Below are positions 1 to 64,000 of a stretch of 64,000 bases of DNA, one piece after another. Source of the stretch: Prevotellaceae bacterium (GTDB lineage: Bacteria; Bacteroidota; Bacteroidia; Bacteroidales; UBA932); NCBI GenBank assembly GCA_031266015.1, contig JAISBU010000031.1:1-64000 (forward strand), in the 5' to 3' direction. Within the stretch, counting starts at the first letter, position 1. The number at the start of each line of letters is the position of its first letter. The position numbers were made by a program, and so were the translations under genes. The notes below the pieces were generated by a model. That model ran no database searches, was not told where the DNA came from, and worked only from the letters and a program-made list of their open reading frames with translations.

Positions 1-108
1 GCTCCTTGCTCCTTGCTCCTTGCTCCTTGCTCCTTGCTCCTTGCTCCTTGCTCCTTGCTCCTTGCTCCTTGCTCCTTGCTCCTTGCTCCTTGCTCCTTGC
101 TCCTTGCT
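1..108. repeat. Heptamer tandem repeat, about 15 copies
   Basis: Fifteen uninterrupted copies of GCTCCTT, plus three further bases, run from the first base of the window. The array may therefore continue to the left. The other strand reads AAGGAGC, a purine-only unit. There is no open frame of interest and no variation between copies, which points to recent expansion by slippage. It ends about 30 bases before the promoter-like sequence of tatA. Confidence 0.97.
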
Positions 109-164
109 TCCACAAGCTAATGCGCAGGCACAGATAAATTGTACATAGTAACCAATAAATTCAC

Positions 165-172
165 TATCTTTA
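165..172 (+). promoter_or_regulatory. Promoter -7 box for tatA-tatC
   Basis: TATCTTTA matches the Bacteroidetes -7 consensus TAnnTTTG with one change at the last base. A TTG at 139-141 could serve as the -33 element, although the spacing of 23 is long. The tatA start follows 23 bases downstream. Confidence 0.45.
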
Positions 173-195
173 CACTCATTCTAAAATTGTTCAAT

Positions 196-417
196 ATGAT
201 CACAGACTTTACCCTTTGCTTTTTAGGCAACTTTGGCGCCGGAGAAATCATACTTATTGCCCTGATGGTGCTGCTGCTTTTCGGCGGCAAAAAAATACCC
301 GAGCTAATGCGCGGCTTAGGTAAGGGCGTGCGCAACTTCAAAGACGGAATGAAAGACGTGGAAGACGAAATTACCAAAAACGTTTCGTTAAAAGATGATA
401 AAAAGGAAGAGAAGTAA
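196..417 (+). CDS. tatA: Sec-independent translocase subunit TatA/E
   Basis: A 73-residue protein of the twin-arginine translocase, which moves folded proteins across the inner membrane. It has the standard TatA plan: a short N-terminus, one membrane segment (about residues 14-27, GEIILIALMVLLLFGG), a hinge, then the amphipathic helix beginning KKIPELMRGLGKG, and a charged tail. I place the start at 196 because upstream in-frame codons encode a sequence unlike TatA and overlap the promoter. tatC begins two bases after the stop, so the two form an operon. No separate tatB is present, as in many Bacteroidetes, where a single TatA-type protein probably does both jobs. Confidence 0.93.
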   Translation: MITDFTLCFLGNFGAGEIILIALMVLLLFGGKKIPELMRGLGKGVRNFKDGMKDVEDEITKNVSLKDDKKEEK

Positions 418-419
418 CC

Positions 420-1244
420 ATGCTGTCGAAGAGGCGAAATAGCCATAATTCTTCCACATCAGAACAAGAACTCACTTTTTGGGATCATTTGGATGACCTG
501 CGAAAGGCGCTCTTTCGTTCAGTGATGGCGGTGATGGCTTGCGCCGTTGTAGTCTTCCTCAATAAGGACACGCTTACCCATATTATCTTTGCTGCGCAAA
601 GCTCCGATTTTGTTACCTATCGCGTACTCTGCCAGCTGTCAGAGGCTGTACGTATATCCGCCTTATGTCCGGAAAATTTTGAGGTACAGCTACTTAACAC
701 TAAGTTGGCAACCCCATTTTTTACCCACATGACATCGTCGCTATACGTGGGATTGCTGCTAGCCCTGCCGGTTGTACTGATTCTTCTTTGGCAGTTTGTT
801 GCTCCTGCGCTCTACCCCAAAGAGCGCAAAATGGGCATTCCGCTGCTCATCTTCTGCATCCTGCTTTTTGCGGCAGGCGTGCTGCTGGGCTACTACGTTA
901 TATTTCCCCTCGCCTTCCGCTTTTTGGGAACGTACCAATTCGGAAAAACAATTGTTACCATGGTAGACCTCAGCTCCTACATGGAGACGTTCTACATGGT
1001 TCTCATTGCCATGGGGTTGGTATTTGAAATGCCCATGCTGGCCTATGGGCTATCAAGGCTGGGCATTATCACAAAAGAGTTTTTAGGAAAATACCGCAGG
1101 CATGCAATTGTGGTTATACTCATTATCGCAGCCTTTATTACACCTACTTCCGATCCGTTCACGCTCATGCTCGTAAGCGTACCCATGTACTTCCTTTACG
1201 AGCTAAGCATCCGTGTAAGCAAGTCTGGGAAATCAGCCGAGTAG
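420..1244 (+). CDS. tatC: Sec-independent translocase subunit TatC
   Basis: A 274-residue polytopic membrane protein, the twin-arginine signal-peptide receptor of the Tat translocase. Hallmarks are the N-terminal cytoplasmic motif FWDHLDDLRK, the loop APALYPKERK, the GYYVIFPLAFRFL segment and the FEMP motif in the fourth membrane helix. The N-terminal motif is usually HLxELR; here an Asp replaces the Glu, a conservative change at a position involved in signal-peptide recognition. About six membrane helices can be seen. The last 12 bases overlap the 3' end of thrC on the opposite strand. Confidence 0.96.
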   Translation: MLSKRRNSHNSSTSEQELTFWDHLDDLRKALFRSVMAVMACAVVVFLNKDTLTHIIFAAQSSDFVTYRVLCQLSEAVRISALCPENFEVQLLNTKLATPFFTHMTSSLYVGLLLALPVVLILLWQFVAPALYPKERKMGIPLLIFCILLFAAGVLLGYYVIFPLAFRFLGTYQFGKTIVTMVDLSSYMETFYMVLIAMGLVFEMPMLAYGLSRLGIITKEFLGKYRRHAIVVILIIAAFITPTSDPFTLMLVSVPMYFLYELSIRVSKSGKSAE

Positions 1245-2555
1245 ATAGGTCTTAAAGTCCTCAAAGCAAGCGCTCATTGGGATTGTCTGCTTCTGCCCCT
1301 TCATGAAAGCCTGCAGCTTTTCAGGAATAGCAATGTCAGCGCCAAGTATTTCATCTACCGTTTCCTTGAACTTGGCAGGATGGGCCGTTTCAATAAAGAA
1401 TCCTTTTGCCGGCTTATCGCTTTGCAGCTGCTCTCTCAAACCCTCGTAAGCACATGCTCCGTGAGGATCAAGCATATATTTTACTTCCGTAAAAACACGC
1501 TTCATTACCTCCGCAATTTGAGCATCGCCATAGCGATAACCCGAAATATCTGCCACCACTTTAGCATGATCGCCATTGTACAAATCCATTATGCGGGCAA
1601 AGTTGCTGGGGTTGCCCACATCCATTGCGTTGGCAATGGTGGCTATGCTTGGACGCGGCGAGAAGCTGGCTGTTTGCAGGTATTTCAAGAATACATCATT
1701 GGCGTTATTTGCCGCCACAAAATGCTTAATGGGTAAGCCCATTCGCTTTGCCAGCAAGCCTGCCATCAGGTTGCCAAAATTTCCACTCGGAACGGAGGCC
1801 ACCACCTCGCTATCTTTTGGCATTTGGGCATAGCCCCAAAAATAGTAAAACGCCTGCGGAATAAATCTTGCCAAATTTATAGAATTTGCAGAAGTCAAGG
1901 TCAGCCTCCGGTTCAACTCCTTATCCAAAAACGCCTGCTTTACCAGCCGCTGACAGTCGTCAAACGTACCGTCAACCTCAAGCGCACGAACGTTTTTACC
2001 CAAGGTTGTAAACTGACTCTCCTGAATCTTACTCACCAAACCCTTTGGGTATAAGACAGTTACCATTATACCATCTACGCCTAAAAATCCGTTTGCCACC
2101 GCGCTACCCGTATCTCCCGAAGTGGCCACTAGAACATTTGCCTCCCGCTTTTGGCTTCGCCGAGCTCCGCTTTGCTCCGGTTCGTCACGCGTAAAATGCT
2201 GCATCATCCGCGACAAAAATCGCGCTCCTACATCCTTAAACGCAAGTGTAGGACCATGAAAAAGTTCCAGCGAGTAAATATCATCGGTAACTTTTACCAA
2301 AGGAATATCAAAGCTCAAAGTATCGTACACAATGCTGCGTAATGACGAAGCATCAACATCCTCACCAAAAAGCGCGGTGGCAACCTCCAAAGAAATTTCC
2401 TGAAGCGTCTTCGTCTGAATTGTTGCAAAAAACTCCTTACTCAGCTGAGGAATTTGCTCCGGCATATACAACCCGTTATCATCCGCCAAACCCTTCAGCA
2501 CCGCATCTTTCAGCGATGAGAGTGGAACCTGCTTATTGGTGCTGTAGTACTTCAT
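1233..2555 (-). CDS. thrC: Threonine synthase
   Basis: A PLP enzyme that converts O-phosphohomoserine to threonine, the last step of the pathway. The PLP lysine is Lys107 in HGPTLAFKDVGARF, and the phosphate-binding motif ATSGDTGSAV follows at about 144-153. The rest is typical of the shorter bacterial ThrC (440 residues). Residues about 125-138 (EPEQSGARRSQKRE) are odd: the family usually has a short linker here, and the DNA at 2136-2183 resembles the GC-rich intergenic repeat of this genome, so the stretch looks like an in-frame insertion. It is the last gene of thrA-thrB-thrC, 85 bases after thrB, and overlaps the end of tatC by 12 bases tail to tail. Confidence 0.95.
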   Translation of the reverse strand: MKYYSTNKQVPLSSLKDAVLKGLADDNGLYMPEQIPQLSKEFFATIQTKTLQEISLEVATALFGEDVDASSLRSIVYDTLSFDIPLVKVTDDIYSLELFHGPTLAFKDVGARFLSRMMQHFTRDEPEQSGARRSQKREANVLVATSGDTGSAVANGFLGVDGIMVTVLYPKGLVSKIQESQFTTLGKNVRALEVDGTFDDCQRLVKQAFLDKELNRRLTLTSANSINLARFIPQAFYYFWGYAQMPKDSEVVASVPSGNFGNLMAGLLAKRMGLPIKHFVAANNANDVFLKYLQTASFSPRPSIATIANAMDVGNPSNFARIMDLYNGDHAKVVADISGYRYGDAQIAEVMKRVFTEVKYMLDPHGACAYEGLREQLQSDKPAKGFFIETAHPAKFKETVDEILGADIAIPEKLQAFMKGQKQTIPMSACFEDFKTYLLG

Positions 2556-2640
2556 TGTTGAGCTGTTTATTCGTTGAATTGTTTATGATAAAAGACAGCT
2601 GACCATTAATAATTAACCGTTTATCACTAACCATTAACCA

Positions 2641-3564
2641 CTACCCCACTATTCTCACTCCCTCTTTATTTATCTGTGACACAAACACATGGTTTTCTAT
2701 GCCAACCTTGTTGAATCCATCCTGCATGGCCTGCGCAACTTTCTGCGCTATCTTTTCATTCCTGCTCAAAGCAAAAATAGATGGGCCGCTTCCCGATATG
2801 CTACATCCCAACGCACCTGCATCCAATGCGGCTTGTTTTATCGTGTAAAACTCAGGAATAAGCAAAGCTCTCACCGGCTCCACTATCACATCGTGCAGCG
2901 AGCGGCCAATAAGATCATAGTCATTTGTAAAAAGTCCGGCAACCAGTCCGGCCACATTGCCCCACTGCTCCACGGCTTTTTTAATTGGCACTTCCTGACG
3001 CAATATTTTCCGGCTATCGCTGGTGCGCACCTCAATTTGCGGATGTATCACCGTAGCGTATATTTCAGGGCTCGGAACAGGAATCACGTCCAACGGCGAA
3101 TAGCTGCGCACCAGCGTAAAACCACCCATAAGGGCGGGCGCCACATTATCGGCATGTGCCGATCCGCTTGCAGCCTTTTCTCCTTGCATGGCAAACTGCA
3201 CCAGCTCCTTGCGGGTGTATGGCCGTCCCAACAGCTCGTTAGCGCCAAAAACTCCGGCGGCAGAACTTGCTGCGCTGGAGCCAACGCCACTACCCGGCAT
3301 TATCTTCTTCAAAAACGTAACAGTGAAACCTTGCCTGCTTCGTATGGCATCCAGCATACTTTGCAAGGCCACTGCAGTAGCGTTTTTTTCCGGTTCTAAA
3401 GGCAATCCATAAGGAGTGTCGTCCTGAAGAATTATTTTACCCGAAGCATTTTTCTCCATGCTAACCTCGTCACCTGGCGAATTTAGCGCAAAACCCATCA
3501 CATCAAATCCGCAAGCAACATTGGCTACGGTTGCCGGTGAAAAAATCTTTATCTTTTTTGACAT
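2641..3564 (-). CDS. thrB: Homoserine kinase
   Basis: A 307-residue GHMP-family kinase that phosphorylates homoserine with ATP, giving the substrate of threonine synthase. The GHMP ATP-binding loop is at residues 90-101 (PGSGVGSSAASS), and the C-terminal glycine motif GALGCSISGSGPS is present. The N-terminal KIFSPATVANVACGFDVMGFAL is the usual ThrB opening, split here only by length. It lies in the middle of the thr operon, 68 bases after thrA and 85 bases before thrC. Both gaps carry short AT-rich sequences with no obvious promoter. Confidence 0.96.
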   Translation of the reverse strand: MSKKIKIFSPATVANVACGFDVMGFALNSPGDEVSMEKNASGKIILQDDTPYGLPLEPEKNATAVALQSMLDAIRSRQGFTVTFLKKIMPGSGVGSSAASSAAGVFGANELLGRPYTRKELVQFAMQGEKAASGSAHADNVAPALMGGFTLVRSYSPLDVIPVPSPEIYATVIHPQIEVRTSDSRKILRQEVPIKKAVEQWGNVAGLVAGLFTNDYDLIGRSLHDVIVEPVRALLIPEFYTIKQAALDAGALGCSISGSGPSIFALSRNEKIAQKVAQAMQDGFNKVGIENHVFVSQINKEGVRIVG

Positions 3565-3632
3565 TGTCTATTTTTTATTCTACAAAGCTGAGATTGCTTC
3601 GCTCTCCACTTTCCACCTTCAACTCTCCACTA

Positions 3633-6062
3633 CTATAAGTTAACCACGCTCACAATATCGGCAAACACACCTGAAGCCGTAACCGCAGCGCCTGCGCCTG
3701 CGCCCTTAATCACCATTGGTAACGCATTGTAGCGCTCGGTGTAAAGAGTAATAATATTATCGCTACCCTGCAAGTTGAAAAACGGATGAGAAGCATCTAC
3801 CTCTTGCAAGCCAATCCCGGCCTTACCATTCTCCAATGAAGCTACAAACCTCCAACGCTTCCCTTGAGCGTACAGCGCTTTACGGCGTTGCTCAAAATCA
3901 GCATCCAGCTTCTCTACCGCAGCAAAGAACGAATCTATATCAGGCGTTTCAAAACAGCTAACCGGCAGAAATGTAGCTACCACTACATCCTCTCTCTCTA
4001 ACGGATAGCCGGATTCACGTCCCAAAATCAATATTTTTCGTAGCACATCAATACCACTCAAATCAATACGGGGATCCGGCTCAGAGTAACCTTTTTCTTT
4101 TGCCAGCTTTATGGCCTTACTCATTGACACTTCCTCACTAATAGTGTTGAAAATAAAGTTGAGCGTACCCGAAAGAACCGCCTCCAGCTTCACAATCTTA
4201 TCACCGCTAAGCAGCAAATCGTCAATGGTTTTCAGCACGGGTAATCCCGCCCCAACGTTAGTTTCGTACAAAAACTTAAGCCCACGGGAGCGTGACAGCT
4301 CCTGTAAATTCTGATAACGCGAATACTCCGAAGAGCAAGCAATCTTATTAGCGGTAACCACCGACACAAACTCCTTAAGCATGTCCTCGTACATAGCAGC
4401 CACATCTGCACTTGCAGAGCAATCCACAAAAACGCTATTACGCAAGTTAGCTTCCGATGCACGCCTGGTAAACTCAGCGGCGTTCAACGAAGCACCCTTC
4501 ACCTCCAGCTCACCTTTCACATTGTCAAGAGGAATTCCGTTCGTATTTACCAACATCTTCTTAGAGTTCATTATGCCTATCAAGTTGATTTTCAGACGAT
4601 GCTCCTTAAGAAGATTTTCCTTTTGCGAATGTATTTGCTGCAAAAGATTACTGCCCACCAACCCTATCCCCGCTAGAAAAAGGTGTATTTCCTTGTATCC
4701 CGACAGAAAAAACGCCTCATGAATCACATTCAGCGCCTTACGCAAATCCACCTTTTTGATTACTGTAGAAATGTTCAGCTCCGAAGAACCCTGCGCAATG
4801 GCAACAACGTTAATACCGTTCTTGCCCAAAGCGTTGAAGAGCTTACCCGAAATACCCGGCATGCGCTTCATATTCTCACCAACAATAGCAATGATTGAAG
4901 CGGACTCCTCTACCTTCAGCTCAATAGTACCCAACTCCATTTCGGCTGAAAACTCTTCGTTAATCAGCTGCCTGGCCGCGGATACGCTTTGCGGAATTAT
5001 AGCGAAGGTAATAGACTGTTCCGATGAAGCCTGAGATATTAAAACCACGCTAACCTTACCTTCTCCCAACGCGCCGAACAAGCGCTTAGAAATACCGGAC
5101 ACACCGGTCAAACCAACACCCTGCAAGGTAAGCAGCGCTATATCATCAACAGATGAAATACCTTTCACGGGTTGCTTTGATGTCATATCAACCTCGGCAT
5201 CTACCAGAGTTCCGGCAGCAGATGGGTTGAATGTATTTTTTACCCACATGGGAATTTTAGCCGCCAATACCGGATGTACGGTAGGCGGATAAATAACCTT
5301 AGCGCCAAAGTGAGACAGCTCAAACACCTCCAGGTAGCTCATGTGTTTTATAGGATACGCCTTTTCCACCTTACGCGGGTCGGCCGTCAAAAAGCCATCA
5401 ACATCTGTCCAAATTTCCAAAGAGCTGGCCCCAATGGCAGCAGCATAAATAGCTGCGGTATAATCACTTCCTCCTCTACCAAGCGTTGTGGTATCGCCAT
5501 CTACGGTTGATGCAATAAAACCGGGCAATACCGCTCTATTTGCAAGCTTTGCAAACGCTGCTTTACATAGCGCATTTGTTTTATCAAAATCAACCTTAGC
5601 GTTGCTATAGCTTGCATCGGTCTTAATCAGGTGGCGAGAGTCCATCAGCACAGCGCCATCAATAACCTCACTCAACAAAAACGAGCTCATACGCTCACCG
5701 AAGCTCAACACATAATCCTGAAGCTTTGGAGTCAGCTCCTTAAGGCGCGCTATACTTTGTAAATAATCCTCCAGCTCGTTTAGCAGCACTTTAAGCTCGC
5801 TCAATACATGACCTTGGTTTTGCGGCTTTATCAGCGTTTTTGCAACACTCAAATGGCATTGCTCTACTTCCGATAGTATTTTAGCATGCTCACCTGTACC
5901 ATTCGCCGCCGATGTGCATGCCTGAACAAGCATATCGGTAACGCCGCCTAACGCCGACACCACCACAATTCTATTCTCCGGCGATGCCTCTACAATGGCT
6001 TTTACTTTTAATATGTTCTCGGCGCTGACCACCGATGAGCCGCCAAACTTTAAAACTTTCAT
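3633..6062 (-). CDS. thrA: Bifunctional aspartokinase / homoserine dehydrogenase
   Basis: An 809-residue fusion enzyme. The N-terminal aspartate kinase (about 1-290, KFGGSS at 4-9, GRGGSDYTAA later) phosphorylates aspartate. Two ACT-type regulatory regions lie at about 310-460. The C-terminal homoserine dehydrogenase (about 465-809) begins with the nucleotide loop GIGLVGSNLL. It commits aspartate to threonine. I chose the ATG at 6062 because it gives the family start MKVLKFGGSS; the frame extends 21 codons upstream but there reads through a copy of the intergenic repeat. First gene of thrA-thrB-thrC, 77 bases after the GroES-like gene. The ACT domains suggest feedback inhibition by threonine. 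No thr leader peptide was seen. Confidence 0.96.
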   Translation of the reverse strand: MKVLKFGGSSVVSAENILKVKAIVEASPENRIVVVSALGGVTDMLVQACTSAANGTGEHAKILSEVEQCHLSVAKTLIKPQNQGHVLSELKVLLNELEDYLQSIARLKELTPKLQDYVLSFGERMSSFLLSEVIDGAVLMDSRHLIKTDASYSNAKVDFDKTNALCKAAFAKLANRAVLPGFIASTVDGDTTTLGRGGSDYTAAIYAAAIGASSLEIWTDVDGFLTADPRKVEKAYPIKHMSYLEVFELSHFGAKVIYPPTVHPVLAAKIPMWVKNTFNPSAAGTLVDAEVDMTSKQPVKGISSVDDIALLTLQGVGLTGVSGISKRLFGALGEGKVSVVLISQASSEQSITFAIIPQSVSAARQLINEEFSAEMELGTIELKVEESASIIAIVGENMKRMPGISGKLFNALGKNGINVVAIAQGSSELNISTVIKKVDLRKALNVIHEAFFLSGYKEIHLFLAGIGLVGSNLLQQIHSQKENLLKEHRLKINLIGIMNSKKMLVNTNGIPLDNVKGELEVKGASLNAAEFTRRASEANLRNSVFVDCSASADVAAMYEDMLKEFVSVVTANKIACSSEYSRYQNLQELSRSRGLKFLYETNVGAGLPVLKTIDDLLLSGDKIVKLEAVLSGTLNFIFNTISEEVSMSKAIKLAKEKGYSEPDPRIDLSGIDVLRKILILGRESGYPLEREDVVVATFLPVSCFETPDIDSFFAAVEKLDADFEQRRKALYAQGKRWRFVASLENGKAGIGLQEVDASHPFFNLQGSDNIITLYTERYNALPMVIKGAGAGAAVTASGVFADIVSVVNL

Positions 6063-6139
6063 ACCCTCAATTTTATCTATACGATACACGCCATCGCTTC
6101 GCTCTGAATGACGGTTAAAAAACACTCGCGTCTTTACTT

Positions 6140-6529
6140 CTATCTAAAATCATTATTCTGCACCAACAATAGTATTGCAGTGTGCGGTACTATCAAGTAT
6201 TTTTCTCCATTAAATTCAATTTCCCAAGTAGAGTTTTGAAGATACACGGCCAAATCTCCAACCCTCGGCTGTAAAGGCAAATATTTGACTTCATCTTGCT
6301 TGTTGCGCCAAGGTTCATCAGCATCATTCAACGCTGGAATCGGATAGCCCGGGCCAGCTTTCACCACATAGCCTGCGTATATAGGCTCGTTAGACTGCAA
6401 GCCTGCGGGCAGTAGCAACCCCGACTTGGTTTTCTCCTGCTCCGTACGTGGCTTTATCAGCACTTTATCACCTACTAAAGCTACATTTTCTAACTCTTCC
6501 GCTGAAAAAGAAAGCAACATACAACCCAC
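6140..6529 (-). CDS. GroES-family co-chaperone-like protein
   Basis: A 129-residue protein with the GroES fold signature: VALVGDKVLIKPRTEQEKTK near the start, then GLLLP, the mobile-loop region, GYVVKAGPG, the VGDLAVYLQ segment and EKYLIVPHTAILLLV at the end. Canonical GroES is about 95 residues; this one has an insertion of about 25 residues in the middle (PALNDADEPWRNKQDE), as in the GroES-like proteins that many Bacteroidetes carry besides groES. There is no groEL partner nearby, so its client is unknown. ATG codons at 6529 and 6520 are both possible. It precedes thrA by 77 bases and may be co-transcribed with it. Confidence 0.8.
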   Translation of the reverse strand: MGCMLLSFSAEELENVALVGDKVLIKPRTEQEKTKSGLLLPAGLQSNEPIYAGYVVKAGPGYPIPALNDADEPWRNKQDEVKYLPLQPRVGDLAVYLQNSTWEIEFNGEKYLIVPHTAILLLVQNNDFR

Positions 6530-6585
6530 AAATAGTTTATAATGAACAAATTACAAATGACGGCAAAACGAACTGCTAAATTTAA

Positions 6586-6593
6586 TAAAGGTA
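6586..6593 (-). promoter_or_regulatory. Promoter -7 box for the GroES-like gene and thr operon
   Basis: On the minus strand this reads TACCTTTA, one base from TAnnTTTG. A TTTG at 6615-6618 on the same strand lies about 21 bases upstream, a fitting -33 element. It is the only such site before the GroES-like gene and probably serves thrABC too. Confidence 0.5.
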
Positions 6594-6640
6594 ACAAATT
6601 TACTCGTATTTAACAAATCCACTCATGTTGCTTTTTTTAG

Positions 6641-6648
6641 TACCTTTA
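6641..6648 (+). promoter_or_regulatory. Promoter -7 box for the LysM gene
   Basis: TACCTTTA follows a T-run and lies 44 bases before the ATG of the LysM protein gene at 6693. One mismatch to TAnnTTTG. Confidence 0.5.
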
Positions 6649-6692
6649 TAGGTTAAGCGAAGCAATAATGCTTCGCTTCAACACACAAAGCT

Positions 6693-8597
6693 ATGCGTCA
6701 TTTTTTTCTTCTGTTACTATCCGCAGCTCTACATATCGCACCAACGGCAGCACAGGTACAGGTTGAACGTTCCGCCAAAACGGTAAGCGAAGGTGAAAAA
6801 ACGTACTACCTGCACACTGTAAAAAAGGGAGAAACCATGTACTCAATCTGCCGTGCCTACGGCGTATCCGAAGCGGAAATGCACCAGAGTAACCCGATTC
6901 TAAATGATGAAGTTATCAAGGTTGATCAGGTACTCAAAGTTATAGCCAAAGCAGCTACCCCAGCCATCACTACCGCTAATGCTGCTAATAGTAACACTCG
7001 TCCGGCCGGTCGCACCTATCACATCACAAAAGAAGGAGAAACTTTATACTCCATTGCCCGTCAATACAGGATTACCGTTGACGACATACTGGCTGTAAAT
7101 CCGGAAGTAGACAAGGTTTTATCTGTAGGCGTGGTTCTCAACATCCCCGCCGATACAGTACCCGCAACACCATCTATCAACCACAATGAGCATATTAAAG
7201 TTGTAGAGCACATTGTACAGCGCAAAGAAACATTGTTCTCTATATCAAATATTTACGAGGTAGATATTAATGCCATCAAGCTGTACAATCCGCGATATTT
7301 TGCCACAGGAAAAGAACGCCTCAAAGTAGGACAGGCGCTCAACATACCCCTTATGCTGTCGGGCGTAAAGAAAGGGACTGCTACACATACCAACATTGCA
7401 ACGAGTAAGGAGTGCGACAATATACAGCGCAACAAAACACCATTCAACGTGGTACTGCTGGCGCCATTCAACGCCGATCAACAGGATAATCCGGATGAAT
7501 TGCACCGTTCGTTCCGCTTCCTGGAAATGTACGAAGGCGCGATGCTGGCTTTAGATGAGCTGCGTAAGCAAGGAGCATCATTTGTACTTACCGTAGTCGA
7601 CACTAAATTCACAGACCTTGATGCCATCCTACACGGCGCTGCTCTTAGCAATGCAGACTTAATTATTGGCCCGGTATACCAAGAAGACTTCGCTCCAATA
7701 GCAGACTTTGCATTAGGAAAAGATACTAAAATTATATCGCCGCTCACACCAATTGACTCCTCTTTGCTATCCTACAGCAACGTATATCAAATACCCAGCA
7801 CTTTTGAGCAGCAAGCGCAAAAGCTACTTTCCAGCGATCTTACCGATGTACAAAAATCTAACATCATTCTACTTTCGCAAATAGGAAATGAGGATAGCAG
7901 AAGCATTCGCAACCTGTACCGCCAATACCTGCCACACTGCGATACCTTCGCATATAAAAACGCACCGGCAAGCAAAGACTCAGCTTCACTTGAGCAAGCA
8001 AAACTGCAGTATGAGTGCAGAGTAAACGCACCAACAGTAAAGCAAGTACTTTACAGAGGAGGTTTGCAACCAAGAGACAATCAGGAAATGTTTTTGGAGG
8101 TATTCAACCCAAATGTAATCAACAAGGTAATTGTAGCGTCGGAGGATGAGCCTTTTGTTTCCGAAGTGTTGGCCAACTTGAAAGCATTCTCTGATCGTTA
8201 TCGCTGCAAAATTGTAGTGTACGGAAATAATAAATGGCGTAAGTTTGAGAACATTGAGCTCAGCATTTTTTACAACCTCAAATTACGCCTGGCTACGCCT
8301 TACTACACAGATTATGAGGCTACGCCTGTAATAAAATTTATTGAAGATTATCGCAAGAAATATAAAACCGAGCCATCTCAATTTGCCTATCAGGGTCACG
8401 ATATAATGCTGTATTTTGGAACCGCACTTTATCAGTACGGCCGTAGCTTTGAGCGCTGCTTGCCGTACGTAAATGTAGACCTGCTGCAATCTAAGTACAA
8501 CTTTGTACCTCTCAGGCTCAACGGTGCATACGGGAACTCAGATTCATTCCTGATTCGCTACAACAGCGCGATGCTGGAAATTTTTCCTTATAAATAA
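6693..8597 (+). CDS. LysM-repeat protein with periplasmic-binding-protein-like domain
   Basis: A 634-residue exported protein. After a signal peptide (cut after about residue 20, TAAQ) come three LysM repeats, at about 40-85 (YLHTVKKGETMYSICRAYG), 108-150 and 170-215, which bind peptidoglycan. The rest, from about 245, resembles a type 1 periplasmic-binding fold, as in amino-acid ABC receptors and LppC/LpoA-like proteins (NVVLLAPFNADQ, IIGPVYQEDFAPIADFA). Such fusions are widespread in Bacteroidetes; an LpoA-like role in wall assembly is possible but unproven. No transporter genes are nearby. The PLP-homeostasis gene follows after four bases, so the two are probably co-transcribed. Confidence 0.85.
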   Translation: MRHFFLLLLSAALHIAPTAAQVQVERSAKTVSEGEKTYYLHTVKKGETMYSICRAYGVSEAEMHQSNPILNDEVIKVDQVLKVIAKAATPAITTANAANSNTRPAGRTYHITKEGETLYSIARQYRITVDDILAVNPEVDKVLSVGVVLNIPADTVPATPSINHNEHIKVVEHIVQRKETLFSISNIYEVDINAIKLYNPRYFATGKERLKVGQALNIPLMLSGVKKGTATHTNIATSKECDNIQRNKTPFNVVLLAPFNADQQDNPDELHRSFRFLEMYEGAMLALDELRKQGASFVLTVVDTKFTDLDAILHGAALSNADLIIGPVYQEDFAPIADFALGKDTKIISPLTPIDSSLLSYSNVYQIPSTFEQQAQKLLSSDLTDVQKSNIILLSQIGNEDSRSIRNLYRQYLPHCDTFAYKNAPASKDSASLEQAKLQYECRVNAPTVKQVLYRGGLQPRDNQEMFLEVFNPNVINKVIVASEDEPFVSEVLANLKAFSDRYRCKIVVYGNNKWRKFENIELSIFYNLKLRLATPYYTDYEATPVIKFIEDYRKKYKTEPSQFAYQGHDIMLYFGTALYQYGRSFERCLPYVNVDLLQSKYNFVPLRLNGAYGNSDSFLIRYNSAMLEIFPYK

Positions 8598-8601
8598 AGG
8601 T

Positions 8602-9267
8602 ATGAATACTGTAGCCACAAATCTAGAGCATATAAAGTGCGCTATTCCACCACAAGTGCGGCTCGTTGCAGTGTCAAAGTTTCACCGTGCAGAGCTTATA
8701 AACGAAGCCTATATAGCTGGACAACAGGATTTTGGCGAGAGTCGTCCGCAAGAGTTAGCGCAAAAAATCAAGGCGCTCCCAAAAGATATAATTTGGCACT
8801 TCATCGGGCGCTTGCAGACCAACAAAATCAAAATGGTTGTGCCATACGCTCATCTAATTCACTCCATTGACAGCGTAAAGCTGCTGCAGGCAGTACAAAA
8901 CTACTGCAAAAAAAATAACCTCACCACCAACGTGCTGCTACAAATACACGTTGCGCAAGAAGAAGCCAAATCCGGATTTGCCCCTGACGAATTATTGGAT
9001 TTTATAAAATCAGGAAACCTGCAAACCTACGGTAACATTAACTTCCGAGGGCTTATGGCAATGGCCTCCAACACTAACAATGTTGAGCAAGTTAGAAGTG
9101 AATTCAGAATGGTAAAACAGCTTCATGAGCAGGCAAAACCTCTCTTCCCCACTCCACCACTTTTTACCGAAATATCAATGGGAATGTCAGGCGACTACCT
9201 CATTGCTATTGAGGAAGGAGCAACCTTAGTGCGCATTGGCACTGCCATCTTTGGTAACAGACAGTAA
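8602..9267 (+). CDS. yggS: PLP homeostasis protein, YggS/PROSC family
   Basis: A 221-residue PLP-binding protein with the fold-III barrel of alanine racemase but no racemase second domain. The PLP lysine is in RLVAVSKFH near residue 27. WHFIGRLQTNKIK, HSIDSVKLL and the C-terminal SMGMSGDYLIAIEEG and VRIGTAIFG are diagnostic. The family keeps free pyridoxal phosphate low and affects amino-acid balance. The usual length is 220-235, so the gene is complete. The start is four bases after the LysM gene, and a terminator follows at 9428. Confidence 0.95.
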   Translation: MNTVATNLEHIKCAIPPQVRLVAVSKFHRAELINEAYIAGQQDFGESRPQELAQKIKALPKDIIWHFIGRLQTNKIKMVVPYAHLIHSIDSVKLLQAVQNYCKKNNLTTNVLLQIHVAQEEAKSGFAPDELLDFIKSGNLQTYGNINFRGLMAMASNTNNVEQVRSEFRMVKQLHEQAKPLFPTPPLFTEISMGMSGDYLIAIEEGATLVRIGTAIFGNRQ

Positions 9268-9288
9268 TGTTGACAATTGACCAGCGCG

Positions 9289-9392
9289 AGTGCGCTGTCA
9301 TGCTGAACTTGCCGACAAGCGCAGAGCAATGGGGGCGCAATGACGTGGGTTTGCGAACTTGAAATGCTTCGCTTCGCTCAACATGACAACGC
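9289..9392. repeat. Copy of the GC-rich dispersed inverted repeat
   Basis: It contains GTGCGCTGTCATGCTGA on the left and GCTTCGCTCAACATGACA near the right end, with GCGAGTGCGC and ACGCACTCG outermost. These are the recurring words of the dispersed family seen at 17466, 31258, 32817, 35811, 43133, 56703 and 63590. The copy lies between yggS and its terminator and encodes nothing recognisable. Confidence 0.7.
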
Positions 9393-9427
9393 ACTCGTAC
9401 TGATAAATTGTAAATCGTAAATGGTTG

Positions 9428-9456
9428 GGCAGCACTTCAAAACGCTGCCTTTTTTA
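9428..9456 (+). terminator. Intrinsic terminator after yggS
   Basis: GGCAGC (9428-9433) pairs with GCTGCC (9444-9449) across a 10-base loop and is followed by seven consecutive T residues. The next promoter box starts directly after it. Confidence 0.7.
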
Positions 9457-9464
9457 TACCTTTG
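9457..9464 (+). promoter_or_regulatory. Promoter -7 box before the 43-codon ORF
   Basis: TACCTTTG is an exact match to TAnnTTTG and lies 19 bases before the ATG at 9484. A strong promoter sequence in front of what looks like a gene remnant suggests that the original gene was once expressed from here. Confidence 0.55.
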
Positions 9465-9483
9465 AGCCTTAAATGGCTTCTTT

Positions 9484-9615
9484 ATGCAAAACCCTCCCGA
9501 CTTTTACGTAGCCCAAGCCCTCGAAATGGGTGCAGAGCATGCCGTTCTATTTGAGCTTAAGGATATTATTTTTGAAGAAAGAGAGATTTTGGCTATGAAT
9601 GTAGCTATTTATTAG
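9484..9615 (+). pseudogene. 43-codon ORF, possible truncated start of a DUF2284-type metal-binding protein
   Basis: The frame opens with MQNPPDFYVAQALEMGAEHA and continues VLFELKDIIFEERE before an early stop. The pattern ALEMGAxxA followed by DIxFxxR resembles the beginning of DUF2284 predicted metal-binding proteins, which usually continue into a cysteine motif and run to about 170 residues. Here the cysteines and everything after them are missing, and the next gene starts 56 bases on. I therefore read it as a truncated remnant. A genuine small protein is possible, because the promoter and start are well placed. The family assignment is by eye and weak. Confidence 0.35.
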
Positions 9616-9635
9616 CCGGATAGCAAGTATTTTTA

Positions 9636-9643
9636 TACCTTTG
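9636..9643 (+). promoter_or_regulatory. Promoter -7 box for the MscS gene
   Basis: TACCTTTG, an exact consensus match, 28 bases before the ATG at 9672. Confidence 0.65.
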
Positions 9644-9671
9644 CGAAAGTTCATTTTTAGAGAAAAATCAA

Positions 9672-11315
9672 ATGAAGCTACGTAGTATAATTTCCTGCCT
9701 GCTTTTGCTGCTGATAGTGGTTGGACATGCAGCAGCGACAGCTGATAAGTATAAGCGCTGGCAGATTTCAACAGAAGGCAGCAATGGCGCTCCGGTTGTT
9801 CCGTTTGGCGATACGCTGTTTTTCGTATACGGGAATTTAGGCAGCATGACCGCGCAGAAGCGTGCGGCGCTGATAGCTGAAAATATTTCCGGCCTCGAAA
9901 AGGATTTGGTGTTTATACCGGACTCGCTGGTTGTTGTGGCCGATGAAGACCAGTACAATGTGGTATGCAGGAGCAAAATTATTATAGGCGTAACAGAGCG
10001 TCAGGCTCGTAATTTCTTCGGTATTTCGGCAGAAGAGCTGGCGCAGGAGTACCGCAACATTATTTCCGATGCGGTAAAGGAGGTAAGATCAGAGCAAATC
10101 TGGCTGATAGTGCTTAGGCAAGTAGGCCTCTCAATACTGATTCTTGCTGCGGTATTTTTCGGTATTAAATACCTCAACATTCTTTACCGGAAAGTAAGGG
10201 TAATTATTCGAAACAGCAAGAATAAGGCGTTTAAGCTGCTGTACAACGTGCTTGACGCCGACAAGCAGGTTGTTATAGGATTGTGGATACTGAAGATTAT
10301 CAGGCTGCTTTGTTTGATAGCCATCCTGTACATCTGTATGCTCGCATTCTTCGGGCTTTTCCCTGCTACACGATGGCTGTCGTCTACTTTAATCGGCTAC
10401 ATTATCAACCCACTGAAAGTTGCGCTGTTGTCCATCTGGAATTTCCTGCCCGATCTTTTTGCCATAATTGTCATTATAGCCCTCTTCCGATTAATAGCCA
10501 AGGGACTTCGTATTGTTGCAGGCAGGATAGCAGCCGGATCTATTGTGGTTAAAGGTTTTCATGCGGACTGGGCAATTACCACCTATCAAATCATAAGAAC
10601 CATTCTTGTGATCTTTATGTTTATTTTCATATATCCGCACCTTCCTCATTCTAACTCAGAGGTGTTCAAGGGGGTGTCGGTATTTATGGGCGTTTTATTC
10701 TCGCTGGGATCAACCTCTATTATTAGCAACATAGTGTCGGGGCTGGTTATTACCTACATGCGGCCGTTTAAAGTCGGCGACCGTATAAAAATGGGGGAAT
10801 ATTTGGGCAATGTAGTAGAGAAAACGTCGCTCGTTACTCGTATAAAAACACCTAAAAATGAAATAGTTACCATACCCAACTCAGCTATCATGACCGCGCA
10901 AACGGTAAACTATACCTGCTCCGCAAAAGAGTACGGACTAATTTTGTACATAGCCGTTACGGTTGGCTACGAGATGGACTGGCGCAAGGTACATGAAATG
11001 TTGATAGAGGCAGGATTGAAAACACCATACGTGCTGCAAGAGCCAAAGCCATTCGTGCTGCAAACCGCTTTTGACGATTTCTACGTGGAGTACCAGATAA
11101 ACGTGTACACTACCGAGGCAAACGAAATGGCGAATACTTATTCCGAGCTGCGAAAAAATATTCAGGATATATTTAATCGGGAAGGTGTAGAGATTATGTC
11201 GCCCCACGTTGTTGCGCACCGTGATGCCAGCGCTATGGCTATGCCGAAAGAGTATGTGCGCCCGGGACAAGAGCAGCCAGTAAAAGTAGCGATGGTGAGA
11301 GAAGATAAGAAGTAG
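9672..11315 (+). CDS. MscS-family mechanosensitive ion channel
   Basis: A 547-residue membrane protein that probably opens under membrane tension to release solutes during osmotic downshock. A signal peptide (about 1-25) is followed by a periplasmic region up to about 150, then several membrane helices between about 150 and 370. The conserved MscS pore helix and beta domain come next, about 340-430, with YMRPFKVGDRIKMGEYLGNV and ETSLVTRI-like and IPNSAIM motifs. It is longer than E. coli MscS (286) and closer to the medium-sized YbdG/YnaI type. It has its own promoter and runs tail to tail with the DUF4269 gene, three bases apart. Confidence 0.9.
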   Translation: MKLRSIISCLLLLLIVVGHAAATADKYKRWQISTEGSNGAPVVPFGDTLFFVYGNLGSMTAQKRAALIAENISGLEKDLVFIPDSLVVVADEDQYNVVCRSKIIIGVTERQARNFFGISAEELAQEYRNIISDAVKEVRSEQIWLIVLRQVGLSILILAAVFFGIKYLNILYRKVRVIIRNSKNKAFKLLYNVLDADKQVVIGLWILKIIRLLCLIAILYICMLAFFGLFPATRWLSSTLIGYIINPLKVALLSIWNFLPDLFAIIVIIALFRLIAKGLRIVAGRIAAGSIVVKGFHADWAITTYQIIRTILVIFMFIFIYPHLPHSNSEVFKGVSVFMGVLFSLGSTSIISNIVSGLVITYMRPFKVGDRIKMGEYLGNVVEKTSLVTRIKTPKNEIVTIPNSAIMTAQTVNYTCSAKEYGLILYIAVTVGYEMDWRKVHEMLIEAGLKTPYVLQEPKPFVLQTAFDDFYVEYQINVYTTEANEMANTYSELRKNIQDIFNREGVEIMSPHVVAHRDASAMAMPKEYVRPGQEQPVKVAMVREDKK

Positions 11316-11318
11316 GCG

Positions 11319-11882
11319 TTACCAATTATACCGGCGTTCAAAATCCAGCAGCCCGCTGTACGGATCGCCGGAAACCCCGAGCAGCTGGGCAAATGCCGGT
11401 TCTGTTTTTACACCTTGCTCTTTGAGGGCAACTATTTGCTTCCGGAAATCTTCGCCTTTTTGCTCCAAAATCCGATGCTCTATCAGCATGTGGCGATAGG
11501 CGTTTTGTTCTTTTGTGGGTGTGCTCTGCCCAAAGACCTCAACTTCAAAATTGTCGAGAAAAAAGCTGGCTGCAACATTATCTTTTCCAGAGTGAGCGCT
11601 GTAGGCAATTGAAAATTTACGCTCGTGTTTGAAAGATTTGGTAACTGCCTCGGCAAAATTTTGCAGGTCGGGGCAACAGCAAATAATATCCAAATCGCTG
11701 CCAGCTGTATCAATGTTGATTGGAATTGTACCAACGAGAATGGGCGAGAACTCCCTAAGCTTTGAAAGCACCTCATGCTTTGTCAAAACTTGATAAGCCG
11801 CCTGCTGACGCTCGTTGCCGTTTTTCAGATATGCTGTGTTTTCAAAATTTATCAAGATGCGGCTAGCTCCTTTGGTTTGCAA
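11319..11882 (-). CDS. DUF4269 protein, nucleotidyltransferase-like
   Basis: A 187-residue cytoplasmic protein of the DUF4269 family. The family opening is visible (YLKNGNERQQAAYQVL), then VGTIPINIDTAGSDLDIIC, which has the spacing of a nucleotidyltransferase-type Asp-x-Asp site (SDLDI), and later FEVEVFGQSTPTKEQNAYRHM. The substrate is unknown. It lies between an MscS channel and clpC and is separated from clpC by 47 bases. Being downstream of clpC on the same strand, it could be read as a second gene of that transcript. Confidence 0.8.
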   Translation of the reverse strand: MQTKGASRILINFENTAYLKNGNERQQAAYQVLTKHEVLSKLREFSPILVGTIPINIDTAGSDLDIICCCPDLQNFAEAVTKSFKHERKFSIAYSAHSGKDNVAASFFLDNFEVEVFGQSTPTKEQNAYRHMLIEHRILEQKGEDFRKQIVALKEQGVKTEPAFAQLLGVSGDPYSGLLDFERRYNW

Positions 11883-11929
11883 TCAAAGAATGGATTTTTT
11901 GACGATGCGCTAAGGAATATGTATTTTAA

Positions 11930-14446
11930 TTACTCAACCGTAACCATAACATTATCCTTTGCCTCATTCAGTGTTACCTTGAGCTTCTTTTCACCCTTAG
12001 CATCAGAGCCAATAATAGCTTCAGAGATGCTATCCTCCAGGTAGTGCTGTATGGCGCGCTTAAGCGGACGCGCTCCGAATTCCACATCGTAGCCTTTTTC
12101 TGCAATGAAATCCTTTGCTTCCGGTAAAATTTCAACCGTGCAGCGCATCTTAGCCAGGCGTCCGAGTAAGTCTTGCAGCTCAATATCAATAATTTTACCA
12201 ATATCCTCTTTGCTCAATGTGTTGAACATAATTACATCGTCCACACGATTGATGAATTCAGGAGTGAAGGAGCGCTTAAGAGCCTTTTGTATAATAGCCT
12301 TTGCCTTCTCATTAACATCGTTGGCAGATTGCTCTGTAGTGAAGCCGATACCCTTGCCGAAATCTTTTACTTCACGTGAACCAATGTTTGAAGTAATAAT
12401 AACGATGGTATTCTTAAAATCCACTTTGCGGCCTAAGCTGTCGGTAAGGTGTCCCTCATCCAGCACTTGCAACAGCAGGTTGAACACATCCGGATGTGCC
12501 TTTTCAATCTCGTCCAACAGCACAACCGAGTATGGTTTACGACGTACCTTTTCGGTAAGCAAACCGCCTTCTTCGTAGCCCACGTATCCGGGAGGCGCTC
12601 CCACAAGACGGCTCACGGAGAACTTCTCCATGTACTCGCTCATGTCTATACGAATAAGATTGTCGGCGCTATCGAACAGGTATTTTGCCAATACCTTTGC
12701 AAGCAAAGTTTTACCAACACCGGTCGGACCCAGGAAAATAAATGAACCGATTGGTTTATTCGGATCTTTCAACCCTACCCGGTTACGTTGAATGGCCTTT
12801 ACAACTTTTTCTACCGCTTCATCCTGACCAATTACGCTGCCTTTTATGGATTCACCCATCTTCAGCAGCCGCTGGCCTTCGGCTTGTGCTATACGTTGTA
12901 CAGGCACGTTTACCATCATAGAAACCACCTCCGCCACCTTGTCCTCGTCTACAGTTTCACGATTCTGAACAAGGTTGCTTCGCCATCTTTTTTGCGCTTC
13001 GGCCAAGTCTTCTTCCAGCTGTCGCTCCTGGTTACGATAAATTGCCGCAGTCTCAAAATCTTGCACCGCAACGGTGGCTTTTTTACTTTCGGTAATAGCC
13101 TCCAACCTCTTTTCCAGAGTAGTAATTTCCTCCGGAACCGTAATGTTAGAAATATGCACACGAGAACCAGCCTCGTCCATGGCGTCCACCGCCTTATCCG
13201 GTAAAAACTTATCGGTGATGTAGCGCTGAGTAAGCGTAACACAGGCACGGATGGCTTCCGGCGTATAGATTACGTTATGGTGATTTTCGTAGCGCTCCTT
13301 AATGTTATTCAAAATCTCAATGGTTTCCTCCACCGTAGTAGGTTCTACCATAATTTTTTGGAAACGGCGCTCCAAAGCGCCATCCTTTTCAATGTACTCA
13401 CGGTACTCATTTAGCGTAGTGGCGCCGATGCATTGTATTTCGCCACGTGCAAGGGCTGGTTTAAGCATGTTGGCAGCATCCAGCGAGCCGGACGTTCCTC
13501 CGGCGCCCACCAGGGTGTGGATCTCATCAATAAAAACAATGATGCTCGGATTCTTGTTCAGCTCATTGATGATAGATTTCATGCGCTCCTCAAACTGTCC
13601 ACGATACTTTGTGCCTGCGACGATAGAACCCAAATCCAGCGATAGTACACGCTTGCCGAACAGCACACGTGATACCTGCTTGTGGGCAATACGCAAGGCC
13701 AATCCCTCGACTATGGCGGATTTTCCCACACCGGGTTCACCAATCAAAATAGGATTGTTTTTCTTACGACGGCTCAAGATTTGCGCCAAGCGGTCAATTT
13801 CCTTATCACGACCAACCACGGGGTCAAGCAGCTTCTTTTCTGCTGCACGGGTAAGATCTATGCTGAAGTTATCCAAGGCCGGAGTATTGCTGGCGGACCT
13901 GCTACCTGCCGCTCCGGAACCCTGTAATTTCGATGAAGATGGAGTACTGTTTGCCGGAGTTGTGTCATCCTCTTCGTCCTCATCATCGCGAAATTCGGTT
14001 CTTGCCTCAAGCTGTTTGCCGGAAAGCAGGCTAAGTACATTATCGTATGTAACTCCCTTTGTTGCCAGCAGCTCTGTTACAGAGTTGCTGGTGTCCTTTA
14101 GAATGGCAAGCAACAGGTGTGAAGCCTCAGCGGTTTGGCTGCGCAAAGAACGAGCCTCAATGTAAATCAGCTTAAGCGCTTGCTCAGCGGATTTGAACAT
14201 GCCTAAAGAGTCAATATGCTCAAGGTTAAGCTCTTCCGATGAACGTATGCGATTCTCAATGGTTTGCTTCAGCTCCTCAAAGTTCACCCCCAACGTGGTC
14301 AGAATATCGTAAGCTGTATTGTTTGCATCACGAATTATGCCGAGAATAAAGTGCTCTGTACCAATGTTTTGATTGCCCAGACGAATGGCTTCCTCCTTAC
14401 TTCGGGTAAGAATCTCGCTCAGCTGTTTTGGCGGTTGTGTCTCCAT
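11930..14446 (-). CDS. clpC: ATP-dependent Clp protease ATP-binding subunit ClpC
   Basis: An 838-residue AAA+ unfoldase that feeds substrates to ClpP. Order: Clp-N double repeat (about 1-145, SKEEAIRLGNQNIGTEH), first AAA+ module with Walker A GEPGVGKS and IVFIDEIHTL, a middle region with a UVR-type coiled coil (AVQDFETAAIYRNQERQLEE), second AAA+ module with GPTGVGKT and VVLLDEIEKAHPD, and the C-terminal D2 domain. The UVR motif marks it as ClpC rather than ClpB or ClpA. I chose the ATG at 14446, which has AGGAG 11 bases upstream and matches the family start; the frame extends 18 codons further. clpP is not in the window. Divergent from gyrA. Confidence 0.95.
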   Translation of the reverse strand: METQPPKQLSEILTRSKEEAIRLGNQNIGTEHFILGIIRDANNTAYDILTTLGVNFEELKQTIENRIRSSEELNLEHIDSLGMFKSAEQALKLIYIEARSLRSQTAEASHLLLAILKDTSNSVTELLATKGVTYDNVLSLLSGKQLEARTEFRDDEDEEDDTTPANSTPSSSKLQGSGAAGSRSASNTPALDNFSIDLTRAAEKKLLDPVVGRDKEIDRLAQILSRRKKNNPILIGEPGVGKSAIVEGLALRIAHKQVSRVLFGKRVLSLDLGSIVAGTKYRGQFEERMKSIINELNKNPSIIVFIDEIHTLVGAGGTSGSLDAANMLKPALARGEIQCIGATTLNEYREYIEKDGALERRFQKIMVEPTTVEETIEILNNIKERYENHHNVIYTPEAIRACVTLTQRYITDKFLPDKAVDAMDEAGSRVHISNITVPEEITTLEKRLEAITESKKATVAVQDFETAAIYRNQERQLEEDLAEAQKRWRSNLVQNRETVDEDKVAEVVSMMVNVPVQRIAQAEGQRLLKMGESIKGSVIGQDEAVEKVVKAIQRNRVGLKDPNKPIGSFIFLGPTGVGKTLLAKVLAKYLFDSADNLIRIDMSEYMEKFSVSRLVGAPPGYVGYEEGGLLTEKVRRKPYSVVLLDEIEKAHPDVFNLLLQVLDEGHLTDSLGRKVDFKNTIVIITSNIGSREVKDFGKGIGFTTEQSANDVNEKAKAIIQKALKRSFTPEFINRVDDVIMFNTLSKEDIGKIIDIELQDLLGRLAKMRCTVEILPEAKDFIAEKGYDVEFGARPLKRAIQHYLEDSISEAIIGSDAKGEKKLKVTLNEAKDNVMVTVE

Positions 14447-14489
14447 AAAATGGCTTTCTCCTTCTATCAAAATTTTTGGCTTCCCTGTA

Positions 14490-14497
14490 CAAAGATA
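14490..14497 (-). promoter_or_regulatory. Promoter -7 box for clpC
   Basis: On the minus strand TATCTTTG, an exact match to TAnnTTTG, 43 bases before the chosen clpC ATG. It supports the start at 14446, since the longer frame would begin inside or at the promoter. Confidence 0.65.
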
Positions 14498-14912
14498 CAT
14501 CTAATAATGTTCAAAAAATGTGCCGATTGACAAATTGGCAGTTAAAGACTATTGCTGTTTGAAAATATACCTGTTTTGTACATATTAAAATATTGTATAT
14601 TAATAGTTTAATTGATAATATTGAGAGATGGAGCAGGTGATGACAAGTTAACCGAGCTTTGATTTTTGTAAGGCGCTGAATAGTAATATAATGTAATCTA
14701 TTGTAAATCAATACTTTAATAACCTTGAGATAGTTATAAACAATTCGACTTTCAATTGTTGATAAAACCGGCTTCAAATTGGCGGTAATTTTTTCGATTT
14801 TGACTAAATTAGCTGACTTTTTGCCCGAAGAAGAAAAAGGGCGTATTTGGGGCAAAAATGAGCCAAGTTTGATTTTGGGCTTAAAAGCGCTCCTCAAATT
14901 AAAGAAGAGATT
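14498..14912. other. AT-rich divergent region between clpC and gyrA
   Basis: About 415 bases, strongly AT-rich, with no credible coding frame. It must hold the gyrA promoter and leader. I see no exact TAnnTTTG box on the plus strand; the run TTTTGACTAAATTAGC near 14798 is a weak candidate. No repeat of the GC-rich family occurs here. Confidence 0.6.
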
Positions 14913-17420
14913 ATGGCAGAAGAATTGACAGACGACGGAAGGATTGTAAAAGTCAATATCGAGGAGATAATGCAAACCTCGTACATTGACTACTCCATGT
15001 CGGTAATTGTTTCGCGGGCGCTACCCGACGTGCGTGACGGATTGAAACCCGTACACCGCCGTGTGCTATACGGAATGGATGGTTTGGGACTTTCATCGGG
15101 TTCGCCCTACAAGAAATCTGCAAGAATCGTGGGCGAGGTCATGGGTAAATACCACCCTCACGGCGACTCCAGCGTATACGATACCATGGTGCGTATGGCG
15201 CAATGGTGGAGCTTACGCTACATGTTGGTTGAAGGTCAGGGTAACTACGGCTCACGCGATGGCGATGCTGTGGCGGCTATGCGCTATACCGAAGCTCGCT
15301 TGCGCAAAATTGCAGAAGAAATACTGTTGGACATTGACAAGAACACCGTTGATTTCCGTCCCAACTTTGATGAGAGCCTACAGGAGCCGACAGTGCTTCC
15401 TGCAAAAATCCCAATGCTGTTGGTAAACGGCGCTGCCGGTATTGCCGTAGGTATGGCTACCAACATGCCGCCTCATAACCTGGGTGAGGTGGTAGATGCA
15501 ATTTGTGCGTGGATTGACAACAATGATATTACCGTAGATGAGCTGATGCACCACATTAAGGGGCCGGATTTCCCTACGGGTGGTATTATTTACGGAATAC
15601 AAGGTATAAAGGATGCTTACGAAACTGGAAAGGGACGTGTAGTAATACGTGCTAAAACCGAGGTTGAGGTGAGCGATACAGGTCGTGAAACCATTGTGGT
15701 AAACGAGCTTCCATACATGACCAGCCCGGCTGCTATTGTGGAAAAAATCGCCCACTTGGCAGAGGATAAAAAGTTGGAAGGAATCTCATACGTTAACGAT
15801 GAGTCTGACCGCACCAACCTTACACGTGTAGTAATCAAGCTGAAGAAAGATGCTGTTGCCAACGTGGTGCTGAACAACCTATTCAAGCATACCGAGCTGC
15901 AATCCAGCTTCTCTATCAACAGTATTGCACTGGTGGAGGGTCGCCCGCGTGTGCTTCCGATCAAAGATCAAATTAAGTACTTCGTGAAGCATCGCCATGA
16001 GGTGGTTGTACGTCGCGCCCAATTTGAGCTGAACAAAGCGCAGGACCGCTTGCACGTTTTGGCAGGCTTGCTTATAGCCATTGACCACATTGACGAGGTT
16101 ATCGCCATTATTCGTGCCAGCAAAACTCCGGATGAGGCTATTAACGGACTCATAGAGCGCTTTAAGCTAACCGATATACAAGCGCGCGCTATTGTAGATA
16201 TGCGTTTGCGCGCGCTTACAGGATTGGAGCGTGAGAAGCTGCAAGCTGAGTTTGACGAGCTTACGGCTTTGGTTACTAAGCTGCAAGAATTCTTGGCTAG
16301 TGAAGCATTGCAAATGCAGCAAATAAAAGAGGAGCTGCTGGATGTGAAGACTCGTTTTGACGATGGCCGTAAAACCGAAATCGTACTTACGGCAGAAGAG
16401 TTCAATCCGGAAGATTTTTACGCCGACGACGAAGTAGTTATTACCATTTCACACTTGGGATACATCAAGCGTACCCCGCTGAGCGAGTACCGCACACAAA
16501 GCCGTGGTGGAGTGGGAGCTAAGGGTAGCGCCACTCGTGACGAAGACTTCATTGAGCATATTTTTGTTGCCACCATGCACAACACCATGCTGTTTTTTAC
16601 AGAAAATGGTAAATGCTACTGGCTCAAGGTATACGAAATTCCAGAAGGATCAAAGGTGAATAAAGGACGTGCTATTCAGAACGTAATTAACCTGGAGCCG
16701 GAAGATAAGGTTAAGGCCTACATCAACGTGAAGACCTTGGTGGACGAAGAGTACATCAACAGCCACTACATTGTGCTTTGCTCTAAGAAAGGTGTTATTA
16801 AAAAGACCGTATTGGAGCAGTACTCACGTCCACGCCAGAATGGTGTAAACGCTATTACGATTAAGGATGGCGACCAGCTGCTGGAGGCTCGCCTGACCAA
16901 TGGTAAGAGTGAAATTGTTTTGGCTGCTCGTGACGGTAAAGCGCTTCGCTTCAACGAAAGTAAGGCTCGTCCTATCGGCCGTACCGGATCAGGTGTACGT
17001 GGTATCAGCATTGAAGCTACCGATGAGGTTATCGGCATGATTTGCATGGATGATCCTAATGTTGAGGTGCTGGTTGTATCTGAAAACGGATATGGTAAGC
17101 GCTCTAAGCTGGAAGACTACCGGGTTGTAGGTCGTGGTGGTAAGGGTGTGAAAACACTTAACATTACCGAAAAAACAGGTAAGCTGATTGCCATTAAGGA
17201 TGTAACCGATGAGAACGATTTGATGATTATTAATCGCTCAGGATTGACAATTCGTGTACCGGTTGCGGATATTCGCTTATCAGGCCGTGTTGCACAGGGT
17301 GTGAAGCTGATTAACCTGCGTGGTAAAGACTCCATTGCAGCGGTGGCAAAGGTGAACAAGAGCGAAGATAAGGATGACTACACCGAAGGCGCCGTTGTAA
17401 CCGACGGCGAGGAAGCATAG
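14913..17420 (+). CDS. gyrA: DNA gyrase subunit A
   Basis: An 835-residue type II topoisomerase subunit that cuts and rejoins DNA during negative supercoiling. The N-terminal breakage-reunion domain carries [33 protein letters not shown] and the catalytic tyrosine in [10 protein letters not shown] (about residue 124). The C-terminal beta-pinwheel starts at about 500. Its GyrA-box region reads SRGGVGAKG and GRGGKGVKT. That favours gyrase over topoisomerase IV, though the canonical QRGGKG is not exact. The quinolone-resistance positions hold the usual Ser and Asp. The short acidic tail is normal. It is a single gene; gyrB is not in the window. Confidence 0.93.
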
Positions 17421-17465
17421 CCGCTAAATCTCATAATTGACCATTTGACGATTGACCATTTATCC

Positions 17466-17600
17466 GTGCGTGTGCGCTGTCATGCTGAGCGAAGCATCTC
17501 ATGTTTGCATCATGATGCCGTTGTGCATGTGCGCTCATGGCATGAGAGTCCTCCACTCCGCTACGCGGAGCTTGCCCCGAGCGAAGTCGAGGGGGTCGGA
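17466..17600. repeat. Copy of the GC-rich dispersed inverted repeat, downstream of gyrA
   Basis: It holds the words GTGCGCTGTCATGCTGAGC, GAAGCATCTCATG, the imperfect hairpin CTCCGCTACGCGGAGC, and CCCGAGCGAAGTCGAGGGG. A run of nine G follows at 17629-17637. The open frames across it are repeat-derived and not genes. Confidence 0.75.
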
Positions 17601-17719
17601 ATGACGAGGCGACAGCGAGGTAAAATAAGGGGGGGGGAGGTGGTTTAGGGCGGTTTCGCTCGCAATGATGTTGTTATGGGCTACTTTCAATTTTCAAAGT
17701 TAACCAAAATCAAAACGGT

Positions 17720-17878
17720 TCAACTGAAAAAGGGGGAGGGAGCATGGGGGATAATTTCTTGGACGCAGCGAACAGGAAAGCCGTACGCCTTATTGACGCT
17801 GAGGGCCGGGTAGCTGCCTCCACTGTAGAAGTTCAGGTTGTAACCGCCAGTACCGCTAGCCACCTGTGTACTGCCTAC
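17720..17878 (-). pseudogene. C-terminal remnant of a TIGR02145-type (Fibrobacter major paralogous domain) protein
   Basis: On the minus strand an open stretch of about 50 codons ends in a stop at 17720-17722. It reads GTGGYNLNFYSGG, then SVNKAYGFPVRCVQE and a proline-rich tail. The end AYGFxVRCVxE is the characteristic C-terminus of the TIGR02145 domain of exported Bacteroidetes and Fibrobacter proteins. No start or preceding domain remains: upstream the frame meets a stop, and the region then becomes the ribF promoter. I read it as the last part of a deleted surface-protein gene. The domain recognition is by motif only. Confidence 0.6.
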
Positions 17879-17906
17879 TTTCAATTCTCAACTTTCAACT
17901 ATTTTG

Positions 17907-17914
17907 TATCTTTG
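17907..17914 (+). promoter_or_regulatory. Promoter -7 box for ribF, four bases from the ATG
   Basis: TATCTTTG matches TAnnTTTG exactly, and only four bases separate it from the ATG at 17919. Transcription should therefore start at or very near the A of the start codon, giving a leaderless message. Confidence 0.65.
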
Positions 17915-17918
17915 CGCC

Positions 17919-18851
17919 ATGCAAAATTTGACTTATCCAAACACTCCGCAAGCAAGCGCTCTAGCCGTTACCACCGGATTTTTCGATGGTGTACACCGTG
18001 GGCATCGCGCTGTGCTAAGTAAATTGCGGGAGGTGGCTAAGTTGTACAACGTACCATCCTGCGTGGTAACTTTTTGGCCACACCCACGTGTGGTGTTGGG
18101 AAAAGACGAGGGATTACTTTTGCTCAACGAGCCGGATGAGAAGCAAATGCTGCTACAGCAGCTAGGAATCGACTACCTCGTTACCATTCCTTTTACCACA
18201 GATTTTGCGAAACTTACCCCCAACGATTTTTTCACCGAATATTTACATAATAATCTGATTACCAAATATTTAATAGTTGGATACGATCATCGCGTAGGAC
18301 ATGGCGCCAGCGGCGCTTGGGAGCAAATGCAAGAGTTGAGTAAGCTGCTGAATATTTCTCCATACAGGGTGGATGCCAGCATAGAAAGCGGCAGAGAAAT
18401 CAGCTCAACGGCCATACGTAAAGCATTGCAAAGCGGCCAAATAGCTCAAGCCAATGCAATGCTCGGATACTCCTACATGCTAAGCGGCGCCGTAATTAGA
18501 GGAAAACGGTTGGGAAGAAAAATCGGCTATCCTACAGCAAATATTTCTACAGAAAACAAGTACAAATTAATTCCGCAAAATGGAATTTACGCTGTATGGG
18601 TTACTTTGGATAATCAGCAATACCAAGGCATGATGAGTATTGGTACAAACCCCACTATTGGCAGCTCAAACCCCAAAAGTATAGAAGTAAACATACTCGA
18701 TTTTGACCAAGAAATTTATGGCAAAAAAATTACCGTAGAGCTTGTCGATAGAATCCGTGACGAGAAAAAATTCAATTCTTTAGAAGCGCTAAAAGCCGCC
18801 ATAGACGCGGACAAGGTCGCCATCACGAAGAGGTTGCAAAATATTTCATAG
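17919..18851 (+). CDS. ribF: Bifunctional riboflavin kinase / FAD synthetase
   Basis: A 310-residue enzyme that makes FMN from riboflavin and then FAD. The N-terminal adenylyltransferase has GFFDGVHRGHRAVL near residue 20 and the ISSTAIRKAL motif at about 165. The C-terminal kinase has GKRLGRKIGYPTAN and the NGIYAVWV segment. The ATG at 17919 gives the usual start. A TTG-started extension of five codons would begin inside the promoter box and is rejected. trmN6 follows after six bases. The gene is probably translated from a leaderless transcript. Confidence 0.95.
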   Translation: MQNLTYPNTPQASALAVTTGFFDGVHRGHRAVLSKLREVAKLYNVPSCVVTFWPHPRVVLGKDEGLLLLNEPDEKQMLLQQLGIDYLVTIPFTTDFAKLTPNDFFTEYLHNNLITKYLIVGYDHRVGHGASGAWEQMQELSKLLNISPYRVDASIESGREISSTAIRKALQSGQIAQANAMLGYSYMLSGAVIRGKRLGRKIGYPTANISTENKYKLIPQNGIYAVWVTLDNQQYQGMMSIGTNPTIGSSNPKSIEVNILDFDQEIYGKKITVELVDRIRDEKKFNSLEALKAAIDADKVAITKRLQNIS

Positions 18852-18857
18852 CCATCC

Positions 18858-19562
18858 ATGTTTCGCTTCAAGCAATTTACCATACACCAAAATAAGACCG
18901 GCATGAAGGTTGGTACCGATGGCGTACTGCTTGGCGCATGGGCAAATGTGAGCAGCGCCACAACCATCCTAGACATCGGAACCGGAACCGGACTTATAGC
19001 GCTCATGCTGGCCCAACGCAACAGCAGCGCAATTATAGATGCGATAGAGATTGATAAAAACGCTTATGAGCAAGCCATAGAGAATGTACAAAACTCTCCG
19101 TGGGCAAGCAGGATAAACATTATTCATAGCAACTTCAGCACATTTAAACAGGAAGCACAATCGCAATACAGCCTCATTGTAAGTAATCCGCCCTACTTTT
19201 CATCATCGCTGCAATCACCTGATACGCAACGTACTACGGCCCGTCATACGAAAGAGTTAGCTCATCAGGATTTGCTTGAAGGATCGCTACGGTTAGCAAC
19301 CGCAGATGGTGTGCTCTCAGTTATTTTACCTTACGTAGAAGGCAATGTTTTTATTGCCCTGGCAGCAAATGCCGGTTTATTCTGCAATCGCAAAACTAAC
19401 GTGGCAACACGTAACGGAAGCTCAACCAAAAGATTACTTTTGGAGTTTTCACGAGCGCAAAAAAAGCTGCAAGAAACCACGCTCTACATCCGTGGATTCG
19501 AAGAAAATTCTTTTACAGACCGGTATAAAGAGCTAACAAAGGAGTTTTACCTAAACTTTTAA
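18858..19562 (+). CDS. trmN6: tRNA1(Val) (adenine(37)-N6)-methyltransferase
   Basis: A 234-residue SAM-dependent methylase of the YfiC/TrmN6 family, which modifies A37 of valine tRNA. The opening FRFKQFTIHQNKTGMKVGTDGVLLGAW is typical. The SAM loop is DIGTGTGLIALML (about 36-48), and the catalytic adenine-specific motif NPPYF lies at about 111. The C-terminal part with RLLLEFSR is also as expected. It starts six bases after ribF and is probably on the same transcript. Confidence 0.92.
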   Translation: MFRFKQFTIHQNKTGMKVGTDGVLLGAWANVSSATTILDIGTGTGLIALMLAQRNSSAIIDAIEIDKNAYEQAIENVQNSPWASRINIIHSNFSTFKQEAQSQYSLIVSNPPYFSSSLQSPDTQRTTARHTKELAHQDLLEGSLRLATADGVLSVILPYVEGNVFIALAANAGLFCNRKTNVATRNGSSTKRLLLEFSRAQKKLQETTLYIRGFEENSFTDRYKELTKEFYLNF

Positions 19563-19626
19563 CTATCTGTATTACAAAAAGATACACTCACAAATGGATA
19601 CCCTATCAGAACTCCCTCCTTTTTTG

Positions 19627-19634
19627 TACCTTTG
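19627..19634 (+). promoter_or_regulatory. Promoter -7 box for the LEA-type lipoprotein gene
   Basis: TACCTTTG, an exact match, 25 bases before the ATG at 19660. It shows that the upstream in-frame ATG at 19594 is not the start. Confidence 0.65.
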
Positions 19635-19659
19635 TTATTCGCTGTTCTCCTTTAGGCAC

Positions 19660-20166
19660 ATGCTTTTTTGTACAAAAAAAATACACATTGCACTATTGTC
19701 CATCGCGCTACTTACCGGTTGTGCCAGCTACAATAGCATACGCGTAACCGATGTACGCAGCACAAGGGGTATACAAGCAACCGGAGCCGGAAAAATATCC
19801 ATAAACCTGGATGTAAAGGTTGACAACCCTACCTGGCGAAACGTGCAGCTGAAAACGTTGGAGCTAACTGTATTCAAAAACAATGCTGTATTCGTAAGTC
19901 TTGCCGCTTCCGAAAAAATTACGGTGCCAAAACATTCTGATGATTATGTGGCTGTACCGATTAACATCAAGCTGCAAAACGTTGTAGCGGCGCTGCTATC
20001 GTTTCAGAAAAATACAAGCATAGACGATTTTGAAGTAGAGGGTATCATTAAGGTGGGCGCCTTTCCTATGGGCAAAACCATAACCATAAAAAGGCAAAGT
20101 CTGGCCTCCTTCTCAGCCACCTATGGCGATATTGTTTCCCCGATATTAAATCTTAAAAACAAATAA
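19660..20166 (+). CDS. LEA type 2-like lipoprotein
   Basis: A 168-residue predicted lipoprotein with a signal sequence and lipobox LLTGC, the lipidated cysteine being residue 21. The mature part is predicted to be a beta sandwich of the LEA14/WHy type: ISINLDVKVDNPTWRNVQLKTLEL and ITVPKHSDDYVAVPINIKL show the pattern in which an NP motif follows a short strand. Function in bacteria is unknown; the family binds or shields surfaces under stress in plants. The SPOR-type gene starts three bases downstream, which suggests a two-gene envelope operon. Confidence 0.7.
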   Translation: MLFCTKKIHIALLSIALLTGCASYNSIRVTDVRSTRGIQATGAGKISINLDVKVDNPTWRNVQLKTLELTVFKNNAVFVSLAASEKITVPKHSDDYVAVPINIKLQNVVAALLSFQKNTSIDDFEVEGIIKVGAFPMGKTITIKRQSLASFSATYGDIVSPILNLKNK

Positions 20167-20169
20167 TAG

Positions 20170-20697
20170 ATGAAGCCGTTTTTTATATTCTTGCTGCTAC
20201 TCGCTCTCTTCGCCACACCTGTTTTGGCACAAGTGGCGGCAACAGGTCGCACAAGTACACCGAAAAATACCACCGCCGCAACACCGGCAAGCAAAGTGGT
20301 TCCACCTTCGCAATATGGCAAGATTACCGTACAGCAATCTCCACTTATGGAAATGTTGGTAAAAAAGCACATTGCCTACAACCAGGGGCATCCGACTATT
20401 GAGGGCTACCGCATTCGTATTTATCGAGATAATAGCAGCAACGCACGAACACGTTCGCAAGAAGTTATGGATGAATTTGCGACAAAGTATCCCGAAACAC
20501 CCAGCTACCGCACCTATGACAATCCATATTTTAAAGTTGCCGCCGGCGATTTCAGAACAAAGGACGATGCTTTACGGATGTTCAACAAGGTTAGACGGGA
20601 TTTTCCAAAAGCCTTTATTATTGCTGAGGATATTAACCTGCCCCCATTGTACAAAAACGAGCCGGACACGGCAAAGTTCATACAGCCGCTACCGTAA
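20170..20697 (+). CDS. Exported SPOR-domain-like protein
   Basis: A 175-residue secreted protein. A signal peptide (about 1-21, ending PVLAQ) is followed by a low-complexity linker rich in Thr, Ala and Pro to about residue 50. The C-terminal SPOR-like domain, about 75-160, has EGYRIRIYRDNSSNARTRS, then NPYFKVAAGDFRTKDDALRM and a final strand before a short tail. SPOR domains bind peptidoglycan stripped of stem peptides, often at division sites. It starts three bases after the lipoprotein gene and is followed by a terminator. Confidence 0.8.
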   Translation: MKPFFIFLLLLALFATPVLAQVAATGRTSTPKNTTAATPASKVVPPSQYGKITVQQSPLMEMLVKKHIAYNQGHPTIEGYRIRIYRDNSSNARTRSQEVMDEFATKYPETPSYRTYDNPYFKVAAGDFRTKDDALRMFNKVRRDFPKAFIIAEDINLPPLYKNEPDTAKFIQPLP

Positions 20698-20725
20698 AGA
20701 ATCACACTTTTTTTCAGTAGAAAAT

Positions 20726-20758
20726 AAAAAAAGACAGCAAATTTTGCCGTCTTTTTTC
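20726..20758. terminator. Bidirectional terminator between the SPOR gene and ppa
   Basis: AAAAAAGACAGCAAA pairs with TTTTGCCGTCTTTTTT with a single mismatch and a very small loop. A-runs and T-runs on both flanks allow termination in both directions between two convergent genes. Confidence 0.75.
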
Positions 20759-20857
20759 GTAAAAAACTCCTAACAAAGCGCCGACCTAAATGAGTTGCTC
20801 GCATTAAGAACTTGCAGATTCCGGTACGACTCAATTTAGGCCAAACGCTTTTAATTT

Positions 20858-21514
20858 TTATTTAAGGCCCAATATCGTATTGATATCGTATTTATCCTTA
20901 TAGTCGGCCATAGCTCGCTTGATAACCTCCTGAGCTTCCTCAATGCCAAATATGTGGGTAATCTCGCAGTTTCTGTTTTCACCCGGAATATCTTTATAGG
21001 TCAAAAAGTAGTGGCGAAGACGATCCAAAATCAGCTTCGGGCAATCCGAAATATCCTTGTAAGAACCGTACACCGCATCTTTATATAGCACTGCAATAAG
21101 CTTATCGTCAGCCTCGCCCCTATCCAGCATTCGGAATCCGCCAATGGGACGGGCGCGCACCAAAAGGTCGCCGTGCTGAACATCCTTTTCTGTCAGAATA
21201 CAAATATCAACAGGGTCGCCGTCACCCACAATGTCCTTACGCCCGGTTTTTTCCATACAGAAATCAGCAACACGGTCGCCGCTATACGTTTGCGGCAAAA
21301 ATCCGTACAGCGCAGGAACTACATTGGAGTATTTTTGAGGGCGATCCAGCTTCAAGTAGCCCGTCAGCTTATCTACTTCATACTTTACCGTATCGGTGGG
21401 AACCACCTCAATGAAAGAAGTCACAATCTCCGGCGCCTCTTTTCCAAGATCCACACCATGCCACGGGTGCGATTTGTACCGCATTCCCATTAGTTTTCCA
21501 AACGATAAATCCAT
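20858..21514 (-). CDS. ppa: Inorganic pyrophosphatase, family I
   Basis: A 218-residue soluble enzyme that hydrolyses pyrophosphate and so drives biosynthetic reactions. The metal-binding signature DGDPVDICIL is present (about 98-107), together with KYEVDKLTGYLKLDR near residue 43 and later DRLRHYFLTYK. It is slightly longer than the E. coli enzyme (175), with an N-terminal extension typical of Bacteroidetes. The start at 21514 fits the usual opening; an ATG at residue 9 is an alternative. murF, upstream on the same strand, ends 26 bases before it. Confidence 0.93.
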   Translation of the reverse strand: MDLSFGKLMGMRYKSHPWHGVDLGKEAPEIVTSFIEVVPTDTVKYEVDKLTGYLKLDRPQKYSNVVPALYGFLPQTYSGDRVADFCMEKTGRKDIVGDGDPVDICILTEKDVQHGDLLVRARPIGGFRMLDRGEADDKLIAVLYKDAVYGSYKDISDCPKLILDRLRHYFLTYKDIPGENRNCEITHIFGIEEAQEVIKRAMADYKDKYDINTILGLK

Positions 21515-21540
21515 TTTCTATTGATTAGTATTCTTTGCTT

Positions 21541-22830
21541 TTAAAGTAAATCCATCAAAGTTTCCAAACACATTCCCCTGGAGCCTTTAAGCAACACAAG
21601 GTTATTCTCTATCCTATTCTTTTTCAAAAAGTTACCCAACTCCTGAGCATTGGCAAAGCTCAAATATAGCGTATTTTTCGCAGCCTGAGCAAAACGAGGA
21701 CCTACAAAGTATACCTTCCTCAATCCTGAATCTTGCAGCTGCCTTACAATACTAAGGTGCTCTTTATCAGAACTTTCACCCAACTCCAGCATATCACCCA
21801 AAATAGGCAGCTTATTTGGCAACTGTAGCGCCGCAAAGCTAGCCACAGCAGCCGACATGCTTGAAGGATTGGCATTGTATGCGTCCACGATCAAGGTATT
21901 GCGCGCGGTTTTCACCAGCTGAGAGCGATGATTCTGCGGCTCGTATGTTTCAATAGCCTCATATATATCAACGAAAGAAACATCATAATATTTCCCCACC
22001 GCCACTGCGGCCAAAACGTTAGCAGCATTGTATGCGCCTGTCAAGCGGGTTTGCAGCAATTTTCCATCAGGCATACGCAGCTGCAAGAACGGATTGCCGG
22101 CAGAACCTTTTACCACCATAGCTCCACCACGCTGCAAACCATAAAGGTTGGCATGCTGCACCCTGTGATGCTTCAGCATTTCTTGCAAGTCTGTACTTTC
22201 GGCAAGTGCAAATACTTGTCCATCGTGCCGCGCAAGGTATTCGTATAGCTCACCCTTGGCTTTCTTTACTCCTTCAAATGAGCCAAAACCCTCTAAGTGC
22301 GCCTTACCAACATTGGTAATCAGTCCGGCATTAGGTTGTGCAATAGCGCATAGCCGCTCTATTTCATATGGATGATTGGCGCCCATTTCTACAATACCCA
22401 GCTGCGTATATTCGCTCATACCAAGCAGCGTAAGCGGCACGCCAATATGGTTGTTCAAATTACCCTGCGTTGCTACGGTTTTATACTTACGCTGCAGCAC
22501 GGCATTTACCAGCTCTTTTGTGGTAGTTTTTCCGTTAGTTCCCGTTACGGCAAAAATAGGAAGGTTCAAATGTTTACGATGAAAGGCCGCAAGCTCCTGC
22601 AAGCACTTCAACGCATTCTCTACTCTTATAAGCCTGCCATCAGATGGTGTGATACCTTCATCAACTACAGCATAAGACGCTCCACCAGCTAAGGCAGCCT
22701 CAGCAAACTTATTTCCGTTGAAATTTTCACCCTTAAGTGCGAAAAAAATGCAACCCGTGCTAACCTTACGACTATCGGTACATACACCGCTACTTTTCAA
22801 AAAGAGGCTATGAAGATTCTTGATTTGCAT
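21541..22830 (-). CDS. murF: UDP-N-acetylmuramoyl-tripeptide--D-alanyl-D-alanine ligase
   Basis: A 429-residue Mur ligase that adds D-Ala-D-Ala to the cytoplasmic peptidoglycan precursor. The ATP loop TGTNGKTTTKE lies at about 96-106, MGANHPYEI and the HRSQLVKT/DAYNANPSS segments follow. I take the ATG at 22830, giving the family start; the longer frame adds 31 codons that cross the terminator upstream. It is the only mur gene here. It lies 61 bases after gldJ with a terminator hairpin in the gap, so much of its transcription may depend on read-through. The gldJ-murF neighbourhood is known from Flavobacterium. Confidence 0.94.
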   Translation of the reverse strand: MQIKNLHSLFLKSSGVCTDSRKVSTGCIFFALKGENFNGNKFAEAALAGGASYAVVDEGITPSDGRLIRVENALKCLQELAAFHRKHLNLPIFAVTGTNGKTTTKELVNAVLQRKYKTVATQGNLNNHIGVPLTLLGMSEYTQLGIVEMGANHPYEIERLCAIAQPNAGLITNVGKAHLEGFGSFEGVKKAKGELYEYLARHDGQVFALAESTDLQEMLKHHRVQHANLYGLQRGGAMVVKGSAGNPFLQLRMPDGKLLQTRLTGAYNAANVLAAVAVGKYYDVSFVDIYEAIETYEPQNHRSQLVKTARNTLIVDAYNANPSSMSAAVASFAALQLPNKLPILGDMLELGESSDKEHLSIVRQLQDSGLRKVYFVGPRFAQAAKNTLYLSFANAQELGNFLKKNRIENNLVLLKGSRGMCLETLMDLL

Positions 22831-22836
22831 ATCTAC

Positions 22837-22870
22837 AAAATAAAAACGTCTCAAAAAACATTTGAGACGC
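22837..22870 (-). terminator. Terminator between gldJ and murF
   Basis: On the minus strand CGTCTCAAA pairs perfectly with TTTGAGACG across a five-base loop and is followed by TTTTTATTTT. It is a textbook intrinsic terminator that separates gldJ from murF, 12 bases before the murF start. Confidence 0.85.
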
Positions 22871-22891
22871 TTTAGTGCTACATAAAAGTTG

Positions 22892-24415
22892 CTACTTCTT
22901 CTTTGATATGAACTCTGAAGCACCCAATCTATCCATTGCGCAACGGAAGCCCAAGTCTTCTTTTGATTGCGACTCGTCTAAGAAACGACGGGAGCCGGGG
23001 CTCAACCAAAAGGCTCTATCAAGGAATGAGCCGCCTTTGTATACGCGTGATGTTTCATTCACAAGGCTGGTCATACCCTGATGGTTTGTACCAACACCTT
23101 GAAAGTACATCTTATCTGAGTTAGCCTTATCCTCCCTCTTGCTCATATCCAGTTCTGAGTTGATAGCCGAAATCATATCACCATCACGGAAGTTACGGTT
23201 ATCACCGGTCATATAGTTAGGACGGTTACCCACGTAACCAATAGTATCGCGCTTAATTCTACCCAAGCTATCCTTTATCGGACGGCCTTCTTCATCCTTT
23301 GCTACGCTGGTAAATACGCTACCGCGGAATGGGCGAAAATCCTCAACATCTTCGAAAGACAATGCCCGGTATACATCCAAAACCCACTCGTTTACATTAC
23401 CTGCCATGCAGTATATACCAAAGTCATTGGGCCAGAATGAGTTAACAGGCATAGGCAGTGGTGCGCTACCATCTCCACTTCCGGCAACGCCCATAAGATC
23501 GCCTCTACCCTTTTGAAAATTGGCCATAAGTTGACCACGCTCTTTACCGTCACCACGCCTAACACGGTTACCTTTCCATGGAAAAACACCACGATCTGTG
23601 AGTAACCCTGTTACCGAATTAGCAATTGGGGCAGCGGCTGCATACTCCCACTCAGCCTCGGTCGGAAGACGATACTTCGGGAAGAGAATGCCATCTTCGT
23701 AGCTAACACGACGACCTTCAGGATTACGTCCCGAAATATCCGGCAGGTTCTTCTTCACCTTACCATTGTAAAGGCCGGCCAAGTATGCATCAGTATTGAA
23801 GCTGTTATCGTCTCTTTGCTCATCAATGTTGAACTCCAAGATACCCGAGCGAATCAAAGCAAGCTCGTTTACGCGGTCGGTACGCCAGTTGCAGTAGTCA
23901 TTTGCCTGCACCCAAGAAACGCCCACAACAGGATAATCGTTGAATGAAGCCAATCGGAAGTAGTATTCCACCAATGGCTCATTGTAAGCTAACGGGCGAC
24001 GCCAGGCCAATGTATCAGGCAAAGCCTTGCGTGCAACTTCCGGATAGGAGTAAATACGTTGTAGCCAGAATACGTACTCACGGTAGTCTACATTTCGAAC
24101 CTCAGTAGCGTCAATGTAGTATGAGTCAACGCTTACTCGACGAGGTGTATTGTTCCAATCAAAGGGCAAGTCTTCGGTTACACGCCCCATGGTGAATGTA
24201 CCTCCGGGGATAAACACCAACCCCGGACCTGTAGGCTGATCATAGTACTCGCGCACCTCAAAGCCACCATAGCTGGGATCGTTGTACTTCCAACCTGTAG
24301 TTGACGAAGCTCCCTTTGATGAAGCTCCACCCGGCATGCTACCGCATGAGGGCATCAACCCTGCAGCCAACCCTAAAACCAAAAAGAAAACAGTCAATTT
24401 CACGTACAGTTTCAT
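22892..24415 (-). CDS. gldJ: Type IX secretion / gliding motility lipoprotein GldJ
   Basis: A 507-residue outer-membrane-associated lipoprotein with the formylglycine-generating-enzyme (FGE-sulfatase) fold. The lipobox cysteine is residue 24 (LMPSC). GLVFIPGGTFTMGRVTED, NNTPRRVSVDSYYIDATEV and YREYVFWL match GldJ rather than its paralogue GldK/PorK. YRLPTEAEWEYAAAA and the C-terminal GGSFLDRAFWLSPGSRRF complete the FGE domain. GldJ stabilises other Gld proteins and is needed for gliding and type IX secretion in Flavobacterium. The ATG at 24415 is preferred to an upstream in-frame start that lacks a signal peptide. porP lies upstream on the same strand, porU and porV diverge. Confidence 0.88.
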   Translation of the reverse strand: MKLYVKLTVFFLVLGLAAGLMPSCGSMPGGASSKGASSTTGWKYNDPSYGGFEVREYYDQPTGPGLVFIPGGTFTMGRVTEDLPFDWNNTPRRVSVDSYYIDATEVRNVDYREYVFWLQRIYSYPEVARKALPDTLAWRRPLAYNEPLVEYYFRLASFNDYPVVGVSWVQANDYCNWRTDRVNELALIRSGILEFNIDEQRDDNSFNTDAYLAGLYNGKVKKNLPDISGRNPEGRRVSYEDGILFPKYRLPTEAEWEYAAAAPIANSVTGLLTDRGVFPWKGNRVRRGDGKERGQLMANFQKGRGDLMGVAGSGDGSAPLPMPVNSFWPNDFGIYCMAGNVNEWVLDVYRALSFEDVEDFRPFRGSVFTSVAKDEEGRPIKDSLGRIKRDTIGYVGNRPNYMTGDNRNFRDGDMISAINSELDMSKREDKANSDKMYFQGVGTNHQGMTSLVNETSRVYKGGSFLDRAFWLSPGSRRFLDESQSKEDLGFRCAMDRLGASEFISKKK

Positions 24416-24506
24416 AGCTGTATGATTAAATTTATAATGCAAAACGCTATTTCACAGAGACATAACTTCTCGTCTTAACCAAGCGTGCACACATTCTATC
24501 AATGTT

Positions 24507-24514
24507 CAAAGATA
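24507..24514 (-). promoter_or_regulatory. Promoter -7 box for gldJ
   Basis: On the minus strand TATCTTTG, an exact match, 91 bases before the gldJ ATG. It gives gldJ its own promoter independent of porP. Confidence 0.6.
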
Positions 24515-24569
24515 GCGATTATTTCAGCCTTAAACCCAAGTGGGATGCCCATTTTACTGTTATAAATGG

Positions 24570-25619
24570 TTAAACATCCGGGGCGTTCCGTGGTTCTTCT
24601 AGGGTTTGGTAGCTGAAATTGTAGCCTCGTCGAGGTTTGGTACGCCGAATTCTGAACGAAAGTGAAAGCTCATGCGTGTTGGCTGAAAAAGTCTTAACAT
24701 CTTGGCTAATTGCCCCAAAATCAAAGCTATACGATATAGAGAAAAGTTCTGAGCTATAGGCAGCGCAAGCCATGTAAAAGTTTGCCGTAGCTCCCAATCC
24801 ATGTTTGTAGAAAAATCCCAACGAAAATCCTTGCAACCCCACAAAGCATCCGGCCTGCAAAAGGGAGCTGCCGCCCTGCGCGGTAAACAGCACGTTGGGT
24901 GATAGCAGCAACGAGGCGGTAGCCACGTTGCGGTAGGCGCTTACATTACGGGAAAATTTATTCTGAATATCGAGATAAAAGTTGGCTCCGGCGTGCAGCG
25001 CATAACGGCGGGGAATAGCTACATCAACCTCACCCACAGCATATTCGGCAGGCGCCAGCAGGTGCTGCAAAGATAAGCCGGCGTACAAAAAATCATAGGA
25101 AAAAACTCCCCCCAGCGCCATGTCAAAGTGCACATTCGAAGCGGATGAATATCCACCATCCGTTACGTGGCCATTATTGTTTATCATATCCGGAAAAACA
25201 AGCTCGGCATCGCTAATGGAGGTAAACGTCAGCTGGGGCTGAAGGCCAAAGTTTACGGCCATTTTTTCGGCAAGCTGCAAATGGTAGGCGTACGAGAATC
25301 CCACCTGATTTTTCACCAAAAGCCCACCCGCCTGCCTGTCGCTAAGCGCTGTAATCCCAATGCCACTCTTGTAATCTTCAAAGTAGTAATCGGCAAATAC
25401 GCCGTACGATACATACGGATCTGCCACGCTAGCCCACTGGTTTCGATAAATTCCACCGGCTCGTGTAGCTCCCTGCATACCCGTATAAGCAGGATTCAGC
25501 AGCAGCGGTACGGTGTAGGGCTGACTAAAAAATACATCCTGGGCAAGTACAGAAATATTAGTCAATGTACTGATTATCAGAATAATAAATATTCGCTGTA
25601 TGAGCTTCAGGAAATGCAA
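24570..25619 (-). CDS. PorP/SprF-family type IX secretion membrane protein
   Basis: About 349 residues forming an outer-membrane beta-barrel of the PorP/SprF family. The opening after the signal peptide is diagnostic: QDVFFSQPYTVPLLLNPAYTG, then GGIYRNQWASV. The family helps anchor or deliver type IX substrates such as SprB-like adhesins. The frame could start at a TTG at 25646, but that lies in the promoter box. A TTG at 25619 gives a normal signal peptide (LIQRIFIILIIS), so I choose it; there is no suitable ATG. Whether this is the ring-complex PorP or a substrate-specific SprF paralogue cannot be told from sequence alone. Confidence 0.82.
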   Translation of the reverse strand: MHFLKLIQRIFIILIISTLTNISVLAQDVFFSQPYTVPLLLNPAYTGMQGATRAGGIYRNQWASVADPYVSYGVFADYYFEDYKSGIGITALSDRQAGGLLVKNQVGFSYAYHLQLAEKMAVNFGLQPQLTFTSISDAELVFPDMINNNGHVTDGGYSSASNVHFDMALGGVFSYDFLYAGLSLQHLLAPAEYAVGEVDVAIPRRYALHAGANFYLDIQNKFSRNVSAYRNVATASLLLSPNVLFTAQGGSSLLQAGCFVGLQGFSLGFFYKHGLGATANFYMACAAYSSELFSISYSFDFGAISQDVKTFSANTHELSLSFRIRRTKPRRGYNFSYQTLEEPRNAPDV

Positions 25620-25643
25620 CTGGCTGTCAAATTGTTGAGGAAG

Positions 25644-25651
25644 CAAAGATA
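25644..25651 (-). promoter_or_regulatory. Promoter -7 box for the porP-type gene
   Basis: On the minus strand TATCTTTG, an exact match. It overlaps the first possible TTG start of the porP frame, which excludes that start and supports the one at 25619. Confidence 0.6.
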
Positions 25652-25814
25652 CAAGATATTATGCGTTTGAGCATTGCTCTCACACCTCGCCATTGCGAAG
25701 AGCGAGTGACCGGGTAATGCAAAATGTCAGCTTTTTAAATGACCTTCAAACGTTTTACGACTTACAAAGCTAAAAAAATGTTTACTTTGCAGGATGTAAG
25801 CTTTCTTAAAAAGA

Positions 25815-28800
25815 ATGAAAAAGAATCTTTTTCTGCTTTGCATGTTGTGCGCAAGCATATCATGGGCGCAAGGCAGCCTGCAACGCAGCTTGAGCTGGAT
25901 AGATGCCGACACTTCGGCAGCCGCAAGAAGCGTGCGCTACAGCTATCCGTTTTTTTACGGATGCAGCTACGACGTAGAAAAAAGGCAAGCCGTTTACTTC
26001 GAGGCCATACGCAGCTCTCAACCATTCGTGCTGGAAACATCTGGTACTCAACCGCTTCCCTCCAGCGAAGAAGCAAAATTAGCCAACGTTAATGTAGGCA
26101 ACGATTTTATTTTTCAGTGTAACACATCAACCGATAAGGGACAAGCGGTACAACGAGTCAGCTTATATCCTATTCGAAAGAATCCCACTACAGGCAGATT
26201 AGAGCGCATTACCGGCTTTACCCTAAAAAGTAGCGCTGCCCCACAAAAACTCACAACAAGAGTAAGCACAAGAGCAACCGCTCCTGCAACAAATTCTGTA
26301 CTTAGCGGCGGCGCTTGGGTTAAGCTAGAGATCAGGGAAACAGGAGTTTACGCAATATCCTCATCAATGCTAAAGCAGTGGGGATTGAGCAATGACGTAA
26401 ACCGAATCAGCGTATGGGGTAACGGTTGCGGTATTTTATCACGTCACAATAGCGATCATGATCCGGATGATTTGCAAACAATTCCAACGTTGGTCGACAA
26501 TGGCCAGCTGCTATTCTACGCAGAAGCCACCAATCAATGGAAATACAACGTTTCAAGCGATTTCTTTTCACATATTCTCAACGAATTTTCGCCCAATGCT
26601 TACGTGTACATTACCGATGGATTAACGCAAAGAAGTATACAAACCGAAGCCGCCGCCGGAACAGCAACGCACAATGCAAGTACTTACACTTATCGTGCTT
26701 TTCATGAGCGTGTAGATACCAACCTGCTTAAATCCGGACGGCGTTTCTTTGGTGAAATGTTTGGTGCAAATACTCAGCTCAACCTAAGCTTCAGCGTACC
26801 AAACGCCGATTTTTCACAACCTCTAAAGCTGCAAATTTGCGCAGCGGCAAGCAGCAATATGGTAAGCAGCTACAGCGTTTCTGTAAACGGCGGAGCGGCA
26901 AATACTCTCAGCATTCCTGCGCTGGCAGGCGGTTGGACTGCTATGGTTGACACCGCATTATTTACCAACATCAGCTACAATAGCAGCTCCATAAGCGCGA
27001 GAATTACCTTCAATAAACCAAGTGTAGCAGCCTCCGGCACACTAGATTTTGTCGCTATAAATGCCAACGCCAACCTTGTGCTGGCAAATGATCAGCTACC
27101 TTTCCGGAATTCGGCAACCGTGGGCACCGGCAACGTAACAACGTTCAACATCAGCACGCAAAAATCCGATGTAATGGTGTGGGATGTAACCGATTTGCAC
27201 AACGTGAAATCATTGCAAACATTCACCATAAATGGCGCAGTACAAGTAACCGTTGCCACCAATAGCCTTAGAGAATTTATTGCTTTCACAAAAAGCAGGC
27301 TACTGAAGCCAAGTTTTGCAGGCAAAGTAGCAAATCAAGATTTACATGGCCATGTTGCACCTGATTACCTGATAGTTACACATCCTAGTTTTTTGCAGCA
27401 GGCAAACAGGCTTGCGCGTATACACCAAAAGCATAGCGACCTAAACGTACTTGTGGCAACTACAGAGCAGGTGTACAACGAGTTTTCTTCCGGTATTCCG
27501 GATGTATCAGCCATTCGCAACCTGGTAAGGCTCAAGAGGCCGGAATACGTGCTACTTTTTGGCAACGGATCGTATGTAAATTACGCTGCAAGAAAAGGCT
27601 GCAGCCTTGTACCTACCTATCAATCAGATAATTCACTATACAGCGACTTGTCTTACGTTACCGATGACTTCTTCGGACTTTTGGATGAGCATGAAAGCAT
27701 TGGAGATGTAGGAATGACCGGTACGCTGAATGTGGCTGTAGGTCGTTTCCCTGCCAACAATACCAATGACGCCAACACCCTGGTAACAAAGGTTGAGCAA
27801 TACCTGGGTTCACCCGCCGGTAGCTGGATGAGCCGTTTTACCTTCATTGCCGACGATGAGGATTCCAATGTTCACATGAGCCAGGCCGAGGAGTTGGGCA
27901 ACTACGTGCTAGATTCTTTTCCGGCGTATAGTGTGAACAAAATCTACTTTGATGCGTACGTACAGCAAACAAATTCCGGCGGCGAACGCTACCCCGACGT
28001 AACCGAAGCTATTTGCTCGGACATTAACAATGGCGCGCTGTTCGTGAATTATACAGGACACGCCAACGACCAGTGGATTGCGCACGAACAAGTCGTTACA
28101 AAAGCGGATATTGAGCGCTGGAGCAACCGCAATAAGCTTCCGCTATTTGTAACCGCCACTTGCGAGTTTAGCCGTTTTGATGATTACAACACCATCTCAG
28201 CGGGAGAAATGACGCTGCTGAAAACTAACGGTGGAGCCGTTGCCATGCTATCCACCACACGCCTGGTTTACTCTGCAGGAAATGCTGCACTTAATAAAGA
28301 ATTTGTGAAACAATTTTTCCGCAAGGATAATTCAGGACAGCATCTTCGACTTGGTGAAATTGTTCGCCGTACAAAAAACAATAGCTCTACCGGCGTAAAT
28401 CAGCTCAACTTTTCGCTGCTTGGCGACCCTGCGCTGCTCATGCACTATCCCGCTGCAGAGGTTGCTACAACCAGCATCAACGGAACACCAATATCAGGAA
28501 ATATAGACACGCTAAAATCATTAGCAAAAATAGCTGTAGGCGCTCAGGTGGCATCGGGTGCAGCGAAAGATACCATTGAAATTTCTGTCTTTGATAAGGC
28601 TTCAACTAAAAGGACATTAGGAAACGGCGGCCAAATACCATTTCCCTACCGGGATCAAAGCAGCCTGATTTATCGTGGAAACATCACAACGAGCAATGGC
28701 AGTATGAGCGCCAGGTTTGTTGTTCCACGGGATATTGACTACCGGTACGGTAATGGTAAAATAAGCTATTTCGGTAGCGCAGGAAGTGCGCTTGCCGCAG

Positions 28801-29513
28801 GCTCATTTACCACCATTAAGGTAGGTGGCGCGGCAGCCGGCTATGAGGTTGACACCACGCCGCCAAGCATAAAAATGTACATGAATAGTGAGCGTTTTGT
28901 ACCGGGTGGAATTACCAACGAAACACCAACTTTCATGGCAACCATCAGCGATAGCAGCGGTATAAATGCCACAGGCAACGGCATTGGACGAGACATTACG
29001 CTGAACGTAATTACCACGGGAAAAACATACTCGCTAAACGATTACTACACAGCCAACACCGACAGCTACACCGACGGACGTATCAGCTTTCCAATGCCTC
29101 CGCTACCTTTGGGTAGCCACACCGTAACGCTAAAAGTATTTGACGTTTATAACAATTCAGCCGAGCAGTCTATGAATTTTACGGTGGCGGAGGACGACAA
29201 GCTTACCATAAGACATGTGCTAAACTATCCTAATCCGTTTACCCAAAAAACCGCCTTCTTCTTTGAGCACAACCGTCCGTATACAGGCTTGGATGTTATG
29301 ATTCAAGTATTTACCATATCCGGAAAGCTGGTTAAGACAATTAGGTGTAGCATTACGGAAAGCTCTACCTCGTTGCGTAGCGCTCCAATTGAGTGGGATG
29401 GTCGCGATGATTACGGCGACAGATTGGGTAAGGGTGTTTATCTATACAAAGTTAAAGTTCGTTGCAAAAGCGGAGAGACGGCTGAGAAAGTTGAAAAAAT
29501 CGTGCTTTTATAG
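25815..29513 (+). CDS. porU: Type IX secretion sortase PorU (C25 peptidase family)
   Basis: A 1232-residue exported cysteine protease of the gingipain family. It removes the C-terminal signal of type IX substrates and links them to lipopolysaccharide. A signal peptide (about 1-19, ending SWAQ) is followed by a long beta-rich N-terminal region. The C25 domain spans about 520-870, with the catalytic His749 in NYTGHANDQW and Cys783 in TATCEFSRFDD. Ig-like and beta-sandwich domains follow, and the C-terminus resembles the type IX sorting fold (YPNPFTQKT, GDRLGKGVYLYKV). Length and layout fit PorU. porV starts 44 bases downstream. Confidence 0.93.
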   Translation: MKKNLFLLCMLCASISWAQGSLQRSLSWIDADTSAAARSVRYSYPFFYGCSYDVEKRQAVYFEAIRSSQPFVLETSGTQPLPSSEEAKLANVNVGNDFIFQCNTSTDKGQAVQRVSLYPIRKNPTTGRLERITGFTLKSSAAPQKLTTRVSTRATAPATNSVLSGGAWVKLEIRETGVYAISSSMLKQWGLSNDVNRISVWGNGCGILSRHNSDHDPDDLQTIPTLVDNGQLLFYAEATNQWKYNVSSDFFSHILNEFSPNAYVYITDGLTQRSIQTEAAAGTATHNASTYTYRAFHERVDTNLLKSGRRFFGEMFGANTQLNLSFSVPNADFSQPLKLQICAAASSNMVSSYSVSVNGGAANTLSIPALAGGWTAMVDTALFTNISYNSSSISARITFNKPSVAASGTLDFVAINANANLVLANDQLPFRNSATVGTGNVTTFNISTQKSDVMVWDVTDLHNVKSLQTFTINGAVQVTVATNSLREFIAFTKSRLLKPSFAGKVANQDLHGHVAPDYLIVTHPSFLQQANRLARIHQKHSDLNVLVATTEQVYNEFSSGIPDVSAIRNLVRLKRPEYVLLFGNGSYVNYAARKGCSLVPTYQSDNSLYSDLSYVTDDFFGLLDEHESIGDVGMTGTLNVAVGRFPANNTNDANTLVTKVEQYLGSPAGSWMSRFTFIADDEDSNVHMSQAEELGNYVLDSFPAYSVNKIYFDAYVQQTNSGGERYPDVTEAICSDINNGALFVNYTGHANDQWIAHEQVVTKADIERWSNRNKLPLFVTATCEFSRFDDYNTISAGEMTLLKTNGGAVAMLSTTRLVYSAGNAALNKEFVKQFFRKDNSGQHLRLGEIVRRTKNNSSTGVNQLNFSLLGDPALLMHYPAAEVATTSINGTPISGNIDTLKSLAKIAVGAQVASGAAKDTIEISVFDKASTKRTLGNGGQIPFPYRDQSSLIYRGNITTSNGSMSARFVVPRDIDYRYGNGKISYFGSAGSALAAGSFTTIKVGGAAAGYEVDTTPPSIKMYMNSERFVPGGITNETPTFMATISDSSGINATGNGIGRDITLNVITTGKTYSLNDYYTANTDSYTDGRISFPMPPLPLGSHTVTLKVFDVYNNSAEQSMNFTVAEDDKLTIRHVLNYPNPFTQKTAFFFEHNRPYTGLDVMIQVFTISGKLVKTIRCSITESSTSLRSAPIEWDGRDDYGDRLGKGVYLYKVKVRCKSGETAEKVEKIVLL

Positions 29514-29557
29514 TTAAATTCGTGGCTATATTTTTTGACTGAAGAGTTTTAACCAGA

Positions 29558-30724
29558 TTGAAACGATTACTACAATATATTGCTATACTAATAGTTACCT
29601 TGGCTGCAACCGCATTTAATCTTACGGCTGCAGCCCCCAAGGACAATCCGGAAATCTTCAACCCCATACAGGTAGCAATACCCATACTTAGCGTGTCGCC
29701 TGATGCAAGAGCTTCGGGAATGGGCGATATGGGCGTAGCAACATTGCCGGATGCCAACTCTCAGCATTGGAATCCGGCCAAGTATCCATTTGTAAACTCT
29801 ACCATAGGCGGCAGCGTTTCGCACATACCCTGGCTTCGCTCACTGGTAAACGATGTTAGCATTACCTATCTGACCGTATACTATCAATTCTCTAAGGATC
29901 AGAGTATTAGCACATCACTAAGGTATTTTTCATTGGGAGAAATGACAATCATAGATCAAGACCGACACGAGCTGGATAAGGTTTCACCCTACGAGATGGC
30001 GTGGGATGTATCCTACTCCCGTAAATTCGGCGATAATTTTTCTATTGGTCTAACCCTGCGCTACATGCACTCCAACCTGACAGGCGGCTTTGAATACTCC
30101 AATGAAAGCTTTGGCTCCATGGAGCCGGCCAACGTATTTGGCGCCGACCTTGGTTTTTTCTACCGCAACGCCCAATCACGCACCAGCGAATACTCGGCTG
30201 GCCTGTGCCTCTCTAACTTGGGTACCAAAGTTTCATATACCGACTATACGGATAAGTATTTTTTGCCTATGACGCTGAAGTTCGGCGGCACGTACACCTA
30301 CCATATAGACGAGGATAACTCCATTATGGGAGGTCTGGAAATCAGCAAGTTGCTAATCCCGACTCCTCCGGTAGTCTCCGGCGACACCCTCATAAAGGGC
30401 TACGATGATAACGTAGGCGTAATACAGGGCGCATTTCAATCTTTCTACGATGCGCCTTTTGGCTGGAAAGAAGAGCTGAGCGAGTATATGCTCGGCGTTG
30501 GCGGTGAGTACGCATATCGCAGCCAATTCTTTGGCCGTGCAGGTTTTTACTACGACTCCAAGCGCAAGGGGAATCGCCGCTACCTGACGTTTGGCGCGGG
30601 TTTGCGATACAGCTTCTTAGGCATAGATTTGGCCTACTACTTCCCATTTACCAACAACGATCCCATGGCTAACACCATTAAGATATCGGTGCTTTTTAAC
30701 TTTGGAGAGCTCGGAGACAGGTAA
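29558..30724 (+). CDS. porV: Type IX secretion outer membrane channel protein PorV
   Basis: A 388-residue FadL-like outer-membrane barrel, also called LptO. It collects substrates from the SprA translocon and hands them to PorU. After the signal peptide (LLQYIAILIVTLAATAF) the family motif FLNIxPDARxxGMGDxGVA is seen as LSVSPDARASGMGDMGVA, followed by QHWNPAKYPF. The start codon is TTG at 29558; no ATG precedes the signal peptide and the next Met is past residue 50. It is directly behind porU, as in other Bacteroidetes, and ispF starts 12 bases after it, perhaps on the same transcript. Confidence 0.92.
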   Translation: MKRLLQYIAILIVTLAATAFNLTAAAPKDNPEIFNPIQVAIPILSVSPDARASGMGDMGVATLPDANSQHWNPAKYPFVNSTIGGSVSHIPWLRSLVNDVSITYLTVYYQFSKDQSISTSLRYFSLGEMTIIDQDRHELDKVSPYEMAWDVSYSRKFGDNFSIGLTLRYMHSNLTGGFEYSNESFGSMEPANVFGADLGFFYRNAQSRTSEYSAGLCLSNLGTKVSYTDYTDKYFLPMTLKFGGTYTYHIDEDNSIMGGLEISKLLIPTPPVVSGDTLIKGYDDNVGVIQGAFQSFYDAPFGWKEELSEYMLGVGGEYAYRSQFFGRAGFYYDSKRKGNRRYLTFGAGLRYSFLGIDLAYYFPFTNNDPMANTIKISVLFNFGELGDR

Positions 30725-30736
30725 ATTTATCCACCT

Positions 30737-31222
30737 ATGAGCATGAACTTTCGTATAGGCAACGGCTATGATGTACACCGCTTAGCCGATGGTATTCCCT
30801 TATGGCTGGGTGGTATTCAAATTCCACACAGCAAGGGTTGCGTTGCTCACTCCGACGGCGATGTGCTTATACACGCTTTATGCGATGCTCTGTTGGGAGC
30901 AGCCAACCTGCGTGATATCGGCCATCATTTTCCTGATAATGACAACACCTACAAAAATATCGATAGCAAAATTTTGCTAAACCGCACCGTGGAAATCCTG
31001 GCACAAAACAGCTATCAAATTGGTAACGTTGATGCTGTTTTGTGTTTACAGCAGCCGAAGGTTAAAGACTTCATTCCAAAGATGCAGTCTTGCTTAGCAG
31101 AAGTCATGCGAGTAAGCACAGATCAAGTTTCCATAAAAGCTACAACCGCCGAAAAATTGGGTTTCGTAGGACGCGAGGAGGGCGTGGAGGCACACGCGGT
31201 AGCGCTCATTTATAAGACATAA
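30737..31222 (+). CDS. ispF: 2-C-methyl-D-erythritol 2,4-cyclodiphosphate synthase
   Basis: A 161-residue enzyme of the MEP isoprenoid pathway that forms the cyclic diphosphate and releases CMP. The metal ligands are in GYDVHRL (Asp and His, about 9-14) and the later SDGDVLIHALCDALLGA motif. DIGHHFPDND, KATTAEKLGFVGREEG and AHAVAL at the end are all present. The length is normal. ATG codons at 30737 and 30743 are both possible. Twelve bases separate it from porV. Confidence 0.96.
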   Translation: MSMNFRIGNGYDVHRLADGIPLWLGGIQIPHSKGCVAHSDGDVLIHALCDALLGAANLRDIGHHFPDNDNTYKNIDSKILLNRTVEILAQNSYQIGNVDAVLCLQQPKVKDFIPKMQSCLAEVMRVSTDQVSIKATTAEKLGFVGREEGVEAHAVALIYKT

Positions 31223-31257
31223 CAAATCCCGCTTAAACAATAAAATTGCGACCTTGA

Positions 31258-31482
31258 CCCGCAACCGAGTTTACGAGTTTGACGAAGTCGACCGGAACGA
31301 AGTGGAACTCAGCGTAGCTAATCCCCTGCCTAAAATTATGAGATTTCTCGACTTCACTCCGCTATTGGAAGTATTCCACCGGCTAAAATGCTAAACAGGC
31401 AACGAATTAGTTGACGTTCACAGCAATCACTGTGTCATGCAGGCTTCGCCGAACTTCGGTTCTTCGCTTCGCACGGAATGAA
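31258..31482. repeat. GC-rich dispersed repeat region between ispF and fba
   Basis: Degenerate repeat words fill most of this 333-base gap: GACGAAGTCGACCGGAACGA, CTCGACTTCACTCCGCTA, GTGTCATGCAGGCTTCGCC, GAACTTCGGTTCTTCGCTTC. No coding frame is credible. The region ends in the terminator at 31499. Confidence 0.65.
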
Positions 31483-31498
31483 TGACATAATATCGGGT

Positions 31499-31544
31499 AA
31501 AAAGCAAATAACCCCAATGATTAAGTCGGGGTTATTTGCTTTTT
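31499..31544. terminator. Bidirectional terminator between ispF and fba
   Basis: AAAAAGCAAATAACCCC (31499-31515) pairs perfectly over 17 bases with GGGGTTATTTGCTTTTT (31528-31544). The A-run and T-run ends serve both convergent genes. It lies 11 bases after the fba stop. Confidence 0.9.
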
Positions 31545-31555
31545 ATGTCCACTTG

Positions 31556-32548
31556 TTAGATGCGATTTGCGCTACCAAGTACCTCTACAATCTTGTGCTT
31601 GTAAAGCTCCTTCAAGCTGTCGCGAGCCGGGCCCAAATACTTACGCGGATCGAACTCTGTCGGCTTGGTTGCAAATACTTCTCGCACAGCAGCGGTCATG
31701 GCCAAACGACCGTCGCTATCAATGTTGATCTTGCATACGGCCGAAGATGCAGCACGACGAAGCTGATCTTCAGGAATACCAATAGCATCCTTCAGAGCGC
31801 CACCATACTTGTTAATAAGGGCTACCTTATCTTGAGGAACGCTTGATGCGCCATGCAATACAATAGGGAATCCGGGAATACGCTTCTCAATTTCTTCCAA
31901 AATATCAAAACGAAGAGGTGGTGGAACCAAAACTCCATCTGCGTTACGAGTGCATTGCTCCGGCTTAAACTTATTAGCGCCGTGTGAGGTACCAATTGAA
32001 ATCGCCAAAGAATCGACACCGGTCTTGCTCAAGAAATCTTGAACTTCCTCCGGTTGTGTGTAGGTATGGTGTTCGGCAGAAACTTCGTCCTCAACACCTG
32101 CCAGTACGCCAAGCTCTCCCTCAACGGTAACATCGTACTTGTGAGCGTACTCTACTACCTTAGCGGTAAGCTCTACATTCTCGTTGTATGCATGGTGTGA
32201 GCCGTCAATCATTACGCTAGAGAAGCCGTATTCAATACAGCTCTTACAAAGCTCAAAAGTATCGCCATGATCCAAATGCAGAACAATGGGGACATTGGTG
32301 CCCAGCTCTTTTGCATACTCAACAGCGCCCTGCGCCATGTAGCGCAACAGCGTTTGGTTGGCGTACTTACGCGCACCGCTTGATACTTGCAAAATAACCG
32401 GTGAATTTGTTTCGGCGCAAGCTTGAACAATAGCTTGCATTTGCTCCATGTTGTTGAAGTTAAAAGCAGGAATTGCATACTTACCTGCCATGGCCTTCTT
32501 GAATAGCTCTCGTGAGTTTACGAGGCCCAACTCTTTATACGATACCAT
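31556..32548 (-). CDS. fba: Fructose-bisphosphate aldolase, class II
   Basis: A 330-residue zinc aldolase that splits fructose 1,6-bisphosphate in glycolysis. The zinc-binding motif VLHLDHGDTFELCKSC is at about 88, and the second family signature with GFSSVMIDGSH follows. ELGVLAGVEDE, SIGTSHGANKF and LHGASSVP are also present. It opens YKELGLVNSRELFKKAM, as usual for the longer class IIB type of Bacteroidetes. It has its own promoter and terminator, so it is monocistronic. Confidence 0.95.
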   Translation of the reverse strand: MVSYKELGLVNSRELFKKAMAGKYAIPAFNFNNMEQMQAIVQACAETNSPVILQVSSGARKYANQTLLRYMAQGAVEYAKELGTNVPIVLHLDHGDTFELCKSCIEYGFSSVMIDGSHHAYNENVELTAKVVEYAHKYDVTVEGELGVLAGVEDEVSAEHHTYTQPEEVQDFLSKTGVDSLAISIGTSHGANKFKPEQCTRNADGVLVPPPLRFDILEEIEKRIPGFPIVLHGASSVPQDKVALINKYGGALKDAIGIPEDQLRRAASSAVCKINIDSDGRLAMTAAVREVFATKPTEFDPRKYLGPARDSLKELYKHKIVEVLGSANRI

Positions 32549-32598
32549 AATGTTTTGTTATTTAAATTTGAATTAATCTGTGCAAAGTGTACATCATA

Positions 32599-32606
32599 CA
32601 AAGTTA
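32599..32606 (-). promoter_or_regulatory. Promoter -7 box for fba
   Basis: On the minus strand TAACTTTG, an exact match to TAnnTTTG, about 50 bases before the fba ATG. Confidence 0.6.
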
Positions 32607-32660
32607 GCAATAATATTGAGAACCGGATAACTTTATGCCATATAACATAGGACGGCAGAT

Positions 32661-32792
32661 TCAAGTAGCCAGTGCAGCTGCTTTGTAAAAGCTATCTATT
32701 GGCGTATCAACGTTAAGTAGCCTCCCTGGCCGCTCGTTAATCTTGATTTGAAAAGAATTGATATCATCGTCATTAATGTTATTAAAGGATTC
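32661..32792 (-). pseudogene. C-terminal remnant of an IS30-type transposase
   Basis: An open stretch of 43 codons on the minus strand ends at a stop at 32661-32663. It contains QIKINERPGRLLNVDTPIDSF, of which the pattern LNxRPRKxLxxxTPxExF is the C-terminal signature of IS30-family transposases. No DDE core remains, and no inverted terminal repeats are recognisable, so only a fossil end of the element is left upstream of fba. The frame meets a stop just before 32792. Confidence 0.55.
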
Positions 32793-32816
32793 TCACTATC
32801 TGCCATTGCAAACATG

Positions 32817-32893
32817 CTGTCACCCTAAGCTTGTCGAAGGGCGTGACAAGGGAAAAACCCACGCCTCATGCTTCGACAAGCTCAGCATGACAG
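32817..32893. repeat. GC-rich dispersed inverted repeat, upstream of ilvE
   Basis: TGTCACCCTAAGCTTGTCGAAG on the left is mirrored by CTTCGACAAGCTCAGCATGACA on the right, with a few differences, across a spacer of about 30 bases. The rest of the 705-base gap, 32894-33200, shows no gene and no other clear element. Confidence 0.75.
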
Positions 32894-33205
32894 CCCACGA
32901 TGCATTGAGATGCACCCCATGCGTTAAGGTGCGTGAGCCTGACAAAAACGCGGTTCGAGCCTATTTTTGTATAGACTCCTGGTTACCTTACATCAATATA
33001 AAATTCTGAAAATCAGAAACTTATCAAAGTTCGGATTGTTTTGTTGATACCTAGCGTTTAATATAGCTCCCGAAAAGCTGAATAAATAAAACCATCTGCC
33101 TACAGGTAGGTTCCAATTAAGCTCAAGCTGGAATTTACCGGTCAACAGCATACACTTCACCCCACATTCCTGTGGGTAGTCTCACCACTCGCAGGTTTTT
33201 TTTAC

Positions 33206-33213
33206 TATATTTG
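33206..33213 (+). promoter_or_regulatory. Promoter -7 box for ilvE
   Basis: TATATTTG, an exact match, 40 bases before the ATG at 33254. A T-rich stretch lies just upstream. No leader peptide rich in Ile, Leu or Val was found. Confidence 0.65.
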
Positions 33214-33253
33214 CAGTCAAGACGTTTTTCAAAAGCATTCATATAAATATAAA

Positions 33254-34273
33254 ATGAGCACTATCGACTGGAAGAATTTGAGCTTTGGCTACTTACCCAC
33301 CAACGCCAACGTACGCTGCTACTACAAAGATGGAAAATGGAGCAAGCCCGAGCTTAACAATTCCGAATACATCAACATGCACATGGCAGCCACCTGTCTG
33401 CACTACGGACAGGAAGCTTTTGAGGGACTTAAGGCATACATGGGCAAGGACGGGAAAATTCGACTTTTCCGTGTACAGGAAAATGCCAAGCGCATGATTG
33501 AAAGCGCCCGGTACATCCAAATGGCGCCGCCAACAGAAGAAATGTTTGTGGAATCCGTAAAAATGGCGATAGAGGCAAATAAAGAGTTTGTTCCACCTTA
33601 CGAGAGTGGCGCAACTTTATACGTTCGTCCACTGCTCATTGGCACCTCGGCGCAGGTTGGCGTAAAGCCATCAGCCGACTACATGTTTATGGTATTTGTT
33701 ACGCCTGTAGGGCCGTACTTTAAGGAAGGATTTAAGCCGGTAAACGTCATTATTGACCGTGACCACGACCGTGCTGCACCGCTGGGTACAGGACACATTA
33801 AAGTGGGAGGCAACTACGCTGCCAGCCTCATATCGTTGGATCTGTGCCACAAGCAAGGCTACTCTACCGTACTGTATTTGGACGCAGCCGAAAAAAAGTA
33901 CATTGACGAGTGCGGCCCTGCAAACTTTTTTGCCATAAAAGGTAAATCGTACATCACGCCAAAATCGCACAGCATACTGCCCAGCATTACCAACATGAGC
34001 TTAATGGAGCTGGCAAAAGATATGGGCCTCACGGTTGAATGCCGCAAAGTTCCGGTAGAAGAGCTGTCAACCTTTGTGGAAGCCGGAGCATGCGGAACTG
34101 CTGCGGTAATCAGCCCGATTGGAAAAATAGTTGATCCCAACCAAAACCACGTGTACGAGTATAGCAAAGACGGCAACGCCGGAGCTATCAGCACGCAGCT
34201 ATACAACCGGCTCAAAGCCATTCAGTACGGTGACGAAGCGGATAAATTTGGTTGGATAACCATAGTACGCTAG
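33254..34273 (+). CDS. ilvE: Branched-chain-amino-acid aminotransferase
   Basis: A 339-residue class IV PLP aminotransferase that interconverts Leu, Ile and Val with their keto acids. The PLP lysine is in TGHIKVGGNYAAS. YVRPLLIGTSAQVGV, DECGPANFFAI and the C-terminal EAGACGTAAVISPIG are diagnostic of the larger (eukaryote-like) BCAT group. No other ilv or leu gene is nearby. Followed by a terminator at 34374. Confidence 0.95.
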   Translation: MSTIDWKNLSFGYLPTNANVRCYYKDGKWSKPELNNSEYINMHMAATCLHYGQEAFEGLKAYMGKDGKIRLFRVQENAKRMIESARYIQMAPPTEEMFVESVKMAIEANKEFVPPYESGATLYVRPLLIGTSAQVGVKPSADYMFMVFVTPVGPYFKEGFKPVNVIIDRDHDRAAPLGTGHIKVGGNYAASLISLDLCHKQGYSTVLYLDAAEKKYIDECGPANFFAIKGKSYITPKSHSILPSITNMSLMELAKDMGLTVECRKVPVEELSTFVEAGACGTAAVISPIGKIVDPNQNHVYEYSKDGNAGAISTQLYNRLKAIQYGDEADKFGWITIVR

Positions 34274-34373
34274 CAGTTGATTCTGCGCTGAAAAAAATTA
34301 TTGGAGGATTAAAGAAAATGAGAATAACCGTGAAGTACTTTGTGTAGAAGGCTGCAAGCAACATTTGCAGCAA

Positions 34374-34410
34374 GAGGTTGTATTGTATCGGTACAACCTC
34401 CGTTTTCATT
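34374..34410 (+). terminator. Terminator after ilvE
   Basis: GAGGTTGTA pairs perfectly with TACAACCTC across a nine-base loop. A T-rich run follows. It separates ilvE from hflX. Confidence 0.75.
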
Positions 34411-34442
34411 TTTATTTTTATCCACCAATAGTTTGATTTTCT

Positions 34443-35645
34443 ATGATTGAAAAGAAATCCATATCCACAGCCGTTGAACCCGATACTGCCGTTCTCATTG
34501 GCGTTACTACCGAAAAGCAAAACGAGAGGCTCTCAAAAGAGTACTTGGATGAGCTTGCGTTTTTAGCAGAAACGGCGGGTATTATTTCCAAAAAAGTATT
34601 CACGCAGAAGCTGGAATACCCTGTAACACAAACCTACGTAGGATCGGGAAAGTTGCAGGAAATAAAAAGTTACATTGACGAGAATGAAATCAGCATCGCC
34701 ATTTTTGACGATGAGCTAAGCCCTGCGCAAATTCGCAACTTGGAGAAGGCGCTCAACATTCTTATACTCGACAGAACCAGCCTCATTCTTGAGATATTTG
34801 CCATGCGTGCGCATACCGCTTACGCCAAAACGCAGGTGGAGCTGGCGCGCTACCGGTACATGCTGCCGCGCCTTACCCGCCTGTGGACACACCTTGAGCG
34901 TCAGCGCGGAGGCACAGGCACACGTGGCGGCTCCGGCGAGCGTCAAATAGAGTCCGACCGCCGTATTATTCTCAACCGCATCAGCCTGCTCAAAGAACAG
35001 CTGAAAAAGATTGACAGGCAAATGGCCGTGCAGCGCAGCAACCGCGACGGCATGGTGCGCCTGGCGCTGGTTGGCTACACCAACGTGGGCAAAAGTACCA
35101 TTATGAACCTGCTGAGCAAGAGCGAGGTTTTTGCCGAAAACAAGCTGTTTGCCACGCTGGACACCACCGTGCGCAAGGTCGTTTTCGACAACCTGCCCTT
35201 CCTGCTTTCGGATACGGTAGGATTTATCCGCAAGCTGCCCACGCAGCTGGTAGAGTCCTTTAAATCTACGCTGGACGAGGTACGGGAAGCTGACGTGCTG
35301 ATACATGTGGTAGATATCTCCCACCCCAACTTTGAGGATCAAATGAACGTGGTAAAGCAAACGCTCGCCGACATAAAAGCGGGCGATAAGCCTATCTATT
35401 TGATATTCAATAAGATTGATGCATACGCTTATGAAGAAAAAGCGGCTGATGATTTGACGCCAAAAACGGAGAAAAACATTTCGCTGGAGGAGTACATGAA
35501 CAGCTGGATGGCGAATAAAAACGCGCCCTGTATTTTTATCTCCGCCAGAGAAAAAATCAACATCGCCAAGCTGCGCAACGACATTTATAAGATGGTGGCA
35601 GAAGTTCAGTCCGGTAAATACCCGTTTGACAACTTTCTTTGGTAA
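34443..35645 (+). CDS. hflX: Ribosome-associated GTPase HflX
   Basis: A 400-residue GTPase that splits stalled ribosomes, especially under heat stress. The N-terminal HflX domain carries ETAGIISKKV and VGSGKLQEI. The glycine-rich linker RGGTGTRGGSGERQIE lies at about 157. The G domain has G1 GYTNVGKST, G3 DTVGFIRKLP and G4 NKID. The start at 34443 fits the family, and the C-terminal domain is intact. It converges with the TrmH-family gene across a repeat-filled gap. Confidence 0.95.
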   Translation: MIEKKSISTAVEPDTAVLIGVTTEKQNERLSKEYLDELAFLAETAGIISKKVFTQKLEYPVTQTYVGSGKLQEIKSYIDENEISIAIFDDELSPAQIRNLEKALNILILDRTSLILEIFAMRAHTAYAKTQVELARYRYMLPRLTRLWTHLERQRGGTGTRGGSGERQIESDRRIILNRISLLKEQLKKIDRQMAVQRSNRDGMVRLALVGYTNVGKSTIMNLLSKSEVFAENKLFATLDTTVRKVVFDNLPFLLSDTVGFIRKLPTQLVESFKSTLDEVREADVLIHVVDISHPNFEDQMNVVKQTLADIKAGDKPIYLIFNKIDAYAYEEKAADDLTPKTEKNISLEEYMNSWMANKNAPCIFISAREKINIAKLRNDIYKMVAEVQSGKYPFDNFLW

Positions 35646-35741
35646 ACTCAAAGTTTGCATATGCCTCCATAATTTTTAATGCTTTTGTACTTCGTTGGGT
35701 GGTGTTTTCTCCGTTTTCTTATGAAAACCATTAAACAACTA

Positions 35742-35851
35742 CCCCCAGATAAATCTGGGGGCTATTTACAGGAAACGCCTACGGCGTTGCGCACCGTGCA
35801 TTGTCACCCTGAGCGTTGTCCTGCTTCGCTTTGCTCAGCAGGACAACGCTC
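35742..35851. repeat. Two hairpins of the dispersed repeat families
   Basis: The first hairpin has CCCCCAGAT facing ATCTGGGGG (35742-35761). The second pairs GAGCGTTGTCCTGCT (35811-35825) perfectly with AGCAGGACAACGCTC (35837-35851) around an 11-base loop. Between them lies ACGCCTACGGCGT. They occupy the gap between convergent hflX and the TrmH-family gene and lack a T-run. Confidence 0.8.
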
Positions 35852-35875
35852 ACGCACCGGTAAATCGTAAATGGT

Positions 35876-36397
35876 TTATCGGCACAACTCCCAAAGTACA
35901 ATACCAATACTCACCGAAACGTTGAGGGAATGTTTTGTGCCTTCCTGTGGAATCTCCAGGCACTCATCGCACACATCAACCACCTCTTGCGCCACGCCTT
36001 TTACCTCATTACCAAATATAAGTACCCAATGCTTATCGGCAGGCAGCGTGAGCCGGTTAAGCCTGGTGGAACCTTCGGCTTGTTCAACGGCGACCAAATA
36101 GCAGCCCTGCTCTTTAAGCTGCTTTACCGCCTCCAAGGTTGTAGGAAAATACTGCCACTCTACGGAATTTTCGGCTCCCAGCGCGGATTTATGTATTTCA
36201 GGATTGGGTGGCGTAGCGCAAATACCGCACAGCACAACTTTGCTGATGCCAAAAGCGTCTGCTGTACGAAAAGCAGCCCCAATATTATGCTGGCTACGCA
36301 CATTGTCCAGCAAAAGGGTAATAGGACGTTTATCCTTCTCCTTGTACTCGCTTACGCTTAAGCGGCCTAGCTCTTCGTTGAGTAGCTTACGGGACAT
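35876..36397 (-). CDS. TrmH/SpoU-family RNA 2'-O-methyltransferase
   Basis: A 173-residue SPOUT methylase with the three family motifs. Motif 1 is NVRSQHNIGAAFRTADAFG (about 32-50), motif 2 LIFGNEVKGV (about 125), and motif 3 IPQEGTKHSLNVSVSIGI. The deep knot that binds SAM is therefore intact. It lacks the N-terminal L30e-like substrate-recognition domain of the rRNA enzymes, so a tRNA target is more likely, but the exact nucleotide cannot be told. Confidence 0.88.
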   Translation of the reverse strand: MSRKLLNEELGRLSVSEYKEKDKRPITLLLDNVRSQHNIGAAFRTADAFGISKVVLCGICATPPNPEIHKSALGAENSVEWQYFPTTLEAVKQLKEQGCYLVAVEQAEGSTRLNRLTLPADKHWVLIFGNEVKGVAQEVVDVCDECLEIPQEGTKHSLNVSVSIGIVLWELCR

Positions 36398-36451
36398 TTA
36401 TTCAGGTATCAATAATTATCAGCGATTCAGGTACCATCCCAAGTCATCATC

Positions 36452-37600
36452 CTACTTGGCAAAAACTTCGGCGCTCAAGCTTACAACTTTACCAAACTGA
36501 TATACGTAGAAGCGACCCCGGTACAATTCGTCTTTACCATCGAGAATACGCATGTTGGCGACCTCGGGAATACGGTACTTGAACATGAAATCATCACGTG
36601 CAGCGGCGCTCTTTACACCGGTATACTTATCCTCCACATGCAGCTCCAGCATAATATTCCGGCCGCTGCCATCGGCATGCTGTATACCTCCGTCTTCGGA
36701 AAATTTACATACAGGATACATATTCATCACCCCCGAGGGAATAATATCAAAATAGCAGGTAGAGGTTTGATGTGTTGTTTTACCCACAAACAGGGCCATG
36801 TACTGCTGCTCTATACTTCTGATTTCTTCCAACGCCACTTTCAAACCTTCATTGCTATTAAATACAGCGTCTATTTCACCCGTAGCCAGCTCAAATCTGC
36901 GCTTGCGCAGCTGGGATAAAAACCTGGCCGCCTCCTGCGCACGCTCATCTTGCGTTTTTGCGGATAGCGTCACCTTTTGCTCAACCACAGGTTGCGGCTC
37001 GTCCATTTCCGCTCCATCTATGTCGATGGTATCCGCAGGTACAGGCTGTACGGTTACTTTCTTTGCAGCTTTTTGCTCCTTCATGGTGCCATCGATGCCC
37101 ATATTGTAAAAAGCCACATGCCCCCACTCGCCTCCCGCACCCATGTGTGCATCCATTGATGCGCCGGCGTATCCGGCAGGCGATAGCATTAAACCTTCCT
37201 GTCCCATTCGTAAAAAATCAAAATACACATTCGACTCCAACGGCTGCACCATGTACAGCTGCTTAGGATCAGCTTCGCTAAGGGAGACTACGGAAATATT
37301 TGAAATTTTACTTTGCGAAAGGCTACTAACTTTGGCATCTGTTATACCCAGGTATTTATTGGCGTAAGCAGCATACGGACCTGCTGTAAACTGCTCGCGC
37401 ACTACCACCATTTTTACCCTGAAAACCGTACGGGGCAAGGCATACATGAAGCAGCCGGAGTCGACCTGCGGCACAGAGTGTAAGCTCACCACCTTAGCCA
37501 AACGACGAGGTTCGTTATCCTCACCCTTTTTCTTTTTCTGGGCAAAACCCGGCTGTACAGTCAGCGCCAGGGCAAGTATAGTTAGGTAAATCTGCTTCAT
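36452..37600 (-). CDS. DUF4831 family exported protein
   Basis: A 382-residue protein with a signal peptide (about 1-20, ending GFAQ) and then a Lys-rich segment. VDSGCFMYALPRTVFRVKMVVVREQFTAGPYAAYANKYLG, of which the core is ALPRTVFRVKMVV and GPYAAYANKYLG, identifies DUF4831, a family nearly confined to Bacteroidetes and common in Bacteroidales. Function is unknown; it is predicted periplasmic or outer-membrane associated. It is upstream of the TrmH-family gene on the same strand, 54 bases away, with no clear promoter of the TAnnTTTG type before it. Confidence 0.82.
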   Translation of the reverse strand: MKQIYLTILALALTVQPGFAQKKKKGEDNEPRRLAKVVSLHSVPQVDSGCFMYALPRTVFRVKMVVVREQFTAGPYAAYANKYLGITDAKVSSLSQSKISNISVVSLSEADPKQLYMVQPLESNVYFDFLRMGQEGLMLSPAGYAGASMDAHMGAGGEWGHVAFYNMGIDGTMKEQKAAKKVTVQPVPADTIDIDGAEMDEPQPVVEQKVTLSAKTQDERAQEAARFLSQLRKRRFELATGEIDAVFNSNEGLKVALEEIRSIEQQYMALFVGKTTHQTSTCYFDIIPSGVMNMYPVCKFSEDGGIQHADGSGRNIMLELHVEDKYTGVKSAAARDDFMFKYRIPEVANMRILDGKDELYRGRFYVYQFGKVVSLSAEVFAK

Positions 37601-37704
37601 GGTATTTGTTGTTAAATGTTTAGCTACGCTTTGGAAAATTGCTTCTTTAAGTCATAAAAGACCGTCAAAATCAATCCTCAATTCAGGGTTAAGCATATTT
37701 TTCT

Positions 37705-37712
37705 TATATTTG
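37705..37712 (+). promoter_or_regulatory. Promoter -7 box for the POT transporter
   Basis: TATATTTG, an exact match, 32 bases before the ATG at 37745. Confidence 0.65.
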
Positions 37713-37744
37713 CTTCACAAAATTAACAAAAAACACCAAATATT

Positions 37745-39742
37745 ATGTTTAAAAATCACCCCAAAGGGTTAATAGTGCTTGCCATAACCAACATGGGAGA
37801 GCGTTTTGGCTACTACACCATGCTGGCCATACTTACGCTGTACATGCAGGCTAAGTTCGGCCTCTCATCATCAGTTACCAGCTTAATTTACGGGTCATTC
37901 CTTGGCCTGGTTTACTTTTTACCCCTGCTGGGAGGTATTGTTGCCGACAAGGTATTGGGCTACGGTAAAACTATTTTGCTGGGTATACTCGTAATGTTTA
38001 CGGGATATTTGCTGCTTGCCGCCCCAAGCGAGGCCAATACCTCCGGAAGGGTTATGATGTTCGCCGCGCTGATACTGATTTCTTTGGGAACCGGTTTTTT
38101 CAAAGGAAACCTGCAGGCGCTGGTAGGTAACCTTTACGAGGCCAGCGAGTACAAGGGCAAGCGTGATATTGCCTTCTCTATTTTTTACATGTTTATCAAC
38201 GTGGGAGCGTTTTTTGCTCCAAGTATGGCCAATAGCATCAACAACGCTTTTTTGGCAAAAGACAGCTTTACTTACGATGCCTCTGTTGCTAAAAACTACG
38301 TGGCGCTTAACGATAAGGTGGTAGATGAAAAAACCTTTACCGCCCAGGCCTTTCTCAACCACAAGGAGGAGGTATTGACGGCCGAAGACAGCACCGGCAT
38401 CGTTAAAAAAGCAAAGAAAAAAGAGGGCGTAATTTTCCCAAGTGACGAGCAAGAGTTTCTATTCCGGCTAAAAGCGGCGGGACTTAACCAGCTGACCATT
38501 GCAAAGAAGATTACCGATCCGGCCATGCAAATTTCCAGAGAGGAGTACGCCCTGCTGGATAGCCGCAACCCTTTGGATAAGGAGCGTAAGGCAGCGGTTC
38601 GTGAAAAAATAAGCAGCATTACGATGGCGGATCCTGCCATTTTTGGTGATTCTGAAAATCCGCAAGCGTTTGCTCAAAACTTTGGGCAGCACTACGTTTC
38701 AAATGCACTTAGCAAATCCTACAGCCTGGCATTCGGCGTAGCGTGCATCAGCTTGCTTATTTCGGTTTCCATATTCCTGCTGTTCCGTAAAACATGGAAA
38801 CCTGTTGACAAAACCCACAAGCAGCAGCTACAGGAAGCCGCAAAAACCGGAAAGAAAGACGAAACCCTGGTGATACTTTCGCCGGCAGAGGTTAAGGAGC
38901 GTATGATTGCGCTATTCCTGGTGTTCTTTGTAGTTATATTCTTCTGGATGTCGTTCCACCAGAACGGCCTTTGCATGACGTTTTTTGCCCGCGACTACAC
39001 GCAAAGCCAGCTTTCGCCGGTACACAACATGGCATTCTCGTTGTTGGCGCTTATTCCGTTCGCCATTTTCATGTACGGCATTTACATGTCAACGATGGGG
39101 CTGTTTGGCGGCAAGCGCAGCGCAAAAACAGGCATTGCGCTTATGCTGCTGGGTATGCTGGGGCTCGTATCCTACTACTTTGCCGAGGTGCAAAGTACAG
39201 CTGCCAGTGCTGACATTGTGACTATAACCCCGCAAATTTTCCAGCAGTTCAATCCGCTGTTTATTATTATCCTGACGCCGCTTTCTGTGGCGCTGTTTAC
39301 CTGCCTGTCAGGCAAGAAAAAAGAGCCCTCAGCGCCGCGCAAAATCGGCTATGGCATGCTTATGGCTGCCATTGGATTTATTGTGCTGCTTTTAGCCTCC
39401 ATAGGGCTGCCCGCTCCCTCTGATATCAATGGAGTATCCGATACACTTGTGTCACCTAACTGGCTAATTGCTACCTACCTGGTGCTCACCATGGCGGAGC
39501 TCTTTTTGAGCCCGATGGGTCTTTCATTTGTGGCTAAGGTAGCGCCGCCTCAGTACAAGGGCATGATGCAGGGCGGATGGCTGGCGGCTACCGCCATAGG
39601 TAACCTTCTGGTAGGCGTTATGGGCGCCTTCTGGGATAAGCTGCCGCTGGCAGCCTTCTGGGGTGTTCTTATAGTTTGCTGCCTGCTTTCTGCCATGTTC
39701 ATCTTCTCCATCATGAAGAGGTTGGAGAAAGCAACAGCATAA
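37745..39742 (+). CDS. Proton-dependent oligopeptide transporter (POT/PTR2 family)
   Basis: A 665-residue inner-membrane symporter that takes up di- and tripeptides with protons. The N-terminal ITNMGERFGYYTM carries the ExxERFxYY-type proton site in its Bacteroidetes form. GGIVADKVLGYGKTI and GTGFFKGNLQALVGNLY follow. Between the two six-helix bundles is a large insert (about 170-330, rich in charged residues), typical of the Bacteroidetes branch. About 12-14 membrane helices can be recognised. It is a single gene with its own promoter. Confidence 0.9.
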   Translation: MFKNHPKGLIVLAITNMGERFGYYTMLAILTLYMQAKFGLSSSVTSLIYGSFLGLVYFLPLLGGIVADKVLGYGKTILLGILVMFTGYLLLAAPSEANTSGRVMMFAALILISLGTGFFKGNLQALVGNLYEASEYKGKRDIAFSIFYMFINVGAFFAPSMANSINNAFLAKDSFTYDASVAKNYVALNDKVVDEKTFTAQAFLNHKEEVLTAEDSTGIVKKAKKKEGVIFPSDEQEFLFRLKAAGLNQLTIAKKITDPAMQISREEYALLDSRNPLDKERKAAVREKISSITMADPAIFGDSENPQAFAQNFGQHYVSNALSKSYSLAFGVACISLLISVSIFLLFRKTWKPVDKTHKQQLQEAAKTGKKDETLVILSPAEVKERMIALFLVFFVVIFFWMSFHQNGLCMTFFARDYTQSQLSPVHNMAFSLLALIPFAIFMYGIYMSTMGLFGGKRSAKTGIALMLLGMLGLVSYYFAEVQSTAASADIVTITPQIFQQFNPLFIIILTPLSVALFTCLSGKKKEPSAPRKIGYGMLMAAIGFIVLLLASIGLPAPSDINGVSDTLVSPNWLIATYLVLTMAELFLSPMGLSFVAKVAPPQYKGMMQGGWLAATAIGNLLVGVMGAFWDKLPLAAFWGVLIVCCLLSAMFIFSIMKRLEKATA

Positions 39743-39747
39743 ATTAC

Positions 39748-39829
39748 AATTCATAATTGATAATTCAAAATTTGTAAAGTTAAGCGGGTTTTAAGCCTGC
39801 CGTAAATTCTGAATTATCAATTATGAATT
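39748..39829. repeat. AT-rich inverted repeat with 20-base arms
   Basis: AATTCATAATTGATAATTCA (39748-39767) and TGAATTATCAATTATGAATT (39810-39829) are perfect reverse complements around a 42-base spacer. No T-run follows, so it is not a standard terminator. It lies between the POT gene and the AEC remnant. Similar AT-rich words recur in other gaps of the window. Confidence 0.9.
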
Positions 39830-39840
39830 ATGAATCAACT

Positions 39841-39960
39841 CTAGATTACCCCGTAGACCTTGAAGATGTAAATGAAAAACGTGAGCGTAAATAGGGAGCC
39901 CACCAGTACAATCAGAAATATAGGAGCAGTGCAGGTTATGCCGAATATAAATGCGTCCAT
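39841..39960 (-). pseudogene. AEC-family transporter collapsed to 39 codons
   Basis: The minus-strand frame starts at ATG 39960 and ends at 39841. The first half, MDAFIFGITCTAPIF, resembles the beginning of AEC (auxin efflux carrier-type) transporters, where a short hydrophobic start runs into the first membrane helix. The second half, FTLTFFIYIFKVYGVI and stop, resembles their C-terminus. A full AEC protein is about 300 residues, so nearly 90 percent appears to be missing in frame. Alternatively it is a genuine two-helix small membrane protein. It lies just downstream of the DppB-like permease gene, 23 bases away. Confidence 0.45.
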
Positions 39961-39983
39961 CTTCAGGTTTAAAATTCCGGACT

Positions 39984-41057
39984 TTAAGCTTTAAATTTCA
40001 CCCTCGGATCAAGCAAGGCATACAGCATATCTGCCAACAGGTTTACCACCACAAAGGCCACGGCAATAAGCATCACGCAACCCATTACCACAGGCATATC
40101 AAGGTTATTTAAACCATCAACCATTAAAAATCCCAGGCCTTTGTAGCCAAAAATATACTCCACAAAAATCACACCGGCCAGCATGGAGGCAAACCAGCCC
40201 GAAATGGCTGTAACCACAGGATTGAGCGCATTGCGCAAGGCATGCTTGCGTAGTGCCTGCATAAAGCTTAAGCCTTTAGCACGTGCGGTACGGACATAAT
40301 CCTGAGAAAGCACATCCAGCAACGAGCCTCGTGTGAGCTGCGTAATAACCGAAAGCGGACGTATACCCAACGTAATAGCCGGAAGAATCAGGTTGCGCAG
40401 CTGAAGCTGGAGTCCGTTACCGTAGTCATCCAGCTCCCAAAGATTTCCTGTGAGGTTTAGCCCCGTATAACTTCCAAGTAAAAAGGCAAATATCCACCCC
40501 ATAAGCAGCGCCGCAAAAAACGAAGGCGTAGACATGCCGAGTGTGGCAATAGTAAGTATACTTCTGTCAACCAATGTATTACTAAAAACTGCGGCAAGCA
40601 TACCAAGAAAAATGCCGGCTATACTGGCAAAGGTAATAGCAGCCATGGCCAGCGCCAGGGTGTTCGGAAAAACAGACGAAATCAGCTGTGAAACTTTTTT
40701 CTCACTTTGATAAGAACGACGCAGGTATGGAAATTTCAGCGCCGCTACAGCACTTCCCACAGACAAGCTTACTCCGCCATATTTTTGCCGGCTGTAGTAA
40801 AAAACGCTTTCCTCATTTTTGCTGTGTAGCGAGAGCGGCAACAAATCATTTAAGTAAGCCGCATAGCGCACTCCCAAAGGTTTATCCAGACCTAAATCTC
40901 GCTGAATACGCAGCGCCGCCTCCTTGTTGCTACGCTGCCCCAGCTTCATTTGCGTAGGATCTCCCATACCCGCGTTGAACAGGAAAAAAATCAGCGTAAC
41001 CACACCGAAAAGCGTGAGCAAGCTGTAGAATATTCGTTGTAGAAGGTATGTCAGCAC
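39984..41057 (-). CDS. DppB-type ABC transporter permease
   Basis: A 357-residue inner-membrane permease of the peptide/nickel class. The family start MLTYLLQRIFYSLLTLFGV is present. The BPD_transp region has LSVITQLTRGSLLDVLSQDYVRTARAKGLS, which includes the EAA-like coupling loop with DYVRTARAKGL. About six membrane helices are seen, with a periplasmic insert at about 60-130. Its usual partners (a DppC permease, two ATPases, a binding protein) are not in the window. Bacteroidetes often scatter these genes. Substrate unknown. Confidence 0.88.
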   Translation of the reverse strand: MLTYLLQRIFYSLLTLFGVVTLIFFLFNAGMGDPTQMKLGQRSNKEAALRIQRDLGLDKPLGVRYAAYLNDLLPLSLHSKNEESVFYYSRQKYGGVSLSVGSAVAALKFPYLRRSYQSEKKVSQLISSVFPNTLALAMAAITFASIAGIFLGMLAAVFSNTLVDRSILTIATLGMSTPSFFAALLMGWIFAFLLGSYTGLNLTGNLWELDDYGNGLQLQLRNLILPAITLGIRPLSVITQLTRGSLLDVLSQDYVRTARAKGLSFMQALRKHALRNALNPVVTAISGWFASMLAGVIFVEYIFGYKGLGFLMVDGLNNLDMPVVMGCVMLIAVAFVVVNLLADMLYALLDPRVKFKA

Positions 41058-41138
41058 AGAGAAATGGAAAGCTGAGAGTGGAGAGTTGAAAGCTGTTGTT
41101 ACTCTCCACTTTCAACTCTCAATGCTCAACTATAAAGG

Positions 41139-42248
41139 TTAGTCTCCAAAGCAAATGTTGATGCTTTTAGCGGTATGCACCAAAAAGCAGTCGGGATCTA
41201 CAAACTTGGCGTTATTGCTAACATCCTCAAAGGGCACAGATACAATTTTGTTGGCCTGGAAGGCAACCATGTGTCCAAATTGTCCTTCCCTAACCATTTC
41301 AAAAGCCTTTACACCATACTGAGACGCCAGCACACGGTCGTAAGGCACCGGGCCGCCGCCGCGTTGAACGTGACCCAGGATGGTACAACGAATGCCGGTC
41401 TCAATACCTGCCAGCTGCAGCGCCTCGGCTAAACGTTGCGCAGCGCCTTCAAAGCGAACGCTGCTCAACTCCGTTTCCTTTACTCCCAAAGCGATGCCGC
41501 CCTTAGGCATAGCGCCCTCTGCCACCACCACTACGGCAAACTTCTTTCCACCCTCAAAGCGCTGATCCAGGAAGTGCTTTATTTTTCTTATATCGTAGGG
41601 AATTTCGGGCAGAAGGCAGATCTCGGCGCCACCGGCAACGGAGGCATGCAGGGCAATCCATCCGGAATTCTTTCCCATTACCTCAAGCACCAAAATGCGG
41701 TTGTGACTTTCAGCTGTACTCACAAGCCTGTCAACCGCCTCGGCAGCCACATCCACTGCAGACTGAAAACCGAAGGTTACATCGGTTGCACCCAAGTCAT
41801 TATCAATCGTTTTAGGCACACCGATAATAGGCAATCCTTTGTCAAACAAACGTTTAGACATTGCTTGAGAGCCATCGCCTCCAATGTTGACCACAGCATC
41901 AAAGCCTATATCCTTGCATATTTGAATCATCTCATCCGAGCGGTCAACATACGTGTATGAGCCGTCAGATTGCTTTACCGGCCAGTTAAACGGACCGCCA
42001 CGCTTGGTGGTGCCAATAATGGTACCTCCTTTCACATGAATGCCCGATACCGCCTTGCGGTCAAGCAACCGGAGGTCCTGCGGCTGTCCCAGTAAACCAT
42101 TGAATGATTGAATACTTCCCCACACCTCCCATTCAGGATTCTTCTCCATGCCGGCTCGTTTTACGAACGAGCGAAGCACTGCATTTAAGCCGGGACAGTC
42201 GCCCCCGCTAGTGGCAATAAGTACCTTTTTTTTGCGCATATCTTTCAC
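41139..42248 (-). CDS. pfkA: 6-phosphofructokinase
   Basis: A 369-residue glycolytic kinase that phosphorylates fructose 6-phosphate. TSGGDCPGLNAVLR at the start binds the phosphate donor. GGDGSQAM has Gly at the position (104 in E. coli numbering) that marks ATP users, while PKTIDNDL has Lys at position 124, as in pyrophosphate enzymes and group III ATP enzymes. I favour ATP as donor. MGKNSGWIAL and HVQRGG are present. The length is about 50 above E. coli PfkA. Starts at 42248 or 42239 are possible. Confidence 0.93.
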   Translation of the reverse strand: MKDMRKKKVLIATSGGDCPGLNAVLRSFVKRAGMEKNPEWEVWGSIQSFNGLLGQPQDLRLLDRKAVSGIHVKGGTIIGTTKRGGPFNWPVKQSDGSYTYVDRSDEMIQICKDIGFDAVVNIGGDGSQAMSKRLFDKGLPIIGVPKTIDNDLGATDVTFGFQSAVDVAAEAVDRLVSTAESHNRILVLEVMGKNSGWIALHASVAGGAEICLLPEIPYDIRKIKHFLDQRFEGGKKFAVVVVAEGAMPKGGIALGVKETELSSVRFEGAAQRLAEALQLAGIETGIRCTILGHVQRGGGPVPYDRVLASQYGVKAFEMVREGQFGHMVAFQANKIVSVPFEDVSNNAKFVDPDCFLVHTAKSINICFGD

Positions 42249-42280
42249 GTTAAACCTTTTAATATTGGGGTTTTAAGCTA

Positions 42281-42288
42281 TAAAGATA
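42281..42288 (-). promoter_or_regulatory. Promoter -7 box for pfkA
   Basis: On the minus strand TATCTTTA, one base from consensus, 32 bases before the pfkA start. Confidence 0.5.
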
Positions 42289-42358
42289 GCAAAATTATTA
42301 GCTAGCTGCTCATAAAATAAAAGAGAGGGAAGGACAAAGAATCTTACGGGAAGCTTAT

Positions 42359-42733
42359 TTACTTAATTTTCAGGTTGATAGCATCGAGCAAATCACGTAG
42401 AGCCTGCTTTTCCTGGTTTGATAGGTGATTTAAGCTTTTATGTGCTTCAAGCAGCTCATTTACAATTCTTTTCAAGTCGTCATAGGTCAGAGACGATACC
42501 ACCGTTCCACTTTGCGGATGAGTACGTAGCACACCGTAAAACTCCAGCTTCCTTATGGCATCGCGCACGTAGGTGCGCCCTACTCCAAATCGCTCCGCCA
42601 GCTTACGCTCTGAGGGCAATTTATCACCCGGTTGCAGGCGTTTGTCCGCGATAAGGCTTTGTATTTGGCGGGTAATTACATCCACCGGGCTTTCCACTAC
42701 TACCTCTTGCAGGCTGCTTAGAATATCCTCCAT
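42359..42733 (-). CDS. Short GntR-family regulator lacking the ligand domain
   Basis: A 124-residue DNA-binding protein. The winged helix-turn-helix at about 17-85 has KRLQPGDKLPSERKLAERFGVGRTYVRDAIRKLEFYGVL, of which the core GDKLPSERKLAERFGVGR is the GntR signature of the FadR subgroup. FadR-type regulators are normally about 230 residues with a C-terminal FCD domain. Here only a short, charged helical tail (NELLEAHKSLNHLSNQEKQ) follows, so dimerisation may rely on that helix and no metabolite site is evident. Upstream is a 32-bp perfect palindrome directly after its promoter box, so self-repression is likely. It diverges from the XRE regulator. Confidence 0.88.
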   Translation of the reverse strand: MEDILSSLQEVVVESPVDVITRQIQSLIADKRLQPGDKLPSERKLAERFGVGRTYVRDAIRKLEFYGVLRTHPQSGTVVSSLTYDDLKRIVNELLEAHKSLNHLSNQEKQALRDLLDAINLKIK

Positions 42734-42765
42734 GTTTACCGGCGCATTTTAAATTCTAACTAAAA

Positions 42766-42797
42766 CAGAACACTTATCATATATGATAAGTGTTCTG
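42766..42797. promoter_or_regulatory. 32-bp perfect palindrome, likely operator
   Basis: CAGAACACTTATCATA followed by TATGATAAGTGTTCTG, a perfect palindrome without a spacer. It begins directly after the -7 box of the GntR gene, so a bound protein would cover the transcription start. Its core TTATC-N6-GATAA recurs at 42820-42835 next to the start of the divergent XRE gene. Confidence 0.85.
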
Positions 42798-42805
42798 CAA
42801 ATATA
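42798..42805 (-). promoter_or_regulatory. Promoter for the GntR-type regulator
   Basis: On the minus strand TATATTTG, an exact -7 match, preceded at a distance of 18 bases by TTTG as -33 element (42824-42827). The palindrome follows without a gap. Confidence 0.7.
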
Positions 42806-42819
42806 ATCAAAAAACTTTG

Positions 42820-42835
42820 TTATCAAAGATGATAA
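42820..42835. promoter_or_regulatory. Second TTATC-N6-GATAA site
   Basis: TTATCAAAGATGATAA has the same half-sites and spacing as the core of the palindrome at 42766-42797, 38 bases from it centre to centre. It overlaps the -33 region of the GntR promoter and the first possible ATG (42829) of the XRE gene, so binding could repress both genes. Confidence 0.6.
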
Positions 42836-42843
42836 AGCAAAAG

Positions 42844-43065
42844 ATGATTACCATAGAAAAACTACAGATAAAAGTCGGACAGCGTATTAAGCAGCTGAGA
42901 AACGAACGGGGAATAACCGCACAGGATTTAGCAGCAGCTTGCAACTTCGAAACCTCCAACATGTCACGCATTGAGGCCGGCAAAACCAACCTGACGCTCA
43001 AAACGCTCTACAAAATTGCCTACGCTCTGGAAACCACCGTAGCTGAGCTGGTAAATGTGGAGTAG
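42844..43065 (+). CDS. Small XRE-family DNA-binding regulator
   Basis: About 73 residues, almost only a Cro/C1-type helix-turn-helix domain: GQRIKQLRNERGITAQDLAAACNFETSNMSRIEAGKTNLTLKTLYKIAYALETTVAEL, of which the core LAAACNFETSNMSRIE spans the recognition helices. No second domain is present. The ATG at 42844 gives a usual start; the ATG at 42829 would lie inside the second operator-like site. It diverges from the GntR-type gene and probably shares its control region. Targets unknown. Confidence 0.85.
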   Translation: MITIEKLQIKVGQRIKQLRNERGITAQDLAAACNFETSNMSRIEAGKTNLTLKTLYKIAYALETTVAELVNVE

Positions 43066-43132
43066 CCCTTTTGTCAGGTCAAGCCTGTAGATTTATGATT
43101 TACGACTTATGATTTACAATTGACCGGCAGCT

Positions 43133-43160
43133 GTCCTGCTTCGCCTCGCTCAGCATGTTA
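43133..43160. repeat. Short copy of the GC-rich repeat before tilS
   Basis: GCTGTCCTGCTTCGCCTCG followed by CTCAGCATG carries the recurring CTTCG...CTCAGCATG words. It lies in the gap between the XRE gene and tilS. AT-rich words such as ATTGTCAATCGTAAATGG fill the rest of that gap. Confidence 0.6.
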
Positions 43161-43239
43161 TTATTCTAATAATGAGATAGTTATGCGGTTTTCTCGTACC
43201 GATAAATAGCAAATAGTAAATTGTCAATCGTAAATGGTA

Positions 43240-44574
43240 CTACGCCAGCAGCTCAACTTTGAGCGCCTGCGTAGTTTTGCCGGTAATGGCAAAGCGAGCA
43301 TCCGGTCGAAGCCCTACAATCCAAGCAATGGCCTCCTCGGAGCATAAAAGCAGCTGCATTTGTTTTTGCAGAATACTCAACTTCCGGTCTACAAAAAAGT
43401 CGCTCAACTTTTTTTTCCCATTTACTCCCAGCGGATTAAATGTATCGCCATGCCGCCAGTGACGCACTTGCAAAGGGAATTGCAGCTTATCGTAGTCTAA
43501 AAAAACGACTGTATTTCCTTCGGAGAAATCAACTTCGGCAGGTGGTATCCGGGAAAATTTAAGCAGGATTTGCCCTTTTATTTGTACAACAAACGGATAG
43601 GCTCGCTCTGCAACTTCAAGGAAGAAGCTCTCATCGACTTGTTCTCGCTTTTTTACAATCAGACAGCCTCGATCCTTCACCAGAATATGGCTTGCGGAGT
43701 AAAACTTTTTTCCGGAAGTCGCATTAAGCAGCGACGAAATATTATTGATGGTATCAGCAGAGAGGCCAAAATCGCACAGCAGCTCATAGAGCCAAAGGTT
43801 TACATTTTCTTTAGGCAGCTTATCAATCAAAATGCGCAGCTCGTCCCCATTTTGGCTACAGGCTTGATTTTTCACATCCTGCACCTGCTGCTCCACAATT
43901 TGCTGATACTGCCCCATCCGCTGCAAATTCTGCTGCATAGTTTGCAAAAATGAAGGGTTCAGCTGCTGCAGCTCCGGCACCACATAATGACGAATGCGAT
44001 TACGGGCGTACTTATCCGAGGTATTGGAAGAATCTTCACGAAAAGTCATATCCATAAGCCGAGCCTGCTCCAAAATTTCCTCACGTGCAGCAAATAAGAG
44101 CGGACGAACAATATTTCCCTGCCTTGCCGCTATACCCGTTAGCCCCTTAATCCCCGTACCCCGTGTAAGGTTCAGGATAAATGTTTCTACAGTATCGTTG
44201 GCGTTATGTCCAACTGCAATTTTGCTACAGCCATGCTTTTCTGCCATTTGTTGAAAGTAATCGTAACGCAGCTCACGGGCAGCCATTTGTATGGATATTC
44301 CTTTCTTCTGCGCATACTCCTGAGTATCAAAACGTTTACTCTCAAAGGAAAGATTATGTATTGCCGCCAACTCCGAAACAAGCTGTTCATCGCCATCGGA
44401 CTCTGCTCCGCGTAAACAAAAATTGCAGTGCAAAACTACCAACTCGTAGCCCGCCTGCAACAACAGATGCAGCAACAATACAGAGTCAACTCCACCGCTA
44501 ACCGCCACCAAAATTTTATCGGCAGGTAGCAGCAGCTCGTTGGCTAAAATGTATTTTTTGAAGCGGGATAACAT
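43240..44574 (-). CDS. tilS: tRNA(Ile)-lysidine synthase
   Basis: A 444-residue N-type ATP pyrophosphatase that attaches lysine to C34 of the AUA-reading isoleucine tRNA. The PP-loop SGGVDSVLLLHL is at about 27, and GHNANDTVETFILNLTRGTG follows at about 133. RNRIRHYVVPEL and the C-terminal TilS domain (WRHGDTFNPLGVNGKKKLSDFF, core GDTFNPLGVNGKKK) are complete. It lies 12 bases after fmt and is probably the last gene of the long his-spoIID-fmt-tilS run. Confidence 0.95.
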   Translation of the reverse strand: MLSRFKKYILANELLLPADKILVAVSGGVDSVLLLHLLLQAGYELVVLHCNFCLRGAESDGDEQLVSELAAIHNLSFESKRFDTQEYAQKKGISIQMAARELRYDYFQQMAEKHGCSKIAVGHNANDTVETFILNLTRGTGIKGLTGIAARQGNIVRPLLFAAREEILEQARLMDMTFREDSSNTSDKYARNRIRHYVVPELQQLNPSFLQTMQQNLQRMGQYQQIVEQQVQDVKNQACSQNGDELRILIDKLPKENVNLWLYELLCDFGLSADTINNISSLLNATSGKKFYSASHILVKDRGCLIVKKREQVDESFFLEVAERAYPFVVQIKGQILLKFSRIPPAEVDFSEGNTVVFLDYDKLQFPLQVRHWRHGDTFNPLGVNGKKKLSDFFVDRKLSILQKQMQLLLCSEEAIAWIVGLRPDARFAITGKTTQALKVELLA

Positions 44575-44586
44575 GAAAAAATAATA

Positions 44587-45546
44587 TTACATCATTTTCT
44601 GAAATACGCCTCTAAAACCTCGCAGGAAGTCAGCTGTGGGTATACGCTTTTTTCCTGCCAATTGAAGCTCATCTATATGCACAAATCCGTTAGCGCACGC
44701 CACTTTTATTCCGTTATCTGCTACCACAACATCTCCAACAAGGCTACCATGCTGGCATAGCTCTGCATGTGCTTTGTAAATTTTTACCATTTGCGGAGCG
44801 GGTTCGCCCGCTATCAGCACGTTGCTCCAAGCCGCCGGATATGGACTTAAGCCTCGTATGAAATTGACTACTTCATCCGCATTTTCAGACCAGCCAATCC
44901 TGGTATTATCTTTGAATAGTTTAGGAGCGGATTTTAGCTCTGTGGGGCTCTCCTGAGCAACAGGATGCAAAGTTTTATTTGTCAGTCCGTCAATGGTTTG
45001 TATAATAGCACCTGGTCCCACTTGCATTAGCTTATCGTGTAAGGTTCCGGCATCATCCGCAGGTAAAATTTCAACGGTTTTACGCAGCAAAATTTTCCCG
45101 GTATCAACTTCTTTATCAATCAAAAATGTGGTAACCCCCGATGCTTTCTCTCCATTGATAACGGCCCAATTTATAGGCGCTGCGCCACGATATTGCGGCA
45201 AGAGTGAAGCGTGCAAATTAAAGGCGCCAAGGCGCGGCATTTGCCACACCACCTCCGGCAGCATCCGGAACGCCACAACAACAAAAATATCTGCCTGCAA
45301 GGCTTGTAGCGAATCAACAAAGTCTTGGTTCTTTAATTTCGCGGGTTGCAGGATGGGCAAATTTTGAGTGAGCGCATACTGCTTTACCGCGGATGATTGC
45401 AGCTGCATACCACGTCCGGCCAACTTATCAGGAGTTGTAACCACACCCACTACCTTGTAACCATTCTCCATCAACGCTTGCAGCTGAAAGGCCGCAAATT
45501 CCGGTGTTCCCATGAAAACTATTCTTGTACTTTTTGAGTCTGTCAT
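44587..45546 (-). CDS. fmt: Methionyl-tRNA formyltransferase
   Basis: A 319-residue enzyme that formylates initiator methionyl-tRNA. The start RIVFMGTPEFAAFQL, the catalytic-region motif FNLHASLLPQYRGAAPINWA (core HASLLPQYRGAAP, about 110) and TGVTTF-like SGVTTFLID are diagnostic. The C-terminal OB-like domain is present. It lies between the SpoIID-like gene and tilS; fmt and tilS are commonly near each other in translation-linked clusters. Confidence 0.95.
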   Translation of the reverse strand: MTDSKSTRIVFMGTPEFAAFQLQALMENGYKVVGVVTTPDKLAGRGMQLQSSAVKQYALTQNLPILQPAKLKNQDFVDSLQALQADIFVVVAFRMLPEVVWQMPRLGAFNLHASLLPQYRGAAPINWAVINGEKASGVTTFLIDKEVDTGKILLRKTVEILPADDAGTLHDKLMQVGPGAIIQTIDGLTNKTLHPVAQESPTELKSAPKLFKDNTRIGWSENADEVVNFIRGLSPYPAAWSNVLIAGEPAPQMVKIYKAHAELCQHGSLVGDVVVADNGIKVACANGFVHIDELQLAGKKRIPTADFLRGFRGVFQKMM

Positions 45547-45620
45547 TTTTTTACAAATTAACCTCCGAGTCTACCATAGCACTGATAATCAGACAAATGC
45601 AGCACTACAAAGAAAAACAT

Positions 45621-46886
45621 CTACTCTGTGCCCATCGCCTTTGGCTCCGTAGCGCCGGTGTTGCTCAATGTGCTATCTGGCGGCACCACATTACCGTTAA
45701 ATTGACGACCTAGCCACGGGTTGAAAATATCTCCGTAATCTTGCAGCATGCTGCTGGAATGCTGCGAATCGCTGAAAGAAATAACCTCAGTTCCGGTATA
45801 GTAGTGCTTCAAAATTTTATCATACTTATGCCCTTTTTCGGCCATTTGCATAGCGCCCTCCTGACAAAGTCCCACGCCGTGTCCATACCCTTTTCCGCTT
45901 AATACAACGTATCCGTTTGAAACATCCACATCAAAGAATGTTGAACGAAGACGAAACTGCTGACGAATTTTTACCAGCTCTATTTTCTGCCCTTTTATCG
46001 AATAGTATTTCTTGCGCGATGGTTGTGAAAATTCAAAATCTTTGTTACTCTTAACCTTAATACCATTGCGCTGCATAAAGCTTCTCCAATCGGCTAGCGG
46101 AATACGCTTTTGCCAGCTTACGCCACGCTGGGAGGTGCAGTGGACGTCTTTTACCGAACGCAGATACGGCAAATGCTCCGACCAAACATCTTCGGAGTTT
46201 GCCGTTTGCCCACCACAGCTGGCATAAAACGTTGGCGTTATAGGACGACGAGCGCTGTCAATTACCAGCAAGCCTTCTGTATCGACCACCGCTTTTCGTA
46301 TTTTGCCGCACTGCGTTTGCAAACCATGATATGCCTGGCAATGTACTCCATCGCAAAGGTTGAAGCCGTCTTTGGCATGGCGGTTGAAGTGCGCATACAG
46401 GTATGTTCTGCTGATAATCGCCTGTGTTTTGAAAAAATCCGGCTTTGCGGAACACCCTCCCTCAGCCTCACAAACTCCTGATATGTAAGGAGTTTCTTCA
46501 ACCTTATTGATGATGATAAGGTTGCCTTTATTAGCAGCAAAAGTTACGTTATTGGCATAGCGCCGAGTATCTTGTTTAGGCCTAAGCGGCGTGATAGAAA
46601 ATACACCGGTAAGGTCTCCTGCCACCGCCACAACTTTATCGTAACCCTCTTGGCCGTTGATGCTCACCAAGCCGTTGCTGCATGATACCTGTATTTGCTC
46701 TCCCCTACTCACTATGGCAACAATTATAGTATCCTGGGCTACCAGCGTATAGTCGGTTTTTTCAGATGCAAAGCGCAACGACTTTACGGGTATATCAAAG
46801 AATAAACCGATGCACACTTTTTGTGCAAAAAGCAAGCCACTATATAGTAGCAAAAAAAAGATGAAAAGAATTCTGATTTTAGTCAT
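45621..46886 (-). CDS. SpoIID/LytB-domain exported protein
   Basis: A 421-residue protein with a signal peptide (about 1-21, LLYSGLLFAQ). The SpoIID domain spans about 130-370: SGVCEAEGGCSAKPDFFKTQAIISRTY carries the family acidic motif (core EAEGG and KTQAIISRTY), then LCDGVHCQAYHG, FYASCGGQTANSEDVW and GYGHGVGLCQEGAMQMAEKG. In Bacillus SpoIID is a lytic transglycosylase acting on stripped peptidoglycan; the Bacteroidetes proteins are widespread in non-spore-formers and probably act in wall turnover. The gene lies 44 bases after hisB and 74 before fmt. Confidence 0.88.
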   Translation of the reverse strand: MTKIRILFIFFLLLYSGLLFAQKVCIGLFFDIPVKSLRFASEKTDYTLVAQDTIIVAIVSRGEQIQVSCSNGLVSINGQEGYDKVVAVAGDLTGVFSITPLRPKQDTRRYANNVTFAANKGNLIIINKVEETPYISGVCEAEGGCSAKPDFFKTQAIISRTYLYAHFNRHAKDGFNLCDGVHCQAYHGLQTQCGKIRKAVVDTEGLLVIDSARRPITPTFYASCGGQTANSEDVWSEHLPYLRSVKDVHCTSQRGVSWQKRIPLADWRSFMQRNGIKVKSNKDFEFSQPSRKKYYSIKGQKIELVKIRQQFRLRSTFFDVDVSNGYVVLSGKGYGHGVGLCQEGAMQMAEKGHKYDKILKHYYTGTEVISFSDSQHSSSMLQDYGDIFNPWLGRQFNGNVVPPDSTLSNTGATEPKAMGTE

Positions 46887-46930
46887 AGACGCTCTGTCTC
46901 CCGTTTCCTTGGCCTTGCCGTTAGCTATTT

Positions 46931-48052
46931 TTACAATGTTCCTTTTGTTGATGGCAGCTCATACTTAAACGGATCACGCTTAATTGCGGTTTTCATTGCA
47001 CGCGCAAATGCTTTGAAAATGGCTTCCAGCTTGTGGTGCTCGTTATCGCCATCGGCCTTTATGTTCAAGTTCATTTTAGCGCTATCACTAAGCGATTTGA
47101 AAAAGTGCATTATCATTTCCGTAGGAAACTCCCCTATTTTCTCGCGCTTAAATGCAGCGTCGAACACCAACCACGAGCGACCTCCAAAGTCAAGCAAGAC
47201 CTGGGCAGAGCAATCGTCCATAGGCAAAGCGAAACCATAGCGCTCAATACCTCTTTTGCTGCCTAGCGCTTTATAAATGGCTTCTCCCAAAGCAATGCCA
47301 ACGTCTTCTATGGTGTGGTGCTCATCTACATGAATATCGCCTTTGGCTTGAATGCTGAGGTTGCAGCCGGAGTGACGCGCTATCTGGTCAAGCATATGGT
47401 CAAAAAACGCAATTCCTGTACTGATTTGAGCTTGACCATTACCGTCCAGCTCCAGCTTCACCATAATAGCTGTTTCTGCCGTTTTCCGCTCAACGATTCC
47501 AACACGAGTTTCACACTTCAGAAATTCGTAAATCTTAATCCAATCCTCCGTAATCAAAGCGCAAACATCCTGCAAGTTTTGCTCCTTTACCTCCTGCTCA
47601 CGCTCCTGTTTAGCCATAAAAATCGCTCTTGCACCCAAATTTTTAGCCAACGTAACGTCGGTTACTCTATCGCCAATGGTAAATGAATTTGCCAGATCAT
47701 AGCGGCCATCCATGTACTTTGTGAGCATTCCGGTTCCAGGCTTTCTGGTCGGCAGGTTATCTTTGGGAAAAGATCTGTCAATACAAATGTCGTCAAATAT
47801 AATATCCTCATTATCAAATGTTTGCAGCATTTTATTCTGAACGGGCCAGAAGGTATTTTCCGGAAAAGCCGCCGTACCCAAACCGTCTTGATTGGTAACC
47901 ATTACCAGCTCAAAATCCAGCTCATTGGCAATATGGTACATGGCTCGAAAAACGTTGGGCAGAAACTCCAGCTTTTCCAAGCTGTCCACCTGCTCATCCG
48001 CAGGCTCGGCTATGAGAGTACCATCACGGTCTATAAAAAGACAACGTTTCAT
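46931..48052 (-). CDS. hisB: Bifunctional histidinol-phosphatase / imidazoleglycerol-phosphate dehydratase
   Basis: A 373-residue fusion that catalyses two steps of histidine synthesis. The N-terminal HAD phosphatase has [14 protein letters not shown] (about 4-16), with zinc-loop cysteines possibly replaced. The C-terminal dehydratase starts at about 180 and has [29 protein letters not shown] and [19 protein letters not shown], with the His-rich manganese sites intact. Fusion in this order is found in enterobacteria and Bacteroidetes. It is the last his gene of the cluster, 87 bases after hisC; hisH, hisA, hisF and hisI are absent here. Confidence 0.95.
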
Positions 48053-48063
48053 AAATTTTGAAG

Positions 48064-48087
48064 ATTAAAAAGCCTAAGAAGCTTAGG
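48064..48087 (-). other. Hairpin in the hisC-hisB gap
   Basis: CCTAAG and CTTAGG (48073-48087) pair around a three-base loop, followed on the minus strand by CTTTTTAAT. It could weaken transcription into hisB or protect a processed end. Near copies of the word CTTAGGAAG occur in the same gap. Confidence 0.45.
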
Positions 48088-48139
48088 AAGTTTTAGGAAG
48101 AAAAAACAATTCTTAAACTTCTTAGACTTCCTTTTAATT

Positions 48140-49171
48140 TTACAACTTCTGCATTTCATTAATCAGCATTTCATTCTCCTGCGGCGTACCTACCGTTATA
48201 CGAATACACCCTTCGCAAAGCGTAATATTGTTTCGATTACGAATTACTATTCCTCTGCTAATCAGGTATTTATATATGCCGTTAGCATCGGTAGTGCTTA
48301 CCAGAACAAAGTTAGCATCGGTAGGATAAACATGCAATATGCAAGGTAAGGTTTGCAAATTCGCAACCAGCTTTTCCCGCTCCGTGAGCAAGGTTTTCAC
48401 CCAGGATTTCACCTCGCCGCCACGCCCTATGGTTTGAAGAGCATGCTTTTGCACCAACGCACTAATGTTATACGGATACTTTATCTTGTTGAGCACATTA
48501 ATGATTTCCTCTGAGGCAAATGCCATACCCAAGCGTACTCCGGCAGATGCCCACGCCTTTGAAAAAGTTTGCAACACCACCAGATTTGGATATTTTTTCA
48601 GCTCCGGCAAAAATGACGGATGTGATGAAAAATCAATGTACGCCTCATCCAACGCTACAATGCCCTGAAATTGCTCAATGGTTCTTACAATTTCCTTCCG
48701 GTTAAGGCTGTTACCTGTAGGATTATTGGGCGAACACAGCCACACAATTTTGGTTTTGTCGTTGGCGACAGACAGCAGGTTTTCCGCTGTAAAATCGAAG
48801 CCTTCATCGAGCAAAACCTCACGATACTCCACATTATTTACATCCGCAGCCACCTTGTACATGCCGTAGGTCGGCGTTATGGCTATCATGTTATCTTGCG
48901 CAGGTTCGCACATGGCACGAATGAGCAAGTCAATAGGTTCATCGCTACCATTGCCCAGCAGGATTTGCCGGGGTTGCACTCCTTTCAATTTTGCAATCTT
49001 GTGCTTTACCTCCCATTGCAGCGGATCGGGATAGCGGTTGTGCGGCTCATTGTAGGGATTTTCATTGGCGTCCAAAAATACCGAAGCCTCTCCCATAAAC
49101 TCACTACGTGCCGAAGAATATGGCTTCAGATTCCAAATATTTGGTCGAACAAGTTTTTTCAACGATAGCAT
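48140..49171 (-). CDS. hisC: Histidinol-phosphate aminotransferase
   Basis: A 343-residue fold-I PLP aminotransferase that makes histidinol phosphate. It starts with the usual [46 protein letters not shown] and the PLP lysine in [14 protein letters not shown] (about residue 205) are present. It follows hisD by eight bases, so the two are co-transcribed. Confidence 0.95.
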
Positions 49172-49179
49172 AATTTTTC

Positions 49180-50454
49180 CTATTTTATCCGAAACGTCAC
49201 AGCATTCCTATGTGCCTGTAATCCCTCATTATCAGCCATTTGCGCTACAGTCGCGCCAATGTTGCGTATGCCTTCCTGCGACAACTTCTGGAAGGTAATT
49301 TTTCGTACAAAGCTGTCTACGCTCACTCCGCTAAACGAACGGGCATACCCCGCAGTAGGAAGCGCATGGTTGGTTCCCGAAGCGTAGTCTCCGGCGCTCT
49401 CCGGCGAATAGTTTCCAATAAAAACAGAACCTGCGTTTATAACGCCTTCTGCCATTTGCTCCGCATTTTCGGTGGAAATAATCAAGTGCTCCGGAGCGTA
49501 TATATTAGCCACAGCCAGCATTTCATCATCATTTTTTACCAACAGAATTTGGCTATCGGTCAAAGATTTATTTGCCAAATCTGCACGAGGCAGCGCTCGT
49601 AGCTGCTCCTCTATGGCTTGCTCCACCTGGGATATAAGCGGCTCGTGCGTGGTAACCAGCACAACTTGACTATCGGGGCCGTGCTCTGCCTGTGACAGCA
49701 AATCTGCCGCAACAAATTGAGGATTAGCAATTTCATCTGCCAGCACCATAACTTCCGAAGGGCCTGCCGGCATATCAATGGCAACACCCATGTTGCTCAC
49801 CAGCTGTTTGGCGGCGGTTACGTATGCGTTACCGGGACCAAATATTTTATCGACCTTAGGAATACTTTTTGTGCCAAATGCCATAGCACCAATAGCCTGT
49901 ATACCGCCAACCCTGTACAAGTCCGTTAACCCAACTTGCCTGGCTGCATACAAAATTGCAGGATGAATGTTGCCCTGCTTATCGGGTGGAGTGCATAGAG
50001 TAATTTGCCTGCATCCCGCTATTTTAGCAGGAATACCCAACATCAACACCGTAGAAAAAAGCGGCGCACTACCGCCGGGAATGTACAATCCCACTCGCTC
50101 AATGCCTACGCTCTTACGCCAGCACAATACGCCGGGCATGGTTTCTATCTTTTGCGCGTGTTCTTTTTGTGCCGAATGAAATTTACGAATGTTTCCGGCA
50201 GCCAGCAGAATTGCCTGCTTTAAATCGGAGCAAAGCATTTCCTCAGCAGCATCAAACTCCGCCGCCGAAACTTTAAAATCAGCAAGGTCAACCCTGTCAA
50301 ACTGCAGGGTGTACTTGCGCAAAGCATCGTCACCATTACTGCACACATCCCTCAAAACCGCCAGCGTCGGCTCTCGCAGGCTATCAAGGTTTTGAGCGGG
50401 ACGCGCAAGCAGCTGCTCTACGCCGGCTATGTTGGGATACTTTATTGTCTTCAC
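49180..50454 (-). CDS. hisD: Histidinol dehydrogenase
   Basis: A zinc enzyme of about 424 residues that oxidises histidinol to histidine in two NAD steps. [35 protein letters not shown] and [20 protein letters not shown] mark the family. I choose the GTG at 50454 (VKTIKYPN): the frame opens further at a TTG at 50490, but those codons read through the recurring intergenic word TTTCAACTTTCCATTTTC and do not resemble HisD. The gap to hisG is 88 bases. Confidence 0.93.
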
Positions 50455-50542
50455 CAGAATAGTTGAAAATGGAAAGTTGAAAGTTGACAATGAATAAATC
50501 AGGAACCATTATCCATTGTCAATTTTTCATTATTCATTCAGC

Positions 50543-51397
50543 TTACACGATCATCTTCTCAATGGGCATTACCAAAATGCCTTGCGCTCCCAACTTTTTG
50601 AGCTTTTCAATAATTTCCCAAAACTCGTTATCGGGCAGCACGGAGTGAATAGAGCACCATCCGCTCTGCGCCAACGGAACTACGGTTGGGCTCTTCATTC
50701 CGGGAATTACCGCTGTAATTTTATCTACTTTTTCAAGTGGCGCATTCAGCAGCACATACTTGTTTTTACGACCCTTTTGTACAGCGTGCAGGCGGAACAA
50801 AAGCGTATCCAAAATTTCTTTTTTCTCAGCGGTCAAACGGCTGTTTTTTCCCACCATTACGGCTTCGGATTTTGCTGCCTCCACTACTTCTTTGAGCCCG
50901 TTGCTGATAAGCGTGCTGCCGGAACTTACTATATCAAATATAGCCTCCGCAATACCGATGCCTGTTGAAATTTCTACAGAACCGCTAATCTCATGAATAT
51001 CAGCCTTTACGCCATTCTGCACTAAGAATTTTCGCAGAATATTGGGGTATGAAGTAGCAATTTTACGGCCGTTGAACCAAGACAACTTTTCGTAGTCTAT
51101 GTTTTTGGGAATAGCCAACGACAGGCGGCATTTACCAAAACCCAAACGCTCTACTACCTCCAGCTTGTAGCCTTTTTCCATCACCACATTCTCGCCCACA
51201 ATACCGACATCGGCAACACCATCGGCTACACATTGAGGAATATCGTCATCGCGCAGGTAGAGCGCCTCCACAGGAAAATTACCTGCCTTGGCAACCAGCT
51301 TGCGCTCGCTGTTGGCAAAATTTATTCCTGCCTCCGATAGCAGCTCCAACGATTTCTCGCTCAATCGTCCGGATTTTTGAATAGCAATTCGTAACAT
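50543..51397 (-). CDS. hisG: ATP phosphoribosyltransferase, long form
   Basis: A 284-residue enzyme for the first, committed step of histidine synthesis. MLRIAIQKSGRLSEKS opens it; DVGIVGENVV and the PRPP-site region EISGSVEISTGIGIAEAIFDIVSSGSTL (core SVEISTGIGIAEAIFDIV) follow. The extra C-terminal domain (about 210-284) is the histidine-binding regulatory domain of the long form, so feedback inhibition is likely and no HisZ is needed. It heads the his cluster behind a promoter, a His-rich leader frame and a hairpin. Confidence 0.96.
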   Translation of the reverse strand: MLRIAIQKSGRLSEKSLELLSEAGINFANSERKLVAKAGNFPVEALYLRDDDIPQCVADGVADVGIVGENVVMEKGYKLEVVERLGFGKCRLSLAIPKNIDYEKLSWFNGRKIATSYPNILRKFLVQNGVKADIHEISGSVEISTGIGIAEAIFDIVSSGSTLISNGLKEVVEAAKSEAVMVGKNSRLTAEKKEILDTLLFRLHAVQKGRKNKYVLLNAPLEKVDKITAVIPGMKSPTVVPLAQSGWCSIHSVLPDNEFWEIIEKLKKLGAQGILVMPIEKMIV

Positions 51398-51424
51398 ATT
51401 TTTTTCAGCTTACAAGTTTACGGT

Positions 51425-51598
51425 TTATGAGCTTACAACTCCAGCTCCTCGCCGGTTTCTTAACAAAAAAGGCTTGCAGCAGCGTGCAAACCTTTTTGTT
51501 GTTGTACTATAACGTAACCTACAATGCCTGCACAGCAATACTAAATATTGACCATGATAATGGTGAAAACGAGGTGTGCTATGGAATCGTTGGCTCAA
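51425..51598 (-). promoter_or_regulatory. Candidate his leader: His-rich frame upstream of hisG
   Basis: A TTG at 51598, seven bases after AGGAG, opens a frame reading MSQRFHSTPRFHHYHGQY, with four His codons in eleven (51583-51554). It lies between a promoter box (51625-51632) and an intrinsic hairpin (51465-51497) before hisG, the layout of an attenuator. The weak point is that this frame has no stop before the hairpin and runs on to 51425. A classical leader peptide should end before the terminator. Confidence 0.5.
51465..51497 (-). terminator. Intrinsic hairpin before hisG, possible attenuator
   Basis: On the minus strand AAAAGGTTTGCA pairs with TGCAAGCCTTTT (one G-T wobble) around a six-base loop and is followed by TTTTTTG. 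It lies 68 bases before the hisG start and downstream of the hisG promoter box. Confidence 0.75.
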
Positions 51599-51624
51599 AA
51601 TGCTCCTAAAAACGTACCTGCCTA

Positions 51625-51632
51625 CAAAGGTA
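51625..51632 (-). promoter_or_regulatory. Promoter -7 box for the his operon
   Basis: On the minus strand TACCTTTG, an exact match. It would give a leader of about 220 bases before hisG. Confidence 0.65.
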
Positions 51633-51710
51633 GTAAAATTTCCGGCATTGCTAATTATAGATGGATTTCATGCAATATATAAATACAAACATTTGATTTT
51701 CAGAAGGTTA

Positions 51711-51842
51711 TTATTTCAAAGAAATATCAAAAGCTATACTTAATTTAGCAACTCTACTATTTTTTGCCCAAAATTCCCAGCTTGCTCCAATGTGTACGGT
51801 CCATGCTTTTTTTAATCTTACATATAAGTAATAAATCGCTGA
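51711..51842 (-). pseudogene. Possible C-terminal gene fragment in the hisG-yfcE gap
   Basis: The minus strand carries an open stretch of about 43 codons without an ATG, bounded by a stop upstream and ending at 51711. Its middle reads RLKKAWTVHIGASWEFWAKN, and it ends with alternating hydrophobic residues, SIAFDISLK, like the last strand of an outer-membrane barrel. I cannot assign it. It may be chance. The rest of this gap, apart from the his leader, shows nothing. Confidence 0.25.
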
Positions 51843-51872
51843 TTATCATAGAAATATTTTTTCAACAAACAG

Positions 51873-52361
51873 CTACTTAGGCCACTCTCCAACCTCCAAA
51901 TTGCTCATGTTTCCGTTAGCAATATCCAGCCGTACGGCCGTACGTACGTGGTGAAATCCGGATTTACCTGCTGCCCCGGGATTGACGCACAGAAAGCCTA
52001 ACTTTTTATCGTACATCACTTTAAGTATGTGCGAATGCCCGCATACAAACAGCTGAGGCGGATTTTTGTAGAGCGTATCCAAAATGGCGTGATCGTAGCG
52101 ACCGGGGTAACCACCAATATGCGTCATGAGCACCTCTACTCCTTCACAACAAAATCGCTGAAAACGAGGATACACGGCACGCACCTCTGCCCCATCAATG
52201 TTGCCATATACGCCTCTGACGGGCTTGAATCCGGCTAAGGTATCGGCAACAACAACACCGCCTACATCTCCGGCATGCCAGATTTCATCCACATCCTGCA
52301 AAAATGTACGAAGACGATCGTCAAAAAAGCTATGCGTGTCGGATATTATACCAATTTTCAT
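51873..52361 (-). CDS. YfcE/MJ0936-type metallophosphoesterase
   Basis: A 162-residue calcineurin-like phosphodiesterase with all metal motifs: KIGIISDTHSFFDDR (about 2-16), WHAGDVGGVVV, VYGNIDG, MTHIGGYPGR and VCGHSHILKV. Members hydrolyse model phosphodiesters, often with manganese; the physiological substrate is unknown. It starts 33 bases after the radC stop on the same strand, so the two may form an operon. Confidence 0.9.
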   Translation of the reverse strand: MKIGIISDTHSFFDDRLRTFLQDVDEIWHAGDVGGVVVADTLAGFKPVRGVYGNIDGAEVRAVYPRFQRFCCEGVEVLMTHIGGYPGRYDHAILDTLYKNPPQLFVCGHSHILKVMYDKKLGFLCVNPGAAGKSGFHHVRTAVRLDIANGNMSNLEVGEWPK

Positions 52362-52394
52362 ACTAGGAATCTTTTTCTGCGACGCTAGCTGCCG

Positions 52395-53078
52395 CTACTC
52401 CAGCCCATCTTTATCGGCAAAGCTGTAGTAGGCGCTGTCCGACACAATTATGTGATCTATAAACTTTATCTTAAATATGGCCGCTGCTTTTGCTATATTT
52501 TTGGTAAGCTCTCTATCCTGTACGCTAGGCTGCACGTTGCCCGAGGGATGGTTGTGCACCACCGCAATGGCCGCCGCCAGCTTATCTACGGCAGGCTTCA
52601 TTATCAGGCGCATATCCGTGGCAACCTCGCCTACTCCACCTTGAGCAACACGCTGTGTATCAATTATTTTCAGCGAAGAGTTCAGCAGCAATATCCAAAA
52701 CTCTTCGTGCGGTAAATCCGCTATTTTTCCTTGAAACAGCTGTGCAATCTCGGCGCTTGAACGCACGCTGCTACGCTCAAGAATTTCGGCCTGCTTACGT
52801 CGCCGCCCCAGCTCCAGCGCTGCAATAATGTTAATGGCCTTAGCTGGACCAATACCCTTTATCTTTTGCAAGTCCTTTATGCTGCAGCGCCCAAGCTCAT
52901 TGAGGTTGTTGGCCGTGAGCGCCAGTACACTTTTTGCCAGCCCCACCGCTGTTTCATTTTGCGTTCCGGTAGCAATCAAAATAGCCAACAACTCAGCATC
53001 GCTTAGCGCCGTAATTCCCTTATTCACAAGTTTTTCACGTGGACGATCATCTTCTGCCCAATCCTTGATTGTTAGCAT
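52395..53078 (-). CDS. radC: RadC-family JAB protein
   Basis: A 227-residue UPF0758 protein. The N-terminal helix-hairpin-helix part has LQKIKGIGPAKAINIIAALELG (core KIKGIGPAKA). The C-terminal JAB/MPN domain carries the metal motif HNHPSGNVQPSVQDRE, that is His-x-His-x7-Ser-x2-Asp. RadC was once linked to DNA repair, but its role is unresolved. The start at 53078 gives the usual IKDWAEDDRPREKL opening. A CRP-type palindrome lies 46 bases upstream. Confidence 0.93.
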   Translation of the reverse strand: MLTIKDWAEDDRPREKLVNKGITALSDAELLAILIATGTQNETAVGLAKSVLALTANNLNELGRCSIKDLQKIKGIGPAKAINIIAALELGRRRKQAEILERSSVRSSAEIAQLFQGKIADLPHEEFWILLLNSSLKIIDTQRVAQGGVGEVATDMRLIMKPAVDKLAAAIAVVHNHPSGNVQPSVQDRELTKNIAKAAAIFKIKFIDHIIVSDSAYYSFADKDGLE

Positions 53079-53122
53079 ATTTTTAGATAAGATTTCGTTA
53101 GTTGGTTAACACGAAAATGAAC

Positions 53123-53140
53123 GTGTGACCTACATCACAC
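53123..53140. promoter_or_regulatory. Perfect CRP/FNR-superfamily-type site
   Basis: GTGTGACCTACATCACAC has TGTGA-N6-TCACA, the consensus of E. coli CRP, with one further paired base on each side. It lies between divergent radC (46 bases from its start) and the acyl-CoA synthetase gene (240 bases from its start). The remainder of this 300-base gap is AT-rich, without a gene. Confidence 0.55.
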
Positions 53141-53343
53141 TACTTCAAATAATAAAGTTTAAATATACAGATAGTTGCAGAATAACTTGGCAAAACCGCC
53201 CCAATAAAGTTATCAACAGAGCACCATGAGATTTGACATTTTACAACACGTAAATATTTGATATACAGTATATTAATATTAAAAACCAACTATACGCCCT
53301 TAAGATTTAACGCACATCCAGTATCAACAACCCTTTGTAACGC

Positions 53344-53351
53344 TAACTTTG
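53344..53351 (+). promoter_or_regulatory. Promoter -7 box for the acyl-CoA synthetase gene
   Basis: TAACTTTG, an exact match, 27 bases before the ATG at 53379. Confidence 0.65.
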
Positions 53352-53378
53352 CACCGCTAAATAAAAGGACTATTCTAA

Positions 53379-55004
53379 ATGCACCTTACTTCAAAAACGC
53401 TGCAGCAAATGTTGTGGCAAAGTGTTGACAAGTTCGCAAACAAGGATTGTTTTTCATTTGTCGACGGAGAGCCAATAACCTATGCACAGTTGGGTCAAAC
53501 GGTCAAGGATATACAGCAGCTGCTGACTGATTTAGACGTAAAACCTCAGGATAAAGTCGCCATTCTTAGCGCCAATATGCCCAACTGGGGCGCTGTATAC
53601 TTAGCAACGGTTTCAATGGGAGCGGTCGCCGTTCCTCTTCTTCCCGATTTTTCGGCTAAGGAGATTGAAAACGTACTGAACCACTCCGACAGTAAGGTTG
53701 TTTTTACCTCGCACCGCCTACAAGCTAAGCTGGACGAGATTGAGGTACCTAACGTTGAAGTTCGTATTTCCATCGAAAACTTTTTTGTGTACCGGAGCAA
53801 GGCTGGGGTTACTACAGGAAACGAGGTTTCCAGCTACGAAGTTAAACCTACCGACTTAGCGGCTATCATTTATACCTCCGGAACCACCGGAAAATCAAAG
53901 GGCGTTATGCTCTCGCACCGCAACTTAATGGCTGAGCTGGAGGGTATTTACGACATGGAGCCGGTAGAGTCGGATGATACTTTTTTGTCGATTCTGCCGT
54001 TAGCGCACACCTACGAGAATAGCCTTGGGTTGCTTACTCCCGTATTCCGTGGTGCAACAGTATACTATCTTGAAAAAGCGCCAACCCCAAGCATTCTCAT
54101 GCCTGCCCTGGCCAAAATCAGGCCATCGTACATGCTGACGGTACCTATGATTATTGAAAAGGTTTTCAAAAACAAGGTGTTACCTGAGCTGGCCGGCAAC
54201 AGGTTTACTCGGGTACTCTATATGTTCTGGCCTACCCGTGTACTTATGCACCGTATAGCCGGCAAGAAGCTGTACAAATCATTCGGCGGAAGGCTCAGGT
54301 TCTTTGGCATTGGCGGGGCCAAGCTGGATCCGAAGGTAGAACGATTTTTGCTAGATGCTAAAGTATTTCCATACGCCATTGGATATGGCCTTACCGAAAC
54401 CGCTCCGCTGCTGGCAGGCGCCAACCCTCGTAAGGTTAAACACCAATCTACCGGAACTCCAATGTTGGGTATTGCACTTAAAATTAATGAGCCAAACGAG
54501 AACGGCGAAGGCGAAATATACGCTAAAGGCCCCTCTGTGATGATGGGCTACTACAAGGATCAGGCGCTAACCTCAGAGGTATTTACCAACGATGGCTGGT
54601 TTAAAACCGGAGACCTGGGAGCGTTTGACACACAAGGCAACCTGTACATTAAAGGCCGTTTAAAGAACGTAATTTTGGGCGCCAGCGGTGAGAATATTTA
54701 TCCGGAAGAGATTGAATCTGTAATCAACAACTTCCGCTTTGTAACAGAGTCGTTGGTGGTAGAGCAAAAAGGACGCCTTGTTGCCATGGTTCGCTTCAGC
54801 GATGAGCTGGAATGCAAAATACGCGAGCTCCGTACCAATGCCGAGCAGTACGTTGAGCAGCTGAAGCAGGAGCTTATTACCTACGTTAATTCGCAGGTAA
54901 GCCGCTTCTCTCAAATATCAGTTGTGGTGGCGCTCCAAAATGACTTTGAGAAAACGTCAACTCAAAAGATTAAGAGGTTTTTATACACCAACCATTTAGT
55001 CTAA
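53379..55004 (+). CDS. Long-chain acyl-CoA synthetase-like AMP-binding enzyme
   Basis: A 541-residue adenylate-forming enzyme that probably activates fatty acids with ATP and CoA. The phosphate loop AIIYTSGTTGKSKGVMLSH lies at about 164-182, the GYGLTETAPLLAG motif at about 333, GWFKTGDLG at about 407, and the C-terminal catalytic-lysine region at KTSTQKIKRFL. It is shorter than FadD-type enzymes (560-600) and of the kind often annotated as long-chain fatty-acid-CoA ligase in Bacteroidetes. The chain length of the substrate cannot be read from sequence. Monocistronic, with its own promoter and terminator. Confidence 0.88.
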   Translation: MHLTSKTLQQMLWQSVDKFANKDCFSFVDGEPITYAQLGQTVKDIQQLLTDLDVKPQDKVAILSANMPNWGAVYLATVSMGAVAVPLLPDFSAKEIENVLNHSDSKVVFTSHRLQAKLDEIEVPNVEVRISIENFFVYRSKAGVTTGNEVSSYEVKPTDLAAIIYTSGTTGKSKGVMLSHRNLMAELEGIYDMEPVESDDTFLSILPLAHTYENSLGLLTPVFRGATVYYLEKAPTPSILMPALAKIRPSYMLTVPMIIEKVFKNKVLPELAGNRFTRVLYMFWPTRVLMHRIAGKKLYKSFGGRLRFFGIGGAKLDPKVERFLLDAKVFPYAIGYGLTETAPLLAGANPRKVKHQSTGTPMLGIALKINEPNENGEGEIYAKGPSVMMGYYKDQALTSEVFTNDGWFKTGDLGAFDTQGNLYIKGRLKNVILGASGENIYPEEIESVINNFRFVTESLVVEQKGRLVAMVRFSDELECKIRELRTNAEQYVEQLKQELITYVNSQVSRFSQISVVVALQNDFEKTSTQKIKRFLYTNHLV

Positions 55005-55016
55005 AAGCGTTACCAT

Positions 55017-55060
55017 AAAGCAAGAGCGGCGAGAATAAAAATTCTCGCCGCTCTTGCTTT
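55017..55060. terminator. Bidirectional terminator with a 20-base perfect stem
   Basis: AAAGCAAGAGCGGCGAGAAT pairs perfectly with ATTCTCGCCGCTCTTGCTTT around AAAA. It separates the convergent acyl-CoA synthetase and MFS genes, and its 3' edge is three bases from the MFS stop. Confidence 0.92.
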
Positions 55061-55062
55061 TA

Positions 55063-56325
55063 CTACTTATCATTCTTTACAACCCTTGCCTTGTGCAGCT
55101 GCTGCCTGTACACAAGGAATACGATGAATACCAGAACTATAGACACCAGACCGTTAATAAAAAAACCATACCTCTCGCCGAAAAAACCGAGCGCCCACCC
55201 TGTAAACAAATTGCCCAATGGAGAACCTCCGGTAACCAGCAGCACGTAAATGCTCATTACACGACCTCTATAGCTATCATCGGTGTTCAGCTGTATTCGG
55301 GTATTGGCTCTATTGAGAAAACCGAGATTACAAAATCCTATAACAACAAGCAGCGGCAACATAAAGGCTAAGCCATGCTCTATGGGCACAGGTATTGCCG
55401 TTAGCATTTGCGCGCCTCCCATAGTAAAGGCCATTAATACCAGGAAGTTTTTGGTACGCAGCTTACTGCCTATTCCCGCCATAAACAGCGCTCCCAGCAA
55501 TGACCCCAAGCCAAATGTGGACATCATTACGCTATAAGTTTCCTCGTTGCCCAACAGCACATCCTTGGCAAAAACCGGCAGCACTACGCTGGCATTCATG
55601 GAAAAAACACAGACAATAGCCAGGATAATGAAGGTGGGATATATTTTGGCATTATTGAATGTGTACTTAACGCCCGATTTTATTTCGCTCAAAATCTTAC
55701 TATCCTCATCACGAGCGCGAGGTTTACCCACCACGCCAATAAGCGAGATGCCATAAATAACGGGTATAAAGCTAAGCCCGTTGATAAGGAAACACTCCGC
55801 CGTACCAACGTACTTCATAATAATTCCGGCTATAGCGGGCCCAATGATACGCGCAATGTTGAATGTTGTAGAATTCAGAGAGATAGCATTTGGCAAATCT
55901 TTTTTGCCAACCAGCTCTACAAAGTAAGATTGCCTCGTAGGCTGGTCAATACTGGCGCCAATACCCGCCAGCAAGGCCAGCGCCGCAAAAAGCCAGTAGC
56001 TGGTGGAACCCAGCCATACCAGCAAAGCCAGCATCAGGGATTGCACCATAAACAGAGACTGCGTAAACAGGAGGATTTTTTTCTTTGGAAAACGCTCTAT
56101 CAGCACACCCACAAATAGCGAGAGCGCCAGTACGGGGCCAAACTCAAACACGCCCATCAAGCCCAACAAAAATGGCGATCCGCTGATTTTGTACACGTAC
56201 CAGCTAAGCGCCGTAACCTGTATCATAGTACCAACGGTAGACACAACCTGTCCTAACCAAAAGTTTCGGAAATCCCTGTGAAGTAGCGAAGAAAAAGTAT
56301 CTTTTAGGAGCAGCTGAATGGACAT
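55063..56325 (-). CDS. MFS transporter, MFS_3 (EntS-like) family
   Basis: A 420-residue inner-membrane protein with about 12 membrane helices. The opening LLHRDFRNFWLGQVVSTVGTMIQ, of which FRNFWLGQVVSTVG is the key part, and LLAGIGASIDQPTRQSYFVELV identify the MFS_3 group, related to the enterobactin exporter EntS. PTRQS and the later NRANTRIQLNTDDSYRGRVMS segment (core DSYRGRVMS) are typical. Likely an exporter; the substrate is unknown. Confidence 0.87.
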   Translation of the reverse strand: MSIQLLLKDTFSSLLHRDFRNFWLGQVVSTVGTMIQVTALSWYVYKISGSPFLLGLMGVFEFGPVLALSLFVGVLIERFPKKKILLFTQSLFMVQSLMLALLVWLGSTSYWLFAALALLAGIGASIDQPTRQSYFVELVGKKDLPNAISLNSTTFNIARIIGPAIAGIIMKYVGTAECFLINGLSFIPVIYGISLIGVVGKPRARDEDSKILSEIKSGVKYTFNNAKIYPTFIILAIVCVFSMNASVVLPVFAKDVLLGNEETYSVMMSTFGLGSLLGALFMAGIGSKLRTKNFLVLMAFTMGGAQMLTAIPVPIEHGLAFMLPLLVVIGFCNLGFLNRANTRIQLNTDDSYRGRVMSIYVLLVTGGSPLGNLFTGWALGFFGERYGFFINGLVSIVLVFIVFLVYRQQLHKARVVKNDK

Positions 56326-56411
56326 AAAACCTGATGCAAAATCAACCCCCGAAGTTACGAAAAAATTTGTAACGATGGCTGCATATTTTCAGCAGCTTAT
56401 AGCTGATTTTA

Positions 56412-56546
56412 AGTGTGCTTCAATCTCAGCGCTCTTGTAACAACGCTAACGAAGCATTACACTTTGGAAGTTGTGTTGGTTAACGATGAGTCGCTCGACA
56501 ACTCCGAAAAGGTTTGCATTGCCATACATCTTGTATGTATGCAAAT
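56412..56546. other. Cluster of three imperfect hairpins of unknown role
   Basis: Three hairpins follow one another. The first joins AGTGTGCTTC to GAAGCATTACACT with an inner AGCG/CGCT pair (56412-56463). The second joins TTTGGAAGTTGT to ACAACTCCGAAA (56463-56509). The third joins TTTGCAT and CATACA to TGTATG and ATGCAAA (56513-56545). The words are unlike the GC-rich repeat. There is no T-run and no coding frame. It lies in the 630-base gap between the MFS and antiporter genes. Confidence 0.45.
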
Positions 56547-56702
56547 TTCGTGCTAAACGGCATGGCGCTACGGGTTGCGTTAACGATAGTTGAGATAGTT
56601 GAGCTGGCCGCCATAGTTAAAGCAGTGTTTTTTTAAGTAACAGAGGCAAATGTATCAATAATTTGAAAAAAACAAAAAAATATGCTATTTATTGAACGTT
56701 AT

Positions 56703-56935
56703 TCCGCCCCCCTCGACTTCGTTCGGGGCTGGTCCGCGTAGCGAAGTGGAGGAACCGAAGCTCGGCGAAGCCAGTCTGTTTTTTTCCCCGCACCGCACCG
56801 TTGGCTTTGCCAACCTTCGGTTCGACAGGCTCAGAGTGACAACAACTCACTTATAATGGTCTTTGCTCTTGTAGTCTTTGCTCTTTTACCCGGAAGGATA
56901 TTAGCTGCGCTTCGCTCGCAATGACGTTGTTCTGG
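56703..56935. repeat. GC-rich dispersed repeat region before the antiporter 3' end
   Basis: A composite of repeat words: CCCCTCGACTTCGTTCGGGG, GTAGCGAAGTGGAGGAAC, AGCTCGGCGAAGCC, CAACCTTCGGTTCGACAGG, GCTCAGAGTGACA, and GCGCTTCGCTCGCAATGACG. The word AGCTCGGCGAAGCC (56759-56772) also occurs, inverted, inside thrC at 2153-2166. Confidence 0.75.
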
Positions 56936-56955
56936 CAAGGGATTCCTCCTTTCCC

Positions 56956-58467
56956 CTACAGCTCCTCCCACTCTACCATAGATGGCGAAGCTCCAAGGCA
57001 ATCCAGGGCGTTGGCCATGCTGGTGGCGTCCTCCGAAGCTATAAGCAGCTTATCATGAGGCTCCAAAACAGTGGCGCCATAGGGGGTTATATACTTGTCG
57101 CCACGAATAATCAGAGATATAGCGGCCTTTTGCGGAAATCCCAACTCCAGCAGGGGTATACCAACAGCCTTAGAATTATCCGGCAGCACTACTCTCGCAA
57201 ATCTTGATTTCAGCTCCTCAGCATCTTCATCCAGCTCAATATCTATAGAGAATTTATGCTGCTTTTTGAACGGGGCAGAAACATGCAGCCATTGTGCTAC
57301 CTTAGAAAGCGTTGTCCCCTGTATAAGCACAGAGGTTACAGATACAAAGAATACAATGTTGAATATAAACTCTGCACCCTGCACCCCGGCTACCAACGGA
57401 TAGGTAGCAAATACAATCGGTACGGCTCCTTTGAGGCCTACCCAAGAAACAAACATCCTGCTTCTAAACGCCATTGCCTTGAAGGGAATCAAGCTCAAAA
57501 ATACGCTGACCGGTCTGGCAATAAACATCAAGAAAGCTGAAATAAGCAAGCCAATGCCCGCCACATGCAACATCTGGCTTGGATTTACAAGTACGCCCAA
57601 AGTAATGAATATTACAATTTGCATAAGCCAAGCGTAACCATCAAACACCTTAGAGATGGTTTTCTTGTGCATCAGCTTTTGATTACCAATAAAAATCGCA
57701 AATACGTATACCGCCAAAAATCCGTTACCTTTTACTATGCCGGTAAGCGAGTAGGTAAAGAATATAAGCGCGATAACAAGAATAGCGTACAAACCTTCAT
57801 ACCCTAAGCGAATCCGGTTTATCAGCTTCTTACTTATCCAACCCATACCAAAACCCATAACCACGCCTATGGACATTTGCATCACAAAAAAGAGTATTTG
57901 TGAGCCAACGCTAATGGTTGGGTTCTGCACCAAATGTATAAAGGTAAGCGTGAGCAGGTAAGCCATGGGGTCGTTGCTACCGCTCTCAAACTCCAGCATA
58001 GGACGCAAACCTCCACGCAGGCTAAGCCCCCTGCTTCTCAATACGGAAAACACCGCAGCGGCGTCGGTTGACGATACAATGGAGCCTAACAGCATCCCCT
58101 CATAAATGGTAAATCCGGGAACTACCAGGTACACAAAAAAACCTAAGGTAAGCGCCGTAAACAGCACCCCAAAAACAGAAAGCGCCGCCCCCTGCCACAT
58201 TACAGGTTTTACCTCTTTCCAGCTGGTATCAAAACCACCGTAAAACAGAATAAAATTCAACGCCACCACTCCTATTGACTGCGCTACATTGTAATCGTTG
58301 AATTCGATAAGATCTAAACCTTCGGAACCGACAAGGATACCTATAGCCACAAAGAAAATCAGCGTGGGAACGCCCACACGTAGCGACGTTTTACTTACTA
58401 ATACGCTGGCAAACAGCAAAATACCTACAAGCAGGAGGATATTATCAATGGTAATAAAATGCATCAA
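56956..58467 (-). CDS. Potassium/proton antiporter, CPA1 family (NhaP2/CvrA-like)
   Basis: A 503-residue membrane antiporter. About 12 helices in the first 390 residues include the ion-site region VSSTDAAAVFSVLRSRGLSL and LEFESGSNDPMAYLLT, which contain the conserved Asp-rich CPA1 motifs (GSNDP). A TrkA-C type regulatory domain lies at about 415-485 (LPDNSKAVGIPLLELGFP). The combination matches potassium/proton antiporters such as NhaP2, which export K+ to control cell volume and pH. Single gene between repeats and the rny terminator. Confidence 0.9.
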   Translation of the reverse strand: MMHFITIDNILLLVGILLFASVLVSKTSLRVGVPTLIFFVAIGILVGSEGLDLIEFNDYNVAQSIGVVALNFILFYGGFDTSWKEVKPVMWQGAALSVFGVLFTALTLGFFVYLVVPGFTIYEGMLLGSIVSSTDAAAVFSVLRSRGLSLRGGLRPMLEFESGSNDPMAYLLTLTFIHLVQNPTISVGSQILFFVMQMSIGVVMGFGMGWISKKLINRIRLGYEGLYAILVIALIFFTYSLTGIVKGNGFLAVYVFAIFIGNQKLMHKKTISKVFDGYAWLMQIVIFITLGVLVNPSQMLHVAGIGLLISAFLMFIARPVSVFLSLIPFKAMAFRSRMFVSWVGLKGAVPIVFATYPLVAGVQGAEFIFNIVFFVSVTSVLIQGTTLSKVAQWLHVSAPFKKQHKFSIDIELDEDAEELKSRFARVVLPDNSKAVGIPLLELGFPQKAAISLIIRGDKYITPYGATVLEPHDKLLIASEDATSMANALDCLGASPSMVEWEEL

Positions 58468-58532
58468 AACGTTGAATGTTTTATGTTATAAATACTACAA
58501 CTTCCTTTAATCTTTTTTTCAAAATATAAATC

Positions 58533-58579
58533 AAAAAGCGGAGCACCATTCACCGAATATCAGGTGTTGATTACTCCAC
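58533..58579 (-). terminator. Terminator after rny
   Basis: On the minus strand GTGGAG pairs with CTCCGC (one G-T wobble) enclosing a second stem CACC/GGTG, followed by TTTTTG. It lies 54 bases after the rny stop. A further hairpin GCGTGC/GCACGC lies between the two. Confidence 0.6.
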
Positions 58580-58632
58580 TTCAAGATCTTTCGCATTGTA
58601 AAAAGAAGCGTGCCCTCTATCGCACGCACATG

Positions 58633-60171
58633 CTATCGAGCGTAATTTACAGCGCGGGTCTCACGAATTACAGTAATCCTTACCTGGCCGGGGTAAGTCA
58701 TTTCATCCTGTATCTTCTTGGCAATTTCCATTGATATCTTTTCGGCATCGCCATCGGTAGCTTTCTCGCTACTTACAATTACACGCAGCTCCCGTCCGGC
58801 CTGTATAGCGTATGTTTTAACTACGCCAGGGAATGAGAGAGCCAGGTTTTCCATATCCTTCAAGCGCTTAATATAGGAGTCAACCACCTCGCGGCGCACA
58901 CCCGGGCGAGCGCCGGATATAGCGTCGCACACCTGCACAATAGGCGAAATGAGCGAAGTCATTTCTACTTCTTCGTGGTGAGCGCCAATGGCGTTACAAA
59001 TATCCGGTTTTTCCTTATACTTTTCTGCCAAACGCATACCAAGTATAGCGTGAGGCAGCTCAGGGTCTTCACTGGAAACCTTACCGATATCGTGCAGCAA
59101 ACCCGCACGCTTGGCTGCTTTGGCGTTTAAGCCCAGCTCCGCAGCCATAATAGAGCTAAGGTTGGCAACTTCACGAGAGTGTTGCAGCAAATTTTGTCCG
59201 TAAGATGAACGATACTTCATGCTACCGATAAGACGGATAAGCTCAGGATGCAAACCATGCACTCCCAAGTCTATAGCAGTACGCTTGCCGGTCTCAATCA
59301 CCTCTTCTTCAACTTGCTTTTGCACCTTGGCCACCACCTCCTCAATACGAGCCGGGTGAATACGTCCGTCGGTTACAAGCTGGTGCAGCGCCAGGCGGGC
59401 TACCTCGCGGCGTACAGGATCAAATCCCGATAAGATAATTGCTTCAGGCGTATCGTCAACCACAATTTCAATGCCTGTAGCTGCCTCAAGAGCGCGAATA
59501 TTACGCCCCTCACGGCCAATAATACGCCCCTTCACCTCATCGCTTTCTATGTTGAAAACAGTTACAGAGTTTTCTACCGAAATTTCAGTGGCAACACGTT
59601 GTAACGTTTGCAGGACAATCCGCTTAGACTCTTTACCGGCCGTCATCTTAGCCTCATCCGCCACCTCGTTGATGTAGGACATTGCCTGAGTTTTGGCCTC
59701 GTTCTTCATATTTTCCATCAAGGTATTCTTAGCCTCTTCTGCCGACATTCCGGCAATGGACTCCAGCTTTTCTATATGCTGACGACGTGTTTTTTCCAGC
59801 TCCTCGGTACGGCCTTTCACAATTTCCAGCTGGTTGTTCAGGTTATCACGCAGCGTATCTAATTCTGTTTTCTTACGAGCGGCCTCCTCTATACGCTGCT
59901 GGGCGGCCTGCTCTTTTTGTTGAGCGCGCGCTTCGGTTTGTGCTACCTTTTGTGTTCGCTCGTTTATAGCTTTCTCATGCTCTGCCTTGAGCTCTTGAAA
60001 TTTTTCTTTAGCTTGTAAAATCTTTTCTTTCTTCATTAACGCAGATTCCGCCTCGGCTTCCTTCAATATTTTGGCACGTTTTTTTGCCGTCATTGCTGAG
60101 GCCAAAAAGTACGACACCGCAGTGCCTGCCGCCAGTACGACTAAAAATGTGATTATATGTGTAATATCCAT
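58633..60171 (-). CDS. rny: Ribonuclease Y
   Basis: A 512-residue membrane-anchored endoribonuclease that starts mRNA decay. Order: N-terminal membrane helix (about 5-27), a long charged coiled coil (about 35-190), the KH domain with [19 protein letters not shown] at about 215, and the HD domain with the catalytic LLHDIGKV at about 340. The C-terminus [10 protein letters not shown] is complete. The usual length is about 520. It lies downstream of the coiled-coil gene, zapA and the RNA gene. Confidence 0.95.
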
Positions 60172-60282
60172 GGTATATATTTGATTAATAATTGCTTAAT
60201 GAAAATTCAACTTTCAGCTATTGAAATCCTCTACCCACAGCACAGCATCTCGACAAAAACGTCTATACTCCTGAGTATCAAC

Positions 60283-60481
60283 AAAATAAAAAACCGCACG
60301 AGCAAAGATTTGACGAAAACCCGATACAATAATTTATGGAGTTACCGAGTGAGGTCGAACTTCCACCGTACCTATAATTAGGTAGCTCACAAGGAGTTGA
60401 GGCCTGTTCTTAAGTGTCACTCGAGTCTAATACTCCAACTACTAAAAATGTTGGTTTTCGCAAAGTATAGCTCGTGCGGAA
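60283..60481 (-). ncRNA. ssrS: Probable 6S RNA
   Basis: On the minus strand a structured stretch of about 187 bases is closed by CCGCACGAGC at its 5' end (60479-60470) and GCTCGTGCGG at its 3' end (60303-60294), a perfect ten-pair stem. A second pairing inside (GCGAAAACC with GGGTTTTCGT) continues the helix, and a T-run, TTTTTTATTTT, follows the 3' arm. One long rod with a central open region, a length near 185 and a place directly after zapA all fit 6S RNA, the RNA that mimics an open promoter and sequesters RNA polymerase. No open frame. Other structured RNAs are possible; I have no alignment. Confidence 0.6.
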
Positions 60482-60538
60482 GCGCTATTTGTCCAAAGAA
60501 CGATGTAATGTGAAACCGAGATAAGCGAGAGTGGCAGC

Positions 60539-60841
60539 CTATTTTTCTACCACGTATTCAAGGTATTCGGTAAGCTTACGCTCCAAATCCTGTAACCCTT
60601 TCACAGCGGTATCCAGCTCTTGATTTTGTTCGCCCTCTACCAGCTTAAGCGAAAAGAACAAGCATGCCATAGCCAACCAATCCTGAACGTCCTTATCGGT
60701 ATGGCGCTGCTTAAACGAGAGAACTTTCTCGTTAATAATTTTCGATGCCTTACGCACCCTTTCCTCGTCATTTCTATCAATGCGAAGGGGGTAAAAACGT
60801 TCGGCGATGTTTACGCGTATGGAGAGCTTGTCTTCCATCAA
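60539..60841 (-). CDS. zapA: Cell division protein ZapA
   Basis: A 100-residue FtsZ-binding protein that bundles Z-ring filaments. The family opening is SIRVNIAERFYPLRIDRNDEERVRKASKIINEKV, with core RVNIAERFYPLRI; an alpha helix and a C-terminal coiled coil (about 60-98) follow. Length and layout are standard. It starts seven bases after the coiled-coil gene and is followed by the RNA gene. Confidence 0.9.
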   Translation of the reverse strand: MMEDKLSIRVNIAERFYPLRIDRNDEERVRKASKIINEKVLSFKQRHTDKDVQDWLAMACLFFSLKLVEGEQNQELDTAVKGLQDLERKLTEYLEYVVEK

Positions 60842-60848
60842 AAAATCT

Positions 60849-61142
60849 CTACTTGCTCAACAAGGTGATACACTTATCTATTTCCCGCACAATTTTGCTA
60901 ATTTTTTCCTTTGCCTCCTCGGTGCTACCACTCGATGCAGCAAAGGCCTGAGTAACCAGCAAACTCTTATTCTTTTCCTCCAGCTCAGCAAGTCTAACCT
61001 CCTGCTCCTGAGCCTTCTTTTCAATCTTGACCTTATCCATGCGACGAGTATCGCTCTCTATGCGCGTCTTCTCGTAAAGCGACACCAGCTGCTCAAATTT
61101 GCCGCTTAAGCCCTGCAATACTTCGCTTACCTCTGATGCCAT
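60849..61142 (-). CDS. Small coiled-coil protein next to zapA
   Basis: A 97-residue protein, almost wholly helical. The segment of about 18-65 (SLYEKTRIESDTRRMDKVK and EQEVRLAELEEKNKSLL) shows heptad spacing. A low-complexity SSGSTEE hinge is followed by a second helix. No enzymatic motif. In Bacteroidetes such a gene usually precedes zapA; by position and shape it may play a ZapB-like division role, but this is inference only. It has its own promoter and precedes zapA by seven bases. Confidence 0.75.
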   Translation of the reverse strand: MASEVSEVLQGLSGKFEQLVSLYEKTRIESDTRRMDKVKIEKKAQEQEVRLAELEEKNKSLLVTQAFAASSGSTEEAKEKISKIVREIDKCITLLSK

Positions 61143-61177
61143 GATGCTAAAAAATTACTTACGCTATCTACCTCTCA

Positions 61178-61185
61178 CAAAGATA
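61178..61185 (-). promoter_or_regulatory. Promoter -7 box for the coiled-coil gene and zapA
   Basis: On the minus strand TATCTTTG, an exact match, 35 bases before the ATG at 61142. Confidence 0.65.
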
Positions 61186-61309
61186 GCATTCTTTTAGCTA
61201 AATTTCAAGAGTCAGCTTACAAATATTACACAATAATCTGATTATCAAATATATATTTTTAAGATAGCGAACTTAAAGCGCAGGAGCAGGCGAACTTCTT
61301 AATCTTCCC

Positions 61310-61317
61310 TATCTTTG
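61310..61317 (+). promoter_or_regulatory. Promoter -7 box for the M23 peptidase, four bases from the ATG
   Basis: TATCTTTG, an exact match, with only four bases before the ATG at 61322. The distance equals that at ribF and predicts a leaderless message. Confidence 0.65.
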
Positions 61318-61321
61318 TAGT

Positions 61322-63034
61322 ATGAATTATCACATCAAAATTTCCCTCGTTTTAGCGTTTACCATTATGAGCAGCAGCCTTGTCAAGGCTCAGCTGCACA
61401 ACAGCTATGTGCCGCCCATGCACATACCGCTCTCTCCTTCTTCCAGCTTTGCCGAATTACGCCCCCACCATTTGCACTCAGGCGTAGATTTCAGAACCAA
61501 CGGTAAAGAGGGAGAACCGGTGTACGCGGTTGCTAACGGCTACATTGCTCGTATAGTGGTGCGGCCGAACGGGTACGGGAGGGCGCTGTACATTATACAT
61601 GGCAACGGCACCATGTCGGTGTACGCACACCTGCAAAGCTTTGCGCCGCAAGTTGAGGCATGGGTTAAAAATCAACAGTATCAGAAAAAAGAATTCTTTC
61701 TCGACAGGGAGCCGGACTCCTCCGTTTTTAAGGTAAAGCAGGATGAACTTATAGGGCTTTCGGGCAACAGCGGTCGCTCCTTTGGCGCCCACCTGCACTT
61801 CGAGATTCGTGACAAATGGCAGGTACCCTTCAACATTATAAGCCGTAAAATTTACTCCATAAAAGATAATATTCCTCCTTTTGCCAACCGCCTTTTTATA
61901 TATCGACTGGATTCGATTGGGAACACGGTAGTGAGTACGCACGATAAAACCCTGAGTATCAGAGGTCGCGGAAAGCGGCTGCAGCTGACAGATACCATAA
62001 TGCTAAACGGCCCCACCTACTTTGGCCTGGATATGCAGGATAGAATAAACGGAAGTAGCAGCCGAATGGGAGTATACTCCGCTGAAATGTTCGTAAACGA
62101 TCAGCTCTACTTTGCTCTTTCTCTCGATAAAGTCAGCTTCGATGAAGCTCGCTATGCCAACGCCTTCATGGATTGCAATGAGCTGCAAAAAACAGGCTGC
62201 TATGTAAGTAAGCTGTACCTGGCTCCGGGTAACAGGTTAGGAGTATACTCCGAGGCTCGTAACAGGGGTGTGGTTGAATTGCCTGTAAATTCCTGCGCAA
62301 AAATAAGCATTGTACTTACCGATGACACCGGAAATACTTCTACCTTGAATTTTTGGGTAAAAACTCCGACCAAAGCAGCTCCGTCAGCGAGGCAATCTGC
62401 AACAAAGCGGCTCGCCTACTGGGCAACAAGCAACGTTTTGTCGGTTGACGGTTGTAGTATAAATATTCCCTTTGGCGCTTTATATGAAAGCTGCTTGATT
62501 GAGCTGCAAAAGCTGGCGCCGGTAAAGGATGCGCTATCTTCCGTATACAGAACAAAAACAATGGCTGCTCCGCCTCATAAAGCCATTAGCGTCAGCATAA
62601 AAAACAACAAGGTACCTGCCCCTCTTATACCTAAAACCGTACTGGTGCGTATGGACAACAAAGGGAAAATTGAGGCGCAGAAGGTGCATTACAAGGCGCC
62701 CTACTTTACCGCCGATGCCCGCAGCTGGGGAGATTTCTTTTTAATGGTAGATACGGTGGCGCCTGCCATTACACCTGTAAACTTTGCGCCCTATACAGCT
62801 CACAAAAGCAAGCGGGTAACCTTAAAAGCGGTAGATGCGTTAAGCGGCCTAAAAACATACAACGGCTATGTTGATGACCGGTGGGTGCTGTTTGAATACG
62901 ATGAAAAGTACGATCTCATGTACTACGATATTGACGAATCTCGTACTAAAACAGGTACTCAACATACGCTGAGGTTTATAGCAACAGATGCCGTAGATAA
63001 CAAGGCTGAAGTGAGCTGGAACTTGACGTTTTAA
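61322..63034 (+). CDS. M23-family (LytM) metallopeptidase
   Basis: A 570-residue exported endopeptidase that probably cuts peptidoglycan cross-links. A signal peptide (about 1-23, ending LVKAQ) is followed directly by the M23 domain at about 35-180. Its zinc ligands lie in LHSGVDFRTN (His and Asp) and GAHLHFEIR (the HLH motif). The rest, about 190-570, is predicted beta-rich with no domain I can name; it may direct the enzyme to the wall or outer membrane. Such N-terminal M23 enzymes with a long tail are common in Bacteroidetes. Monocistronic. Confidence 0.88.
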   Translation: MNYHIKISLVLAFTIMSSSLVKAQLHNSYVPPMHIPLSPSSSFAELRPHHLHSGVDFRTNGKEGEPVYAVANGYIARIVVRPNGYGRALYIIHGNGTMSVYAHLQSFAPQVEAWVKNQQYQKKEFFLDREPDSSVFKVKQDELIGLSGNSGRSFGAHLHFEIRDKWQVPFNIISRKIYSIKDNIPPFANRLFIYRLDSIGNTVVSTHDKTLSIRGRGKRLQLTDTIMLNGPTYFGLDMQDRINGSSSRMGVYSAEMFVNDQLYFALSLDKVSFDEARYANAFMDCNELQKTGCYVSKLYLAPGNRLGVYSEARNRGVVELPVNSCAKISIVLTDDTGNTSTLNFWVKTPTKAAPSARQSATKRLAYWATSNVLSVDGCSINIPFGALYESCLIELQKLAPVKDALSSVYRTKTMAAPPHKAISVSIKNNKVPAPLIPKTVLVRMDNKGKIEAQKVHYKAPYFTADARSWGDFFLMVDTVAPAITPVNFAPYTAHKSKRVTLKAVDALSGLKTYNGYVDDRWVLFEYDEKYDLMYYDIDESRTKTGTQHTLRFIATDAVDNKAEVSWNLTF

Positions 63035-63823
63035 AAATTATTTAGAGTGGAAAAAATGCAACTTTAAACAACATGAGTCCGGTGCAATACTGAGCTCACG
63101 CATTACGTGCTTAGCTACTAACCGTCCAAACCTGAACTATGCAAAATGTGTGATTGTAGGACGTACTCCGGAAATGAAAAAGTGCGGAGTTACAAGCCCT
63201 ATTTTGTATCTAGGTACCACCACGCACCCGTAAAAAAATAAGTACAGCCTCACGCCACGCTAAAGCATAGCATGGACATGAATTCGCTCTTTACTCTTTT
63301 TTTCGTTAAAAATTGGCGATTTTCTAATAAAAGAACAAAAGCTAACGCTTTAGAAAAAGTGTGTCTACAAAAAACTCTTTGTTGAATCGTTTAAAATACG
63401 TTTAATCGTTGAACTGTTTTACTGTACTTGTCTATCCGCTGCCGGTTCAACAAATCAACGGTTCAACAACCCAACACATGCTGCAAGTATAGTAAATTTT
63501 TACATATGCAATATTTGACGTTATAAATGTGGCGGTAAACAGGAAGATTTATTGTGCAGCAATTTACTATTTACCAATTTGAACCGTCACTGCAAACGAA
63601 GCGAAACAATCTCTCAGTCTGGACATGAGATTGCGGGTCAAACCCACAATGAAGTTTGGAGGGGGTGAGATTGTTTAGGAAACTGTCGCCCTCGCCGCAC
63701 CCTTCGACAAGCTCAGGGCGACAGCGCACTGTCGACTTACGACTGTTGACTTTTCAAATTATGAAACATGTAACGAATTACTTGATTTTTACATGGGCAG
63801 CCCTGAATTTATTACCTACAAAA
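63035..63823. other. Long gap with repeats, no gene seen
   Basis: About 790 bases. At 63178-63195 lies a weak hairpin (ACTCCG/CGGAGT nearby). From 63400 to 63480 AT-rich words such as GGTTCAACAAATCAACGG recur. From 63590 to 63725 comes a copy of the GC-rich repeat with CAAGCTCAGGGCGACAGCGCACTG. The open frames that cross it have no start context or protein-like composition. Confidence 0.6.
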
Positions 63824-63845
63824 AGAGCTGCACTAAGGCAGCTCT
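63824..63845 (-). terminator. Terminator of the last, partial gene
   Basis: AGAGCTGC pairs with GCAGCTCT around a six-base loop; on the minus strand TTTTTG follows directly. It lies 28 bases after the stop of the partial gene. Confidence 0.75.
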
Positions 63846-63872
63846 CTCCCCATTTTTTTATAATGCGGTAAA

Positions 63873-64000
63873 TTAGAAAACCATTTTACCACGCATATCT
63901 TTAATATCGGCAACTGTGCGCAATACGTCAAATACTTCATAGGCCGCACGCTGTACGGTAGCAGCCTGCTGTCTTGCCTTTTCAGCAGCTACGGCTGCAT
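63873..64000 (-). CDS. C-terminal end of an unidentified protein (partial)
   Basis: The last 41 codons of a minus-strand gene enter from the right edge. They read AAEKARQQAATVQRAAYEVF and end DIKDMRGKMVF. The composition, with Ala, Glu, Lys and Gln at heptad-like spacing, suggests a helix or coiled coil. I cannot name the family. A good terminator follows, so it is a real gene end. Confidence 0.6.
   Translation of the reverse strand, partial: AAVAAEKARQQAATVQRAAYEVFDVLRTVADIKDMRGKMVF

Follow-up and report, generated by a model that had tools for sequence, protein, structure and literature searches.

Between divergent genes for a GntR protein and a tiny XRE protein, the 64,000-nucleotide stretch of DNA analysed here (the window) carries a 32-bp perfect palindrome and a second site of the same kind. 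The arrangement raises the question of which of the two DNA-binding proteins the sites belong to, the first-pass annotation having proposed that both proteins share the paired operators as a two-regulator switch.

The locus and its two palindromes

The 32-bp palindrome lies at 42766-42797, with arms of 16 bp each (42766-42781 and 42782-42797) that are 100% complementary with a gap of 0, and the second TTATC-N6-GATAA site, TTATCAAAGATGATAA, lies at 42820-42835; both had been claimed and both are borne out. By our own arithmetic, assuming equal base use, about 1.5e-5 perfect palindromes with 16-bp arms are expected per 64 kb. Matches to the palindrome core TTATCATATATGATAA with at most three mismatches were found at two places in the window, both at this locus, against 0.25 expected, and two matches were reached in 2 of 100 shuffles. 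The features of the locus are given below, the position of the -7 boxes relative to the transcription start site being taken from PMC9723704.

42359-42733, minus strand: GntR winged helix-turn-helix protein, 124 aa, without an FCD domain; the gene starts at 42733
42766-42797: extended 32-bp perfect palindrome around operator 1, with outer arms CAGAACAC/GTGTTCTG
42774-42789: operator 1 (putative XRE site 1), the perfect 16-bp palindrome TTATCATATATGATAA, kept in homologous modules
42798-42805, minus strand: -7 box TATATTTG of the divergent (gntR) promoter, consensus TAnnTTTG
42812-42819, plus strand: -7 box AAACTTTG of the XRE promoter, without the TA of TAnnTTTG
42820-42835: operator 2 (putative XRE site 2), TTATCAAAGATGATAA, spanning the inferred XRE start (+4.5) and the gntR -33 region (-34.5)
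42844-43065, plus strand: tiny XRE/Cro-C1 regulator, 73 aa, with an in-frame alternative ATG at 42829

Relative to the XRE promoter, operator 1 is centred at about -42.5, and relative to that of gntR at +12.5; from its end to the end of the XRE -7 box there are 30 bp. The palindrome directly follows the gntR -7 box (minus strand, 42805-42798) and the gntR -33 region lies under site 2 (centre -34.5), both as the first-pass annotation had it. The gene pair is flanked by pfk (41139-42248, minus strand) and tilS (43240-44574, minus strand); no phage or restriction-modification gene adjoins it. An inverted pair of AT-rich repeats of type TTTACGATTTACAATTGAC lies between the XRE and tilS genes (43106-43124, plus; 43216-43234, minus), and a third copy of the type occurs in the window at 9403-9421 (minus), with 0.03 matches expected by chance. 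A genome scan had been suggested for finding the regulon of TTATC-N6-GATAA. The 2.5-Mb source genome has ten other exact sites, all inside open reading frames and none intergenic, and a wider regulon was therefore rejected.

The paired sites in XRE homologues

XRE homologues of 36-61% identity (54-61% for the nearest) in other genera carry a pair of similar palindromes in the same position ahead of the gene, and GntR adjoins none of these other homologues. Homologues with the palindrome pair span other genera of the family, other families of the order and other class members, Flavobacteriia included. Homologues were found far more productively by a protein-led search than by an order-wide search for the exact pattern; in the latter, the exact site pair occurred in 3 of 393 genomes, adjoining an XRE gene in two and unrelated in one. 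When XRE loci were scored automatically for two palindromes of similar sequence, 29 of 41 had the pair, and two more (L143 and L149) were added by eye. The paired palindromes are spaced 45-50 bp apart in all but three loci (54, 67 and 67 bp). Of the two, site 1 has the higher symmetry in 18 modules and the lower in 3, with both sites level in 8. The sites have disappeared from one close homologue (L161), and distant class-level homologues mostly have one palindrome, the two-site layout not being kept.

The divergent gene is mostly of no known function, and its Pfam matches are rare (OmpA-like, trypsin-like, weak SH3-like and DnaJ/PLD-like). None of ten divergent genes gave a PADLOC match to known defence families, with few Pfam matches, and no restriction-modification gene was apparent by eye among the listed neighbours of the other modules. 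The XRE gene with its two sites is probably an on/off control unit that recurs across Bacteroidota, the neighbouring divergent gene changing with almost every genus.

Some divergent genes deserve mention in their own right. In one genus (g22; L114 and L142-L150 except L143 and L149) the gene belongs to a single family of 124-137 aa (M-ENLFSKKT-VIRKMIEKRIS); the member tested had no match in Pfam, and the family is a candidate new small-protein family under XRE control. The product of the L112 divergent gene (5835-7553), 573 aa long, is matched by neither Pfam nor PADLOC and has a GCYIATMAYGS-type motif near its end and, by eye, a J-domain-like start. A 40-bp near-perfect palindrome with a terminal T run, AAAAATTAACACAGGGCATATATACCCTGTGTTAATTTTT, located about 64 bp before the XRE homologue of L129, is possibly a terminator merged with an operator core.

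Operator letters and the recognition helix

The letters of the operators change with the recognition helix of the XRE protein. Helix F-E-K/T-S-N (FEK/FETSN) pairs with TTATC-N6-GATAA, I-E-Y-N-N with CAATC or CTATC, M-E-R-S-S with GTAAC and E-V-S-V with TTGGC/TTAAC. Operator and helix were correlated with a Mantel r of 0.78 (0/5000 permutations) and, once similarity elsewhere in the protein was allowed for, with a partial r of 0.67 (0/2000); the remainder of the protein is tracked more by the spacer DNA than by the operators. The sites are tied to the XRE protein because their letters follow its recognition helix even after this correction. On these sequence comparisons, we assign both sites to the XRE protein and not to a shared GntR/XRE switch.

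A fixed distance from site 1 to the XRE promoter

Bacteroidota promoters carry TAnnTTTG at -12 to -5 (PMC9723704) and TTTG near -33 (PMC7366714). In nearly all modules CAAAnnTA, the consensus -7 box of the divergent gene, follows site 1 by 7-10 bp. The XRE -7 box begins with TT or AA, with TA in 0 of 28 modules, and ends in TTTG directly before site 2. In this first set, whose loci are partly related and from which the spacing rule was drawn post hoc, the XRE TTTG ends 30 bp past the end of site 1 in 27 of 28 modules and 29 bp past it in one (by distinct sequences, 23 at 30 bp and one at 29 bp, n=24). The position of site 2 shifts by 0-8 bp against the XRE -7 box, and the distance between the sites therefore varies. 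The rule was then tried on more distant homologues from the class, collected later, with palindromes picked without reference to the promoter: in 7 of 24 of these loci a TTTG ends 29-31 bp beyond the palindrome, against 0.37 expected from shuffles; the other 17 testable homologues have no exact TTTG at 29-31 bp, several having TTTC or CTTG there. Because the distance from site 1 to the TTTG is fixed at 30 bp, site 1 is placed at about -42.5, the usual position of a class II activator, before a promoter that looks too weak alone.

We also found the unit on a viral contig (L228, IMG/VR 3300033405_000377, XRE at 2867-3109), where it adjoins a RelE/HigA-like pair and a tyrosine integrase and where the divergent gene encodes a PLD-domain plus weakly DnaJ-like protein. 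As this copy beside an integrase keeps both sites and the 30-bp distance, the two-operator XRE unit also moves on mobile DNA.

Proposed mechanism

We consider it likely that the 73-aa XRE protein is an autoregulator like the controller (C) proteins of restriction-modification systems or phage CI, with the two sites as its operators and gntR as its controlled cargo. From the layout we infer an order of binding, activation and repression. An XRE dimer would fill site 1 first, because it is the more symmetric site, and from about -42.5 would activate its own TA-less promoter while also covering +5 to +20 of the divergent consensus promoter, such that gntR would be blocked. At a higher dose of XRE, a dimer would occupy site 2 over the XRE start site and shut the XRE promoter, covering the gntR -33 region as well. 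The divergent gene would be expressed only while XRE is scarce, and GntR would be cargo under this control rather than the owner of the two sites.

The best-surviving alternative, which we regard as unlikely, is that XRE is a plain repressor that binds both sites and shuts both promoters, its own gene not being activated. Small single-domain XRE proteins are often autorepressors, and both sites overlap promoter elements of both genes; the argument for self-activation is one of promoter geometry, and a repressor-only scheme could equally fix the place of a site. However, of the two sites, site 1 alone stands at an exact distance from the XRE promoter, where class II activators usually bind, and no module has TA in its XRE -7 box, all of which points to the self-activating scheme.

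Comparison with known systems

The XRE protein has a single HTH domain in Pfam and a PADLOC Control_protein match (2.1e-10), and its best solved folds by Foldseek are C.BclI (TM 0.89) and C.AhdI (TM 0.81), with sequence matches to controller proteins too. It resembles the C proteins (C.BclI, C.AhdI, C.Esp1396I, C.Csp231I) in size and single HTH fold, being a single-domain protein within the 70-100 aa range of that class, and in having two palindromic operators before its own gene; the geometry is also compatible with activate-then-repress logic, as we propose here. It differs from them in that no restriction or methyltransferase gene adjoins it, its neighbours being gntR, pfk and tilS, in that its site is TTATC-N6-GATAA and not the C-box GACT/AGTC, and in that the promoters flanking its operators are a divergent pair of the Bacteroidota type. 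The 16-bp sites are separated by 30 bp, whereas the gap between C-protein sites is usually about 4 bp, reaching 18 bp for C.Csp231I and 25 bp for EcoO109I, the nearest found (PMC4321490). By this analogy the XRE protein may work like a C protein, yet it departs from the class in gene neighbourhood, C-box sequence and site spacing.

Phage CI/Cro-type switches likewise combine one small HTH protein with several operators between divergent promoters. Lambda CI has its activating site near -42, and the presumed activating site of the XRE unit is similarly placed, but the XRE unit differs in having no second antagonist (Cro-like) protein and in the lack of phage genes near it in the window. In open-licence papers we found no published description of the XRE two-site arrangement.

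The shortened GntR protein

The GntR protein has PF00392 as its only Pfam match (4.6e-19) and ends at residue 124, in agreement with the first-pass annotation that it has no FCD ligand domain. It has 61% identity across residues 1-100 to a full-length paralogue of 242 aa elsewhere in the genome (C20:112928) and 63% to a protein of a Saccharicrinis assembly, and every homologue goes on into a C-terminal domain that is missing from the window protein. Judged by these alignments, it is a shortened paralogue of the full-length regulator in the same genome. It shares the winged-HTH with the FadR/FCD subfamily, and its paralogue has FadR-type length, but in place of the FCD domain it has a 44-residue tail that AlphaFold2 predicts, with modest confidence, as two helices (pLDDT about 60-73). 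YtrA was among its Foldseek matches (TM about 0.5); the tail is YtrA-like in size, a short two-helix C-terminal dimerisation segment is a trait of the YtrA subfamily, and the predicted tail would allow a small YtrA-like dimer.

The sequence TTGGTCAACCAA, which we take to be the classical shape of FadR-type GntR sites, or a close variant of it, occurs near the start of 7 of 9 homologous gntR genes. It is absent before the gntR gene of the window, and its only intergenic exact copy in the source genome lies before the full-length paralogue. A TTGGTCAACCAA regulon in that genome was rejected, with the exact intergenic match at the paralogue only and a looser pattern that was not enriched (8 against 21 in the control). 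The reading helix of the window protein is nearly unchanged relative to its relatives (VGRTYVRDAIRKLEFYG versus VGRTHVRDAIKKLEFYG), so the shortened GntR probably recognises the paralogue's site TTGGTTGACCAA, before the full-length gene.

These results bear on the proposal that GntR and XRE share both operators. In its favour, the two genes diverge and site 1 comes soon after the gntR -7 box. The site pairs nonetheless accompany XRE homologues divergent from genes other than gntR and co-vary with the XRE recognition helix, and GntR relatives with nearly the same reading helix carry a different site, TTGGTCAACCAA. We therefore rejected GntR as owner of the two sites and find its co-use of them very unlikely; what stands of the earlier proposal is the pair of operators between divergent promoters, in a conserved layout.

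The outer arms of the palindrome

The outer arms CAGAACAC/GTGTTCTG, 8 bp each, are absent from homologous modules and perfect in the source genome only. They would give the gntR mRNA a 5' hairpin, and they could stem from template-switch correction, a process that can perfect an imperfect palindrome. That the palindrome as a whole acts in RNA, as a 5'-end hairpin or attenuator of gntR mRNA, is the least probable reading: the transcript from the inferred start at 42793 opens with a 10-bp stem, but only the outer arms need such an explanation, the 16-bp core persists as a DNA site whose letters vary, there is no convincing T run behind the palindrome, and the fold z-score of just -1.56 likewise makes a terminator or hairpin reading weak.

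Implications

The preferred reading, of XRE as an autoregulator with two operators, can be extended to a portable self-activating switch widespread in Bacteroidota. Such a switch would consist of an XRE protein of 70-78 aa, an activating site locked 30 bp before a TA-less -7 box, operator letters that follow the recognition helix and interchangeable divergent cargo, which here would be a ligand-domain-less GntR competing signal-free with its full-length paralogue for TTGGTTGACCAA. We offer this full picture tentatively, as possible but doubtful in its entirety.

From one palindrome, the comparison arrives at a rule by which operators and promoter layout can be predicted for a family of tiny regulators across Bacteroidota, whose promoters are of a type peculiar to the phylum. 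The pairs of operator and helix amount to a natural specificity code, with which sites could be assigned to XRE genes not yet characterised and orthogonal genetic switches could be built for harmless Bacteroidota. The rule also marks the mostly uncharacterised divergent genes as likely switched cargo.
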